From: a virus
Reading direction: 5' to 3' (one strand)
DNA length: 39,111 nucleotides
IMG/VR virus record: IMGVR_UViG_3300025652_000185
Coordinates: 1 to 39,111 of that record
Position 1 is the first letter of the stretch. Every line of letters starts with the position of its first letter. Under the pieces are notes generated by a model. That model saw only the letters and a program-made list of their open reading frames with translations, was not told the DNA's origin and searched no databases. This document shows, one piece after another, positions 1 through 39,111 of this stretch. A program made the position numbers and the translations under genes.

Positions 1-457
1 ATGCATTGCTATCACTAGCATTTATTACTAACCCTCTTGTGCTAGAAGATGTATTTATTTGTAATTTACCAAGAGTAGGTGTTGCATTAATACCAACTGT
101 ATTATACATCTCTATTTGATTATTAGTAGTGTCTACTATAAATATATCTCCACCATCAGAATCTTTTCTTACTAAAAATGCCTCAGTATTAGTCACATCT
201 ATTATTGATGTGCCTTGAATAACTTCGTTAGTTGTTATTGCAGTGCTACCAGTTACAGTTAAGTCACCACTTATAGTAACGTCACCAGATATTGTACCAC
301 CTACAATAGCTACGTTTAATCTACTATTAGTAGTATCTAGTACAGCATTTAATGCTTCTTGAGATGTGTGTGAGTATGCGGCAACTGCATTGCCTGAAGA
401 ATCTAGAAGTACCTTGTTTAGTACTTCCTTTGTTGTAAAATCGTGTAAGCCAGCCAT
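1..457 (-). CDS. Tail fibre / appendage protein, N-terminal part (cut by window edge)
   Basis: The reading frame is open from an ATG at 457 to the left edge, about 152 codons, so the C-terminus is not seen. A good Shine-Dalgarno (AGGAGT) lies just upstream. The protein starts MAGLHDFTTKEVLNKVLLD and, after about residue 55, contains the short beta-repeat GDVTISGDLTVTGST, followed by a segment beginning NEVIQGTSIIDVT. Such GDLTVTG repeats are typical of trimeric beta-structured phage fibres and appendages, especially in marine phages. It is the last gene of the left structural block, after neck or adaptor-like genes, which fits a distal tail or receptor-binding role. The receptor domain itself is outside the window or not identifiable. 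Confidence 0.7.
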   Translation of the reverse strand, partial: MAGLHDFTTKEVLNKVLLDSSGNAVAAYSHTSQEALNAVLDTTNSRLNVAIVGGTISGDVTISGDLTVTGSTAITTNEVIQGTSIIDVTNTEAFLVRKDSDGGDIFIVDTTNNQIEMYNTVGINATPTLGKLQINTSSSTRGLVINASDSNA

Positions 458-560
458 CGTTGACTCCTATTTATTCCACCACCACCGCTTATAGCCTTAT
501 ATAAAATGTAACGTAATTTAATACTTACGTAGTGTAATAATCAAGATAGTATCTTATATA

Positions 561-986
561 TTATTGAAAATTTGCAGGAAGTATAGCACGAAGACCACCA
601 GTTTTTTCACGTCTTCTATCACCAAATCTACGTACAGTTTCTAGGAATTTACCTTTATGCATTTGAGATAACTGTAATGACACAGCAGCTGTTTCGTTAC
701 CTTGGCTACCTGTCTTGTCCATATATAAACACATTTTTACGTAATCAACTATTGCTAAGTGAAAAGCATTATCTATATCAGGCGTATCTGTAATCGCTGT
801 TACTTTCTTAGGGTCTGCCCAATAGTGAATAAGTAATCCATTAGCAACTGCGTGGTCTAAAGGTTGCCACATTTTTCTATCTGTACGTGACTCCCCACTA
901 GATGAATAAGAAGATACAACTCCTATTGCATCTCCTTTTAAAAAGTATACTACTCTATCTTCTGGAAAATTTATATTACTAGCCAT
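561..986 (-). CDS. Putative head-tail connector / adaptor protein
   Basis: A 141-aa protein starting MASNINFPEDRVVYFLKGD. It has no membrane segment or signal peptide. The middle (PLDHAVANGLLIHYWADP, then DNAFHLAIVDYVKMCLY) is a helical segment of the kind seen in small gp6-like or neck adaptor proteins, where a conserved helix packs on the portal. The C-terminal third is basic (VRRFGDRRREKTGG). The start overlaps the stop of the upstream gene by one base (986), so the two are translated together. Its position between the capsid genes and the fibre supports a neck role. The family is inferred from position and character, not from a catalytic motif. Confidence 0.5.
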   Translation of the reverse strand: MASNINFPEDRVVYFLKGDAIGVVSSYSSSGESRTDRKMWQPLDHAVANGLLIHYWADPKKVTAITDTPDIDNAFHLAIVDYVKMCLYMDKTGSQGNETAAVSLQLSQMHKGKFLETVRRFGDRRREKTGGLRAILPANFQ

Positions 987-1336
987 TAGTCTGGTTGCTC
1001 CACTGCTGATTCTGATTCTATATCAGATACTAAAACTTCTCCATTTAAAAGTCTTGGTATCTTTATGTAGTCCCCACTACTGTCCATAAAATCTACTCTA
1101 TATATTTTATTTAATTCAAGCGTGTTACTACTTGAGTCTTGACCTGAATCTGAAATATCATAATACGTTTGGTCTTTTACTATGTTAATTTTTGCTGACA
1201 TACTTTTAGTTGAGTATAATCCACACTCAACTAGCGCATCATTTATTAATGACATAATGTAAGCTTCAGGTGCATCTGGAAACACTTGACGTATTCTACT
1301 AATTATTTGTTTTACTGTTAATGAATGAACTGCCAT
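986..1336 (-). CDS. Putative head-tail adaptor (neck) protein
   Basis: A 116-aa protein. The N-terminal half (VKQIISRIRQVFPDAPEAY, then IMSLINDALVECGLYSTK) is helical. The second half is beta-rich with a YYDIS segment and a KIYRVDFMD strand, a layout common to small phage adaptors in which short helices bind the portal and a beta part faces the tail. It sits two bases downstream of the coiled-coil structural gene and overlaps the next gene by one base. No enzyme motif is visible. It could also be a minor tail component. Confidence 0.5.
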   Translation of the reverse strand: MAVHSLTVKQIISRIRQVFPDAPEAYIMSLINDALVECGLYSTKSMSAKINIVKDQTYYDISDSGQDSSSNTLELNKIYRVDFMDSSGDYIKIPRLLNGEVLVSDIESESAVEQPD

Positions 1337-1338
1337 AA

Positions 1339-2589
1339 TTACCTCGCTAAGTAAGCTAATCCTTTATCGTAGTCAACTTGTAACTTTACTTGTTGTTGCG
1401 TATAAATATTATAATTACGTTGATTGTTTTCAAGATTTTGAGAATAAGCCTGCACTTCAGTAGTTACTTGAGCGCTATACTTATTTAATTCTGCTAAAAA
1501 TTTAGATACAAGGTCATCGTTATTTTGTATAGCTGCTTGTAAAGCTTGAGATTTATTTTGTAAATCTAAAGCTTGGTCTTGAGCTTTGTTAAACTTATCT
1601 ACGTCTATTGCTTGAGATGCTTCTTGTTGCGCATCAGCTGCATCAAGTTGAGCCTGTGTTAATTCAACTTGTAAGTCTGTATTGTGCTTTGCTAGTTCTG
1701 CTTGAACATTAGCTTGATACTTTGAATTTTCTTTATTGAACTCATTCAACTCGTTATCAATATCTATCCTATAAGAATTTAATAACTGAGATTGTTTTTG
1801 TAATTCAATAGATGCTAACTCTACGTCTTCATTTGTAACAAGCATTGCATCAAAATCATTACCACTTCCAAAATTAACAGTAGTAGCAGGTTTACTATAC
1901 GCAGGAACGTTACCACTAATGTCAGCTTTTGAAATCGTAGAAACTGTAATTGCACTTACAGCGCTTGTACTTGCGTCTGAGTTACTAGCGGCTACGTATG
2001 ATAGAGTTGCTAAACTAGGAGCGCTAGGTGCAGATGCAGATATACTTAAGTCTGACTTTATAAAACTACTTATTTTATTTTGTAAAGATTTAATAGATGC
2101 ATATAGTGATACTAAATATTCTCCATCATCTGGAAACTTTGCTATTGCAGAATCTCCAAAAGCTACTGTTGGGTACGCTAGTGTTTCTACGACTGCAAGG
2201 TTAGAGCCTGTAGGCGTTGGTATAATTTTTAATACATTGTTTTCTATATAGTAAACAGGGTCACTAATTGAAGCTGCTATCATATCACTAGCATCTGAAG
2301 CCCTACCACTTAAAGCTGGAGATATTCTTCTACAAGGTTGATTTATTGTTCCATCACCTCTAATTACACTAAATACTTCTGAGCCTAATAATGTTAATTG
2401 AGTATTTCCAGCACTACCATTTAAGCTATTGGAAGTGGTAAACATTTCTTGTTTATTTCTAGGTAATGCATTTAATACCTCTTTAGCACCATCAGTTAAA
2501 AACTGTGTTACCTCATTTTGAGTAGGTGCGCTACTGCCATCTATTGAAAGACCTGTAAGTCCTTCTACTTGTACTTCAAATGTTGCCAT
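1339..2589 (-). CDS. Virion structural protein with N-terminal neck-like domain and C-terminal coiled coil
   Basis: A 416-aa protein. Residues 1-170 form a mixed domain with a helical start (NEVTQFLTDGAKEVLNALP) resembling tail-tubular or adaptor N-termini. Residues about 180-250 are low-complexity Ser/Ala/Thr. Residues about 255-410 are a long Gln/Asn-rich coiled coil ending YNIYTQQQVKLQVDYDKGLA. This combination is widespread in marine podovirus-like genomes as an uncharacterised virion protein. The start overlaps the stop of the Lys-rich peptide (TAATG), so translation is coupled. The coiled coil suggests a fibrous or rod-like element near the neck; that is inference. Confidence 0.55.
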   Translation of the reverse strand: MATFEVQVEGLTGLSIDGSSAPTQNEVTQFLTDGAKEVLNALPRNKQEMFTTSNSLNGSAGNTQLTLLGSEVFSVIRGDGTINQPCRRISPALSGRASDASDMIAASISDPVYYIENNVLKIIPTPTGSNLAVVETLAYPTVAFGDSAIAKFPDDGEYLVSLYASIKSLQNKISSFIKSDLSISASAPSAPSLATLSYVAASNSDASTSAVSAITVSTISKADISGNVPAYSKPATTVNFGSGNDFDAMLVTNEDVELASIELQKQSQLLNSYRIDIDNELNEFNKENSKYQANVQAELAKHNTDLQVELTQAQLDAADAQQEASQAIDVDKFNKAQDQALDLQNKSQALQAAIQNNDDLVSKFLAELNKYSAQVTTEVQAYSQNLENNQRNYNIYTQQQVKLQVDYDKGLAYLAR

Positions 2590-2687
2590 TAATATCCGTA
2601 TTTCTTCTTAGTTATTTTCTTTTTCTTACGTGAAACTTTTTTCTTTTTTGCTGGCGGTTTATTTTTCATTGGCTTTTTATACATCAT
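2589..2687 (-). CDS. Lys-rich 32-aa peptide
   Basis: A short ORF (first ATG at 2687, second at 2684) between two structural genes. More than half of the residues are Lys or Arg (for example KKKKVSRKKKKITKKK). It overlaps the stop of the upstream zinc-ribbon gene, and its own stop overlaps the start of the next gene as TAATG. Tight coupling on both sides and no frame interruption argue that it is translated. Function is unknown; the charge suggests nucleic acid or capsid-lumen binding. It resembles in composition the Lys-rich proteins near the right end of the window. Confidence 0.5.
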   Translation of the reverse strand: MMYKKPMKNKPPAKKKKVSRKKKKITKKKYGY

Positions 2688-2913
2688 ACTTTATATTACC
2701 CCATTTTTGTTTTTGTAATCGTTTAACTGAAGTGTCCATATCTTCAGTTCTAAAATCTATTTGGTCTTTACGTATTGCAGTAGCCCAAGGGTTACCTTCT
2801 CTAATTACAAACTGAGTAGAGTACAAAGGCTCTGAAGCTTTTTGCCCACAACTACGACAATAGAACCATCCTTCTTTGTTTGGTTCACCACAATTTATAC
2901 ATTTTTTTTTCAT
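2677..2913 (-). CDS. Small zinc-ribbon protein
   Basis: A 78-aa protein with a clear N-terminal zinc ribbon: C5-x2-C8, ten residues, then C19-x2-C22. The remaining 55 residues are mixed charged and helical with no recognisable enzyme motif. It lies between the decoration-like gene and the neck genes on the late strand, so it may be a virion or assembly factor, but zinc ribbons of this sort also bind nucleic acid. The gap upstream (2914-3000) holds a hairpin rather than a gene. Confidence 0.6.
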   Translation of the reverse strand: MKKKCINCGEPNKEGWFYCRSCGQKASEPLYSTQFVIREGNPWATAIRKDQIDFRTEDMDTSVKRLQKQKWGNIKYDV

Positions 2914-2933
2914 ACTATTCCTTAGTTTAGTTT

Positions 2934-2962
2934 TGGGGAGAAACTTTTATTGAATCTCCCCA
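2934..2962 (-). other. Hairpin downstream of the capsid/decoration genes
   Basis: An 8-bp perfect inverted repeat, TGGGGAGA and TCTCCCCA, with a 13-base loop. It sits in the short gap after the decoration-like gene stop (3001). No U-run follows it on the minus strand (the next bases are AAAACTA), so it is not a textbook terminator. It may be an RNA-stabilising or processing hairpin for the abundant capsid mRNA, or a weak terminator. Confidence 0.45.
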
Positions 2963-3000
2963 CAGTACTATTAAACTGTTATCCTTATTTATTCGGATTG

Positions 3001-3480
3001 TTAAGCAATTGTGTCTGCTCCTGTTGAAAATGCAGAATCAGTTAAGTCAGCTACTACGCCCTGAACGTACCATCTTGAACCATCACTAAAGATGTCAAAA
3101 GTATTTCCGGGGTTTGCACTAGCAGTATTAACAATGAAATCGTCGTTAGCAACGGCTTGGTCGCCTGCTGCTCCGTCAACTTCTTGAATCATTCCAACAT
3201 TAGCAAGGTTAGCACCAGAGCCTAAGTCAATATTTACAATATGACTCATACCTCCGTCTGCACCTGCTACTTGCTCACTTAACACTATCTTACATTGCCA
3301 ACCGGCTAAGCCTACGTCAGGAAGACTGACTGTAGTATTAGCTGCTGGGTTTACTAAGATAATCTTACCAGAATCTTCTTCTAGTAAAGTGCTAGTAGCT
3401 GTTACAATTTTTATATTTGCATCCAAATATACTTTACCGTAATCGCCACTACTTTCATTTAATACACTACTTCTAGCCAT
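3001..3480 (-). CDS. Capsid decoration-like / virion protein
   Basis: A 159-aa protein encoded immediately after the major capsid gene. An upstream in-frame ATG exists at 3534, but the start at 3480 (MARSSVLNES) is preferred: GGAAGGAG lies 6-7 bases upstream and the start comes one base after the capsid stop. The protein is beta-rich with many Gly, Ala, Val and Ser (for example EEDSGKIILVNPAANTTVSL), resembling small beta-sandwich head-decoration or accessory proteins. No transmembrane segment is present. Position and expression coupling with the capsid gene are the main support for a decoration role; a minor tail protein is the alternative. Confidence 0.55.
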   Translation of the reverse strand: MARSSVLNESSGDYGKVYLDANIKIVTATSTLLEEDSGKIILVNPAANTTVSLPDVGLAGWQCKIVLSEQVAGADGGMSHIVNIDLGSGANLANVGMIQEVDGAAGDQAVANDDFIVNTASANPGNTFDIFSDGSRWYVQGVVADLTDSAFSTGADTIA

Positions 3481-3481
3481 C

Positions 3482-4864
3482 TTATACTCCTTCCAAGTCG
3501 TACAATGCGTGAGACTCAGGAAGACAAACTTCAAGACCTGCTTCGGTAAGAATCATATCTTTCCTTAAGTCTTCGTCTTTTGACTGCACGTCTGTTACGA
3601 TTTGAGTATCTCTGTTATAACCATTTCCAATAAGAGGTCTGTACATTAAGTACTTCATATCAGCCATAAGCATATAGCTTGCGCTGATACCTCTGAATAG
3701 AGGCTCTTTAACTAAGTTAAGCGTTCCGTGAACTGTATCAATCATCATAACTTTATGTCCAAAAGAACCAGTACGAGATTCCATTTGATAAGGAAACCCT
3801 CCAGAGTTATGACCTATTGATGAATCAAGAAATGCGTTATCACCTAGTTTATTAAAAAATGAAATAACAGGCAGTGAACAAAGTACTAACTTATCACTTG
3901 AACTACCACGAGCAGGGTCAAAAATGACTTCAAGGTCACTTAATAGTCTGTCGTAAGTAAGTTCTGCGTCAGCTACTCTTCTGTAATAAGACTTACCTGA
4001 AGAGTATGAGAAATCATCAGTAGCTTCGTGTAATGGGTCTACATTTTTTAAAATGTTACCTATAATACCTTCTGAGTATTGGATTCCACCAACTCGTGCT
4101 TTTTGTCCAAAGAGCATTGCTCTTTCTATGTCTACTTTATGCTCACGTAGTTTTTCTGACCAAATACGATTCCATTCGTATTCGTAACCTCTGAATCGAG
4201 TTGCCAATGCAGTTCCAGTCATCTCAGCAGCTGTTTTAAAGATTTGAGTATATCCATAATTATCTTCAATTTCTGTTGAGAAAACGTCGGGCGCACCAGA
4301 ACCTTCTTCAAAAGAAGTACCAATTACTTGACAGTCATCATTGTCTGTTAAGACACCAGCACCAGCTGGGCCTGCGTTAGAGATAGAAACAACTTGTCCT
4401 GTAAAAGAACTAGATGTTCCTTGGTCTGTAACAGCAGAGGCTACACGAACAATTACTTGTCCTATTCCGGTAGATTCATCCGCAGATTGAACTGCAAATA
4501 CCATACCTTTTTGTAACCAATCAACAGATGCTCCACCACTATCAACGGACAAACTATAAGAGGTTCCAGCAACAACAGCATCAGTACCGTTAGGCGTAGC
4601 TGCTAATGCAAAACTTCTATTTGTCCAGTTAATTGGATTTCTATTTTCGAGGTAACGAAATACTGAATCGTCCGTAGGTACTTTATTAACCTGACTAAGA
4701 TATACAAAGAACGGTGACTCTTCTGGAGTCAGTTCGTGTACTCTATCGCCAAAGTTATAAATCCGCCTACGGTCAGGGGCTGTCCCTGTGCCAGAATCAC
4801 TAGCTGTAGTCGAGGCTGTAATGTCAGATGCTTTTAAACCACCTGAGTTGTATGATATAGCCAT
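3482..4864 (-). CDS. Major capsid protein (HK97-fold, SU10/DUF5309-like)
   Basis: A 460-aa protein placed directly after the scaffold gene, as expected for a major capsid gene. Features resemble the SU10/DUF5309-type HK97-fold capsid family: an N-arm followed by HELTPEESPFFVYLSQ, a long central helix around IERAMLFGQKARVGG, a segment on vF-DPARGSSSDKLVLCS typical of the P-domain, and a C-terminal stretch in which KDMILTEAGLEVCLPESHA ends the protein. Length fits capsid proteins lacking an N-terminal prohead protease region; no protease gene is seen nearby. It forms the icosahedral shell. Confidence is high from context and overall pattern. Confidence 0.85.
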   Translation of the reverse strand: MAISYNSGGLKASDITASTTASDSGTGTAPDRRRIYNFGDRVHELTPEESPFFVYLSQVNKVPTDDSVFRYLENRNPINWTNRSFALAATPNGTDAVVAGTSYSLSVDSGGASVDWLQKGMVFAVQSADESTGIGQVIVRVASAVTDQGTSSSFTGQVVSISNAGPAGAGVLTDNDDCQVIGTSFEEGSGAPDVFSTEIEDNYGYTQIFKTAAEMTGTALATRFRGYEYEWNRIWSEKLREHKVDIERAMLFGQKARVGGIQYSEGIIGNILKNVDPLHEATDDFSYSSGKSYYRRVADAELTYDRLLSDLEVIFDPARGSSSDKLVLCSLPVISFFNKLGDNAFLDSSIGHNSGGFPYQMESRTGSFGHKVMMIDTVHGTLNLVKEPLFRGISASYMLMADMKYLMYRPLIGNGYNRDTQIVTDVQSKDEDLRKDMILTEAGLEVCLPESHALYDLEGV

Positions 4865-4889
4865 AATATTCTCCTATGCTATGTTTATG

Positions 4890-5588
4890 TTAAGGCAATC
4901 TTCCAGCTTTAGACGCTCCCATAAGAGTGTCCCAAGCTTTCGATTCGTTCGACTTACGTACTGGAACTTGATTGCTCTGAGTTCCTGCTGTACGTGGAGC
5001 CGCTTGTTTCGTTTGTGGAACTTGTACGGTTTGTCTTGACATAGATTTTCCTGTTTGTTCACGCCAAAGATTTACTAACGAACCTACTGGTACGTTAGAT
5101 TTTGGTTGTGACACAAAATCAAGAAACTCATTAATGTCATTGTCATTCATATTGTGACTATTACGTAGTTCATTCCGTGTGTTATTCATTGTCATTTCAG
5201 ATTGCATACGTCCGATTTCTTTATCTACTACACTGTGTACTAGCTGTTGTTCTCTTTCTGTACGCATCTTATATGACGCTGAATCTGGTTTGTAGTATGC
5301 ATCCCAAGGGTTAAACTCGTCCTCGGACATTTGCACCTGCTCTGGTTGGGGTGTTTGTTTTTGATTTTCCTGTTGTATACTGAGGTACTCTGTAATGGAA
5401 GATTGTAACTTTGCATTATCTGCACTTGATTTGTCATACATTGACTGCCATTTCTTTACCTCATCCTCTAGCGGATTAGACTCAACTTGTTGTTCTTCTA
5501 CAAACTCCTGTCCATCTATGTTTGCGGATGTTTCCTGTTCTTGTTCGATTTGCTGCTCTACGACAGCATCTGCATTAGCTTCAGCCAT
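4890..5588 (-). CDS. Scaffold protein
   Basis: A 232-aa acidic, Gln/Glu-rich protein between portal and major capsid genes. Residues 1-40 are strongly acidic, and residues about 45-80 and 115-150 look like coiled coils. A Pro/Gln-rich linker follows and the C-terminal end is basic and compact (SKAWDTLMGASKAGRLP). Internal scaffolds typically combine an acidic helical body with a basic C-terminal capsid-binding tail, and gene order portal-scaffold-capsid is standard. It would guide procapsid assembly and leave before or during packaging. No catalytic residues of a protease are apparent. Confidence 0.75.
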   Translation of the reverse strand: MAEANADAVVEQQIEQEQETSANIDGQEFVEEQQVESNPLEDEVKKWQSMYDKSSADNAKLQSSITEYLSIQQENQKQTPQPEQVQMSEDEFNPWDAYYKPDSASYKMRTEREQQLVHSVVDKEIGRMQSEMTMNNTRNELRNSHNMNDNDINEFLDFVSQPKSNVPVGSLVNLWREQTGKSMSRQTVQVPQTKQAAPRTAGTQSNQVPVRKSNESKAWDTLMGASKAGRLP

Positions 5589-5603
5589 ATTGTTTTCCTT
5601 TTT

Positions 5604-7658
5604 TTAAAATGTCTCGTCATCTTCTGGAACAGGACTACTCATACTACCGAGCATAGCATCTTGCTGGCGTGCGATAGCATTTTGTAATCTTTCCGATTCG
5701 AGCTTCACTTTTGTTGTTAGTTCGTTGGCATTTATTCTCTTATCAGCTCTGGCGTCTGATGCTACATTACCGAGTTTAGATTTAAACTTTTGAACCTCAA
5801 CTCGTTTTCTGTCAGCAACTGACTCCCTTCGGGCGGTTTGCAAGTCTCCTTGCAATTCTTTTAATTGCTCTTGTAATTGAGCATTTAATCCTTGTAATTG
5901 TTCTATTTCCCCTGACCTTTTCATTATACCTTCTTTATCAAATATTTCTGGATTCTTTTTTAAGACCTCAAGTTTATCAACTATACCCATTTGGTATGCC
6001 TCTAAATATACATTAAGTTCTGCATATTTGGAAGTAGGTAACGTAGAACCCGGAACAATACGTATGTCGTGCTGTTCAATATTGTTTTTATCTTTTTGTA
6101 TATCTATGATAGTTTGCGTTACGTCATCATACATATTAACAGTAACTTCTGTTAAATCATTGTTTGGTTGTGCTGTTCTAAAATATTTCTTATACGTATA
6201 CTGTTGTTTAGACATTGCGTAAACAACACGACCTAATTTTATAATACTATGTTCTACATCACGTAGCTTTGACTTACTACGTTCAGAGCCTAGCGCAACC
6301 ATTTGTTGCGTACCCTTAAATGTTTCTGGCCCTTTATCTGCAACACCGTGCATTATTTCTGGTATACCAAATATAAAATCTATATAAAACTCACATTGTT
6401 GTATTAATCTATAAAACTCTCCAGACAAGGGAGTAGGTGACGGATAGTGAGGTTCTCCTTGTGAGCTATCAACTTCTATAACAGCATTAGGATTTGCCCA
6501 GTCACGTTCTAGTTGGTCTAGTCCATTTACTGCACTGCCTACAGGTACAAGTAATTTTAAACCTGCCGATGCTTGTGCGTGTGATAATGCTAGTGACCAT
6601 AACTTATTTAACAATCTTTGCATTGGTAACGCCCTAGATACGTCAGACCTAGGGTATGGAGTCTCTGTCCAGTTATTAGGAAAGGCAACAATAGGATAGT
6701 CTTTTAAGTTTAATGTGTATTCATCTAATACTATCTCACCGCAAGTTACCATAACAGCTACTCTTGTTTGTAAAAAAGCTTCATAAGATAATAAATTTCT
6801 TTCGAAGTCTACAGCTCGCTCATCTGATATTATTAAGAACTCTTCTTCGTTTAATACAGATTCTGCACCTGTTTGATTATCTATAAGTCTATAGAAGGTA
6901 ACTTTCTTTTTATAAAATCTTTCTAAAACTTGATACTTGTTTTCCCTATAGTAATCATAATCTTTAGTTTCTGACGGTGTATATACATCTCTTGATAGTT
7001 TATTTTGAGTATTAGGAAAGTCTTCATCTGAATACGTAGATATATCATTTAAGATACTATCTAGTTCTTCTCCTGTTTCTTTATCTATCGTTGAACCAAG
7101 TTCTGGGTAGAGGTTCACAAGTTGCTCACCTGTTAAGATAGTAGACAAAATAATGCCATCGGCATCACCAAACCATCTATCTCTTGAAGAAGGAGGAACG
7201 TAAACCCTAAAAGGATTGATGTGAGCAAACCTTACGTCGCCCCTACCCATATCTGCTTCACTGTCAACATATACGTATAAGTACCCAATGCCAACAGTTG
7301 AAAAATCGTGTATTGCTTGCTTTACTTGAGAGTCCCCATCTGACCCTTCCCATATAGAACCAAGCATTGTTTGCCATACTTTAGCCATCTTTACGTCACT
7401 ATCCTCACGAGGCATAGCAGTAAACACTGGCGGCCTTGCTGTCATAAAAGATTTTAACTTTTCTACAGCAGGAGATATTCTATCCATAGGAATATCTGCT
7501 TGATTACGTGACTGTAACTCGTCAGACTCGTCAGAACTAAAGTGGTTACCTAAATAAAAATCTAAATCTTTACGTGCTTGAGAATCCCAAGAGTCCCTAG
7601 CATCTCGCCATCTTTTAAATAATTCTTCGTTGTATAACGCTTTCGGGTCGTATTCCAT
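5604..7658 (-). CDS. Portal protein
   Basis: A 684-aa protein, the usual size for large podovirus-type portals. The N-terminal part (about 20-120) carries a pattern seen in portals: FYLGNHFSSDE, then DIPMDRISPAVEKLKSF and TARPPVFTAMPRE. The middle contains AFPNNWTETPYPRSDV, typical of the clip/wing region. Residues about 560-680 are a long charged, Gln-rich helix consistent with a barrel or crown. It forms the dodecameric ring at one capsid vertex to which the terminase docks. Its start overlaps the terminase stop by one base at 7658, giving the standard terL-portal-scaffold-capsid order. Confidence 0.85.
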   Translation of the reverse strand: MEYDPKALYNEELFKRWRDARDSWDSQARKDLDFYLGNHFSSDESDELQSRNQADIPMDRISPAVEKLKSFMTARPPVFTAMPREDSDVKMAKVWQTMLGSIWEGSDGDSQVKQAIHDFSTVGIGYLYVYVDSEADMGRGDVRFAHINPFRVYVPPSSRDRWFGDADGIILSTILTGEQLVNLYPELGSTIDKETGEELDSILNDISTYSDEDFPNTQNKLSRDVYTPSETKDYDYYRENKYQVLERFYKKKVTFYRLIDNQTGAESVLNEEEFLIISDERAVDFERNLLSYEAFLQTRVAVMVTCGEIVLDEYTLNLKDYPIVAFPNNWTETPYPRSDVSRALPMQRLLNKLWSLALSHAQASAGLKLLVPVGSAVNGLDQLERDWANPNAVIEVDSSQGEPHYPSPTPLSGEFYRLIQQCEFYIDFIFGIPEIMHGVADKGPETFKGTQQMVALGSERSKSKLRDVEHSIIKLGRVVYAMSKQQYTYKKYFRTAQPNNDLTEVTVNMYDDVTQTIIDIQKDKNNIEQHDIRIVPGSTLPTSKYAELNVYLEAYQMGIVDKLEVLKKNPEIFDKEGIMKRSGEIEQLQGLNAQLQEQLKELQGDLQTARRESVADRKRVEVQKFKSKLGNVASDARADKRINANELTTKVKLESERLQNAIARQQDAMLGSMSSPVPEDDETF

Positions 7659-9250
7659 TAAACCCTTGCGCCTGTAAGCCAGTTATATGATTTCAATTTT
7701 TTCCTCACTTTAGATATTGTATCTGAAGCACCTTTCTTAAACCTGCTACTAGCAGGTGGTCTTGCAAAGTAATCAGCATAATACAACGCATCCATTAAGT
7801 CATCGTGCTTCGAAACGGGATGTTCAAACATCTCATCAACTAAGTCTGTCATAGATTTGCGTATGTATAATTTTTTAGAATTTACTATAGCTCCTAACGA
7901 AGTTTCAAGTCTATCTTGTTTTTTTATTCCACCCGGAGGCTTTACACCTTTAAAGATACCCGGCATTAACCTTCTATCTGTTGACGCAAGTCTTGTTGTC
8001 ATATCACGTACCATCTCCTGAGCAGCTACTGTTTCTATCGTAACTCTACGCACAGGTGCATATTTATTTGCGTATTGTATAATTATTTCAGGTAAATCAA
8101 ATGTAGGTATGCGTTCTCTGTAGTAATCAAGTACGTATCTATTCTTATCTGAATCAACACCTATAACAACTATTGCTTGATAGTCAGACGTAGAAGTTGC
8201 AGTTGCAGCTATGTCTACTCCTATGTAAACGTTTATTGGTATAGACTCGCCTTTTAAATCTAAGAAACAAAATCTATCTTGGCTTTTAAATATACCATTG
8301 TGATATTTAATTCTATCTATTTTAAACGAAGCAGAAGAAGCATCACGTGCGTCATTCATATATTCTTGCGCAAACTTGTTTAACATACCGGCTTCAGCAA
8401 ATTCAGCTTTCTTACGTTCTAGTTTACTAAGTGGAAACTGTTCTTCCCATATTGGCTTTTCGTTTTCTATAGCTCTATAAAAGTTTAAATCCCAAGGATA
8501 TGATTCTTTATTTTGCTTTGCTTCATTAAATCCGTCTATTGTCATCTGTAAAAAACTATCAAAGTGTACGATTGTACCTGATAACCATATCCAACCTTCT
8601 CTACCCGGTGATTCTTCTAGCGCTGGGTATACAGTAGATACAACCCATTTCTTTATTTCTGAGCGCCTTTCAGGCGTTTTAGTATTTAACTCTGATTCAA
8701 AGTCATCTAAAATAATACCAGTGTACCTTACATCTATTTCTGTACGTCCACGTAGCCTTTGACTAGTACCCTTAGCGATTATCCTATCTCCCTTAGCAGT
8801 TACTAAATCTTTCTCTGTCCAGCGTTTACCAGCTAAATCACCTGCTAATTGACCAAAGTAGTACTGAATAGACCTATTAGACTCTAAATGATTACGTATA
8901 TACTTCAAGTGGTCTATTGCCTGACCTTGTTCTTCTGCTACCCAAGCTATAAAATTACGTTCTTCTGACGGAGAAAAGCATATTTTATGTAGTATAGCTG
9001 CTTTTGCAAGTATAGACTTACCAAAACCCCTAGGCATTATGTTACAAACACGTGCGCCCGGCTTTGTTGTTATAAGTTTCTTAGCTACTTCATAGTGGAA
9101 TGACGGTGATTGACTCTTATTTAAAAAATCATTAGGTAAAAACGCACGTCCAAAGTAAATAAGGTCGTTATAGCAACGTGAAAGTATCTCTTCTTTCTCA
9201 GATAGCTCGGACGGAGAGCTTATAATGTTGAATACTTTATCTTTTTCCAA
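7658..9250 (-). CDS. terL: Terminase large subunit
   Basis: A 530-aa packaging motor with both domains visible. ATPase: Walker A PRGFGKS at residues 73-79, Walker B with acidic residues at 182-185 (IILDDFE). Nuclease: D346 in YIGVDIA, E406 in TIETVAA, and D483/D484 in KHDDLMDAL, the usual three-acid RNase H-like set. The start is a TTG at 9250; an in-frame TGA lies two codons upstream, so no longer version exists, and the first internal Met would remove a large part of the domain. The gene overlaps a small upstream ORF by 31 bases, suggesting coupled translation. Confidence 0.92.
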   Translation of the reverse strand: MEKDKVFNIISSPSELSEKEEILSRCYNDLIYFGRAFLPNDFLNKSQSPSFHYEVAKKLITTKPGARVCNIMPRGFGKSILAKAAILHKICFSPSEERNFIAWVAEEQGQAIDHLKYIRNHLESNRSIQYYFGQLAGDLAGKRWTEKDLVTAKGDRIIAKGTSQRLRGRTEIDVRYTGIILDDFESELNTKTPERRSEIKKWVVSTVYPALEESPGREGWIWLSGTIVHFDSFLQMTIDGFNEAKQNKESYPWDLNFYRAIENEKPIWEEQFPLSKLERKKAEFAEAGMLNKFAQEYMNDARDASSASFKIDRIKYHNGIFKSQDRFCFLDLKGESIPINVYIGVDIAATATSTSDYQAIVVIGVDSDKNRYVLDYYRERIPTFDLPEIIIQYANKYAPVRRVTIETVAAQEMVRDMTTRLASTDRRLMPGIFKGVKPPGGIKKQDRLETSLGAIVNSKKLYIRKSMTDLVDEMFEHPVSKHDDLMDALYYADYFARPPASSRFKKGASDTISKVRKKLKSYNWLTGARV

Positions 9251-9357
9251 GGTTCAGTGCTAGTTAGTTCTTCATAGTTGTGTTTTAACGTACCAAATGC
9301 GTAATCAATAGGTTTTATTTTGTTTTTATTCTTATTTCTAAATCTAAATCTACTCAT
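9220..9357 (-). CDS. Small ORF between terminase genes (45 aa)
   Basis: A 45-aa basic protein (starts MSRFRFRNKNKNK). Its ATG overlaps the last codons of the terminase small-subunit gene by 8 bases and has an upstream GGAAGAG at good spacing. The stop lies 31 bases inside the terminase large-subunit frame. It fills an otherwise uncovered 99-base gap in a region with no other gap. I recognise no family. A leader function to load ribosomes for the TTG start of terL is possible. Confidence 0.5.
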   Translation of the reverse strand: MSRFRFRNKNKNKIKPIDYAFGTLKHNYEELTSTEPWKKIKYSTL

Positions 9358-10111
9358 TGGTCTCTTCCAAGACGTTTTCTGCGTGTGCTATTTGTTTTAT
9401 TTCGTCTGCTTTCTTTAATTTTTTTAATTCATCACGTGAGAAGCCTTGAAATACTGTAAGTGCTTCACGTTTCTCTTCTTTTGGAAACATATCTTTTATT
9501 TTCATTAGCAATTCAATAGCACGTAGCTTGTCAGAGTCCTTACCTTCTAGGTTTTCTATTACGTCTTTAGTTCTTTCAAATAGATAGTCTCTATTTATTC
9601 CTATCTTGTCTAAAGATTCTACATTCTCTTTGCTTATCATACTTATAATCCTCTCTTGCTTTAGCAATACTGTTGATTGTTGCTTGGCTATACTTTCGTT
9701 ATTTGTTTTAAATACTTTTAAGTAAGATTGCACAACATCTTCCCCATTTGCAACGTATCTAGCAAATAAAGTTTCTTTATTGGTTGGTATCTTTCTTTCT
9801 CTTACAATCTCTTCACTTGTTTTGTCAGAAGAAAATGAATATATATTTTTCTTTGGCTTACCATCTAATGTTTGTTTACTATTAGTTTTACGCAAACCAA
9901 GTAACGTGCGCACGTAGTAGCTATTCTTTTTATTCTTAAGTTCTTTTCTACTTAATATCTTAACTACCTGTTTGTCGTCAGTTAATACATAAGACCCATT
10001 ACGTGCGGTGCGCCAATCTTTCTCAAGTAGTTCATTCGGAAAATGTTTTTTAAACTCTTTCTTACTTTTAAAGACAAACTCACGTTTACCTTTAATTTTA
10101 CGTTCATACAC
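9350..10111 (-). CDS. terS: Probable terminase small subunit
   Basis: A 253-aa protein directly upstream of terL. Residues about 110-230 resemble DNA-binding terminase small subunits of the Terminase_2 type: a helical block with TLFARYVANGEDVVQSYLKV and repeated short helices, followed by a charged helical C-terminus. Residues 1-100 form a Lys-rich extension not usual for this family. The start is GTG at 10111, overlapping the stop of the upstream 54-aa ORF by 8 bases; the Shine-Dalgarno is weak, so coupling is likely. It would recognise the packaging site. Identification is by position and helical pattern, so the family is moderately certain. Confidence 0.6.
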   Translation of the reverse strand: MYERKIKGKREFVFKSKKEFKKHFPNELLEKDWRTARNGSYVLTDDKQVVKILSRKELKNKKNSYYVRTLLGLRKTNSKQTLDGKPKKNIYSFSSDKTSEEIVRERKIPTNKETLFARYVANGEDVVQSYLKVFKTNNESIAKQQSTVLLKQERIISMISKENVESLDKIGINRDYLFERTKDVIENLEGKDSDKLRAIELLMKIKDMFPKEEKREALTVFQGFSRDELKKLKKADEIKQIAHAENVLEETNE

Positions 10112-10268
10112 TTTCTGTATCGTCTGCCATCTTCTTTATAAACCAAGTAAGCTCTTCGTTAGACTTAAGAACTTTGTATAATTCGCTTTGCAGTTCTGAT
10201 TTATTAAACATTAGGTAACTTGGGTTTACCCTATCTAAGTATCTTTTTTTAAATGATTTTATATCCAT
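10104..10268 (-). CDS. 54-aa ORF heading the minus-strand packaging operon
   Basis: An ORF of 55 codons. The start at 10268 (MDIKSFKKRYLDRV) has GAGGA eight bases upstream; an alternative ATG lies five codons earlier. It is helical and charged with no recognised domain. It is the first gene of the leftward late block, next to the divergent regulatory region, and its stop overlaps the GTG start of the terminase small-subunit gene. Its function is unknown. Confidence 0.55.
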   Translation of the reverse strand: MDIKSFKKRYLDRVNPSYLMFNKSELQSELYKVLKSNEELTWFIKKMADDTESV

Positions 10269-10363
10269 TACGTTAATCCTCATTAAGTTGAGATGTAAAT
10301 TATAAAATAATGTGATAGTTATAAAGTTTTTTCTTGATTTATTTCTTTTTGTGTATATATTAA

Positions 10364-10408
10364 TATTATATATATAAAGATTATATATATAAAGATTATA
10401 TATATAAG
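10364..10408. repeat. Three tandem 15-bp AT-rich repeats
   Basis: Three adjacent units close to gattatatatataaa: 10364-10378 (first base t), 10379-10393 (perfect) and 10394-10408 (last base g). They are followed by more TA-rich sequence to about 10440. Such an easily melted tract upstream of divergent operons can be a DNA-unwinding element or a promoter spacer. Confidence 0.75.
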
Positions 10409-10687
10409 ATATATAAATATATTAATACGTAGTATATATATAGAAAAATTTGAAAAAATTATATTACTATGTGTCTCTCCCTTTTATACACCCCCCACAC
10501 CCCTGTCTACGTTTTCAAGTTAGAATTTTTACGTTGAAATTTTTTCACTACGTTTTTCTAGGTTAAAATTATTCTCTGCCACTACGTAGAAATTTATGTC
10601 ATAACGTCAGAAAAAAAAGTATGTCTAATTTGCTACGTAATCAAGTATTATAGTATTTTAATAGTAACGTATGAGTACGTAAGATGT

Positions 10688-10719
10688 CTATAATTAGCGC
10701 TATTGGTGGCGCATTATAG
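10688..10719. promoter_or_regulatory. Imperfect palindrome / hairpin in the divergent region
   Basis: CTATAAT at 10688-10694 pairs with ATTATAG at 10713-10719. Inside it, GCGC at 10697-10700 pairs with GCGC at 10709-10712, leaving a two-base bulge and an 8-base loop. A further CTATAG follows at 10721. It could be an operator for a dimeric regulator or a leader-RNA hairpin. It lies about 180 bases before the first early gene. Confidence 0.45.
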
Positions 10720-10896
10720 ACTATAGAAACAGCGCAACGTTTACGTAATTAATACCATAACGTAGTATTATTAATTAGGTATTTAAATAGTATTGTATTA
10801 TATTTCAATATGGCACAGCCCTTAAATATATCAGTTTTAAATAAACGTAAAAATTCAGATAGTGTTGCGTATTCTCAAATATCCTACGGAGGACAT

Positions 10897-11436
10897 ATGA
10901 AAAACAACGTAACAGCGAACAAGCCTACTACTATTAACGGCTATAAAGTTAATGGAAACAACGTAATCTTAACACCAACACAGATGCAGTCAATGACTGT
11001 AAACTATGAGATGATGGGTAATTTACAATTCGATACAATCGAGGCGTATATCTGTACTCTTGTTTCTAATGTGTTAAAATCACATAACGTAACAATAACT
11101 TCTTATCAGGTCGGCAACGACAAGACTGGAAGTAATAGCGAACTTATGAATGATTTTATGAGTAAGATAAGCGAACTTGAGAAAGAGTTCGTATCGCAAT
11201 TCAAGAATGAAATTTTTGCTATTGAGGGCAAACATTTTTGGATTGATGGCAAAAAGAAGTTGCGAGAATTTAGCGCAACTTTTACCGCACGTACTCCTGA
11301 GGGTTACAGTGCGAAAAGCTACCAAGAGCATTTGACTAAGAAAGCAAACGAGCTTGGAATGAGTCTAGACAACGAGACTGAGGACGTTGTAACAGAAGAA
11401 GAAGAAGTTAATTCAGAAGTAATTAACGAAATATAA
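10897..11436 (+). CDS. First early protein, unknown function (179 aa)
   Basis: The start at 10897 (MKNNVTANKPTTING) is chosen because GGAGG lies at 10888-10892. An in-frame ATG at 10810 would add 29 residues but has no Shine-Dalgarno. The protein has a central FDTIEAYICTLVSNVL helix, a charged helix around ISELEKEFVSQFKNEI, a basic aromatic segment (KHFWIDGKKKLREFSATFTA) and a very acidic C-terminus (TEEEEVNSEVINEI). No known catalytic motif is visible. Being first in the rightward block, it may be an early takeover or DNA-binding protein. Base composition matches its neighbours. Confidence 0.65.
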   Translation: MKNNVTANKPTTINGYKVNGNNVILTPTQMQSMTVNYEMMGNLQFDTIEAYICTLVSNVLKSHNVTITSYQVGNDKTGSNSELMNDFMSKISELEKEFVSQFKNEIFAIEGKHFWIDGKKKLREFSATFTARTPEGYSAKSYQEHLTKKANELGMSLDNETEDVVTEEEEVNSEVINEI

Positions 11437-11444
11437 ATAACCGA

Positions 11445-11726
11445 ATGCGCAACACTATCAAAAAATTTAATTCACATATTTATTTATATTACGAATATAA
11501 AGCCTTATTAAAAATAAAGGCTGAATCATTTAACAGAGATTATTTTATTAAATCTAAAAAACGTAATCCCAAAACAATTACAGATGAAAATAAAAATAAA
11601 TATTATTTTAGAGGTAAAAGAAAAGAATTAAAAGATTGCGAGCACGTAAGATTTATGGTACAAACGTTAACAGAAAATAACAGACTTGATTTAATGACAG
11701 ATGATTTCTTTGAAATCGAAAAGTAA
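11445..11726 (+). CDS. Unknown basic early protein (93 aa)
   Basis: Begins eight bases after the stop of the upstream gene, with only a weak Shine-Dalgarno, so it may depend on coupling. The protein is Lys/Tyr-rich (for example SHIYLYYEYKALLKIK) and predicted helical. It has no Cys, membrane segment or recognised domain. It could bind nucleic acid by charge alone; I do not assign a function. Confidence 0.55.
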   Translation: MRNTIKKFNSHIYLYYEYKALLKIKAESFNRDYFIKSKKRNPKTITDENKNKYYFRGKRKELKDCEHVRFMVQTLTENNRLDLMTDDFFEIEK

Positions 11727-11775
11727 AAACGTATGACCAGGAAATCAAACGTACAAAAATTTTGTAGTAAAGACA

Positions 11776-11793
11776 GCTTCGTACTTACGAAGC
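11776..11793 (+). other. Hairpin before the small membrane proteins
   Basis: Perfect 7-bp inverted repeat GCTTCGT and ACGAAGC with a 4-base loop (ACTT), in the 101-base gap between the 93-aa gene and the first membrane peptide. It is followed by ATAAAG, not a T-run, so it is unlikely to be a terminator. A weak 37-aa ORF (11733-11846) runs through it. Confidence 0.5.
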
Positions 11794-11827
11794 ATAAAGA
11801 AAGAAACGTAACTAAAGGAGATACAAT

Positions 11828-11938
11828 ATGTATACAGTTGAATTAGTAAAAGTATTTGCTGAACTCTTCGTAATCATTATAGCAATGATGATGGGTTGTT
11901 TAGCAACGTTATCTTACCAAACGTGGAGTAAAAAATGA
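11828..11938 (+). CDS. Small single-pass membrane protein (36 aa)
   Basis: Preceded by a strong Shine-Dalgarno (AAGGAGA). Residues about 9-31 form one hydrophobic helix (LFVIIIAMMMGCLATL core) flanked by a charged C-terminus (WSKK). Its stop overlaps the start of the next gene as ATGA. Tiny early membrane proteins of phages often alter the host envelope or block superinfection; that role is an inference. Confidence 0.6.
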   Translation: MYTVELVKVFAELFVIIIAMMMGCLATLSYQTWSKK

Positions 11939-12063
11939 AATCATTCTACAACGTATTAGAATGGTTAGACAAAGTATTTGACTTTCTCGGAAGTGATACT
12001 ATGTTCTACATCATTACAATTTGGTTCGTAATTTTATTTACATCACTACTTATTAGATATTAG
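11935..12063 (+). CDS. Small membrane protein (42 aa)
   Basis: Translationally coupled to the preceding peptide through an ATGA overlap. The N-terminal 20 residues are amphipathic (FYNVLEWLDKVFDFLG) and residues about 23-40 are a hydrophobic helix (MFYIITIWFVILFTSLL). It may act together with the preceding gene as a two-component membrane unit. No homology is recognised. It lies far from the endolysin, which argues against a holin role. Confidence 0.6.
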   Translation: MKSFYNVLEWLDKVFDFLGSDTMFYIITIWFVILFTSLLIRY

Positions 12064-12070
12064 ATAGGTT

Positions 12071-12193
12071 GTATTGTTACTTGGACTTCGCTAGTTGCAA
12101 CGTAGCAATACTTGCCTCCGTAGACGTAGAGCATATCAAATCTTCCTTCTTGTATTTGATTGTAAGTCTCTACGTATCTACGTACACAGGAGA
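12071..12193 (+). ncRNA. Structured leader with two hairpins upstream of the 12203 gene
   Basis: Hairpin I: GTATTGTTAC (12071-12080) pairs with GTAGCAATAC (12102-12111), one G-U pair, extended by TTG/CAA across a one-base bulge. Hairpin II: CGTAG plus ACGTAGAG (12119-12131) pairs with CTCTACGT-AT-CTACG (12168-12182), 13 bp with a two-base bulge. Nested within it are ATCAAAT (12135-12141) and ATTTGAT (12154-12160), closing a pyrimidine loop CTTCCTTCTTGT. The Shine-Dalgarno AGGAGA of the next gene follows at 12188-12193. The loop could pair with that Shine-Dalgarno. It looks like a cis-regulatory leader or small RNA; I match it to no known riboswitch. Confidence 0.55.
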
Positions 12194-12202
12194 TAATTTA
12201 TA

Positions 12203-12664
12203 ATGCAAACTTTTTTACCTTATCCAAACTTTAAAGAAAGCTTAGACGTATTAGATAACAAACGTTTAGGTAAGCAGAGAAGCGAAACGTATCACATACT
12301 TAACATACTAATGCAACGTACAGAAAAGAAAGGTTACGCTAATCATCCTATCGTTCATATGTGGAAAGGTTACGAACCTGCACTGCAACAATACTTCAAT
12401 GTGAATACAGAAGTCTGGTTAGAACGTGGCTTCAGACATACAATGGGCTACGAAATTATTACAGATGACGTACGTATGCCCGATTGGTTTGGTGACAAAG
12501 TATTTCACGCTACTCACAGGTCTAACCTATTACGTAAAGACAGTGGGTACTATTCAAAATTTAGATGGGAAGAAAGCGCTGATGCTCCCTACGTGTGGTT
12601 AGATACACAACGTGAGCAGTGGTTCTTTATTGATGGAGTAACAAAGAAACGTGTGTACATATAA
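12203..12664 (+). CDS. MSMEG_6728 / pyrimidine-dimer-glycosylase-like protein
   Basis: A 153-aa protein with a recognisable pattern: N-terminal MQTFLPYPNF, then LDNKRLGKQRSETYHIL, HPIVHMWKGYEPAL and a C-terminal HRSNLLRKDSGYYSKF with PYVWLD. Proteins with this signature occur in actinobacteria and phages and have been linked to the pyrimidine-dimer DNA glycosylase clan, although a direct activity is, to my knowledge, not shown. The conserved N-terminal Thr/Leu region and the Lys/Arg patches would suit DNA binding. It sits behind a structured leader and directly before the AAA+/VWA pair, so it may belong to the same operon. Confidence 0.65.
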   Translation: MQTFLPYPNFKESLDVLDNKRLGKQRSETYHILNILMQRTEKKGYANHPIVHMWKGYEPALQQYFNVNTEVWLERGFRHTMGYEIITDDVRMPDWFGDKVFHATHRSNLLRKDSGYYSKFRWEESADAPYVWLDTQREQWFFIDGVTKKRVYI

Positions 12665-12697
12665 GTATATACGAAAACTACAATACAGGAGGGACGT

Positions 12698-14788
12698 ATG
12701 TCCGAAACAAAACAACCTAGCTTTCATAAGCGGTTAAATGATACAGGTTATTTTTGTACAGAGGAGTTCGCAGACGTAGTCGAGAACGCTCTACACAAAA
12801 AGCCTATGTCTATTACGATGCTTAGAGGAAAGGCAGGTACGGGAAAATCCTACTTACCGGAGAAGATTGCTGAAGTACTTGGATGTAACATCTACGTAAA
12901 GCAAGCCTTTAAAGATTATGAATGGGATGATTTCGTACAGAAGTATGTACCAGACGAAACTACAACGTCTGGATTTAGTGCAAGAGATTGCGAAGTACTA
13001 CTTGCTATAAAAGAATCTAAAGATAAACGTGTTGTCTTATTGCTTGACGAATGGGACAAGACACAACATTCCGCTGATGGAATGTTCTTAGAGTTCTTGC
13101 AGAGTGGACGTATTAGCATTTCTGGTACGGAGTACAAAGCAAACTTAGATAACCTTATTATATTCTTTACGGGTAATGATGACAGAGTTTTTTCTGAGCC
13201 ATTCATTAGACGTATGAAGTTTATAGAAGTTGAACATATGCCACCTTCTTTAATACTGCAGATACTTAGTAGTAAATACGCAGGTAATAAGGAAGCTGAG
13301 AATATGTTTAATGCCGTACTCAATTTGTACAACGCATCTATCCTAGGAGATATGGATAAGCCTGCTACGGTACAAGAACTTATGGACGTAATCAATGATT
13401 GGTTAAGATATAAAAGCAGGGGTAAGTCTCCCATTTGGGAAGACCTTGTCTATACGAACGTAACCAAAGGTAGACGTAACCATAAAGAACTACAGACTGC
13501 GCTTGAAAAGATAAAGAACGGTGAACTTAAAGATGACTCAGAGTTTAGTAAGTCATTAGACGTTGCGTTCTTTGATAAACAAGCTGAAGTAGAAGCTGAA
13601 ACTATATCTAATGGTTTTGGTTCTGCCCCACGTATGATGGAGATACTAGGTATTAATACTGAATTTGGTACAGATGAAAATAATGGTGAAGTTTACGCAG
13701 AGTACAAGCGTGATGAAGCAGTTTATACTAATGCTTACGAAGAGTCAATAGATAATGAAGAGGATATAAATCAACCTCATTTTATATCTTGGTATACTAT
13801 TCGTACATCTAGTATTGAACGTTCAAAAGCTTATGAGCTACGTGAAATCATAGAGGAAGAACAGAAGTTTCTAAGACTACGAAAGACAGAAGGTACATTA
13901 GTATTTCTTGAACGTAGTGTAAGTAAAGCAGATGTTGCAGACTTCCTTGACATTGAAGAAGGTACAGCTTATATACGTAAAGCTACTAACGATGAAATAA
14001 TATTCAGAGTTACAGGCGGACGTTCAAGGAATCATCAAACAAGTTTAGAGTTTAACGCAAGATGGACAAGGGAAAATGGGTGCGAGTTTATTGTACCTAC
14101 GAAAGCTTTGGATATTTTTCGTGAAGCAATACGCTTGGTTGGTTGGTACGTAGACGGCAAGGATAGGGTACGGTTAGATAATATCTGCAGTGAACTGTCT
14201 GGAAACTTACTTGATACTAGAAGATACATTAACGTACGAGGCTTAGGAGATTCTAAGAAGATACTAGACGTTACAGTAAGTGGTGAGATGCGTAAAAATG
14301 ATGAGTTACCTTATCACGCTTGGGTTTACAATTCAAGCGCAAAGGTTAAGGAAACTAAACGTACCACTACATATGACTTAGGTTGGGCAGTTGTACGTTC
14401 TTGGCACTTGAAAGATAGACCTAACTATAAGAATCACGTAGTGATTAAAAAAGCACCAGAAGCGGGCCGTAAAGATACGAGTCTTTTCATTCAATTCCTA
14501 ATGAGAAAACTAGGCACAAACACAATACCTTTGTTCGTAAATATGCGCAAAGATTTGTATTTACAAATGCCTACCGTAGCAGAAGGTGGTAAATGGAAGG
14601 TCGGAAAATCCACACGTGTTTTAAAAGATACATCTCAAAATTCGTTGAGTGTATATTGTGTAAATACGTTTGACAATACTACGTTTATTGCTATGCTTAA
14701 ACCGGATAAAGATAATATATCTGATTTAATATCTTGGCGTGAACATATGTTGTTTACACGTAAAAAGATGGATAAGGTTAACGTATGA
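12698..14788 (+). CDS. MoxR/CobS-like AAA+ ATPase with long C-terminal extension
   Basis: A 696-aa protein with strong Shine-Dalgarno AGGAGGG. The AAA+ core is residues about 20-230: Walker A GKAGTGKS (44-51), Walker B VVLLLDEWD (112-120; D117, E118), sensor 1 in IIFFTGND (N160) and candidate arginine fingers R171/R172. The arrangement FLEFLQSGRISISGTEY after Walker B is like CobS and MoxR ATPases, which remodel partners together with a VWA protein. Residues about 290-696 match no domain I recognise and may be a substrate or partner module. Its stop overlaps the VWA gene start (ATGA). Cobaltochelatase (CobS/CobT), MoxR/VWA chaperones and conflict-type systems are the closest functional models. 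Confidence 0.8.
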   Translation: MSETKQPSFHKRLNDTGYFCTEEFADVVENALHKKPMSITMLRGKAGTGKSYLPEKIAEVLGCNIYVKQAFKDYEWDDFVQKYVPDETTTSGFSARDCEVLLAIKESKDKRVVLLLDEWDKTQHSADGMFLEFLQSGRISISGTEYKANLDNLIIFFTGNDDRVFSEPFIRRMKFIEVEHMPPSLILQILSSKYAGNKEAENMFNAVLNLYNASILGDMDKPATVQELMDVINDWLRYKSRGKSPIWEDLVYTNVTKGRRNHKELQTALEKIKNGELKDDSEFSKSLDVAFFDKQAEVEAETISNGFGSAPRMMEILGINTEFGTDENNGEVYAEYKRDEAVYTNAYEESIDNEEDINQPHFISWYTIRTSSIERSKAYELREIIEEEQKFLRLRKTEGTLVFLERSVSKADVADFLDIEEGTAYIRKATNDEIIFRVTGGRSRNHQTSLEFNARWTRENGCEFIVPTKALDIFREAIRLVGWYVDGKDRVRLDNICSELSGNLLDTRRYINVRGLGDSKKILDVTVSGEMRKNDELPYHAWVYNSSAKVKETKRTTTYDLGWAVVRSWHLKDRPNYKNHVVIKKAPEAGRKDTSLFIQFLMRKLGTNTIPLFVNMRKDLYLQMPTVAEGGKWKVGKSTRVLKDTSQNSLSVYCVNTFDNTTFIAMLKPDKDNISDLISWREHMLFTRKKMDKVNV

Positions 14789-15885
14789 GCAATCTTAAAC
14801 CGTCTTGGTCTCAGTGGTCTATAGGAGAAGAACCAGAAATTGAACGTTCTGAGCAGTTAAACCCTCCTGTAGAGAATAAAAAACAAGCTCAGAATGATGA
14901 GGTGGCGGACGTAAAGTCCGCTACCAATTCATATGAAAAGTTAGAAGATGTTGATGCAAGCCATTTACGTAAGGAGATGTATGTTTACGAAGAAAGTCTT
15001 ATAGAAGAAGACGTAAACAATATAATAAAAAACTTACAACGTAAGGCGCCTGCTGTACAGGAATCTGATGAGTTTAAACTTGGTATGAAAAAGTTTAATG
15101 TAGGTAGTAGTAAGAATATTAACGTACCTATTAGCGCTAAAAAGACAGAGTCTTTACAAGCAATAAGTAAACAAAGACTAAGAAATAATAGGTCATACGC
15201 TAAAGAAAATCTTTCAAATCGTAGTTGGAAAGTCAATACGCAAAGAGTTGAAAGTCAGTTTTCTTTTAACAGTTTAAACAATCGTAAACTATCTTCTAAC
15301 CTAGCGCTTTTGTTTAGTAAGATAGCAGAGGAACGTACAGGTGATAAGATTGCAGGTAGAAAGAAATGGGATGTTAACAAGGTTATGTTTAGACGCATCT
15401 CTAAGAAACTTATTACGCAATGTAAGTACTCACGTGATAAAGAAAAAATAATTATATTACTTGATAGTAGTCCTTCGTGCAGTAAGATGGCAAGTTTATA
15501 CAGTGAGATATCTACAGAAGCTTGCAGGTACGAACACGTAGAATTATATGATGCTCCTAATGGACATATACACAGTGTTTATTCTACATCAGAACGTAAA
15601 TACGTACCACTTACAGATGAAGAACTTGATAACGTATATCATTGGTTAGGCTTTGAAGATAGGACTATAATATATTTTGGCGATGAAGATGGCACGTCAA
15701 GTCTAGAAAGTTCTTACGGACAGAATGAAATACATTGGTTCTTTCAAGGTAACAGAAGTTATTATACACGTAGAGAAACAGAAGCTACGATGAAAAGACT
15801 ACATAAACAATGGGATGGTAAAGTAAAACTTTATAAGTGTAACACCGTAAACGAAATAATAAAAGCAGTAAAGGAGATAAAATGA
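14785..15885 (+). CDS. CobT-like von Willebrand factor A (VWA) protein
   Basis: A 366-aa partner of the upstream ATPase, starting inside its stop codon. Residues 1-160 are charged and probably disordered. Residues about 170-220 (ending RKKWDVNKVMFRRISKKL) look like the linker preceding VWA domains in CobT-type proteins. Residues about 220-360 form the VWA fold: KIIILLDSSPS holds a MIDAS motif D227-x-S229-x-S231, a second strand HVELYDAP, and YFGDEDGTSS with acids at 300 and 302. In CobT the motif is normally DxSGS; here Pro replaces Gly. Such VWA proteins bind metal and connect the ATPase to its substrate. No CobN-like chelatase is encoded here, so the target is unknown. Confidence 0.75.
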   Translation: MSNLKPSWSQWSIGEEPEIERSEQLNPPVENKKQAQNDEVADVKSATNSYEKLEDVDASHLRKEMYVYEESLIEEDVNNIIKNLQRKAPAVQESDEFKLGMKKFNVGSSKNINVPISAKKTESLQAISKQRLRNNRSYAKENLSNRSWKVNTQRVESQFSFNSLNNRKLSSNLALLFSKIAEERTGDKIAGRKKWDVNKVMFRRISKKLITQCKYSRDKEKIIILLDSSPSCSKMASLYSEISTEACRYEHVELYDAPNGHIHSVYSTSERKYVPLTDEELDNVYHWLGFEDRTIIYFGDEDGTSSLESSYGQNEIHWFFQGNRSYYTRRETEATMKRLHKQWDGKVKLYKCNTVNEIIKAVKEIK

Positions 15886-16073
15886 AACTATATAACGTAT
15901 TTTATATTGATGATGAGTATGGTATAGAACCTCGTTACCAATGCACAACAGATAACTTTAAAAAATGGTTAAAAGAACATAATAAAAAAAGAGTTGCAGA
16001 TGGATTTAAAAAAGAAAAAGCAGACTATTTTAACGTAGAAAAAGTAGAACTAATATTATTTGATAAAAAATAA
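15882..16073 (+). CDS. Small protein coupled to the VWA gene (63 aa)
   Basis: Starts in the stop codon of the VWA gene (ATGA), so it belongs to the same transcript. It begins MKLYNVFYIDDEYGIEPRYQ, has a central FKKWLKEHNKKR helix and a C-terminal VEKVELILFDKK strand. It looks like a small alpha/beta protein. I do not recognise a family; it may be an accessory to the AAA+/VWA pair or an unrelated early gene. Confidence 0.6.
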   Translation: MKLYNVFYIDDEYGIEPRYQCTTDNFKKWLKEHNKKRVADGFKKEKADYFNVEKVELILFDKK

Positions 16074-16083
16074 AGGAATAAAA

Positions 16084-16491
16084 ATGAGTAAAATATTTGG
16101 AGATGAATTTAAAGATGAGATACGTAACTTAAAAAGATTAGAAAGGAAACTTGCTGATTGTAAGGTAAGTATTGAAGAAGTAATCTACGTTATTGAGAAT
16201 AAAGATGTGCTTATCAATACGAAACCTTCTTTAATGCAGGCTTTAAAAGCAGTAATATCTTTATCAAATACAGTAGAGTCATTACTAGGAAACATAAAAT
16301 CATTTGAGAAAGCGTATAGTAATATGAGCAGTTGGGTAAAAGTTAAGGTAGAAAAGAAAGCCCAGTTTGTAGCTGATGTTAAACGCATACGTAAGGTTAG
16401 GGTAGGCGCAGAGAAATTAATAAAAGAATATAATTTTATACTAAAAAAGTTAGGTGTAAAGTACAGGGAGGAGATTTTAAAACGTGATTAA
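16084..16491 (+). CDS. Helical coiled-coil protein (135 aa)
   Basis: The start at 16084 (MSKIFGDEFKDE) is preferred over an in-frame ATG at 16060 because AAAGGA lies 6-7 bases upstream. The whole protein is predicted alpha-helical with heptad-like charged repeats (LKRLERKLADC, then VKVEKKAQFVADVKRIRKV). It has no catalytic motif or membrane segment. It follows the VWA operon and overlaps the next GTG-started ORF by 8 bases. Confidence 0.6.
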   Translation: MSKIFGDEFKDEIRNLKRLERKLADCKVSIEEVIYVIENKDVLINTKPSLMQALKAVISLSNTVESLLGNIKSFEKAYSNMSSWVKVKVEKKAQFVADVKRIRKVRVGAEKLIKEYNFILKKLGVKYREEILKRD

Positions 16492-16651
16492 CTATAGTAA
16501 AATTACTGACAAGCAATTAGATAAACAAATAGATGATATCTTTAACGTATGGGAAATGACTAGTGAGGTATCAGATTTAAATAAATTTTATATATTAGTA
16601 CAGGAAAAAACAAAAAGAAAATGTGCTTATATAATCAAACATATTTTATAA
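16484..16651 (+). CDS. Small ORF with GTG start (55 aa)
   Basis: A GTG start overlaps the stop of the upstream coiled-coil gene by 8 bases (GTGATTAA), with AGGAG about 11 bases upstream. The product is acidic and then basic (begins INYSKITDKQLDKQIDDIF). It fills a gap of 178 bases on the coding strand and keeps the tight gene packing. No domain is recognised. Confidence 0.45.
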   Translation: MINYSKITDKQLDKQIDDIFNVWEMTSEVSDLNKFYILVQEKTKRKCAYIIKHIL

Positions 16652-16669
16652 CAATAAAGGAGAAACGTA

Positions 16670-17404
16670 ATGAGTAACAAACAAAACATCTTTGACGACT
16701 TCGAAGTCATAGATTTATCAGAGAGTATGGGAGACGTAGTGTGTTGCGACTTTTGTAATCTAGGGGATGACACTATGGGCGGTGTAATGATTGGAAGTAA
16801 TGCCGTATGTGGTGACTGTTGTAAGAAGAATGATTATTACTTTGATAAGGCTAATGATGTAGACTATTACTTTGATAGGAATAAAACGTTCAAAGAAAAC
16901 GTATTACAATATAGAAAGAAAAATAAAAGGCATAAGTTAAATTCTAATATGCAATTTAAAATCAGCGAAGACCATCCATTTAAAGACTCTACAAAAGACA
17001 TAGTAAAAATGCAAGTAGATATAGATAGTATACTACGTAAAAGTATAGAGATGGAAGATTCTAGTCCTCCCGATTACTTAGATGCAGTAGAAGACTATTT
17101 AGTACGTAGACCTAACGTAGTAAAGGTTCTTATGGGTAACTACACAGACCTAAAAGGTGGCAACGTTGAAAGGCTTGCAAGAAAAATAGCTTTTATGCAT
17201 CTTAAACTTATGCAAGAACAAATCGCAGAAGGTAATCACAAGGTATCAAATCGTAATGATAAAGACCACTCCGTAAAGATTGAAGCCCCAAGAGAAACAG
17301 GATATAAGGTATACGAAACTGCAAGTGAACAGGAAAAAGCACTTAAGAAAGTACGTGAGAGTGAAGAGATGAGAGATATTTTTCCAGACATAGCGAGGGC
17401 TTGA
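16670..17404 (+). CDS. Unknown protein with N-terminal Cys-rich motif (244 aa)
   Basis: Has a good Shine-Dalgarno (AAGGAGA). The N-terminal 60 residues hold C25-C26-x2-C29 and C47-x2-C50-C51, a plausible zinc ribbon. The middle has KISEDHPFKDSTKDIVKMQV and a helical block (DYLVRRPNVVKVLMGNY). The C-terminal 60 residues are strongly charged and probably disordered. Zinc-binding plus a charged tail suggests nucleic-acid association. No enzyme signature is visible. It and the next gene sit just ahead of the regulatory repeats. Confidence 0.6.
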   Translation: MSNKQNIFDDFEVIDLSESMGDVVCCDFCNLGDDTMGGVMIGSNAVCGDCCKKNDYYFDKANDVDYYFDRNKTFKENVLQYRKKNKRHKLNSNMQFKISEDHPFKDSTKDIVKMQVDIDSILRKSIEMEDSSPPDYLDAVEDYLVRRPNVVKVLMGNYTDLKGGNVERLARKIAFMHLKLMQEQIAEGNHKVSNRNDKDHSVKIEAPRETGYKVYETASEQEKALKKVRESEEMRDIFPDIARA

Positions 17405-17405
17405 T

Positions 17406-17897
17406 ATGAAATTAGAAGCGTTTGAACACAACCTAAGAAACAAGACAGTACCATTTGCACAATCAGTAGTAACTAGTTCCGGGTATCACGTACCTGTAAT
17501 ATTTACTTACAGTAAAAATGGTACTGAAAAAATGTCTGACTTATCATCTTTGTTTCGGCAAGAAAATAAAGACGTGCTATTTAAAGTGTTAGGTAAATAC
17601 TTAGAAGATGTAGATGCCTGTGCTTACGTATTAATATGTGAGGCTTTTATGAAAAAAGTTAAGAAAGATGAGTACGATAAGTTAACTGAAGAAGATATTA
17701 CAAACATAAAAGATTCAGTTGATACGTCTGAGTGCCTTACTATTACGTGGGAGTATAAGAATGAAGTTACTAGAAGTGGCATAGTTAGTACTCCCCTGTT
17801 AAAAGATACAGGAACTATAGAGTTAGACTACGAAAATATTGTAGATGATTACGATGACAAAAGCCAAGCAGAAGGCAGAGCAGTTCATCTATTATAG
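17406..17897 (+). CDS. Unknown early protein (163 aa)
   Basis: Begins one base after the stop of the upstream gene. The protein has a beta-rich start (VPFAQSVVTSSGYHVPVIFT), a helical middle (ENKDVLFKVLGKYLEDVDAC, then LICEAFMKKVKK) and an acidic C-terminal segment. The layout looks like a globular soluble protein of unknown family. It is the last gene before a 188-base regulatory gap. Confidence 0.55.
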   Translation: MKLEAFEHNLRNKTVPFAQSVVTSSGYHVPVIFTYSKNGTEKMSDLSSLFRQENKDVLFKVLGKYLEDVDACAYVLICEAFMKKVKKDEYDKLTEEDITNIKDSVDTSECLTITWEYKNEVTRSGIVSTPLLKDTGTIELDYENIVDDYDDKSQAEGRAVHLL

Positions 17898-17978
17898 TAT
17901 TGTAGTTTATTATTAAACAAAATAATAAAAGTACTTGTGATAGGTTATTTCAAGTATTAAGTTAAGTATATCATATAT

Positions 17979-18049
17979 ATATAATAACGTATTATATGTT
18001 TATTATATTAAATACGTTATTATATTAAACAATACATACGTTATTATAT
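17979..18049 (+). promoter_or_regulatory. Operator-like repeats upstream of the ribbon-helix-helix gene
   Basis: Three copies of a 13-mer TACGTTATTATAT: inverted at 17979-17991, direct at 18013-18025 and 18037-18049. The two direct copies are 24 bp apart start to start, close to two helical turns plus a few bases. They fill the otherwise empty 188-base gap before a predicted ribbon-helix-helix regulator. Such regulators bind short repeats, so autoregulation is a natural reading. An origin-like iteron role is the alternative. Confidence 0.6.
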
Positions 18050-18085
18050 ATATAGTTTTTAACATACCAAAACGAAGGAACGTAA

Positions 18086-18271
18086 ATGGATAATAAAGAA
18101 TCAATAGTAACTTCATTCAGAGCGAAGAAAGGTTTATGGAAGAAGTTAAAGATAGCCTCTGCTATAGAAGGAGTTGCTATTCAAGACAAACTAAATGACA
18201 TCATCGAAGATTACGTAGAATCAAAGTACGGAAACCTACTAAAGAAAGATAACGATGCCGAAGAAGAATAG
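18086..18271 (+). CDS. Ribbon-helix-helix (CopG/Arc-like) DNA-binding regulator
   Basis: A 61-aa protein with the classic layout: a short N-terminal strand (IVTSFRAKKG), helix A (LWKKLKIASAIEGV), and helix B (AIQDKLNDIIEDYVE). Length and pattern fit the MetJ/Arc/CopG superfamily, which bind as dimers with the strand in the major groove. A good Shine-Dalgarno (GAAGGAA) precedes it. Repeated 13-bp sites lie just upstream and may be its operators. The C-terminal tail is acidic. It probably controls the replication genes that follow. Confidence 0.7.
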   Translation: MDNKESIVTSFRAKKGLWKKLKIASAIEGVAIQDKLNDIIEDYVESKYGNLLKKDNDAEEE

Positions 18272-19016
18272 TAGTGAACACAAATCCGTACAAGAAATAT
18301 ACGACAACTATATACAGGGAAAGAATGATGTAAAGGTTAAGACTAGGTACGTTGGTAACGAGTCTTGGTTTCATTCATCTGTAAGTGGTTTATGTTTAAG
18401 AAAACATTATTACGGTTCTGTAATACAACCCGACGAAAAACAATCGCACGATATAAATACTTATAGATTGTTCAGACTAGGTGACATTGTACATACAGAT
18501 ATTCAAGAAGCAGTATCAGCTTATGCTAAACAAAATGGCATACCAATATTTATAGAGAACGAAATACGCATAGATGATTTAAATATGCGAGGCTTTATAG
18601 ACTTAGGTTTCGTAGATGATGGTGTTCTTTACGATATTAAAACTTGCAATGCTTGGAAATGGAAGTCGATGTTTGGTCGTTACGCAAAGTCAGATGCAGT
18701 ATCTAGGAATTATAAGTTACAACTAGGTACGTATGGCCTGTGGTATAAAAGAAAATACGGAAAGTTAAACGGATTAGTCCTTGTGTTCTACAATAAAGAT
18801 AATTCTAGGATGAGAGAAGTCAGCTTAGATTTAAGCGTAGTAGATGAAGCAGAACAATATTGGACAACAACTAATAAAGTAGTTCAAGAGTCAAAAGAAA
18901 GTGGAGTACCACCTGTATTAAATCTAGGTGTAACACCTGCTGAGGAGTGGGAATGTAATGTTAAGTACTGTCAATTCTTTGACGTATGCGGTGGAGGAAT
19001 CAAAGGAAGTTTTTAA
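18255..19016 (+). CDS. Cas4/RecB-like exonuclease with Fe-S cysteines
   Basis: A 253-aa PD-(D/E)xK nuclease. Catalytic pattern: GDIVHTDIQEA around H80, D116 in RGFIDLGF, D127-x-K129 in YDIKT, and Q156-x3-Y160 in KLQLGTYGLWY. Cys47 and C234-x4-C239-x5-C245 match the four-cysteine iron-sulfur layout of Cas4, AddB and Dna2. The start overlaps the regulator gene by 17 bases. It would resect DNA ends to make single strands, working with the annealing protein encoded next. The set is typical of phage recombination modules. Confidence 0.8.
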   Translation: MPKKNSSEHKSVQEIYDNYIQGKNDVKVKTRYVGNESWFHSSVSGLCLRKHYYGSVIQPDEKQSHDINTYRLFRLGDIVHTDIQEAVSAYAKQNGIPIFIENEIRIDDLNMRGFIDLGFVDDGVLYDIKTCNAWKWKSMFGRYAKSDAVSRNYKLQLGTYGLWYKRKYGKLNGLVLVFYNKDNSRMREVSLDLSVVDEAEQYWTTTNKVVQESKESGVPPVLNLGVTPAEEWECNVKYCQFFDVCGGGIKGSF

Positions 19017-19052
19017 TTAATAATAACAATCATATAAGAAAGGAACGTTTAT

Positions 19053-19745
19053 ATGGCTAGTAAAAAGAACAGTAATATGTATATTTGGGATAAGGTTTGC
19101 GAGACAGACCCTAAGTATACAAAGAAAGTAAATCAACGTGGTGGCTTTACTGCTATCGGTGCGCAATCCCAAGTAATGAAAGCAACAGAAATGTTTGGTG
19201 CTTTTGGTTTTGGGTGGGGTGTAAGAGATGAACGTATAGATAGATGGGAATCCTGTGGGTTAGTAATCTATCAAGCTACGTTATGGTTCTTACAAGATGG
19301 TAAAGCAGAAGAGGGAATCATTCCACTGCACTCATCTATTAAGTATAGTAGTAATGGTAGGTTAGACGATGACTTCTTTAAGAAGGTAGCTACTGATGCT
19401 CTTACAAAAGGGTTAAGTAAACTTGGGTTTAATGCTGACGTATTTATGGGTATGTTTGATGATAATAAATACATCAATCAAATATCAGATAAGTATAAAG
19501 AAAAGCCTACAGCTAAGCCAAAGGGTGCTGTTACAAAACAAGTAACACCACTTACTGATAAAGAAAAATTATCTGTACTTCAAACAATGAACTCTACTGT
19601 AAGTAAGGATGATGATTTTTATAAGAAGGTTGAACACGCTTTAAAGACAGATAAGATAACAAAAGAAAATGTAAATGGTTCACTAGTTAAGATACAAGAG
19701 TACGTAGAAAAGATAAGCGAACTTAAGGAGGTGACAAGTGAGTGA
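19053..19745 (+). CDS. Rad52-like single-strand annealing protein
   Basis: A 230-aa protein with a good Shine-Dalgarno (AAAGGAA). The N-terminal half (GGFTAIGAQSQVMKATEMFG, then FGWGVRDERID, and TDALTKGLSKLGFNADVFMG ending in FDDNKY) matches the pattern of phage Rad52/ERF-like annealases, in which a ALTDA...LG-AAD-Y motif forms the oligomer interface. The C-terminal 90 residues are a charged linker and helices. It probably forms rings that anneal single strands made by the upstream exonuclease. The exact subfamily (Sak, ERF, DUF-type) is uncertain. Confidence 0.7.
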   Translation: MASKKNSNMYIWDKVCETDPKYTKKVNQRGGFTAIGAQSQVMKATEMFGAFGFGWGVRDERIDRWESCGLVIYQATLWFLQDGKAEEGIIPLHSSIKYSSNGRLDDDFFKKVATDALTKGLSKLGFNADVFMGMFDDNKYINQISDKYKEKPTAKPKGAVTKQVTPLTDKEKLSVLQTMNSTVSKDDDFYKKVEHALKTDKITKENVNGSLVKIQEYVEKISELKEVTSE

Positions 19746-20250
19746 TGATTTATTTGATGACATATTGGGAGGGGCATCTAACGCAGATGCCTACTACCAC
19801 GAAGAGCAAGACGTAAGCTTAGATGATGGTACTTACCCTGCTACTGTAATAGATTTAAATAAGTCAAACGTGACAACTAAGTTTGGCACTACCGCTGACT
19901 TATTTAAGCCTACATATCAGATTGCTAGAGGTAAAAACAAAGGTGCAACTGTAAGTGACAAGGGTATATGGAGATTCAAAAGTGAGCCGTCAGACGCACG
20001 TAATAAAAGTAGCAGAGGTAATGTAATATATAAAAGTATATTAGATATACTTTCTATAGACCTTGAACAGGTAGAGGTAGATGGTATTATTATGCGAAGG
20101 TTACCAGAGCTTACAAAAGAAAACGTAGTAGGAAAGAAGGTTTTAATTAGCGTACAGGATGATGACTACAAGTCTAACTACGGAAGACTAGCATCTAAAG
20201 TTGCAATGATACACAGTGAGTGGGTAGATGACAAATCAGAATCAAATTAA
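19738..20250 (+). CDS. ssDNA-binding-like protein (DUF669-type layout)
   Basis: Starts with GTG at 19738 behind an excellent Shine-Dalgarno (AAGGAGG) inside the annealing gene. The N-terminus is acidic (MSDDLFDDILGG). The core (LDDGTYPATVIDLNKSNVTT and later GVTV-type strands) resembles OB-fold phage single-strand binding proteins such as DUF669. It is not T7 gp2.5 by any clear motif. Its place between annealing protein and helicase supports an SSB role. The C-terminal end is weakly acidic, less so than typical SSBs. Confidence 0.5.
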   Translation: MSDDLFDDILGGASNADAYYHEEQDVSLDDGTYPATVIDLNKSNVTTKFGTTADLFKPTYQIARGKNKGATVSDKGIWRFKSEPSDARNKSSRGNVIYKSILDILSIDLEQVEVDGIIMRRLPELTKENVVGKKVLISVQDDDYKSNYGRLASKVAMIHSEWVDDKSESN

Positions 20251-21583
20251 AATAAACAATCACAAAAGTATAGAGTCTGAAGAGGCACTAATTGCTTCTG
20301 TGATTACGGACAGTAGAGAGATTGAGAAAGTTAACTCTATAATTAAAACAAAGATGTTCTACAGTAAGTTCAATCAAGTAGTATGGGATAAGATTATATC
20401 TATGCAAAAGAATGGAGTTAAGGTAGACTTAACAACTGTTACTTCTCAGTTAAATAACAATAACGATACTAGCATAGCAGATAGTCCTGTCTTTAAGATT
20501 ACAGGTTACTTTGATAATATGTCTATATCATCTAATGCGGTTCAGTATGCAAAGAATGTATACGAAAAGTATGAGCTGCGTAATATAGAAGACCTAGCTA
20601 CGCAGTTAAAGGGAAGTATAGGAAAGGATAATATTAAAACTGTTGATGCATTAACTAACGTACATAAAAGGATTAGTAACGTATTAAGTGTACACGGAGA
20701 TGATAAGTTTCATTTACGTAGTGCGCTTGAGAAAGCTATACAAGATATGTACAACAAAGATAATACTATACAGTTTGGATTCCCCGGACTAGATAATCTT
20801 ATAGGTGGTATGAGACGTGGAGAAATTACTACGATTGCAGGTAGGCCCGGTCATTTTAAAAGTACAATGGCTATAAACGTAGTGCATAATCTTTTATCTA
20901 ATGGGTACAAGGTTCTTGTGTTTAACAGGGAGATGAAGAATGAATCTATGTTAGCTAAGTTAATTGTAGCTGACTCGGAACAAATAGATTACTCTAGGGT
21001 TGTGACTGGTACGTATACAGATAAAGACAAAGAAGATATCGCTGAAACTAAAAAGAAGTTATTAAAAAAGTATGGTAAGAATTTAATAATGAAAGATAGA
21101 AGTAACGACTTTGAGTCTACAGTATCTATTATAAGGCAAGTAAAACCAGACGTAGTTGTAGATGATTACATTGGGCTTGCTACACTTAGAGGTGTTGAAG
21201 ACCCTAGACTTCGCATAGATAACATAATGAAAGAATATAAAATGCTATGTAAAGCCTATGATATGTCTGCAATAATTGTATCGCAGTTAAATAGAAAGTG
21301 TGAAGAGCGTACAAATAAGAGACCTATCCCATCAGACTTACGTGAAAGTGGCTCTATAGAACAAGACTCAGAGACAATACTGTTTATGTTTTATGAGTAT
21401 AGATACTTACAGGATGGTTCTAAGAACGGAGAGTTCGGTATAGATGTAGTAGTTGGTAAGAATAGGTATGGTAAAACAGGAACAGTAGAGTTAGGTGTAG
21501 TAGGAGAAAGATGTAAGATATATGACCATCATTCTATTGCGTTAGCAGAAAAATATGAAATAGAGGAGAAAGGTAATGAGTAA
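20228..21583 (+). CDS. DnaB-type replicative helicase
   Basis: A 451-aa helicase. N-terminal domain about 1-150 and RecA-like domain about 165-445. Seen in order: Walker A-like GRPGHFKS (205-212), catalytic Glu in FNREM (E235), Walker B VVVDD (309-313), SQLNR and a SDLRESGSIEQDSE motif (369-382), and the KNRYGKTG arginine-finger motif (411-418). Oddity: the usual Walker A Gly before Lys (GxxxxGKS) is Phe. The other motifs are intact, so it is probably active. The start overlaps the SSB-like gene by 23 bases. No primase domain is present, so priming needs another protein. Confidence 0.85.
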   Translation: MTNQNQIKINNHKSIESEEALIASVITDSREIEKVNSIIKTKMFYSKFNQVVWDKIISMQKNGVKVDLTTVTSQLNNNNDTSIADSPVFKITGYFDNMSISSNAVQYAKNVYEKYELRNIEDLATQLKGSIGKDNIKTVDALTNVHKRISNVLSVHGDDKFHLRSALEKAIQDMYNKDNTIQFGFPGLDNLIGGMRRGEITTIAGRPGHFKSTMAINVVHNLLSNGYKVLVFNREMKNESMLAKLIVADSEQIDYSRVVTGTYTDKDKEDIAETKKKLLKKYGKNLIMKDRSNDFESTVSIIRQVKPDVVVDDYIGLATLRGVEDPRLRIDNIMKEYKMLCKAYDMSAIIVSQLNRKCEERTNKRPIPSDLRESGSIEQDSETILFMFYEYRYLQDGSKNGEFGIDVVVGKNRYGKTGTVELGVVGERCKIYDHHSIALAEKYEIEEKGNE

Positions 21584-21815
21584 AGAATTTTCTTTTAAAG
21601 TAAGAATAACTAAGTCTGAACTTAATATTATTGTAGAGTCTTTACGTAGGTTTAAAAAGCAATCTGACACCGTTCCCGTAATAAAGGATAGGGTTAATAG
21701 TTTGTTTGAAGACTTTAAGAAAATTAAAAGTGATGTAAAAAAAGTTGAAGAAAATAAAATAAATAAAAGAGAGGTAATATATGAGCAACCAAAAGCGTGT
21801 GAAGTCTGCGAGTAA
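21576..21815 (+). CDS. Small coiled-coil protein (79 aa)
   Basis: Has GAGGAGAAAGG upstream and overlaps the helicase stop by 8 bases. The product is helical (LNIIVESLRRFKKQS, then LFEDFKKIKSDVKKVEENK) and ends in CEVCE, a single CxxC. It overlaps the next gene by 35 bases. It may be a helicase-loader-like partner by position, but nothing in the sequence proves that. Confidence 0.5.
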   Translation: MSKEFSFKVRITKSELNIIVESLRRFKKQSDTVPVIKDRVNSLFEDFKKIKSDVKKVEENKINKREVIYEQPKACEVCE

Positions 21816-22149
21816 TGTTAGAAGAGGCAGGAGAAATAGGCAACGTGGCGCAGAGTTACAACGCTTACTAGTAAGTAAGTGTAAGGAGTTAGACCTTGAC
21901 GCTCACAACCGAGACAGGGGTGGTGCAATGCACGAGAAAGGTGACGTTGAAATTGAAGGTGTGTTCTATGGATGTAAACGTAGAAAGAAAATACCTACAT
22001 ATATAATGCCGGAGAAGGAAGAAGTAGGTGTGGTATTCAGAGGTGAACGTATGCAACCTATGATTTCATATCCGCTTGATAAATTTTTAGTAATGCTAAA
22101 GATAGTAACGGACATAGAAAAAGATGCAGTAAATGGGGGTAGTAAATGA
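21781..22149 (+). CDS. Resolvase-like PD-(D/E)xK endonuclease, possibly degenerate
   Basis: A 122-aa protein with a very basic N-terminus (VRRGRRNRQRGAELQRLL) and the pattern GDVEIEGVFYGCKRRKK. That resembles phage Holliday-junction-resolvase-like nucleases, which show E25, D55 and then (D/E)xK. Here the expected acid before CK is Gly64, so the third acid is missing unless E57 or E59 has taken over. The rest (VVFRGERMQPM, then DKFLVML) fits the family C-terminus. It lies in the replication block, where a branch-resolving role would fit. Confidence 0.55.
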   Translation: MSNQKRVKSASNVRRGRRNRQRGAELQRLLVSKCKELDLDAHNRDRGGAMHEKGDVEIEGVFYGCKRRKKIPTYIMPEKEEVGVVFRGERMQPMISYPLDKFLVMLKIVTDIEKDAVNGGSK

Positions 22150-22283
22150 ATTGTTGTTTATGTAAAGAAGAGATAGATGATAGGTATAGTAACAACGCAG
22201 AGCCTGTAAGCAGTGGAAGATGTTGTAACAGTTGCAATGAGCAAGTAGTAATACCAAATAGAATAGAAGAGATTTTAAAATGA
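22146..22283 (+). CDS. Small Cys-rich zinc-binding protein (45 aa)
   Basis: Encodes MNCCLCKEEID at the N-terminus and GRCCNSCNEQVVIPNR further on: two Cys pairs separated by about 20 residues, the pattern of a small zinc finger widespread in phages. ATG overlaps the stop of the upstream gene and its stop overlaps the next start (ATGA). It is too short for many gene finders. Function is unknown; nucleic-acid or protein binding is likely. Confidence 0.65.
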   Translation: MNCCLCKEEIDDRYSNNAEPVSSGRCCNSCNEQVVIPNRIEEILK

Positions 22284-22534
22284 ATGATAATTTAAAAGAC
22301 TTTATAGAACTTTACGCAGATGATGAGACTATAAAACTTGATGGCTACAACCATTGCATAATAGGGATTGATACAAATCAAAAAATAATATACGATGCAA
22401 ATAAAATTATAGAAACACTAGCATCTGATATGACTACAGAAGAAGCGGTAGAATATTTTTACTATAACATAGAGGGTTCAAAACTAGGAGAGTTTAATCC
22501 AATATACGTATTTAAATATGAGGAAATAAAATGA
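22280..22534 (+). CDS. Conserved phage hypothetical protein (84 aa)
   Basis: The pattern GYNHCIIGID, a DANKIIETLASDM-like helix, EEAVEYFYYNIEGS and GEFNPIYVFK is one I associate with a common small hypothetical family in marine and other phages. It is a compact alpha/beta protein with no active-site motif I can name. It is coupled to both neighbours by ATGA overlaps. Confidence 0.6.
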   Translation: MNDNLKDFIELYADDETIKLDGYNHCIIGIDTNQKIIYDANKIIETLASDMTTEEAVEYFYYNIEGSKLGEFNPIYVFKYEEIK

Positions 22535-22626
22535 GATTAAGTGAATGTTGTGATGCTAAAATAATTTATACTGATATTTGTAGTGATTGTAAAGAACATT
22601 GTGGAGTGTATGAGGAAGTAGAATGA
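22531..22626 (+). CDS. Zinc-ribbon-like micro-protein (31 aa)
   Basis: A very short ORF, MRLSECCDAKIIYTDICSDC followed by KEHCG, with five cysteines in 21 residues. The CC-x9-CxxC-x3-C pattern is a likely zinc site. ATGA overlaps link it to both the preceding and following genes, which supports translation. No function can be assigned. Confidence 0.6.
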   Translation: MRLSECCDAKIIYTDICSDCKEHCGVYEEVE

Positions 22627-22862
22627 AAATAAAAAAGAAATATAATAAAGATATTGTAAACTTAGTTAAAGAAAGATTGAAGCAAGGTAAGCGTGAGTAC
22701 GGTGGAGAAATAGACATACACGACGGTAGAGATTGGAATCAAGAAGCTCTAGAAGAAATACTAGATTGCTGTGTTTACGTAGCGGCAAAGGTACTAGAGA
22801 TAAAAGAGAAGGCAGGTAGTAAGATAAATAATTCGGGTGACGAAGTCGAATATAAGTATTAA
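22623..22862 (+). CDS. MazG-like helical protein (79 aa)
   Basis: Contains RLKQGKREYGGEIDI and then EALEEILDCCVYVAAKVLEI. The E-x2-E-E-x2-D helix is characteristic of all-alpha MazG-like or dUTPase-like NTP pyrophosphatases; this short version resembles phage proteins of the same pattern. A complete active site is not certain because the protein is only 79 aa. It could sanitise nucleotide pools. It is coupled to the preceding micro-protein by an ATGA overlap. Confidence 0.5.
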   Translation: MKIKKKYNKDIVNLVKERLKQGKREYGGEIDIHDGRDWNQEALEEILDCCVYVAAKVLEIKEKAGSKINNSGDEVEYKY

Positions 22863-22875
22863 ATTAAGGTTAAGT

Positions 22876-23118
22876 ATGGGAGAAAAAGCAATAGAAAGTA
22901 AGCCGTTAAAAGGTTTTGTATTTTTAAAAGACTTGAAAGAAGGTGCATCTTTTATAACAGATAATGGATTAGAAGGCACTGTAATCAATAGTAACGAGGG
23001 GAGCGTACTTTGTTATTTTACAGAGTATGAATGTGATGACGTAGAGTTAAAGAAATATTGGCTCAAAAATCATAAGAGAATCGCTCCGGAAACGAACGTA
23101 AAAAAGAAAGGAAGTTAA
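22876..23118 (+). CDS. Unknown small beta-rich protein (80 aa)
   Basis: The start at 22876 (MGEKAIESKPLKGF) follows AAGG by seven bases. An alternative GTG at 22837 would add 13 residues and overlap the previous gene. The protein has a GASFITDNGLEGTVINSNEG segment that looks like a small beta-barrel and a basic C-terminus. No known family is assigned. Confidence 0.55.
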   Translation: MGEKAIESKPLKGFVFLKDLKEGASFITDNGLEGTVINSNEGSVLCYFTEYECDDVELKKYWLKNHKRIAPETNVKKKGS

Positions 23119-23121
23119 TGT

Positions 23122-23349
23122 ATGTCTGATTATGATAATACAAACTCTGGTGCGTTGTTTAAGAACAACACTAAAGAGGAGGGCGATAGTCGTCCAGATA
23201 TGACAGGAGTAGTAGACGTAAATGGTAAAGAGTATAGGTTATCAGCTTGGTCTAATACTTCTTCAAAGGGTATGAAGTACTTATCACTTAGGGTTTCAGA
23301 GAAGTTAGAGGAGTCTCAGAAACAACCTAGTGGTGACGTACCCTTTTAA
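23122..23349 (+). CDS. DUF736-like conserved protein (75 aa)
   Basis: The sequence begins MSDYDNTNSGALFKNN, then RPDMTGVVDVNGKEYRLSAW and KGMKYLSLRVSE. This NxGALFKN ... GKEYRLxAW ... KGxxYLSLxV pattern is the signature I associate with DUF736-like small proteins common in phages and proteobacteria. The fold is probably a small OB-like beta-barrel and may bind DNA. It is followed by a structured RNA element. Confidence 0.65.
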   Translation: MSDYDNTNSGALFKNNTKEEGDSRPDMTGVVDVNGKEYRLSAWSNTSSKGMKYLSLRVSEKLEESQKQPSGDVPF

Positions 23350-23361
23350 ATAAAACGATAA

Positions 23362-23439
23362 GTAGCCTGTGGTTCACCCCCTCTTCTATATGCCCTACTG
23401 AGTTATCCCCTCAGTATAACCACAGGCTACACAACTGAG
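23362..23439 (+). ncRNA. Nested hairpin RNA element with alternative pairing
   Basis: Outer stem: GTAGCCTGTGGTT (23362-23374) with AACCACAGGCTAC (23418-23430), 13 bp perfect. Inner stem: TACTGAG (23396-23402) with CTCAGTA (23410-23416), 7 bp perfect, loop TTATCCC. A 21-base single-stranded C/T-rich bulge lies on the 5' side and one base on the 3' side. A second ACTGAG at 23434-23439, just before the next start at 23448, could instead pair with CTCAGT, which gives a switch-like alternative. No T-run follows, so it is not a simple terminator. It is relatively C-rich in an AT-rich genome and contains no CpG. Confidence 0.6.
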
Positions 23440-23447
23440 AAATAAAT

Positions 23448-23723
23448 ATGAATTTAAGTCATCCACCAAAAGTTAAATATTTTAAAGATAGAGTTAAGAA
23501 AGACCCTACTGTTAGGGATAAGTATATAAAAAAATTACACTCTTGGGATTCAAAACGAACTGATAGCAAGTTAAAGTTGTGTACCGAGTGTAATAAAGTT
23601 TGGGAAACTTGCAAGAGAACACAAAATAATAAACTTGTATTAAGTTATAATTACTATGATGACTTCCCAACGTTAGGAAAAAGACGTAAGGTGTGTCCAA
23701 GATGTAGGGTTCAAGATGATTAA
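23448..23723 (+). CDS. Small zinc-binding protein downstream of RNA element (91 aa)
   Basis: Contains LCTECNKVWETCKRT and KVCPRCRVQDD: two CxxC pairs about 40 residues apart, typical of a split zinc ribbon. The N-terminus is basic (VKYFKDRVKKDP, then RDKYIKKLHSWDSKR). The ATG follows the RNA element; GAG at 23437-23439 is the only nearby Shine-Dalgarno-like sequence and it lies in the alternative pairing region. It may be an HNH-associated or nucleic-acid-binding protein. Confidence 0.55.
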   Translation: MNLSHPPKVKYFKDRVKKDPTVRDKYIKKLHSWDSKRTDSKLKLCTECNKVWETCKRTQNNKLVLSYNYYDDFPTLGKRRKVCPRCRVQDD

Positions 23724-23783
23724 AGTTTACAAGTATTATATGTCTGGTTGGCGCTAACAAATAACAAAGTAAAATAAAATAAC

Positions 23784-24266
23784 TTGAACCCTATTAGAAA
23801 ATGTAAGTCTTGTGAATTAACGCAGAACTATACTTTATTTCCGGACAGTGGGAAGGTCAGCAATATTACAGGTGAGCCATACAGGAGAAAAGAATGTAGG
23901 GAATGCTACAATCTTAGGAAAAGAAACTATAAAAGAAATAAAAAAAGAACTTTAAAAATAATTAAAGAGAATCTTTGTTGTGTTGGATGCGGTTACTCTA
24001 AACAAAATAATATTTTTTTTACACCAAGCGCCTTAGAATTTCATCACAAAGATGGAGACAAAGAACACAACGTTTCAAATATGATACAACAGTTTGGTTT
24101 TTCATTAGAGAAAATAGTAGAAGAAATAAATAAAACAATTATAGTTTGTTGTATGTGCCATAGAGAACACCACTACGGGAATAGAAGCTTTAAAGAAAAC
24201 AAAAAATTAAATATAGATTATAAAAAAGTTCAAAAATTATATGATAAAATATTAAAAGATGTTTAG
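23784..24266 (+). CDS. HNH homing endonuclease
   Basis: A 160-aa protein. N-terminal zinc site C7-x2-C10 with C38-x2-C41 and basic linker (RKRNYKRNKKRTLK). HNH core: CVGCG (66-70), LEFHHKDGDKEHN (85-97) with catalytic His87-His88, and CCMCHREHH (122-130). A TTG start at 23784 is used because a stop lies just upstream in frame and no ATG is near. Free-standing HNH genes in phages are usually mobile. It lies after the structured RNA and zinc-binding gene. Confidence 0.8.
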   Translation: MNPIRKCKSCELTQNYTLFPDSGKVSNITGEPYRRKECRECYNLRKRNYKRNKKRTLKIIKENLCCVGCGYSKQNNIFFTPSALEFHHKDGDKEHNVSNMIQQFGFSLEKIVEEINKTIIVCCMCHREHHYGNRSFKENKKLNIDYKKVQKLYDKILKDV

Positions 24267-24546
24267 TTACTGTAATATAAAAAATAAAATATGTCCTATG
24301 GCTACTAAAGATACGTATGACCCTGTAGAAAAAACATATCTATGGAAAGAGTATACGTATTGTGGAGCAATGACAGGTTGTTCTGATACTAGAGTTGATA
24401 ACTTAGATACGTGTTGGTTAGATATGAAGAAAGGTCAACGTACAAAACATAATAAAAGAATTAATGAGATAATAAAAATAGAGAGGGGTAATGAAGCAAA
24501 TAGAAAAAAATATAATAAAGAGATACAATCAACAGTTTCCCAATAG
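24259..24546 (+). CDS. Unknown Cys-containing protein (95 aa)
   Basis: Begins eight bases before the end of the HNH gene. Five cysteines in the first 55 residues (around MFSYCNIKNKICPM, YCGAMTGCS and DTCWLDMKKG) suggest a metal site or disulfide-free cluster. The C-terminal half is Lys-rich and helical. An internal Met (14) gives an alternative start. No family is recognised. Confidence 0.45.
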   Translation: MFSYCNIKNKICPMATKDTYDPVEKTYLWKEYTYCGAMTGCSDTRVDNLDTCWLDMKKGQRTKHNKRINEIIKIERGNEANRKKYNKEIQSTVSQ

Positions 24547-24916
24547 CAAACTAACACTCAGTGATTATGAGTACGAAAGATTTGATGCCTATAATAATTA
24601 CTGTGTTGTTGAAGTAAAGCACAGACATACGTGGTACAATAAACAACTAATAGAATTTGATAAATTTTCTTACAATAGTTGGTTTGCTCACATTAATAAT
24701 AAGAAATTTCTTTACGTAGTATCTTATAGAAATGAGATAATAATTTTTAACATTACTGATTTAAATAAAAAGAAATATAATTTTAATTGGGAGTATAAAG
24801 AGATGCCAAAGCAAACTGAATTTGATGATAATAAAAAAATTGTAAAGTTTGTAGGTTACTTAGATTTAGATATGCTAAGGTCTTCAAACTCTGTATATCA
24901 ATTTGAAGTACTTTAA
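24491..24916 (+). CDS. PD-(D/E)xK nuclease-like protein
   Basis: A 141-aa protein with good Shine-Dalgarno (GAGAGGGG). It shows RFDAYNNYCVVEVKHRHTWY: D32, then E41-x-K43, matching the D ... ExK signature of restriction-like nucleases, followed by LIEFDKFSYNSWF as expected for the family helix. The remaining strand-rich part (KFLYVVSYRNEIIIFNIT) completes the fold. It overlaps the preceding gene by 56 bases and ends four bases inside the convergent large gene. Its role may be DNA degradation or repair. Confidence 0.6.
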   Translation: MKQIEKNIIKRYNQQFPNSKLTLSDYEYERFDAYNNYCVVEVKHRHTWYNKQLIEFDKFSYNSWFAHINNKKFLYVVSYRNEIIIFNITDLNKKKYNFNWEYKEMPKQTEFDDNKKIVKFVGYLDLDMLRSSNSVYQFEVL

Positions 24917-27900
24917 AAGCTTTCAAAATTTAAATAGTTATTACGCATAATTGTATCTAGCATTCGCATCCTATCATCGTAAATATTTACTAGTTCTTCT
25001 ACGTTCTTAAGGTTTTCTGGAGATAAAGTTTTTTTATAATTCTTTGCTGTGCTTACTCCTCTTTCTATTTTATCCCAATCTTTAGGGTACGGTCTAAGCT
25101 TTTGACTCATACTAGATTTAATAGCGGTATGTGCCTCTCCCCTTATTGTTCTTTTGTAAACGTTTTTATTTTGAGACGCATACTTATTAGCTATCTTATG
25201 TTCTATGAACGCTCGTGTTTTTAAAAAATCTTTTTCAAAATATTTTTTATCTCCTGCTATTAAAGATTGTGATAATAACTTAAAGTATGCTTGCTTATCT
25301 GTAAATTCACCCTTCTTAATAGTAGCTTCTAAGCCCACTCGTTTTCTTTTGTTACCAAATTGTTGATAGTTATCTAGGAATTGACCTTGTAATCTTCTTT
25401 GGTCTTCAAATTTTTTATTAATATCTTTGTTGTAGTTCTTATAGCCATCCAATACTTGCTTAACTAACGTAACTTGTTTACTAGCGTACGCTAATGTGGT
25501 CTTACTTGCTACGTCTAAATCTTTTATTTCTGAAAGACTCTTTGTAAAATTATAAAACTCGGCTCCAAACTCTATAGGCACGGGCATATAAGAATCTATA
25601 ACTCCGCCATAACCATCAAAAACATTACTGAGTAATCCCAGTGCTTCACCCCTAACCGCATAATCAAATAATTGTGCTGGTAATTTCTTAAAATCTTTAC
25701 CAATCAAATCTTTGCCAAGAGCATTTTCATAATATAAATTATATAACGCCATCCCGGTTAGTGTGCTGCCAGCTGCATATTTAAAAAGCGGGAAAGGGTT
25801 GCCGTCATTTATAAACGGAACAACTGCTCTGTTGTACGTATTTTCTGTAACTCTATACGCAGTTCTATAAAATAGTGTAAGAGGCTTTACGTTATTCTTT
25901 GCCATCCACGTAGGTATGTAAGGTAATTGGGTTGCGCCCTGAGTCGCTGCCTGAGATTTAAAAAGGCCCCTCTTGTATATGTCATCAAATTTTTTATCAG
26001 ATTCTAAAGCTAAACTAAAAGCATTATCTCCAAAAGATTTTCGTTTTTTTAGTTCGCCTATCATATAGTCTATTTCAGAATCATCTATTTTTATTGTACC
26101 TTTTAATAATTCCCTAGCTTTTTTTACATCCTTAACTAGTGAACTGTTTTTATTTTTTATTAAAGTCTCAAAAGAATCTCTCATAACTACGTCAGATACT
26201 GCAACCGATGCTCTTCTGTTAAGTTTTTCAACGTGTCTAAATAGAAAAGCAGGATTTAAAGTTCCCCTAGTTAAGAATAAATCATCAACTGATTCAGAAG
26301 TAGCGCCCGTAACTGAGGTTAAATCACTGTAAGACTTATAGTTTTTAATAAGTTTAGAGTATGATTTTAATAATTTTATTGTACCAAATGACGTAAGGTT
26401 TTGCACTTGTCCTGTAAGAAAGTTTTTAATTGCGGCACTTGGCCCAGAAAGATACGAACTAGAAATAGCTGTAGTTAGACCACTACCAAAAGAAGAGAAA
26501 GCAGTTTGTTTTTCACCACCAAGTAGTAACTCTAAAGTTTCTTTTGTGTACGTACCTGCTCCTTCCATACCTTTTTTTGCTGTCTCAAATTCTATTGCTC
26601 CCATAAGTCTCTTTACAGTATTTCCATTAACGCCATCAATGTCAAAATTTCTAGCTAGCGCTATAGAGTTTGACATTTTATTACCATAAAAATTTATTAT
26701 CTTACCAAAATCTTTTTCATATATTTCAAATACGTCACCAATAATTCTTGTTTGATTGTCTGCGTCAACAATAGATTGCCCCTTTTTAAATGTGTTTACA
26801 TTGGGTAGCTCATCTAATTGTATAACCTTACCAGTATTTTTTTCTAATAACATATACGGAGGGATGTCTATTTTTCTAGTATCTAAAATACCAAGAGGTT
26901 TATTAGGATTAGAAAACATACTGATTGAACCTCTAAATATTTCCCTCTCTTGCTTAGTAGCTTTTGGATTAGCCCTATCAAACGTTGCCATTAATTGTCG
27001 CTCTAACTTCATAGGGTTTTTAAGAAATAATTTTTGCGCATCCTTAGATAGGACATAAGGCACGTAATTTTCTACGTAAGCAGATTTTTCTAGTGTTTTA
27101 TTTACATCTACGCTAACTATCTTACCATCCTTACCTTTTACTTTACTTCCTTTGCGTTGAATGATTTTTAATATGTCTCCATTTTCAAAAGAATCATCAG
27201 AGACTTTTATTAAATTTCCTTTCTTATCATAAACAGATAAGAAATCTACAAACTTACCTTTACTATTTTGTATTTGTCCTCCGTACCTTGAGTACTCTAC
27301 AACCATTTCATCTAAGAAATTTCTAGCTTGTTTGTTTAAATCTTTTGAGTCTTTCATTGGATTAGGATTAGATAATAACGCAAGTTTTTTATCTCCAAGC
27401 GCACCCGTTACGTTAGATAGTTGACCCCTACTTAATTTAAAAGAACTTTTTAAATCATTTACAAACTTAGAAAAAGAACCACGTATTAAATTTTTTGTTA
27501 CAGTATAGTCTGTTACCTTCTTAGATAACTCCTGACCTGCTACTCCAAATTGCATAAAGTTAGACTCAGGACTAAATGCATATTTTCTAATAGCGTTAAA
27601 ATTATTTTTGTTTTTAAAAAAACTATCAGAAATCTGGAAAGGAAGTACGTCATCTAGCTTTGCTTTTTTAATATTTTTTAATTTGTACTCAGGCTTTAAC
27701 ATATTTTTATACGTAGTCAATTCTTCTATTGTCATCCTGTCTGACTTGCCGTAAGACCTAGTAAACCCAGAGCGTTTTAAACTAAAAGATTCTTTACTTC
27801 CTATTCCTAATTCATTCTCTAGTTTAGATATAGACTTGACTAAACTCTGATGTTCTTTATATGATTGAGGACTAATATTTTTTAAATCTTTACCTTGCTT

Positions 27901-29421
27901 TAAATTAAAAGGATTCTTTTTAGTATAAGACCTGAGTATTTTTTTGTTATCAGGTATTACACTTTTAAAGTCTTTATAAAATATGTTTAACACTTCTTGT
28001 TTTGTTTTGCCTGATATATTTTTAACACCTGACAAATCATTTTTATCTTTTAATATTGTATATGTAAGTCGCTGACCGCCATCTTTTGTTTCTTTTATGG
28101 TTTGCAACTGGACTAGTTGATTTGTTTTATCACCACCTGACTTACCTATAAATCTATTACGTAAATACTCTGGTCTTTTTGTAGCTAATAATAACTTTAC
28201 TTCATCTACATTTAAAGATTCTATTAAGTTTTTACTTACAGACTTATCACTAATCGCAGTAGAGATACCGTCTTTTACTAATTGTTTTACACGTAGGTTA
28301 TCTGCTCCTACGCCAATGTAATGAGCTGCCGTAAATATAGCTCCGTCAATTAAGTTATCTGTTGTTGTAGTCTCTGAACCTTTTTTTCCACTGCTGCCAA
28401 CACCAGCAAGAGAAGCGCCAACCCCAGAGCTAAAGACTATTCCGGCTTCTAAACCTAAACCTCGCTTACTATTTTCTGCTAATCCTAATATCTTACCTGC
28501 TCCTAAGACTCTGGGCAATCCACCTAGTGTCATAAAGAAAGCATCGCCTATTGGTTTAGTTATTCTTTCAGATATATTTATATCACCTTCTTCATTACGT
28601 AATGGTATTGTTTTCTGAAACATAATACCTGACGCAACTAAATTATTAACACCTAAATCAATAGCATTAGCTGCACGTATAGACATTTCATTACCAGAAC
28701 TTTTAACTCCTTTGACACGTGATAAAAACTTACCCATACTGTATTCACCAGAGCCTACTTTCGTAATAAATTTTCTGTAATTTTCAGACCTACCAAGTAA
28801 CGTATTATTTTTTATAACACCAGCAGCATCTAACGCTGCGTCTATTTTAGCTTCTTGACTTGCTACTCTTCCTAAATATCTTGCTTTACCACTACCTGCT
28901 GAAGCAGCTTTTGCTATTTTACGTAACCTTGCTACCTCTGTATACCCTTTATTTGCAGTAACTAATGCCTTGGTTGCCTTTGCTCCTGTGCCTGCAATTT
29001 TTAAACCACCTAGTACGCCACCTGTTGCAAATAAACCAGAGCCAAAACCAATTATTTGACCTGCTACCCCTGCAACTTTTTCTGATAGATTATCTGGAGC
29101 TTGATAGTCTCCGGTAAGGTCTATAGGTACTGGAGATAACCCTTCAAGAAAGTTAGAAACAAAACGTTTAGTAAGACCGGGGTCTTGCTTTAAACTTTCT
29201 TGTTCGTTACGTATAAAGTTATCATCTTCTTCTAATTGTTCTTGCGTAATGTTACCTAATAAACTTATAGGTTCATCTATTAAATTTACGTCTTTAAATA
29301 AATCAAAAGATTCTTCTTCTTTCTCTTCTTCTATTAAATTTACGCCTTCAAATAAATTAATATTATTAACAGGCTCATCTATTAAAGTTACGCCTTCAAA
29401 TAGATTGTTTCCATTTGCCAT
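24913..29421 (-). CDS. Giant internal virion / ejection protein (1502 aa)
   Basis: A 1502-aa protein transcribed leftwards and ending head-on against the plus-strand block (four-base overlap). The first 55 residues hold three LFxxVxLIxEP-type repeats. Residues about 115-210 are Gly/Ala-rich and hydrophobic. Later parts include a helical Ile/Leu/Lys-rich domain and, near residue 1000, a hydrophobic SSYLSGPSAAIKNFLTG segment. The size, low complexity and neighbours suggest an internal core protein ejected with DNA, like large podovirus internal proteins, or a large polyvalent protein. No lytic transglycosylase motif is clearly visible. The function is inferred. Confidence 0.6.
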   Translation of the reverse strand: MANGNNLFEGVTLIDEPVNNINLFEGVNLIEEEKEEESFDLFKDVNLIDEPISLLGNITQEQLEEDDNFIRNEQESLKQDPGLTKRFVSNFLEGLSPVPIDLTGDYQAPDNLSEKVAGVAGQIIGFGSGLFATGGVLGGLKIAGTGAKATKALVTANKGYTEVARLRKIAKAASAGSGKARYLGRVASQEAKIDAALDAAGVIKNNTLLGRSENYRKFITKVGSGEYSMGKFLSRVKGVKSSGNEMSIRAANAIDLGVNNLVASGIMFQKTIPLRNEEGDINISERITKPIGDAFFMTLGGLPRVLGAGKILGLAENSKRGLGLEAGIVFSSGVGASLAGVGSSGKKGSETTTTDNLIDGAIFTAAHYIGVGADNLRVKQLVKDGISTAISDKSVSKNLIESLNVDEVKLLLATKRPEYLRNRFIGKSGGDKTNQLVQLQTIKETKDGGQRLTYTILKDKNDLSGVKNISGKTKQEVLNIFYKDFKSVIPDNKKILRSYTKKNPFNLKQGKDLKNISPQSYKEHQSLVKSISKLENELGIGSKESFSLKRSGFTRSYGKSDRMTIEELTTYKNMLKPEYKLKNIKKAKLDDVLPFQISDSFFKNKNNFNAIRKYAFSPESNFMQFGVAGQELSKKVTDYTVTKNLIRGSFSKFVNDLKSSFKLSRGQLSNVTGALGDKKLALLSNPNPMKDSKDLNKQARNFLDEMVVEYSRYGGQIQNSKGKFVDFLSVYDKKGNLIKVSDDSFENGDILKIIQRKGSKVKGKDGKIVSVDVNKTLEKSAYVENYVPYVLSKDAQKLFLKNPMKLERQLMATFDRANPKATKQEREIFRGSISMFSNPNKPLGILDTRKIDIPPYMLLEKNTGKVIQLDELPNVNTFKKGQSIVDADNQTRIIGDVFEIYEKDFGKIINFYGNKMSNSIALARNFDIDGVNGNTVKRLMGAIEFETAKKGMEGAGTYTKETLELLLGGEKQTAFSSFGSGLTTAISSSYLSGPSAAIKNFLTGQVQNLTSFGTIKLLKSYSKLIKNYKSYSDLTSVTGATSESVDDLFLTRGTLNPAFLFRHVEKLNRRASVAVSDVVMRDSFETLIKNKNSSLVKDVKKARELLKGTIKIDDSEIDYMIGELKKRKSFGDNAFSLALESDKKFDDIYKRGLFKSQAATQGATQLPYIPTWMAKNNVKPLTLFYRTAYRVTENTYNRAVVPFINDGNPFPLFKYAAGSTLTGMALYNLYYENALGKDLIGKDFKKLPAQLFDYAVRGEALGLLSNVFDGYGGVIDSYMPVPIEFGAEFYNFTKSLSEIKDLDVASKTTLAYASKQVTLVKQVLDGYKNYNKDINKKFEDQRRLQGQFLDNYQQFGNKRKRVGLEATIKKGEFTDKQAYFKLLSQSLIAGDKKYFEKDFLKTRAFIEHKIANKYASQNKNVYKRTIRGEAHTAIKSSMSQKLRPYPKDWDKIERGVSTAKNYKKTLSPENLKNVEELVNIYDDRMRMLDTIMRNNYLNFESF
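29272..29407 (-). repeat. Three short direct repeats encoding LFxxVxLI motifs
   Basis: Three partly diverged copies of about 33 bp (near 29272, 29328 and 29375) encode LFEGVTLIDEP, LFEGVNLIEEE and LFKDVNLIDEP. They share bases like ctattaaa-ttacg-ctt-aaata. They lie at the start of the giant internal protein, and spacing is irregular, so the motif was probably duplicated and selected as a short linear element. Confidence 0.7.
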
Positions 29422-29424
29422 AAG

Positions 29425-31311
29425 CTATCTATACGTTCCACTTATTATTCTTTGTATTAAATTTTTTAATTCTTGAGGTGATTGATTGTTAGTTAATTTT
29501 TTTGAAGAGCTTAGAGATTTATAAAAATCATTAGTATATTTTTCATTTGAAAAATCACCGGTATCAAGGTTAATATATCCTTCAAATTTAGATTTTATTT
29601 CTTCTTGTATCTTTAGAATTTTATTTCTAAACGGAGTAAGTTGTTTTTCTATGTAACCCTCTGGTAACCTTTCTTTATATTTATCTAATCTTATCTCTTC
29701 TTTTTGTAATAAAGCTATGGCTTTTGGTAAAGCATTTAAAGGTTTAACTATTTGCATACTTGCAGTTTTAGGACTATTTGCTACGTATTTATTTGGGTTA
29801 TCTTCAATCTGCTTTACACCGCTAGGGTCTTTAAACTCAGAAATATCCTCTCCAAAGTTTAAATTTTCTAATGTTAAATCATCTGCTATACCTTCTGATT
29901 GAGGAGGTATATTTGAAACTGGTCTTGCTACGTCAGGTAAGGGCGGACTAGTTATAACAGGCTCTGTCTTAATAGAATCTACATTAGCAGGGTCTACTGC
30001 CCCCTCTGTAACAACAGGCTTTCCGACAACAGATGGAAACCCTTGCGTAGTTTTAATCGTATCATTAAATATACCAATCTTACTTAAACTATCTAAAAAT
30101 TCAGGGCTTGTTAGAGATAGGTCTTTATTTTCAACGCTATAAGTATTTACAATACTTTTTATTTCTTGAAGTTGAGGATGATTTTGTAAGAAAGATTGTT
30201 GTTCTGATTTATTTAATCCCTTAAAACTATTTATGTTACCAGTTATGACTTTGTCTTTATCACTAAGATTATTAGTAGTATTATTAGAGCTAATAGGGAT
30301 AGTAGCAAAGCCAAGTTTTTTATAAAAACTATTTATATTTTGTTTTGAAACTCTTTTTTCTTCTTCTAATCTTTCTATATCTTTTTGTAATTTAATTACT
30401 ATATCTCCCTTATATGTGTCATTAGATATTTGTCCTAATTTTCTATTTATACTATCATTAACGTTACGTATATCACTTCGAAAACCACTTAATATAGAAG
30501 TTTGTTCTTTAGTAATCCCTTTTTTCTCTAATGTTGATGCAAGAAATTTTGAACCGTCAATAGGGCTTAAAGCTCTAAAAGTTTTTCTATCTTTATCTGA
30601 ATCAAATAAAACATCTATATGTGAAACTTCATCTCCTTTTTCATTTTCAAATTTTCCATATGCAAGGTCATAATATTCTGCGTTACCTCTATACTTTGCA
30701 GTCATATCCATAAGCATTTTATCTTTTGATACTCCAAACATTCCCTTACCAGTAGGATTTATTGCCATATACTCATCTAATAATTTCTTACCTTCTTTTT
30801 CTTTACCTTCAAAAGTATATTTTTTAGTCATTATTTCATTAATATTTTCACCTTGAAATATTTCTTCAAACTTAGACAGTCTAATAGCACCTACTTCTGA
30901 AACATCTAACCTAGAAGTTAATATACGTCGTAATTTTGGGTCAGACATTTCACTTATTGTAGCCCTAGCTTCTAATCTATCAGCTTCTGATTTTAAATCA
31001 ATATCTTTTAACCCACCCATAAGTACGTTATCAGTAGCTCTGTCTTCACTTCTTTGATATCTATCTTGTTCAATATCAAGTTGTTCTCTACGTAAATCAG
31101 ATTGTATTTGTTGTTGCTGTACTTGTGAATCTAGTTGCTTACCTTGTAAATACGTTTGACTTGCACGTTCAAATGCATTATCTAACGTATTAGCTATTAC
31201 TTCGGCAGTACTAACTTGACGTGGCTGTATAGATATGTCAGAAAATTCTAATAAGTTACGTGGGCTACGTAATTGTTTTGTTATTTTACTTGGGTCAAAT
31301 CCGTTTGCCAT
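29425..31311 (-). CDS. Internal virion protein with long coiled coil (628 aa)
   Basis: The start at 31311 (MANGFDPSKITKQLRSP) has AGGAGG just upstream, rather than an upstream in-frame ATG (31356) inside the previous gene. The first 100 residues are Gln/Arg-rich helix (VQQQQIQSDLRREQLDIEQD). Further helices follow, then a Pro/Val/Ser-rich stretch around 430-480, then a Lys-rich helical C-terminus. This fits an internal core or ejection protein together with its neighbours. There is no enzyme motif. It lies three bases after the upstream stop and four bases before the giant gene. Confidence 0.6.
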   Translation of the reverse strand: MANGFDPSKITKQLRSPRNLLEFSDISIQPRQVSTAEVIANTLDNAFERASQTYLQGKQLDSQVQQQQIQSDLRREQLDIEQDRYQRSEDRATDNVLMGGLKDIDLKSEADRLEARATISEMSDPKLRRILTSRLDVSEVGAIRLSKFEEIFQGENINEIMTKKYTFEGKEKEGKKLLDEYMAINPTGKGMFGVSKDKMLMDMTAKYRGNAEYYDLAYGKFENEKGDEVSHIDVLFDSDKDRKTFRALSPIDGSKFLASTLEKKGITKEQTSILSGFRSDIRNVNDSINRKLGQISNDTYKGDIVIKLQKDIERLEEEKRVSKQNINSFYKKLGFATIPISSNNTTNNLSDKDKVITGNINSFKGLNKSEQQSFLQNHPQLQEIKSIVNTYSVENKDLSLTSPEFLDSLSKIGIFNDTIKTTQGFPSVVGKPVVTEGAVDPANVDSIKTEPVITSPPLPDVARPVSNIPPQSEGIADDLTLENLNFGEDISEFKDPSGVKQIEDNPNKYVANSPKTASMQIVKPLNALPKAIALLQKEEIRLDKYKERLPEGYIEKQLTPFRNKILKIQEEIKSKFEGYINLDTGDFSNEKYTNDFYKSLSSSKKLTNNQSPQELKNLIQRIISGTYR

Positions 31312-31313
31312 AA

Positions 31314-32063
31314 TTATCCTCCTGTCTCTGCGTTCATTCCAGCCCCTGTTCTCCAACCTCCGAATGTACCATCTTCCCTATAAAAAGCATAAAATGTATG
31401 CTGTCCATATACGGGACTGCTGTAACTAAACGTTGCTCCTTGAGAAGGCTCTGGTGGATTCCATTGAGCTGAATTTCTAATTTGATTAAACTGTTCCCCT
31501 GTTAGTCTTTGACTTCCAGAAGAATCTACATTTGAAGTATCGCTAGTTCCTACTGTTTGTAATATATTTTCTGGTGTCTCTTGATTAAAACTAGTTAGTA
31601 AGTCAGATATTGAATCTTGATAACCTAATCTTTCTTGTCTAACTCCTGACGTAAGACTTAGTAATGCGCTAGAAAAAGCAGAACCATATTGATTTTGTAA
31701 GCCACTACGTGTATCATCAACAGTTGATTGTATACTGCCTGAACCTGAAAAACCTGACTGAGCAGATTGTTCTCTAGCTTCGCCCATTATCCCACCTAGT
31801 TGACCAACAGCTCCTTGATAACCTTCTTGTACTCCAGAGCGAAATTGAGTACGTAACATTTCTTCATTGTATGCATCATACTCTGGTATCATACTTCCAT
31901 AAGTTAATCCAGTGTCAGGGTCTTCTGTGTTTAAAAATTCTGACGTAGGTGCAATGCCTAAATCTCCATAAGCTTGTTGAGTATCATACGTAGGTGTTGT
32001 AGTAGTAAACTCTTCATAGTATTCATAGGGGTTTACTGTATTATGTCCGGGTACGTGTGCCAT
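31314..32063 (-). CDS. Virion structural protein (249 aa), internal or tail
   Basis: Gly/Ser/Gln-rich protein starting MAHVPGHNTVNPYEYYEEF. A Gly/Ala/Ser/Gln-rich middle (about 80-130) and a beta-type C-terminus (SSPVYGQHTFYAFYREDGTFG) are seen. It is in the middle of a run of four to five unlabelled virion genes on the minus strand. It is short compared with the others, so it may be an internal protein or a tail-tip component. No enzyme motif is visible. Confidence 0.5.
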   Translation of the reverse strand: MAHVPGHNTVNPYEYYEEFTTTTPTYDTQQAYGDLGIAPTSEFLNTEDPDTGLTYGSMIPEYDAYNEEMLRTQFRSGVQEGYQGAVGQLGGIMGEAREQSAQSGFSGSGSIQSTVDDTRSGLQNQYGSAFSSALLSLTSGVRQERLGYQDSISDLLTSFNQETPENILQTVGTSDTSNVDSSGSQRLTGEQFNQIRNSAQWNPPEPSQGATFSYSSPVYGQHTFYAFYREDGTFGGWRTGAGMNAETGG

Positions 32064-32067
32064 TTAG

Positions 32068-33141
32068 TTATCCATTATATCTATTAATAGTTGAGCGCAA
32101 CCTAGACTGAGCATCTGATACATTAGCAGGTCTTGTAGGCATATTTATTCCTGATGGTATATAGTTACCACTTCCAATAGTGTTTTGAATAGAATCAAAC
32201 ACATTCATTTGAGGTATTGTTTTAAGTGGGTTGTAATCACTTGTTGGTAATGATGGTACAGGGTTAGTGCTTGATGGAATTATCGAATCAAATGAAGGGA
32301 AAAGACTAACCTTGGGCATATCTAATGGAGAATCTTGTATCATTTCTGTCATATCAAATCCTAAATCAGGAGCTTGTCCTGAACCCATATTAGATAATGC
32401 ATCAAATCCCTGTTGATTGGCTTTTGCAATTTTTCTAGCTTGTACATTTTGCATAAAATTTTGTCCCATTTGTTGTTGCGCTGGACTTACACCACCAAGT
32501 AACTGCCCTACGCTAGGGGTAGCAGACTTACGTTGGTTATATAAAAATTTTGTCATTTTATCAGCATCTTCACCGGGAGCTTCACCTAAATCAAGTAAAG
32601 GTTTGTTTAAAAAATTTGATGTACTATCTCCAAACGTACCTGCTTGACCTGCTGCTACTGTTTGCTTAGCAAGTCCTGCACCTATTCTGTATAAATCAGC
32701 GGCATACTGCGCATCTGTAGCTTGCTCTTCTGTTGACTTTAAATTTTCAGCACCTTTTGAAACGTCCTTTGCAGTTTGTCCTACAAATAATAAATTAGAT
32801 AGAGGGTCAGTAAAATCAGTACGTATATCTTCTGCTTTTTCTGATTGCTTTTTAGATAAAGAACCTTCTGCGTAACCAGATACCCCACTTACTGCAAGGC
32901 CAGCTCCAGAAAGTAATGGATTACCTATGTAGGCTCCAGCTTTAGTTACCATATTACCTAACTTACCAAGCGCACCCCATAGTCCTCGTTTGTTAGAACG
33001 TTTTTCTTTATCGCTATTATACTTACTAATAGCATTTTCCATATCCTTAATAGCGGATTGCAATCTTTCTGTTTCAGATTGTTTAATACGTGATGCTGCT
33101 ACTGCGGCACGTGCTGATGTACTTCTAGTACGTAATGCCAT
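32068..33141 (-). CDS. Internal virion protein (357 aa)
   Basis: Starts with a basic Ala/Arg-rich segment (MALRTRSTSARAAVAASRIK), then a charged coil (about 20-50), then a Gly/Ala-rich hydrophobic stretch (YIGNPLLSGAGLAVSGVSGY) that could insert in membranes, then a Gln/Asn- and Pro-rich C-terminus with repeated PS and NP. This profile resembles internal or ejection proteins that penetrate the host membrane during DNA delivery. The context of neighbouring internal proteins supports this reading. Confidence 0.55.
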   Translation of the reverse strand: MALRTRSTSARAAVAASRIKQSETERLQSAIKDMENAISKYNSDKEKRSNKRGLWGALGKLGNMVTKAGAYIGNPLLSGAGLAVSGVSGYAEGSLSKKQSEKAEDIRTDFTDPLSNLLFVGQTAKDVSKGAENLKSTEEQATDAQYAADLYRIGAGLAKQTVAAGQAGTFGDSTSNFLNKPLLDLGEAPGEDADKMTKFLYNQRKSATPSVGQLLGGVSPAQQQMGQNFMQNVQARKIAKANQQGFDALSNMGSGQAPDLGFDMTEMIQDSPLDMPKVSLFPSFDSIIPSSTNPVPSLPTSDYNPLKTIPQMNVFDSIQNTIGSGNYIPSGINMPTRPANVSDAQSRLRSTINRYNG

Positions 33142-33190
33142 TTAAATACCTATACTTTTTTACTATATAATATACAATATTCATAGCTAA

Positions 33191-33874
33191 TTATAAAACA
33201 ATTTCTACTTCCCAAACAGATGTAACATACCAATCTATAGTTCCAGATGAATCTGAACTTGATTGTACAAACAACCCTGCTTTTTTACCAGCTTCTATAG
33301 TTGGTGTGTTATTAAAATCTGATTTACTTACAGTAATCATTGTATCACTAGATAGTGTTGCTTCGTATGTAAATGTAGCTATAGAATCAACAGTTGTATC
33401 CCCATCGTCTTGTTTGTCTAGTCCAAATGTAAAATTAGCTGTTCCATCGCTTAATGTTTCTGGTCTAAAATATAATTTATTTAATGTCATTTTAAAAGGA
33501 GTTAGTAAAGACCGTTGACAACTGTTCATATCACTTCCTTCACTACTTGTACTCCAAGGTAAATAAACCTTATCAGTGTTTAAATCATCGATAAAATTAT
33601 GAATAATAAAATGATATTGAATACCAAGTATGTGACTTTTTACATTTAAATTTCCTTTTACTGTAAGATTTTTATCTACAATTTGATTACCATTAGAAGA
33701 CATATAACTTTTATATATCCTACCATATTTTTTCTTACGTATAGAAAGTTGTTCATTGTTTGACTTTGAGATAGATACCTGTCCATCAGACATACTATTT
33801 ATAGAAAGATTACCATCTGATTCTAATGAATCCTGTTTGGTATTTATTATTCTACGTATATCTCTATTAGCCAT
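33191..33874 (-). CDS. Tail appendage / fibre-like protein (227 aa)
   Basis: Begins MANRDIRRIINTKQDSLES, then Ser/Asn-rich beta repeats, then KNLTVKGNLNVKSHILG, a repeat pattern like that of fibre shafts. The C-terminal 140 residues (from YHFIIHNFIDD to WEVEIVL) look like a compact beta-sandwich. It overlaps the nozzle gene by 8 bases. It could be a small fibre or a tail-tip adaptor that attaches to the nozzle. Confidence 0.55.
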   Translation of the reverse strand: MANRDIRRIINTKQDSLESDGNLSINSMSDGQVSISKSNNEQLSIRKKKYGRIYKSYMSSNGNQIVDKNLTVKGNLNVKSHILGIQYHFIIHNFIDDLNTDKVYLPWSTSSEGSDMNSCQRSLLTPFKMTLNKLYFRPETLSDGTANFTFGLDKQDDGDTTVDSIATFTYEATLSSDTMITVSKSDFNNTPTIEAGKKAGLFVQSSSDSSGTIDWYVTSVWEVEIVL

Positions 33875-36446
33875 CGGATATTGTTTTATTACGTATTACT
33901 CTATACTCTATTGATATTTCATTTATTTCAAAAGTACCACTACTAGGAAGTAAAATTTTAAATTGGATACTACCGCAAGGAATTGGGCTTGAAGAAGTAA
34001 ATGTAGCTACATCATAGTCTGCTGTTATACCTAAAGTTTTAGTAGCAAAAGAACCAAAATCTTGTTTACCATTTATAGAATGCTGTAATGGGTTAGCTTG
34101 TGATGCTGACGTTTTATATGTTATTGTAACTGAATAAACTTTTTTGATAGTAGATGGGTCACCAAAATCTATATCTCTAGTAATTAATTCTTGAGTACCA
34201 ATAGAAAGGGGTACAGGTAAATACTTAAATATATCTGTTTCATCTACATCTTCTTGCTTTACGATACATAAATTATTATTCCAATCGTGAAAAAAATTAG
34301 TATATATATAACTATCATCAATTAAACCATCTAAATGAGCCCACCCCCCAGTGTTGAAGTCAAATACAAATGCATTATCGCTATCATCACTAAGGTTAGC
34401 AGGGCTTCTCATTATAACTAAAGAGTTACTCATAGCCTCATAGCCAATCATAGCATCTTTTATATTAAGTGAACCATTTACAAAGTCAGCCCATTTTATT
34501 ATAGAAGTTCCAGCACTTGTCTGTTCGTTAACTCCTAATTTTTTATCAATTAAATTAGTAATTTTTTCTCCATCATAAAGATAGCAACCTGTTTCAGATA
34601 CCCAAGCAACTCCATATTTTGTATTCGTTACACTGTATTTAAAATTTACACCGCCATAACGAACAGTATCCTCTAAGTACCAATTAGCAGGATTGGGACT
34701 AGCTATATTAATTACGTGAAGTAAGTTATGTTTATACGCTAGTATTCTATCTGCAAATGTTTTTATTGCTACGTATTCTCCATAGTCACCCTTAGATACA
34801 TCAATAAAATTATTTTCTAAAAACGTATCGAATCTATTTATCTCACTATACATTAACCTATCGCCATACTTTTCAAGCTCTCCTGTATATCCAGATGTTC
34901 TTACATTTACTATAAAAGCTCTCCTATTAGCAACAACCACATCTTTATACATTTCGTTTTGTTTACCAATAGATATAAATTTTGTTTGACTGGAAAAACC
35001 ATTTATAGTTGTATAAGTATCTATGTTTGGTTCTTTGCAGTTACCAACTGCATCTGGGATAACTTCAAATCCTATACCGTTAGATGAATATACCCAAGTT
35101 TTAAAAGCTCCTGTAAGAGAACTCCTAACACCTTGTACTATATCTATATCTAATAATAACGTAAGCTCATCATCTGATTCGTAACGCCTAATGTATATTC
35201 TGCCACCAGATACTCTACCTTCGTAAGCTACATCAGCAAAAACTGCAACACGTAAAGATTTTCCACCACTTGCTGTGTGCGTAAAAGCAACATTACTTGA
35301 TGCCCCTGTTCCCATTCTAATTGGTAACGATTCCTGATTACCATCATAAATAAAAGTTTGATGAAATTCATATACATCAGGTAACCAATCACCATCAGAT
35401 GAACCATTTGCAACAGATATATTCCAACCAATTCCTCTGTTAATTATTGGAGTAGCGTGTTCTGCGTAAGCAATAGGAGCAGTACCTGTTAATGAACCAC
35501 CATATGCTCTTTGATATGTTATATCAGAACCTGTTGATGGAGTTTTACAAGTTAAATATTCATTAGGAGCTGCACCAAAAGCTGTACCTATTGTTATAAC
35601 TTCACCTGTAAAAGATTGGTCTAAAATATCTTTAGTATCATTATTATTTTCAAATGTAAAACCAGTAGCAGCTAAATCACTTACGGCAGTTTTTAATTTT
35701 ACATCTTCAGTATCCCCACTTAAATCAGCATCTTCATTAGCTTCTTTTGCTCTTGCAACACCATTGTTGCTAGAGTTATAATAATTACCAGCTGTGTTTG
35801 CAGTAAAATTAGTTCCAGCATAAGCATAAGTAAGGCCAGCAGAAGACAATGGAGGGGATAAAGTATTAGGGTGTTGTTGCCATTCTGAAAATATAGGAGA
35901 TAAACTACTGTCATTTGAATTTGCAAATTGGTCACGTTGTATAAATCCAAACCACTTAATAGAAGATTCACATTCTTCATTTATATTGCAACTACGCAAT
36001 GCTTCATCTACAAAAAAATATATATATTTAGCTGGTAATCCAGAAAGAGTTGGTGTTATAGCATCGGTAGTCCAACCATTACCCCTTGTTGCTGGAGCAG
36101 TAGTATTGTTAGTAGACCAAACATCAATATTACCGCTACCAGCTGCATCAGCCATAGCGCATAATTTATCTCCAGTTGCTCTAATAACTTCTATACGTAA
36201 ATCCCTACTACTATTAGAAGATTCAGAAACTATCGCACGACCTTTTAAAACGTAATATACATCATCGTCAGACCCACCTGTTTCATTTAAAATAATAGAT
36301 GAAACTGTGAATATACCATTGTTACTTGCAGTTCCTGATATTTTTAATGTATCACCAACTTTAATTCTATTAGATGTATATATATCGGTAGTACTTGCAT
36401 TTTCACCACCTTTTAATTTCATATATTGTTGTTGTGGAATAGCCAT
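33867..36446 (-). CDS. Tail nozzle / tail tubular B-like protein, main part (859 aa)
   Basis: A beta-rich 859-aa protein. Residues from about 510 onwards contain DRLMYSEINRFDTF, ADRILAYKHNLLHVINI, RYGGVNFKYSVTNTKYGVAW, GCYLYDGEKITNLIDKK and FDFNTGGWAHLDG, a series of blade-like motifs I associate with marine-phage nozzle proteins. T7 gp12-like nozzles are single polypeptides with the same overall position. Here the N-terminal sequence (MAIPQQQYMKLKGG) lacks the conserved nozzle start, which is found in the upstream ORF. It sits two bases after that ORF. Confidence 0.75.
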   Translation of the reverse strand: MAIPQQQYMKLKGGENASTTDIYTSNRIKVGDTLKISGTASNNGIFTVSSIILNETGGSDDDVYYVLKGRAIVSESSNSSRDLRIEVIRATGDKLCAMADAAGSGNIDVWSTNNTTAPATRGNGWTTDAITPTLSGLPAKYIYFFVDEALRSCNINEECESSIKWFGFIQRDQFANSNDSSLSPIFSEWQQHPNTLSPPLSSAGLTYAYAGTNFTANTAGNYYNSSNNGVARAKEANEDADLSGDTEDVKLKTAVSDLAATGFTFENNNDTKDILDQSFTGEVITIGTAFGAAPNEYLTCKTPSTGSDITYQRAYGGSLTGTAPIAYAEHATPIINRGIGWNISVANGSSDGDWLPDVYEFHQTFIYDGNQESLPIRMGTGASSNVAFTHTASGGKSLRVAVFADVAYEGRVSGGRIYIRRYESDDELTLLLDIDIVQGVRSSLTGAFKTWVYSSNGIGFEVIPDAVGNCKEPNIDTYTTINGFSSQTKFISIGKQNEMYKDVVVANRRAFIVNVRTSGYTGELEKYGDRLMYSEINRFDTFLENNFIDVSKGDYGEYVAIKTFADRILAYKHNLLHVINIASPNPANWYLEDTVRYGGVNFKYSVTNTKYGVAWVSETGCYLYDGEKITNLIDKKLGVNEQTSAGTSIIKWADFVNGSLNIKDAMIGYEAMSNSLVIMRSPANLSDDSDNAFVFDFNTGGWAHLDGLIDDSYIYTNFFHDWNNNLCIVKQEDVDETDIFKYLPVPLSIGTQELITRDIDFGDPSTIKKVYSVTITYKTSASQANPLQHSINGKQDFGSFATKTLGITADYDVATFTSSSPIPCGSIQFKILLPSSGTFEINEISIEYRVIRNKTISDG

Positions 36447-36448
36447 AT

Positions 36449-36886
36449 TTATCTAGGTTGTTCTTCATAATTAAAAGTAACACTGGGGTCAGGAGACGTA
36501 GCAGTTTGACCAAAACTAATTTGACCATTACTTGAGTCGCCTATTACTAAAGCACCACCACCTGTTTTTACCAATGTTATAGTTTCATTATTATCTAAAC
36601 CGTGGTCAGATTCAAAATAAAAGACTCCGTAACCACCTGCGTTTATTATAGTATTACTAGAAAGAACAATGTTAACATTAGTGCCAGATATATATTCTGT
36701 TAAATCAGTAGAACCATCGTTTGATTCTATATGGGCATAAAGACCTCCAGCTGTTTTAAGTTTACCAATAGCATCTACAGAAAAGTTATTCATATAACTA
36801 GATTCGTTTTCAGCTATATCTCTAGAGTCACGTTTTGTATTCATACCTCCAGAAAAGTCACGTATAATTAACTTCTGTTTAGGCAT
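36449..36886 (-). CDS. N-terminal nozzle-like ORF (145 aa), probable split partner
   Basis: The sequence begins MPKQKLIIRDFSGGMNTKRD, then IAENESSYMNNFSVDAIGKL. This resembles the N-terminus of phage nozzle/tail-tubular proteins, which start with a DFSGGMNT-like motif. The ORF ends after EEQPR with TAA and the larger ORF starts two bases later. The two may be a natural split gene, or one gene interrupted by a mutation. The reading frames differ between ORFs. The DNA around the junction shows no insertion element. Confidence 0.65.
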   Translation of the reverse strand: MPKQKLIIRDFSGGMNTKRDSRDIAENESSYMNNFSVDAIGKLKTAGGLYAHIESNDGSTDLTEYISGTNVNIVLSSNTIINAGGYGVFYFESDHGLDNNETITLVKTGGGALVIGDSSNGQISFGQTATSPDPSVTFNYEEQPR

Positions 36887-36890
36887 TACG

Positions 36891-37271
36891 TTATCCTTTT
36901 ATTTCTACGTGTAATAAATCATCAAAGCCATTGTCTGCTACTTCACCATCACTATCCCAGTCTCCGCCCCAACGAATTGGTACGTTTAACTGTTGACCTA
37001 TACCACGTATCATACCACCCATATAATGAAATCTTTCTCTATCTTTCCAATTAATAGGATAGGGCGCTACATCTACAGCTTTACCTAATAAATGCTTTGA
37101 GTATTTTGTTTTACTAGCGCCTTGCTTTACTAACTCTATTTGTCTTTCCTCTGTACGTAATCCTTCAATAATTGTTACGTCCATTATTTTTACGAGTTCA
37201 TTTAAAACATTTACAAGTTTAGTGTCTACACCTCTTAAGCGCTCTTTACTTCTTTTACCAAACTTAGGCAT
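36891..37271 (-). CDS. Endolysin, M15-type zinc peptidase
   Basis: A 126-aa L-Ala-D-Glu or D-Ala-D-Ala peptidase. Start at 37271 (MPKFGKRSKERLRG) overlaps the holin-like stop as TAATG; a longer in-frame version (37319) starts inside that gene and is less likely. The metal-binding motif is SKHLLGKAVDV (H60, D67), then WGGDWD and DDLLHVEI (catalytic D117/D118 region, H121). It would cleave peptide cross-links at lysis. It lies immediately downstream of two small membrane proteins. Confidence 0.88.
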   Translation of the reverse strand: MPKFGKRSKERLRGVDTKLVNVLNELVKIMDVTIIEGLRTEERQIELVKQGASKTKYSKHLLGKAVDVAPYPINWKDRERFHYMGGMIRGIGQQLNVPIRWGGDWDSDGEVADNGFDDLLHVEIKG

Positions 37272-37504
37272 TAGAATTTCCAAACCATTTTTACTACAGC
37301 CATCATTACGTCCATACATTCTTTAGCGATAGCTTGTTGTTCTGCTTTAGTAATTTTACCATCTTTAGATGCTTCGTGATATTTTTTAGCGACTTCTTTT
37401 AATTCCTTTACAACTATCCTATACTTAGTAGCTACCATAGTACCAACAGCACCAAGTATAATCACCATTAAGTAAGCAAAGTTTTGCCAATTCATCCAGT
37501 CCAT
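37271..37504 (-). CDS. Holin-like single-pass membrane protein (77 aa)
   Basis: N-terminal hydrophobic helix (NFAYLMVIILGAVGTMVATK, residues 6-25) followed by a charged helical domain (VKELKEVAKKYHEASKDGK) and a second helix (KAEQQAIAKECMDVMMAVVKM). Position directly before the M15 endolysin, with TAATG coupling on both sides, fits a holin. It may alternatively act as a membrane regulator of lysis. Length is in the range of small class III-like holins. Confidence 0.65.
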   Translation of the reverse strand: MDWMNWQNFAYLMVIILGAVGTMVATKYRIVVKELKEVAKKYHEASKDGKITKAEQQAIAKECMDVMMAVVKMVWKF

Positions 37505-37740
37505 TATTTATTCTCCTTTAGTATTTGTTTTATTTCCGCAATATCTTCCATCATTACGTCTAATTTATATGTAATTAATTCTCTATCAGCAGCTACATCT
37601 CTTATGTTTGCTTTTGTTTCTAATTCTTTACGTATCATATCTACATCATACTGCATAAAACCAAAAGCTAGTATCATTGAACATACTAACGTAATAATAG
37701 TTATAACGTTTTCAATAGATATATTTGTGTTCAATTTCAT
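37504..37740 (-). CDS. Membrane protein with coiled coil (78 aa), lysis cassette
   Basis: One N-terminal hydrophobic helix (VITIITLVCSMILAFGFM, about 12-29) then a charged coiled coil (DMIRKELETKANIRDV, LDVMMEDIAEIKQIL). It is coupled to the next gene by TAATG. It could be a second holin, antiholin or inner-membrane spanin subunit; no outer-membrane spanin lipobox is seen in this cassette. Confidence 0.6.
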   Translation of the reverse strand: MKLNTNISIENVITIITLVCSMILAFGFMQYDVDMIRKELETKANIRDVAADRELITYKLDVMMEDIAEIKQILKENK

Positions 37741-38141
37741 TTTGCCTTTCTTACTTTTCTTGCTACGGATTTACTATACTTAGCTTTTTGTTTACCAGCT
37801 TTACTGGCTGCTCTTTTTTTTTTATTAGTACTAGCTTTTTGACTACTAGTAAGACTTTTACGTACTGACTCTGGTAAATATCTACCTCTTTTTTTCTTAG
37901 GTTTTTTCTTATCCCCTTTACTTACGTAATCCCATTTTTGTTTAGACCACTTACTTAAACTGTTACTAGAAGATTTCTTACCTTTATATCCACCGCCTGC
38001 TTTTTTATAACGTGCCGTAGCAATTTGTGCTTTACGTGCAGACCACTGACCTTTACTTCCGCCTTTGTTACTAGACTTAACGCTAGAAACAATACGTTTC
38101 CACAATGCAGGTTTAGTTTTAGTAGCTGATTTTGTAGCCAT
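37737..38141 (-). CDS. DUF5872-like Lys-rich protein (134 aa)
   Basis: Pattern ALWKRIVSSVK, GGSKGQWSARKAQIATARYK, AGGGYKGKK and SLSKWSKQKWDYVSK followed by RGRYLPESVRKSLTSSQK is that of DUF5872, found in phages, bacteria and large viruses. More than a third of residues are Lys or Arg. No activity is established to my knowledge. The charge suits nucleic-acid binding, possibly a virion-packaged DNA-condensing protein. It sits with other basic proteins in the late block. Confidence 0.65.
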   Translation of the reverse strand: MATKSATKTKPALWKRIVSSVKSSNKGGSKGQWSARKAQIATARYKKAGGGYKGKKSSSNSLSKWSKQKWDYVSKGDKKKPKKKRGRYLPESVRKSLTSSQKASTNKKKRAASKAGKQKAKYSKSVARKVRKAK

Positions 38142-38296
38142 TATTTCTTTTTATGTTTTGACTGTACCTTAAAAGATGCAGATAAACTAGCTCCTTTATG
38201 TGACTTGTAACCGCCACTAGGATTTTTCATTAACTTAAATCCTCTTCCAGCTTTCATCCAATGAAATCCTGCTGGTGCTTTTACTTTTTTATTCAT
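38141..38296 (-). CDS. Small basic protein (51 aa)
   Basis: The ORF begins MNKKVKAPAGFHWMKAGRGF and ends SKHKKK. It overlaps the DUF5872-like gene start as TAATG. Two aromatic-Gly segments (FHWMKAGRGFKLM, GGYKSHKGAS) alternate with Lys. It is short but well coupled, and its composition matches the Lys-rich neighbours. Confidence 0.6.
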   Translation of the reverse strand: MNKKVKAPAGFHWMKAGRGFKLMKNPSGGYKSHKGASLSASFKVQSKHKKK

Positions 38297-38306
38297 ATAA
38301 CTATTT

Positions 38307-38597
38307 CTACCACTTTACTTTGTCAGCCCAATAAGCTGCTGACATTTTACCTTTAGCAATATTTTTACCGTGACGTGCTTTAAAAGATTTACGTCTTGCT
38401 TTTTGCTTAGCTGATTCACCTGCTTTAGGTTTACCTGCCGTCTTTACGCCTTGCTGTCCAAAACGTATTGTTTTAATTTTACTTCCAACCTTAGCTACAA
38501 CTACGTGTGATTTTTTAGGATGACTTGGAGTACGTTTAGGTTTATTAAAACCTGCAACACCAGCTCTTGATAGTCTTGAATCTTTTTTCTTTGGCAT
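38307..38597 (-). CDS. DUF6321-like Lys-rich protein (96 aa)
   Basis: Pattern SRLSRAGVAGFNKPKRTP, HPKKSHVVVAKVGSKIKTIR, FGQQGVKTAG and KARRKSFKARHGKNIAKGKM ending in AAYWADKVKW is the one I associate with DUF6321 in marine phages. No biochemical function is known to me. It is highly basic and could bind DNA or RNA. It follows the coiled-coil membrane gene upstream and a 51-aa basic gene downstream. Confidence 0.65.
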   Translation of the reverse strand: MPKKKDSRLSRAGVAGFNKPKRTPSHPKKSHVVVAKVGSKIKTIRFGQQGVKTAGKPKAGESAKQKARRKSFKARHGKNIAKGKMSAAYWADKVKW

Positions 38598-38605
38598 ATT
38601 AACTC

Positions 38606-38923
38606 CTAATGTTTTCCATTTAATCTACTAATAATACCTTTTATTTCCGATACCTGATTATCAAGGTCATTAATCTCCTTCGTAATCGAATCAAACTTTC
38701 TGTCCAGCTTGTCGTCACTCTGATTCCAGCGGTTAATAAGCTTAATAACCATACCTTCCATATTCTCAAGTGTTTCACTTTGACCTCTATTTTCTGTCTT
38801 CAAGTCTTTTAAATCCTCTGCTTGTGTAGTTCCTCTTTTGTTCATAGAGTAAACGACATACACTAACAAAGCTCCTACGACACCTATCATACCCGCTTCG
38901 CTGTAGACTTCTAAAAAATTCAT
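38606..38923 (-). CDS. Single-pass membrane protein with coiled coil (105 aa)
   Basis: Residues about 10-27 (AGMIGVVGALLVYVVYSM) are hydrophobic; the rest is a charged coiled coil (TTQAEDLKDLKTENRGQS, then KFDSITKEINDLDNQVSEIK). Upstream ORF stop overlaps the start (TAATG). It resembles membrane-anchored coiled-coil proteins found near phage lysis cassettes. The topology predicts a short N-out segment and a large cytoplasmic or periplasmic coil. Confidence 0.6.
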   Translation of the reverse strand: MNFLEVYSEAGMIGVVGALLVYVVYSMNKRGTTQAEDLKDLKTENRGQSETLENMEGMVIKLINRWNQSDDKLDRKFDSITKEINDLDNQVSEIKGIISRLNGKH

Positions 38924-39111
38924 TATCTTTTTCTCCGCACTTCACGATTTATAAAATAGTTATGATTAAAGTCATCTTCGTTTAAGATTATTTTTTCTTT
39001 CTTTTTTTCTTTCCCCAAGATAAGGGATTTAAATTTAATTCTGTTTGATACCATTCTAACTGTTCTTGCATTTGTGTTATTTTTACTTCTTCTTCTGCTA
39101 TATGTTTGCTG
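38923..39111 (-). CDS. Overlapping ORF in -1 frame, possible frameshift product (edge)
   Basis: Open from the right edge to a stop at 38923-38925, with its first ATG at 39054 (MVSNRIKFKSLILGKEKKK, 43 aa). The C-terminus, DDFNHNYFINREVRRKR, looks like genuine protein sequence. The frame lies -1 relative to the other ORF at this edge, and they overlap across a run of A-rich codons. It ends with TAATG coupling to the next gene. It may be its own gene or, more likely, the C-terminal half of a frameshifted protein. Confidence 0.45.
   Translation of the reverse strand, partial: QQTYSRRRSKNNTNARTVRMVSNRIKFKSLILGKEKKKEKIILNEDDFNHNYFINREVRRKR
38988..39111 (-). CDS. Partial ORF at right edge, C-terminal end of a helical protein
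   Basis: Forty codons to a TAA at 38988-38990. The visible part includes IAEEEVKITQMQEQLEWYQT and then ELNLNPLSWGKKKRKK. It is helical and charged; the start lies beyond the window unless the ATG at codon 14 (26 aa) is used. The stop follows an A-rich run where a -1 shift would continue into the overlapping ORF. No family is recognised with confidence. Confidence 0.5.
   Translation of the reverse strand, partial: SKHIAEEEVKITQMQEQLEWYQTELNLNPLSWGKKKRKKK

Follow-up and report, generated by a model that had tools for sequence, protein, structure and literature searches.

A MoxR-type AAA+ ATPase gene coupled to a gene for a VWA-like adaptor in an uncultured virus and its relatives

Two overlapping genes of an uncultured marine phage encode a MoxR-like, helix-2-insert AAA+ ATPase resembling NorQ and CbbQ and, as its adaptor, a protein whose C-terminal domain is VWA-like. 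Sequence and predicted model together show both assignments, the second with modest fold scores. We consider it fairly probable that the two proteins constitute a NorQD-like MoxR-VWA remodeller, driven by ATP and acting within the early replication and recombination module. The sequence analysed, hereafter the window, was the complete 39,111-base IMG/VR virus record IMGVR_UViG_3300025652_000185. A sequence-only reading of this DNA had proposed a MoxR-type AAA+ ATPase coupled to a VWA protein, and this part stood, as NorQ and CbbQ were the closest structures (Z 19) and the VWA gene lay 3' of the AAA gene in 28 of the 29 contigs with enough room. The other part, the CobS/CobT label taken as membership and the idea of a hijacked chelatase, was not supported. 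The coordinates of both open reading frames were rechecked and are exact (Table 1).

Table 1. Position of the gene pair and its features in the window (aa, residues of the encoded protein)
Feature	Position	Strand	Basis
MoxR/NorQ-type AAA+ ATPase, 696 aa	12698..14788	+	Pfam AAA_5 4.5e-8, predicted model versus NorQ/CbbQ
Walker A GKAGTGKS, aa 44-51	12827..12850	+	G44, G47, G49, K50 invariant, 20 homologues
Walker B VVLLLDEWDK, aa 112-121	13031..13060	+	D117, E118, D120, K121 invariant, 20 homologues
Sensor 1 TGN, aa 158-160	13169..13177	+	T158, N160 invariant, 20 homologues
Candidate arginine fingers R171/R172	13208..13213	+	invariant in 20 homologues; AAA+-typical position
C-terminal extension, aa 334-696	13697..14785	+	model confidence variable; absent from 274-287-aa homologues
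ATGA stop-start overlap, 4 bp	14785..14788	+	sequence
VWA-type adaptor, 366 aa	14785..15885	+	predicted model, best structural rows MDN1-MIDAS and NorD
Predicted mostly disordered N-terminal region	14800..15240	+	mostly low pLDDT; conserved W-containing motif
Pre-VWA segment aa 153-220, contains GRKKWDVNKVMFRR, candidate pore finger	15241..15444	+	conservation, NorD alignment
MIDAS-like DSSPS, aa 227-231	15463..15477	+	D227, S229, S231 invariant, 16 homologues
DxD after beta-4, D300/D302	15682..15690	+	invariant in 16 homologues

The ATPase and its adaptor

The AAA protein comprises an N-terminal AAA module (aa ~12-274) and a C-terminal extension of ~420 aa, and its Pfam AAA_5 match lies above the cut-off. 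Walker A, DE(W)DK, LxFLQxG, TxN and RR were invariant or nearly so in 20 AAA homologues, which bears out the Walker A, Walker B, sensor 1 and candidate arginine fingers read earlier from the sequence; W119 in Walker B is a family signature. The predicted model (mean pLDDT 70.5, the AAA module mostly 75-92) contains a helix-2 insert hairpin at aa 81-97 (strands 81-85/93-97) and a pre-sensor-1 hairpin at aa 138-147 (strands 138-141/144-147). The closest solved structures were NorQ and CbbQ (Z 19.3-17.6), with Z 19.3 over 241 aa for NorQ 9qh4, 18.9 for CbbQ 6l1q and 18.9-17.8 for CbbQ overall, well ahead of Clp (ClpA), McrB and dynein at ~15. Against the PDB, the AAA profile best matched midasin (4.5e-27), an enzyme that unites an AAA ring and a VWA/MIDAS domain. 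The window-type phages share the C-terminal extension with their relatives in SAR324; since the 274-287-aa homologues do without it, the core machine is the AAA plus the VWA.

One patch of the AAA gene, window 13553-13717 (aa 286-340), was strongly diverged from the near-identical locus L001 (pN 0.135, pS 0.335), with flanks at 0.001-0.005 (pN) and 0.03-0.08 (pS). The confinement of the divergence to this patch suggests recombination. A match to MadB_ATPase (NF047784), shared by all 20 AAA homologues, was rejected; it gave 31.8 bits against a curated cut-off of 475, and 12 of 14 control genomes also matched below the cut-off, so it reflects generic AAA similarity.

For the adaptor, sequence searches of Pfam, PHROGs, NCBIfam and the PDB gave nothing useful. 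Its model contains a C-terminal alpha/beta domain (aa 221-366, mostly pLDDT 70-93), in which the predicted alternation of beta and alpha elements agrees with the VWA fold. The best VIA-align rows were human MDN1-MIDAS (Z 7.3) and NorD (7.0, 6.8 and 6.4). Structure comparison, on which the sequence-only reading had staked the VWA identity, thus returned a VWA-like protein with modest scores (Z ~7). All Z-scores were below 8, the top rows tied within 1 and unrelated Rossmann folds reached ~6, so that by itself the fold is no more than suggestive; in Foldseek alone, nothing matched the adaptor model below E 0.001.

The VWA assignment was therefore based on the fold combined with D227/S229/S231, N259 and D300/D302 and with the near-constant adjacency to a MoxR-type ATPase. 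These six residues (DxSxS, N259 and the DxD 300/302) were invariant in 16 homologues at 13-66% identity, so the MIDAS DxSxS recognized in the sequence-only reading is retained down to 13% identity. No conserved threonine was found in the 16 homologues after beta-3, where the canonical MIDAS threonine lies. The C-termini of the window-type VWAs end alike in a basic-hydrophobic-basic pattern. When the window-type VWA alignment was compared as a profile with that of the L018 type, the match was statistically weak, though colinear over the GDxDG region.

Upstream of the VWA domain, W11 in the N-terminal motif was nearly invariant in 16 homologues, and in relatives the N-terminal region has grown into long D/E/S-rich linkers. 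Three loci (L036 8028-9422, L040 6824-8593 and L059 4520-6595) carry very long D/E/S/G-rich low-complexity linkers (100-400 aa) that separate the N-terminus from the VWA domain, and their length differs between close copies. The GRKKWDVNKVMFRR-type linker reported ahead of the MIDAS was located at aa 191-204. The pre-VWA segment that holds it has six invariant residues in eight homologues (E182, G191, D196, R203, C213 and K219) and lines up with NorD residues from ~384 onwards. In NorD, the finger (403-448) inserts into the pore of NorQ, and remodelling depends on it (PMC13036017); by its position, the GRKKWDVNKVMFRR linker may be the equivalent of this finger.

Range of the family and gene context

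Direct searches recovered close copies only, with 97/99% and 76/66% identity. Much more distant loci came from a scan based on the Walker-B part of an alignment. The family, at first three near-copies, thereby grew to about 30 loci. The carriers are phages, the Thermovibrio ammonificans plasmid pTHEAM01, SAR324/Lambdaproteobacteria, another bacterial MAG and Bacilli MAGs; the viral carriers include several contigs that look unrelated. In tblastn of both window proteins against INPHARED phages, no hit passed 1e-5; relaxing the threshold to E 10 added only weak AAA matches, mostly Clp ATPases.

A contig scored as positive if the AAA gene was followed by a VWA-like ORF containing DxSxS and, further on, DxD. 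The set comprised 20 viral contigs with at least 2.7 kb downstream (two of them near-identical), the plasmid and eight bacterial contigs. All 20 viral contigs, the plasmid and seven of the eight bacterial contigs were positive; the sole exception was a Bacteroidia contig (L052). The homologues are thus adjacent in other phages, the point on which the sequence-only reading had made the coupling depend. The ATGA overlap was likewise present as described, and most homologous pairs overlap by a few bases too. The dN/dS between relatives was 0.07-0.33 for both genes, which are under purifying selection. Together, this selection and the adjacency indicate that the pair is more than a chance association.

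No published or curated description of the family was found in the libraries searched and in literature of partial coverage. A BFVD fold search matched nothing below E 0.08. MoxR-VWA pairs of phages are already known from the literature; the window family itself appears to be new. The pTHEAM01 pair belongs to the same family, with DEIDK in Walker B, an acidic linker, DVSGS, TDWDG and the ATGA overlap; its AAA differs in having no C-terminal extension.

In the window, the pair lies in a rightward module with genes for a PD-(D/E)XK/Cas4-like nuclease, a DnaB-like helicase and a RusA-like resolvase, while the terminase, portal and capsid genes occupy the minus strand. The pair is 5' of a PD-(D/E)XK-type nuclease gene in the window group, L015, L017 and L031, and L015 has a Rad52-like protein 3' of the pair as well (weak Pfam match). 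This gene order beside core replication genes is kept within the phage group.

Viral MoxR-VWA pairs have been proposed to act in assembly, namely ATV p618/p892 and those of jumbo phages (PMC4124505, PMC7824862), and these direct precedents would make the window pair a virion (tail) assembly chaperone. We consider this improbable, since the pair resides in the early module on the strand opposite to the portal, capsid and terminase genes, and since the SAR324 and Bacilli chromosomal copies adjoin housekeeping genes, with no virion to build. The pair could also be a conflict module serving superinfection exclusion, counter-defence or host takeover. Known conflict systems use MoxR-VWA proteins (PMC7159879), and the bacterial spread is patchy (6/41 and 5/60 genomes in two orders), with a plasmid copy in addition. 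However, PADLOC gave no meaningful match, being generic for the AAA and empty for the VWA, and the conserved placement beside replication genes also speaks against a conflict role, which we judge quite improbable. The individual PADLOC matches (PDC-M37B, mad8 and IetA) were rejected as generic AAA similarity.

Other genes around the pair were also recorded. A pyrimidine dimer DNA glycosylase (window 12203-12664, plus strand; PF03013, 5.4e-21) lies directly 5' of the pair; it is kept next to the pair in L002 and L008 and is upstream in L015 too. A 244-aa protein with an N-terminal CxxC, zinc-ribbon-like (16670-17404, plus strand), is conserved 3' of the pair in L002, L008, L012, L017 and L031. 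The structural-gene strand carries ORFs of 1502 aa (24913-29421, minus strand) and 643 aa (29425-31356, minus strand), both without a PHROG or Pfam match. Promoter-like and terminator-like matches were no more frequent than chance.

Relation to CobS/CobT

It is routine to annotate AAA-VWA pairs of viruses as CobS/CobT vitamin-B12 genes, and there is good documentation of CobST pairs in phages (PMC8651126, PMC11288001). The window pair would accordingly be read as a viral cobaltochelatase CobS/CobT pair that borrows the host CobN to raise cobalamin production, a hijack proposed in print for true phage cobST (PMC8651126). The comparison set comprised Roseobacter phage CRP-810, a Zobellviridae phage, Gordonia phage GMA6, haloviruses and an ICE. 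The phage and haloviral CobS/CobT share with the window pair the AAA and VWA gene architecture, the occurrence in tailed viruses, the early module, a WD-type linker ahead of the MIDAS and, in several relatives, an acidic low-complexity linker. In hhalign, the linker and MIDAS region of the adaptor aligned weakly with phage CobT (prob 37%). The CRP-810 cobST, like the window pair, is near an annotated pyrimidine dimer glycosylase gene. This neighbour was set aside as evidence of kinship because the CRP-810 gene was absent among the tblastn matches to the glycosylase of the window.

The remaining evidence stands against this reading. In the AAA tree, the window-type AAAs formed a clade of their own (13 rows, 100/99) that included none of the references, and a topology uniting them with CobS was rejected (p-AU 0.0004-0.001), the references being phage and ICE CobS only. 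The CobS and CobT models (TIGR01650/TIGR01651) left the window proteins unmatched, and one of the 16 VWA homologues reached E 0.1 with the CobT model. The adaptor lacks the N-terminal HEAGH zincin domain and the GGxxT MIDAS threonine of phage CobT. Searches for CobN in 14 virus records (the window and 13 others) and in seven family-bearing bacterial genomes, fragments and drafts among them, were negative, and no ribonucleotide reductase was found in the virus records, which are fragmentary.

Given the tree, the unmatched models, the missing zincin domain and MIDAS threonine, and the CobN searches, CobS/CobT membership of the window pair is not supported, and a chelatase role is highly improbable. 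The sequence-only reading was borne out in that no CobN-like subunit was found in the window; its CobS label was contradicted by the phylogeny, and its suggestion of a hijacked host chelatase found no counterpart in the genomes searched. Since phages and bacteria in which no chelatase subunit was found also have this architecture, annotation as CobS/CobT by architecture can mislead.

The CobS-like AAA ATPase of an SXT-like ICE region (L066 3815-5702), beside the ssb and bet recombination genes, shows a similar association but belongs to a different family from the window AAA; its partner gene encodes an unrelated hypothetical protein with no DxSxS.

Proposed mechanism and likeness to other machines

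NorQ/NorD (CbbQ/CbbO) is the nearest known system to the preferred NorQD-like remodeller. NorQ/CbbQ supplies the best structural match of the AAA module, the VWA partner gene adjoins, and the candidate finger segment lies just ahead of the VWA domain. The pairs differ in that identity is ~13-15%, the window AAA has the extra C-terminal region, and the NorQ insert motif GRXLL/IXXXXT (motif from PMC13036017) is absent from window AAA aa 77-106, DDFVQKYVPDETTTSGFSARDCEVLLAIKE. Moreover, the window has neither a cNOR nor a rubisco substrate, and its MIDAS threonine is not conserved.

Homology to NorQD suggests that the ATPase forms a hexamer with the VWA domain seated in the C-terminal opening of the ring; the conserved pre-VWA segment (aa ~153-220) would enter the pore as a finger, and the conserved extreme C-terminus of the adaptor would grip the ring. 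ATP turnover may then twist (rotate) or pull the adaptor, remodelling a target held by the MIDAS-like face and the flexible N-terminal arm. That the pair remodels a target, as had been supposed from the sequence, is probably correct. From its context, this target would be a phage or host protein of the early replication/recombination programme, not one of cobalt chelation or virion assembly; such a target is favoured by the gene order, upstream of the PD-(D/E)XK nuclease, the Rad52-like protein and the DnaB helicase and on the strand opposite to the structural genes.

Midasin is a single chain of ~5000 residues with six AAA modules. Midasin/Rea1 (MDN1) provided the best PDB match of the AAA profile and the top structural match of the VWA model, and it also combines an AAA ring, an acidic linker and a MIDAS domain; its PDB chains are 4700-4910 residues long, versus two short proteins in the window. 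A bolder proposal, which we consider rather unlikely, is that the pair is a machine dedicated to phage replication/recombination and independent of any chelatase, a minimal two-gene midasin analogue for stripping or rearranging protein complexes on the DNA of phage or host. It would have a variant MIDAS (DxSxS, N and DxD), its ATPase would carry a novel extension for substrate recognition, and it would be shared with plasmids and bacterial chromosomes. The family offers small, separable parts for testing how AAA rings drive VWA adaptors, a mechanism resolved only recently for NorQD, and one such pair is on the plasmid of a cultured thermophile.

The ATV p618/p892 and N4/jumbo-phage pairs are also virus-borne MoxR ATPases with a VWA partner, ATV being likened by description. 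N4 gp25 differs as a fusion of a DUF2201 metallopeptidase and a VWA; the window proteins had no Pfam match to DUF2201_N/DUF2201, and no HExxH occurs in window ORFs of at least 40 aa. In Bacilli MAGs, a third gene comes after the AAA and VWA genes, having no Pfam match but an invariant, zincin-like HExRH motif (L053 9846-10862, L055 4795-5805, L057 9817-10809 and L059 6595-7617), which echoes the zincin domain fused to the VWA in N4 gp25 and phage CobT.
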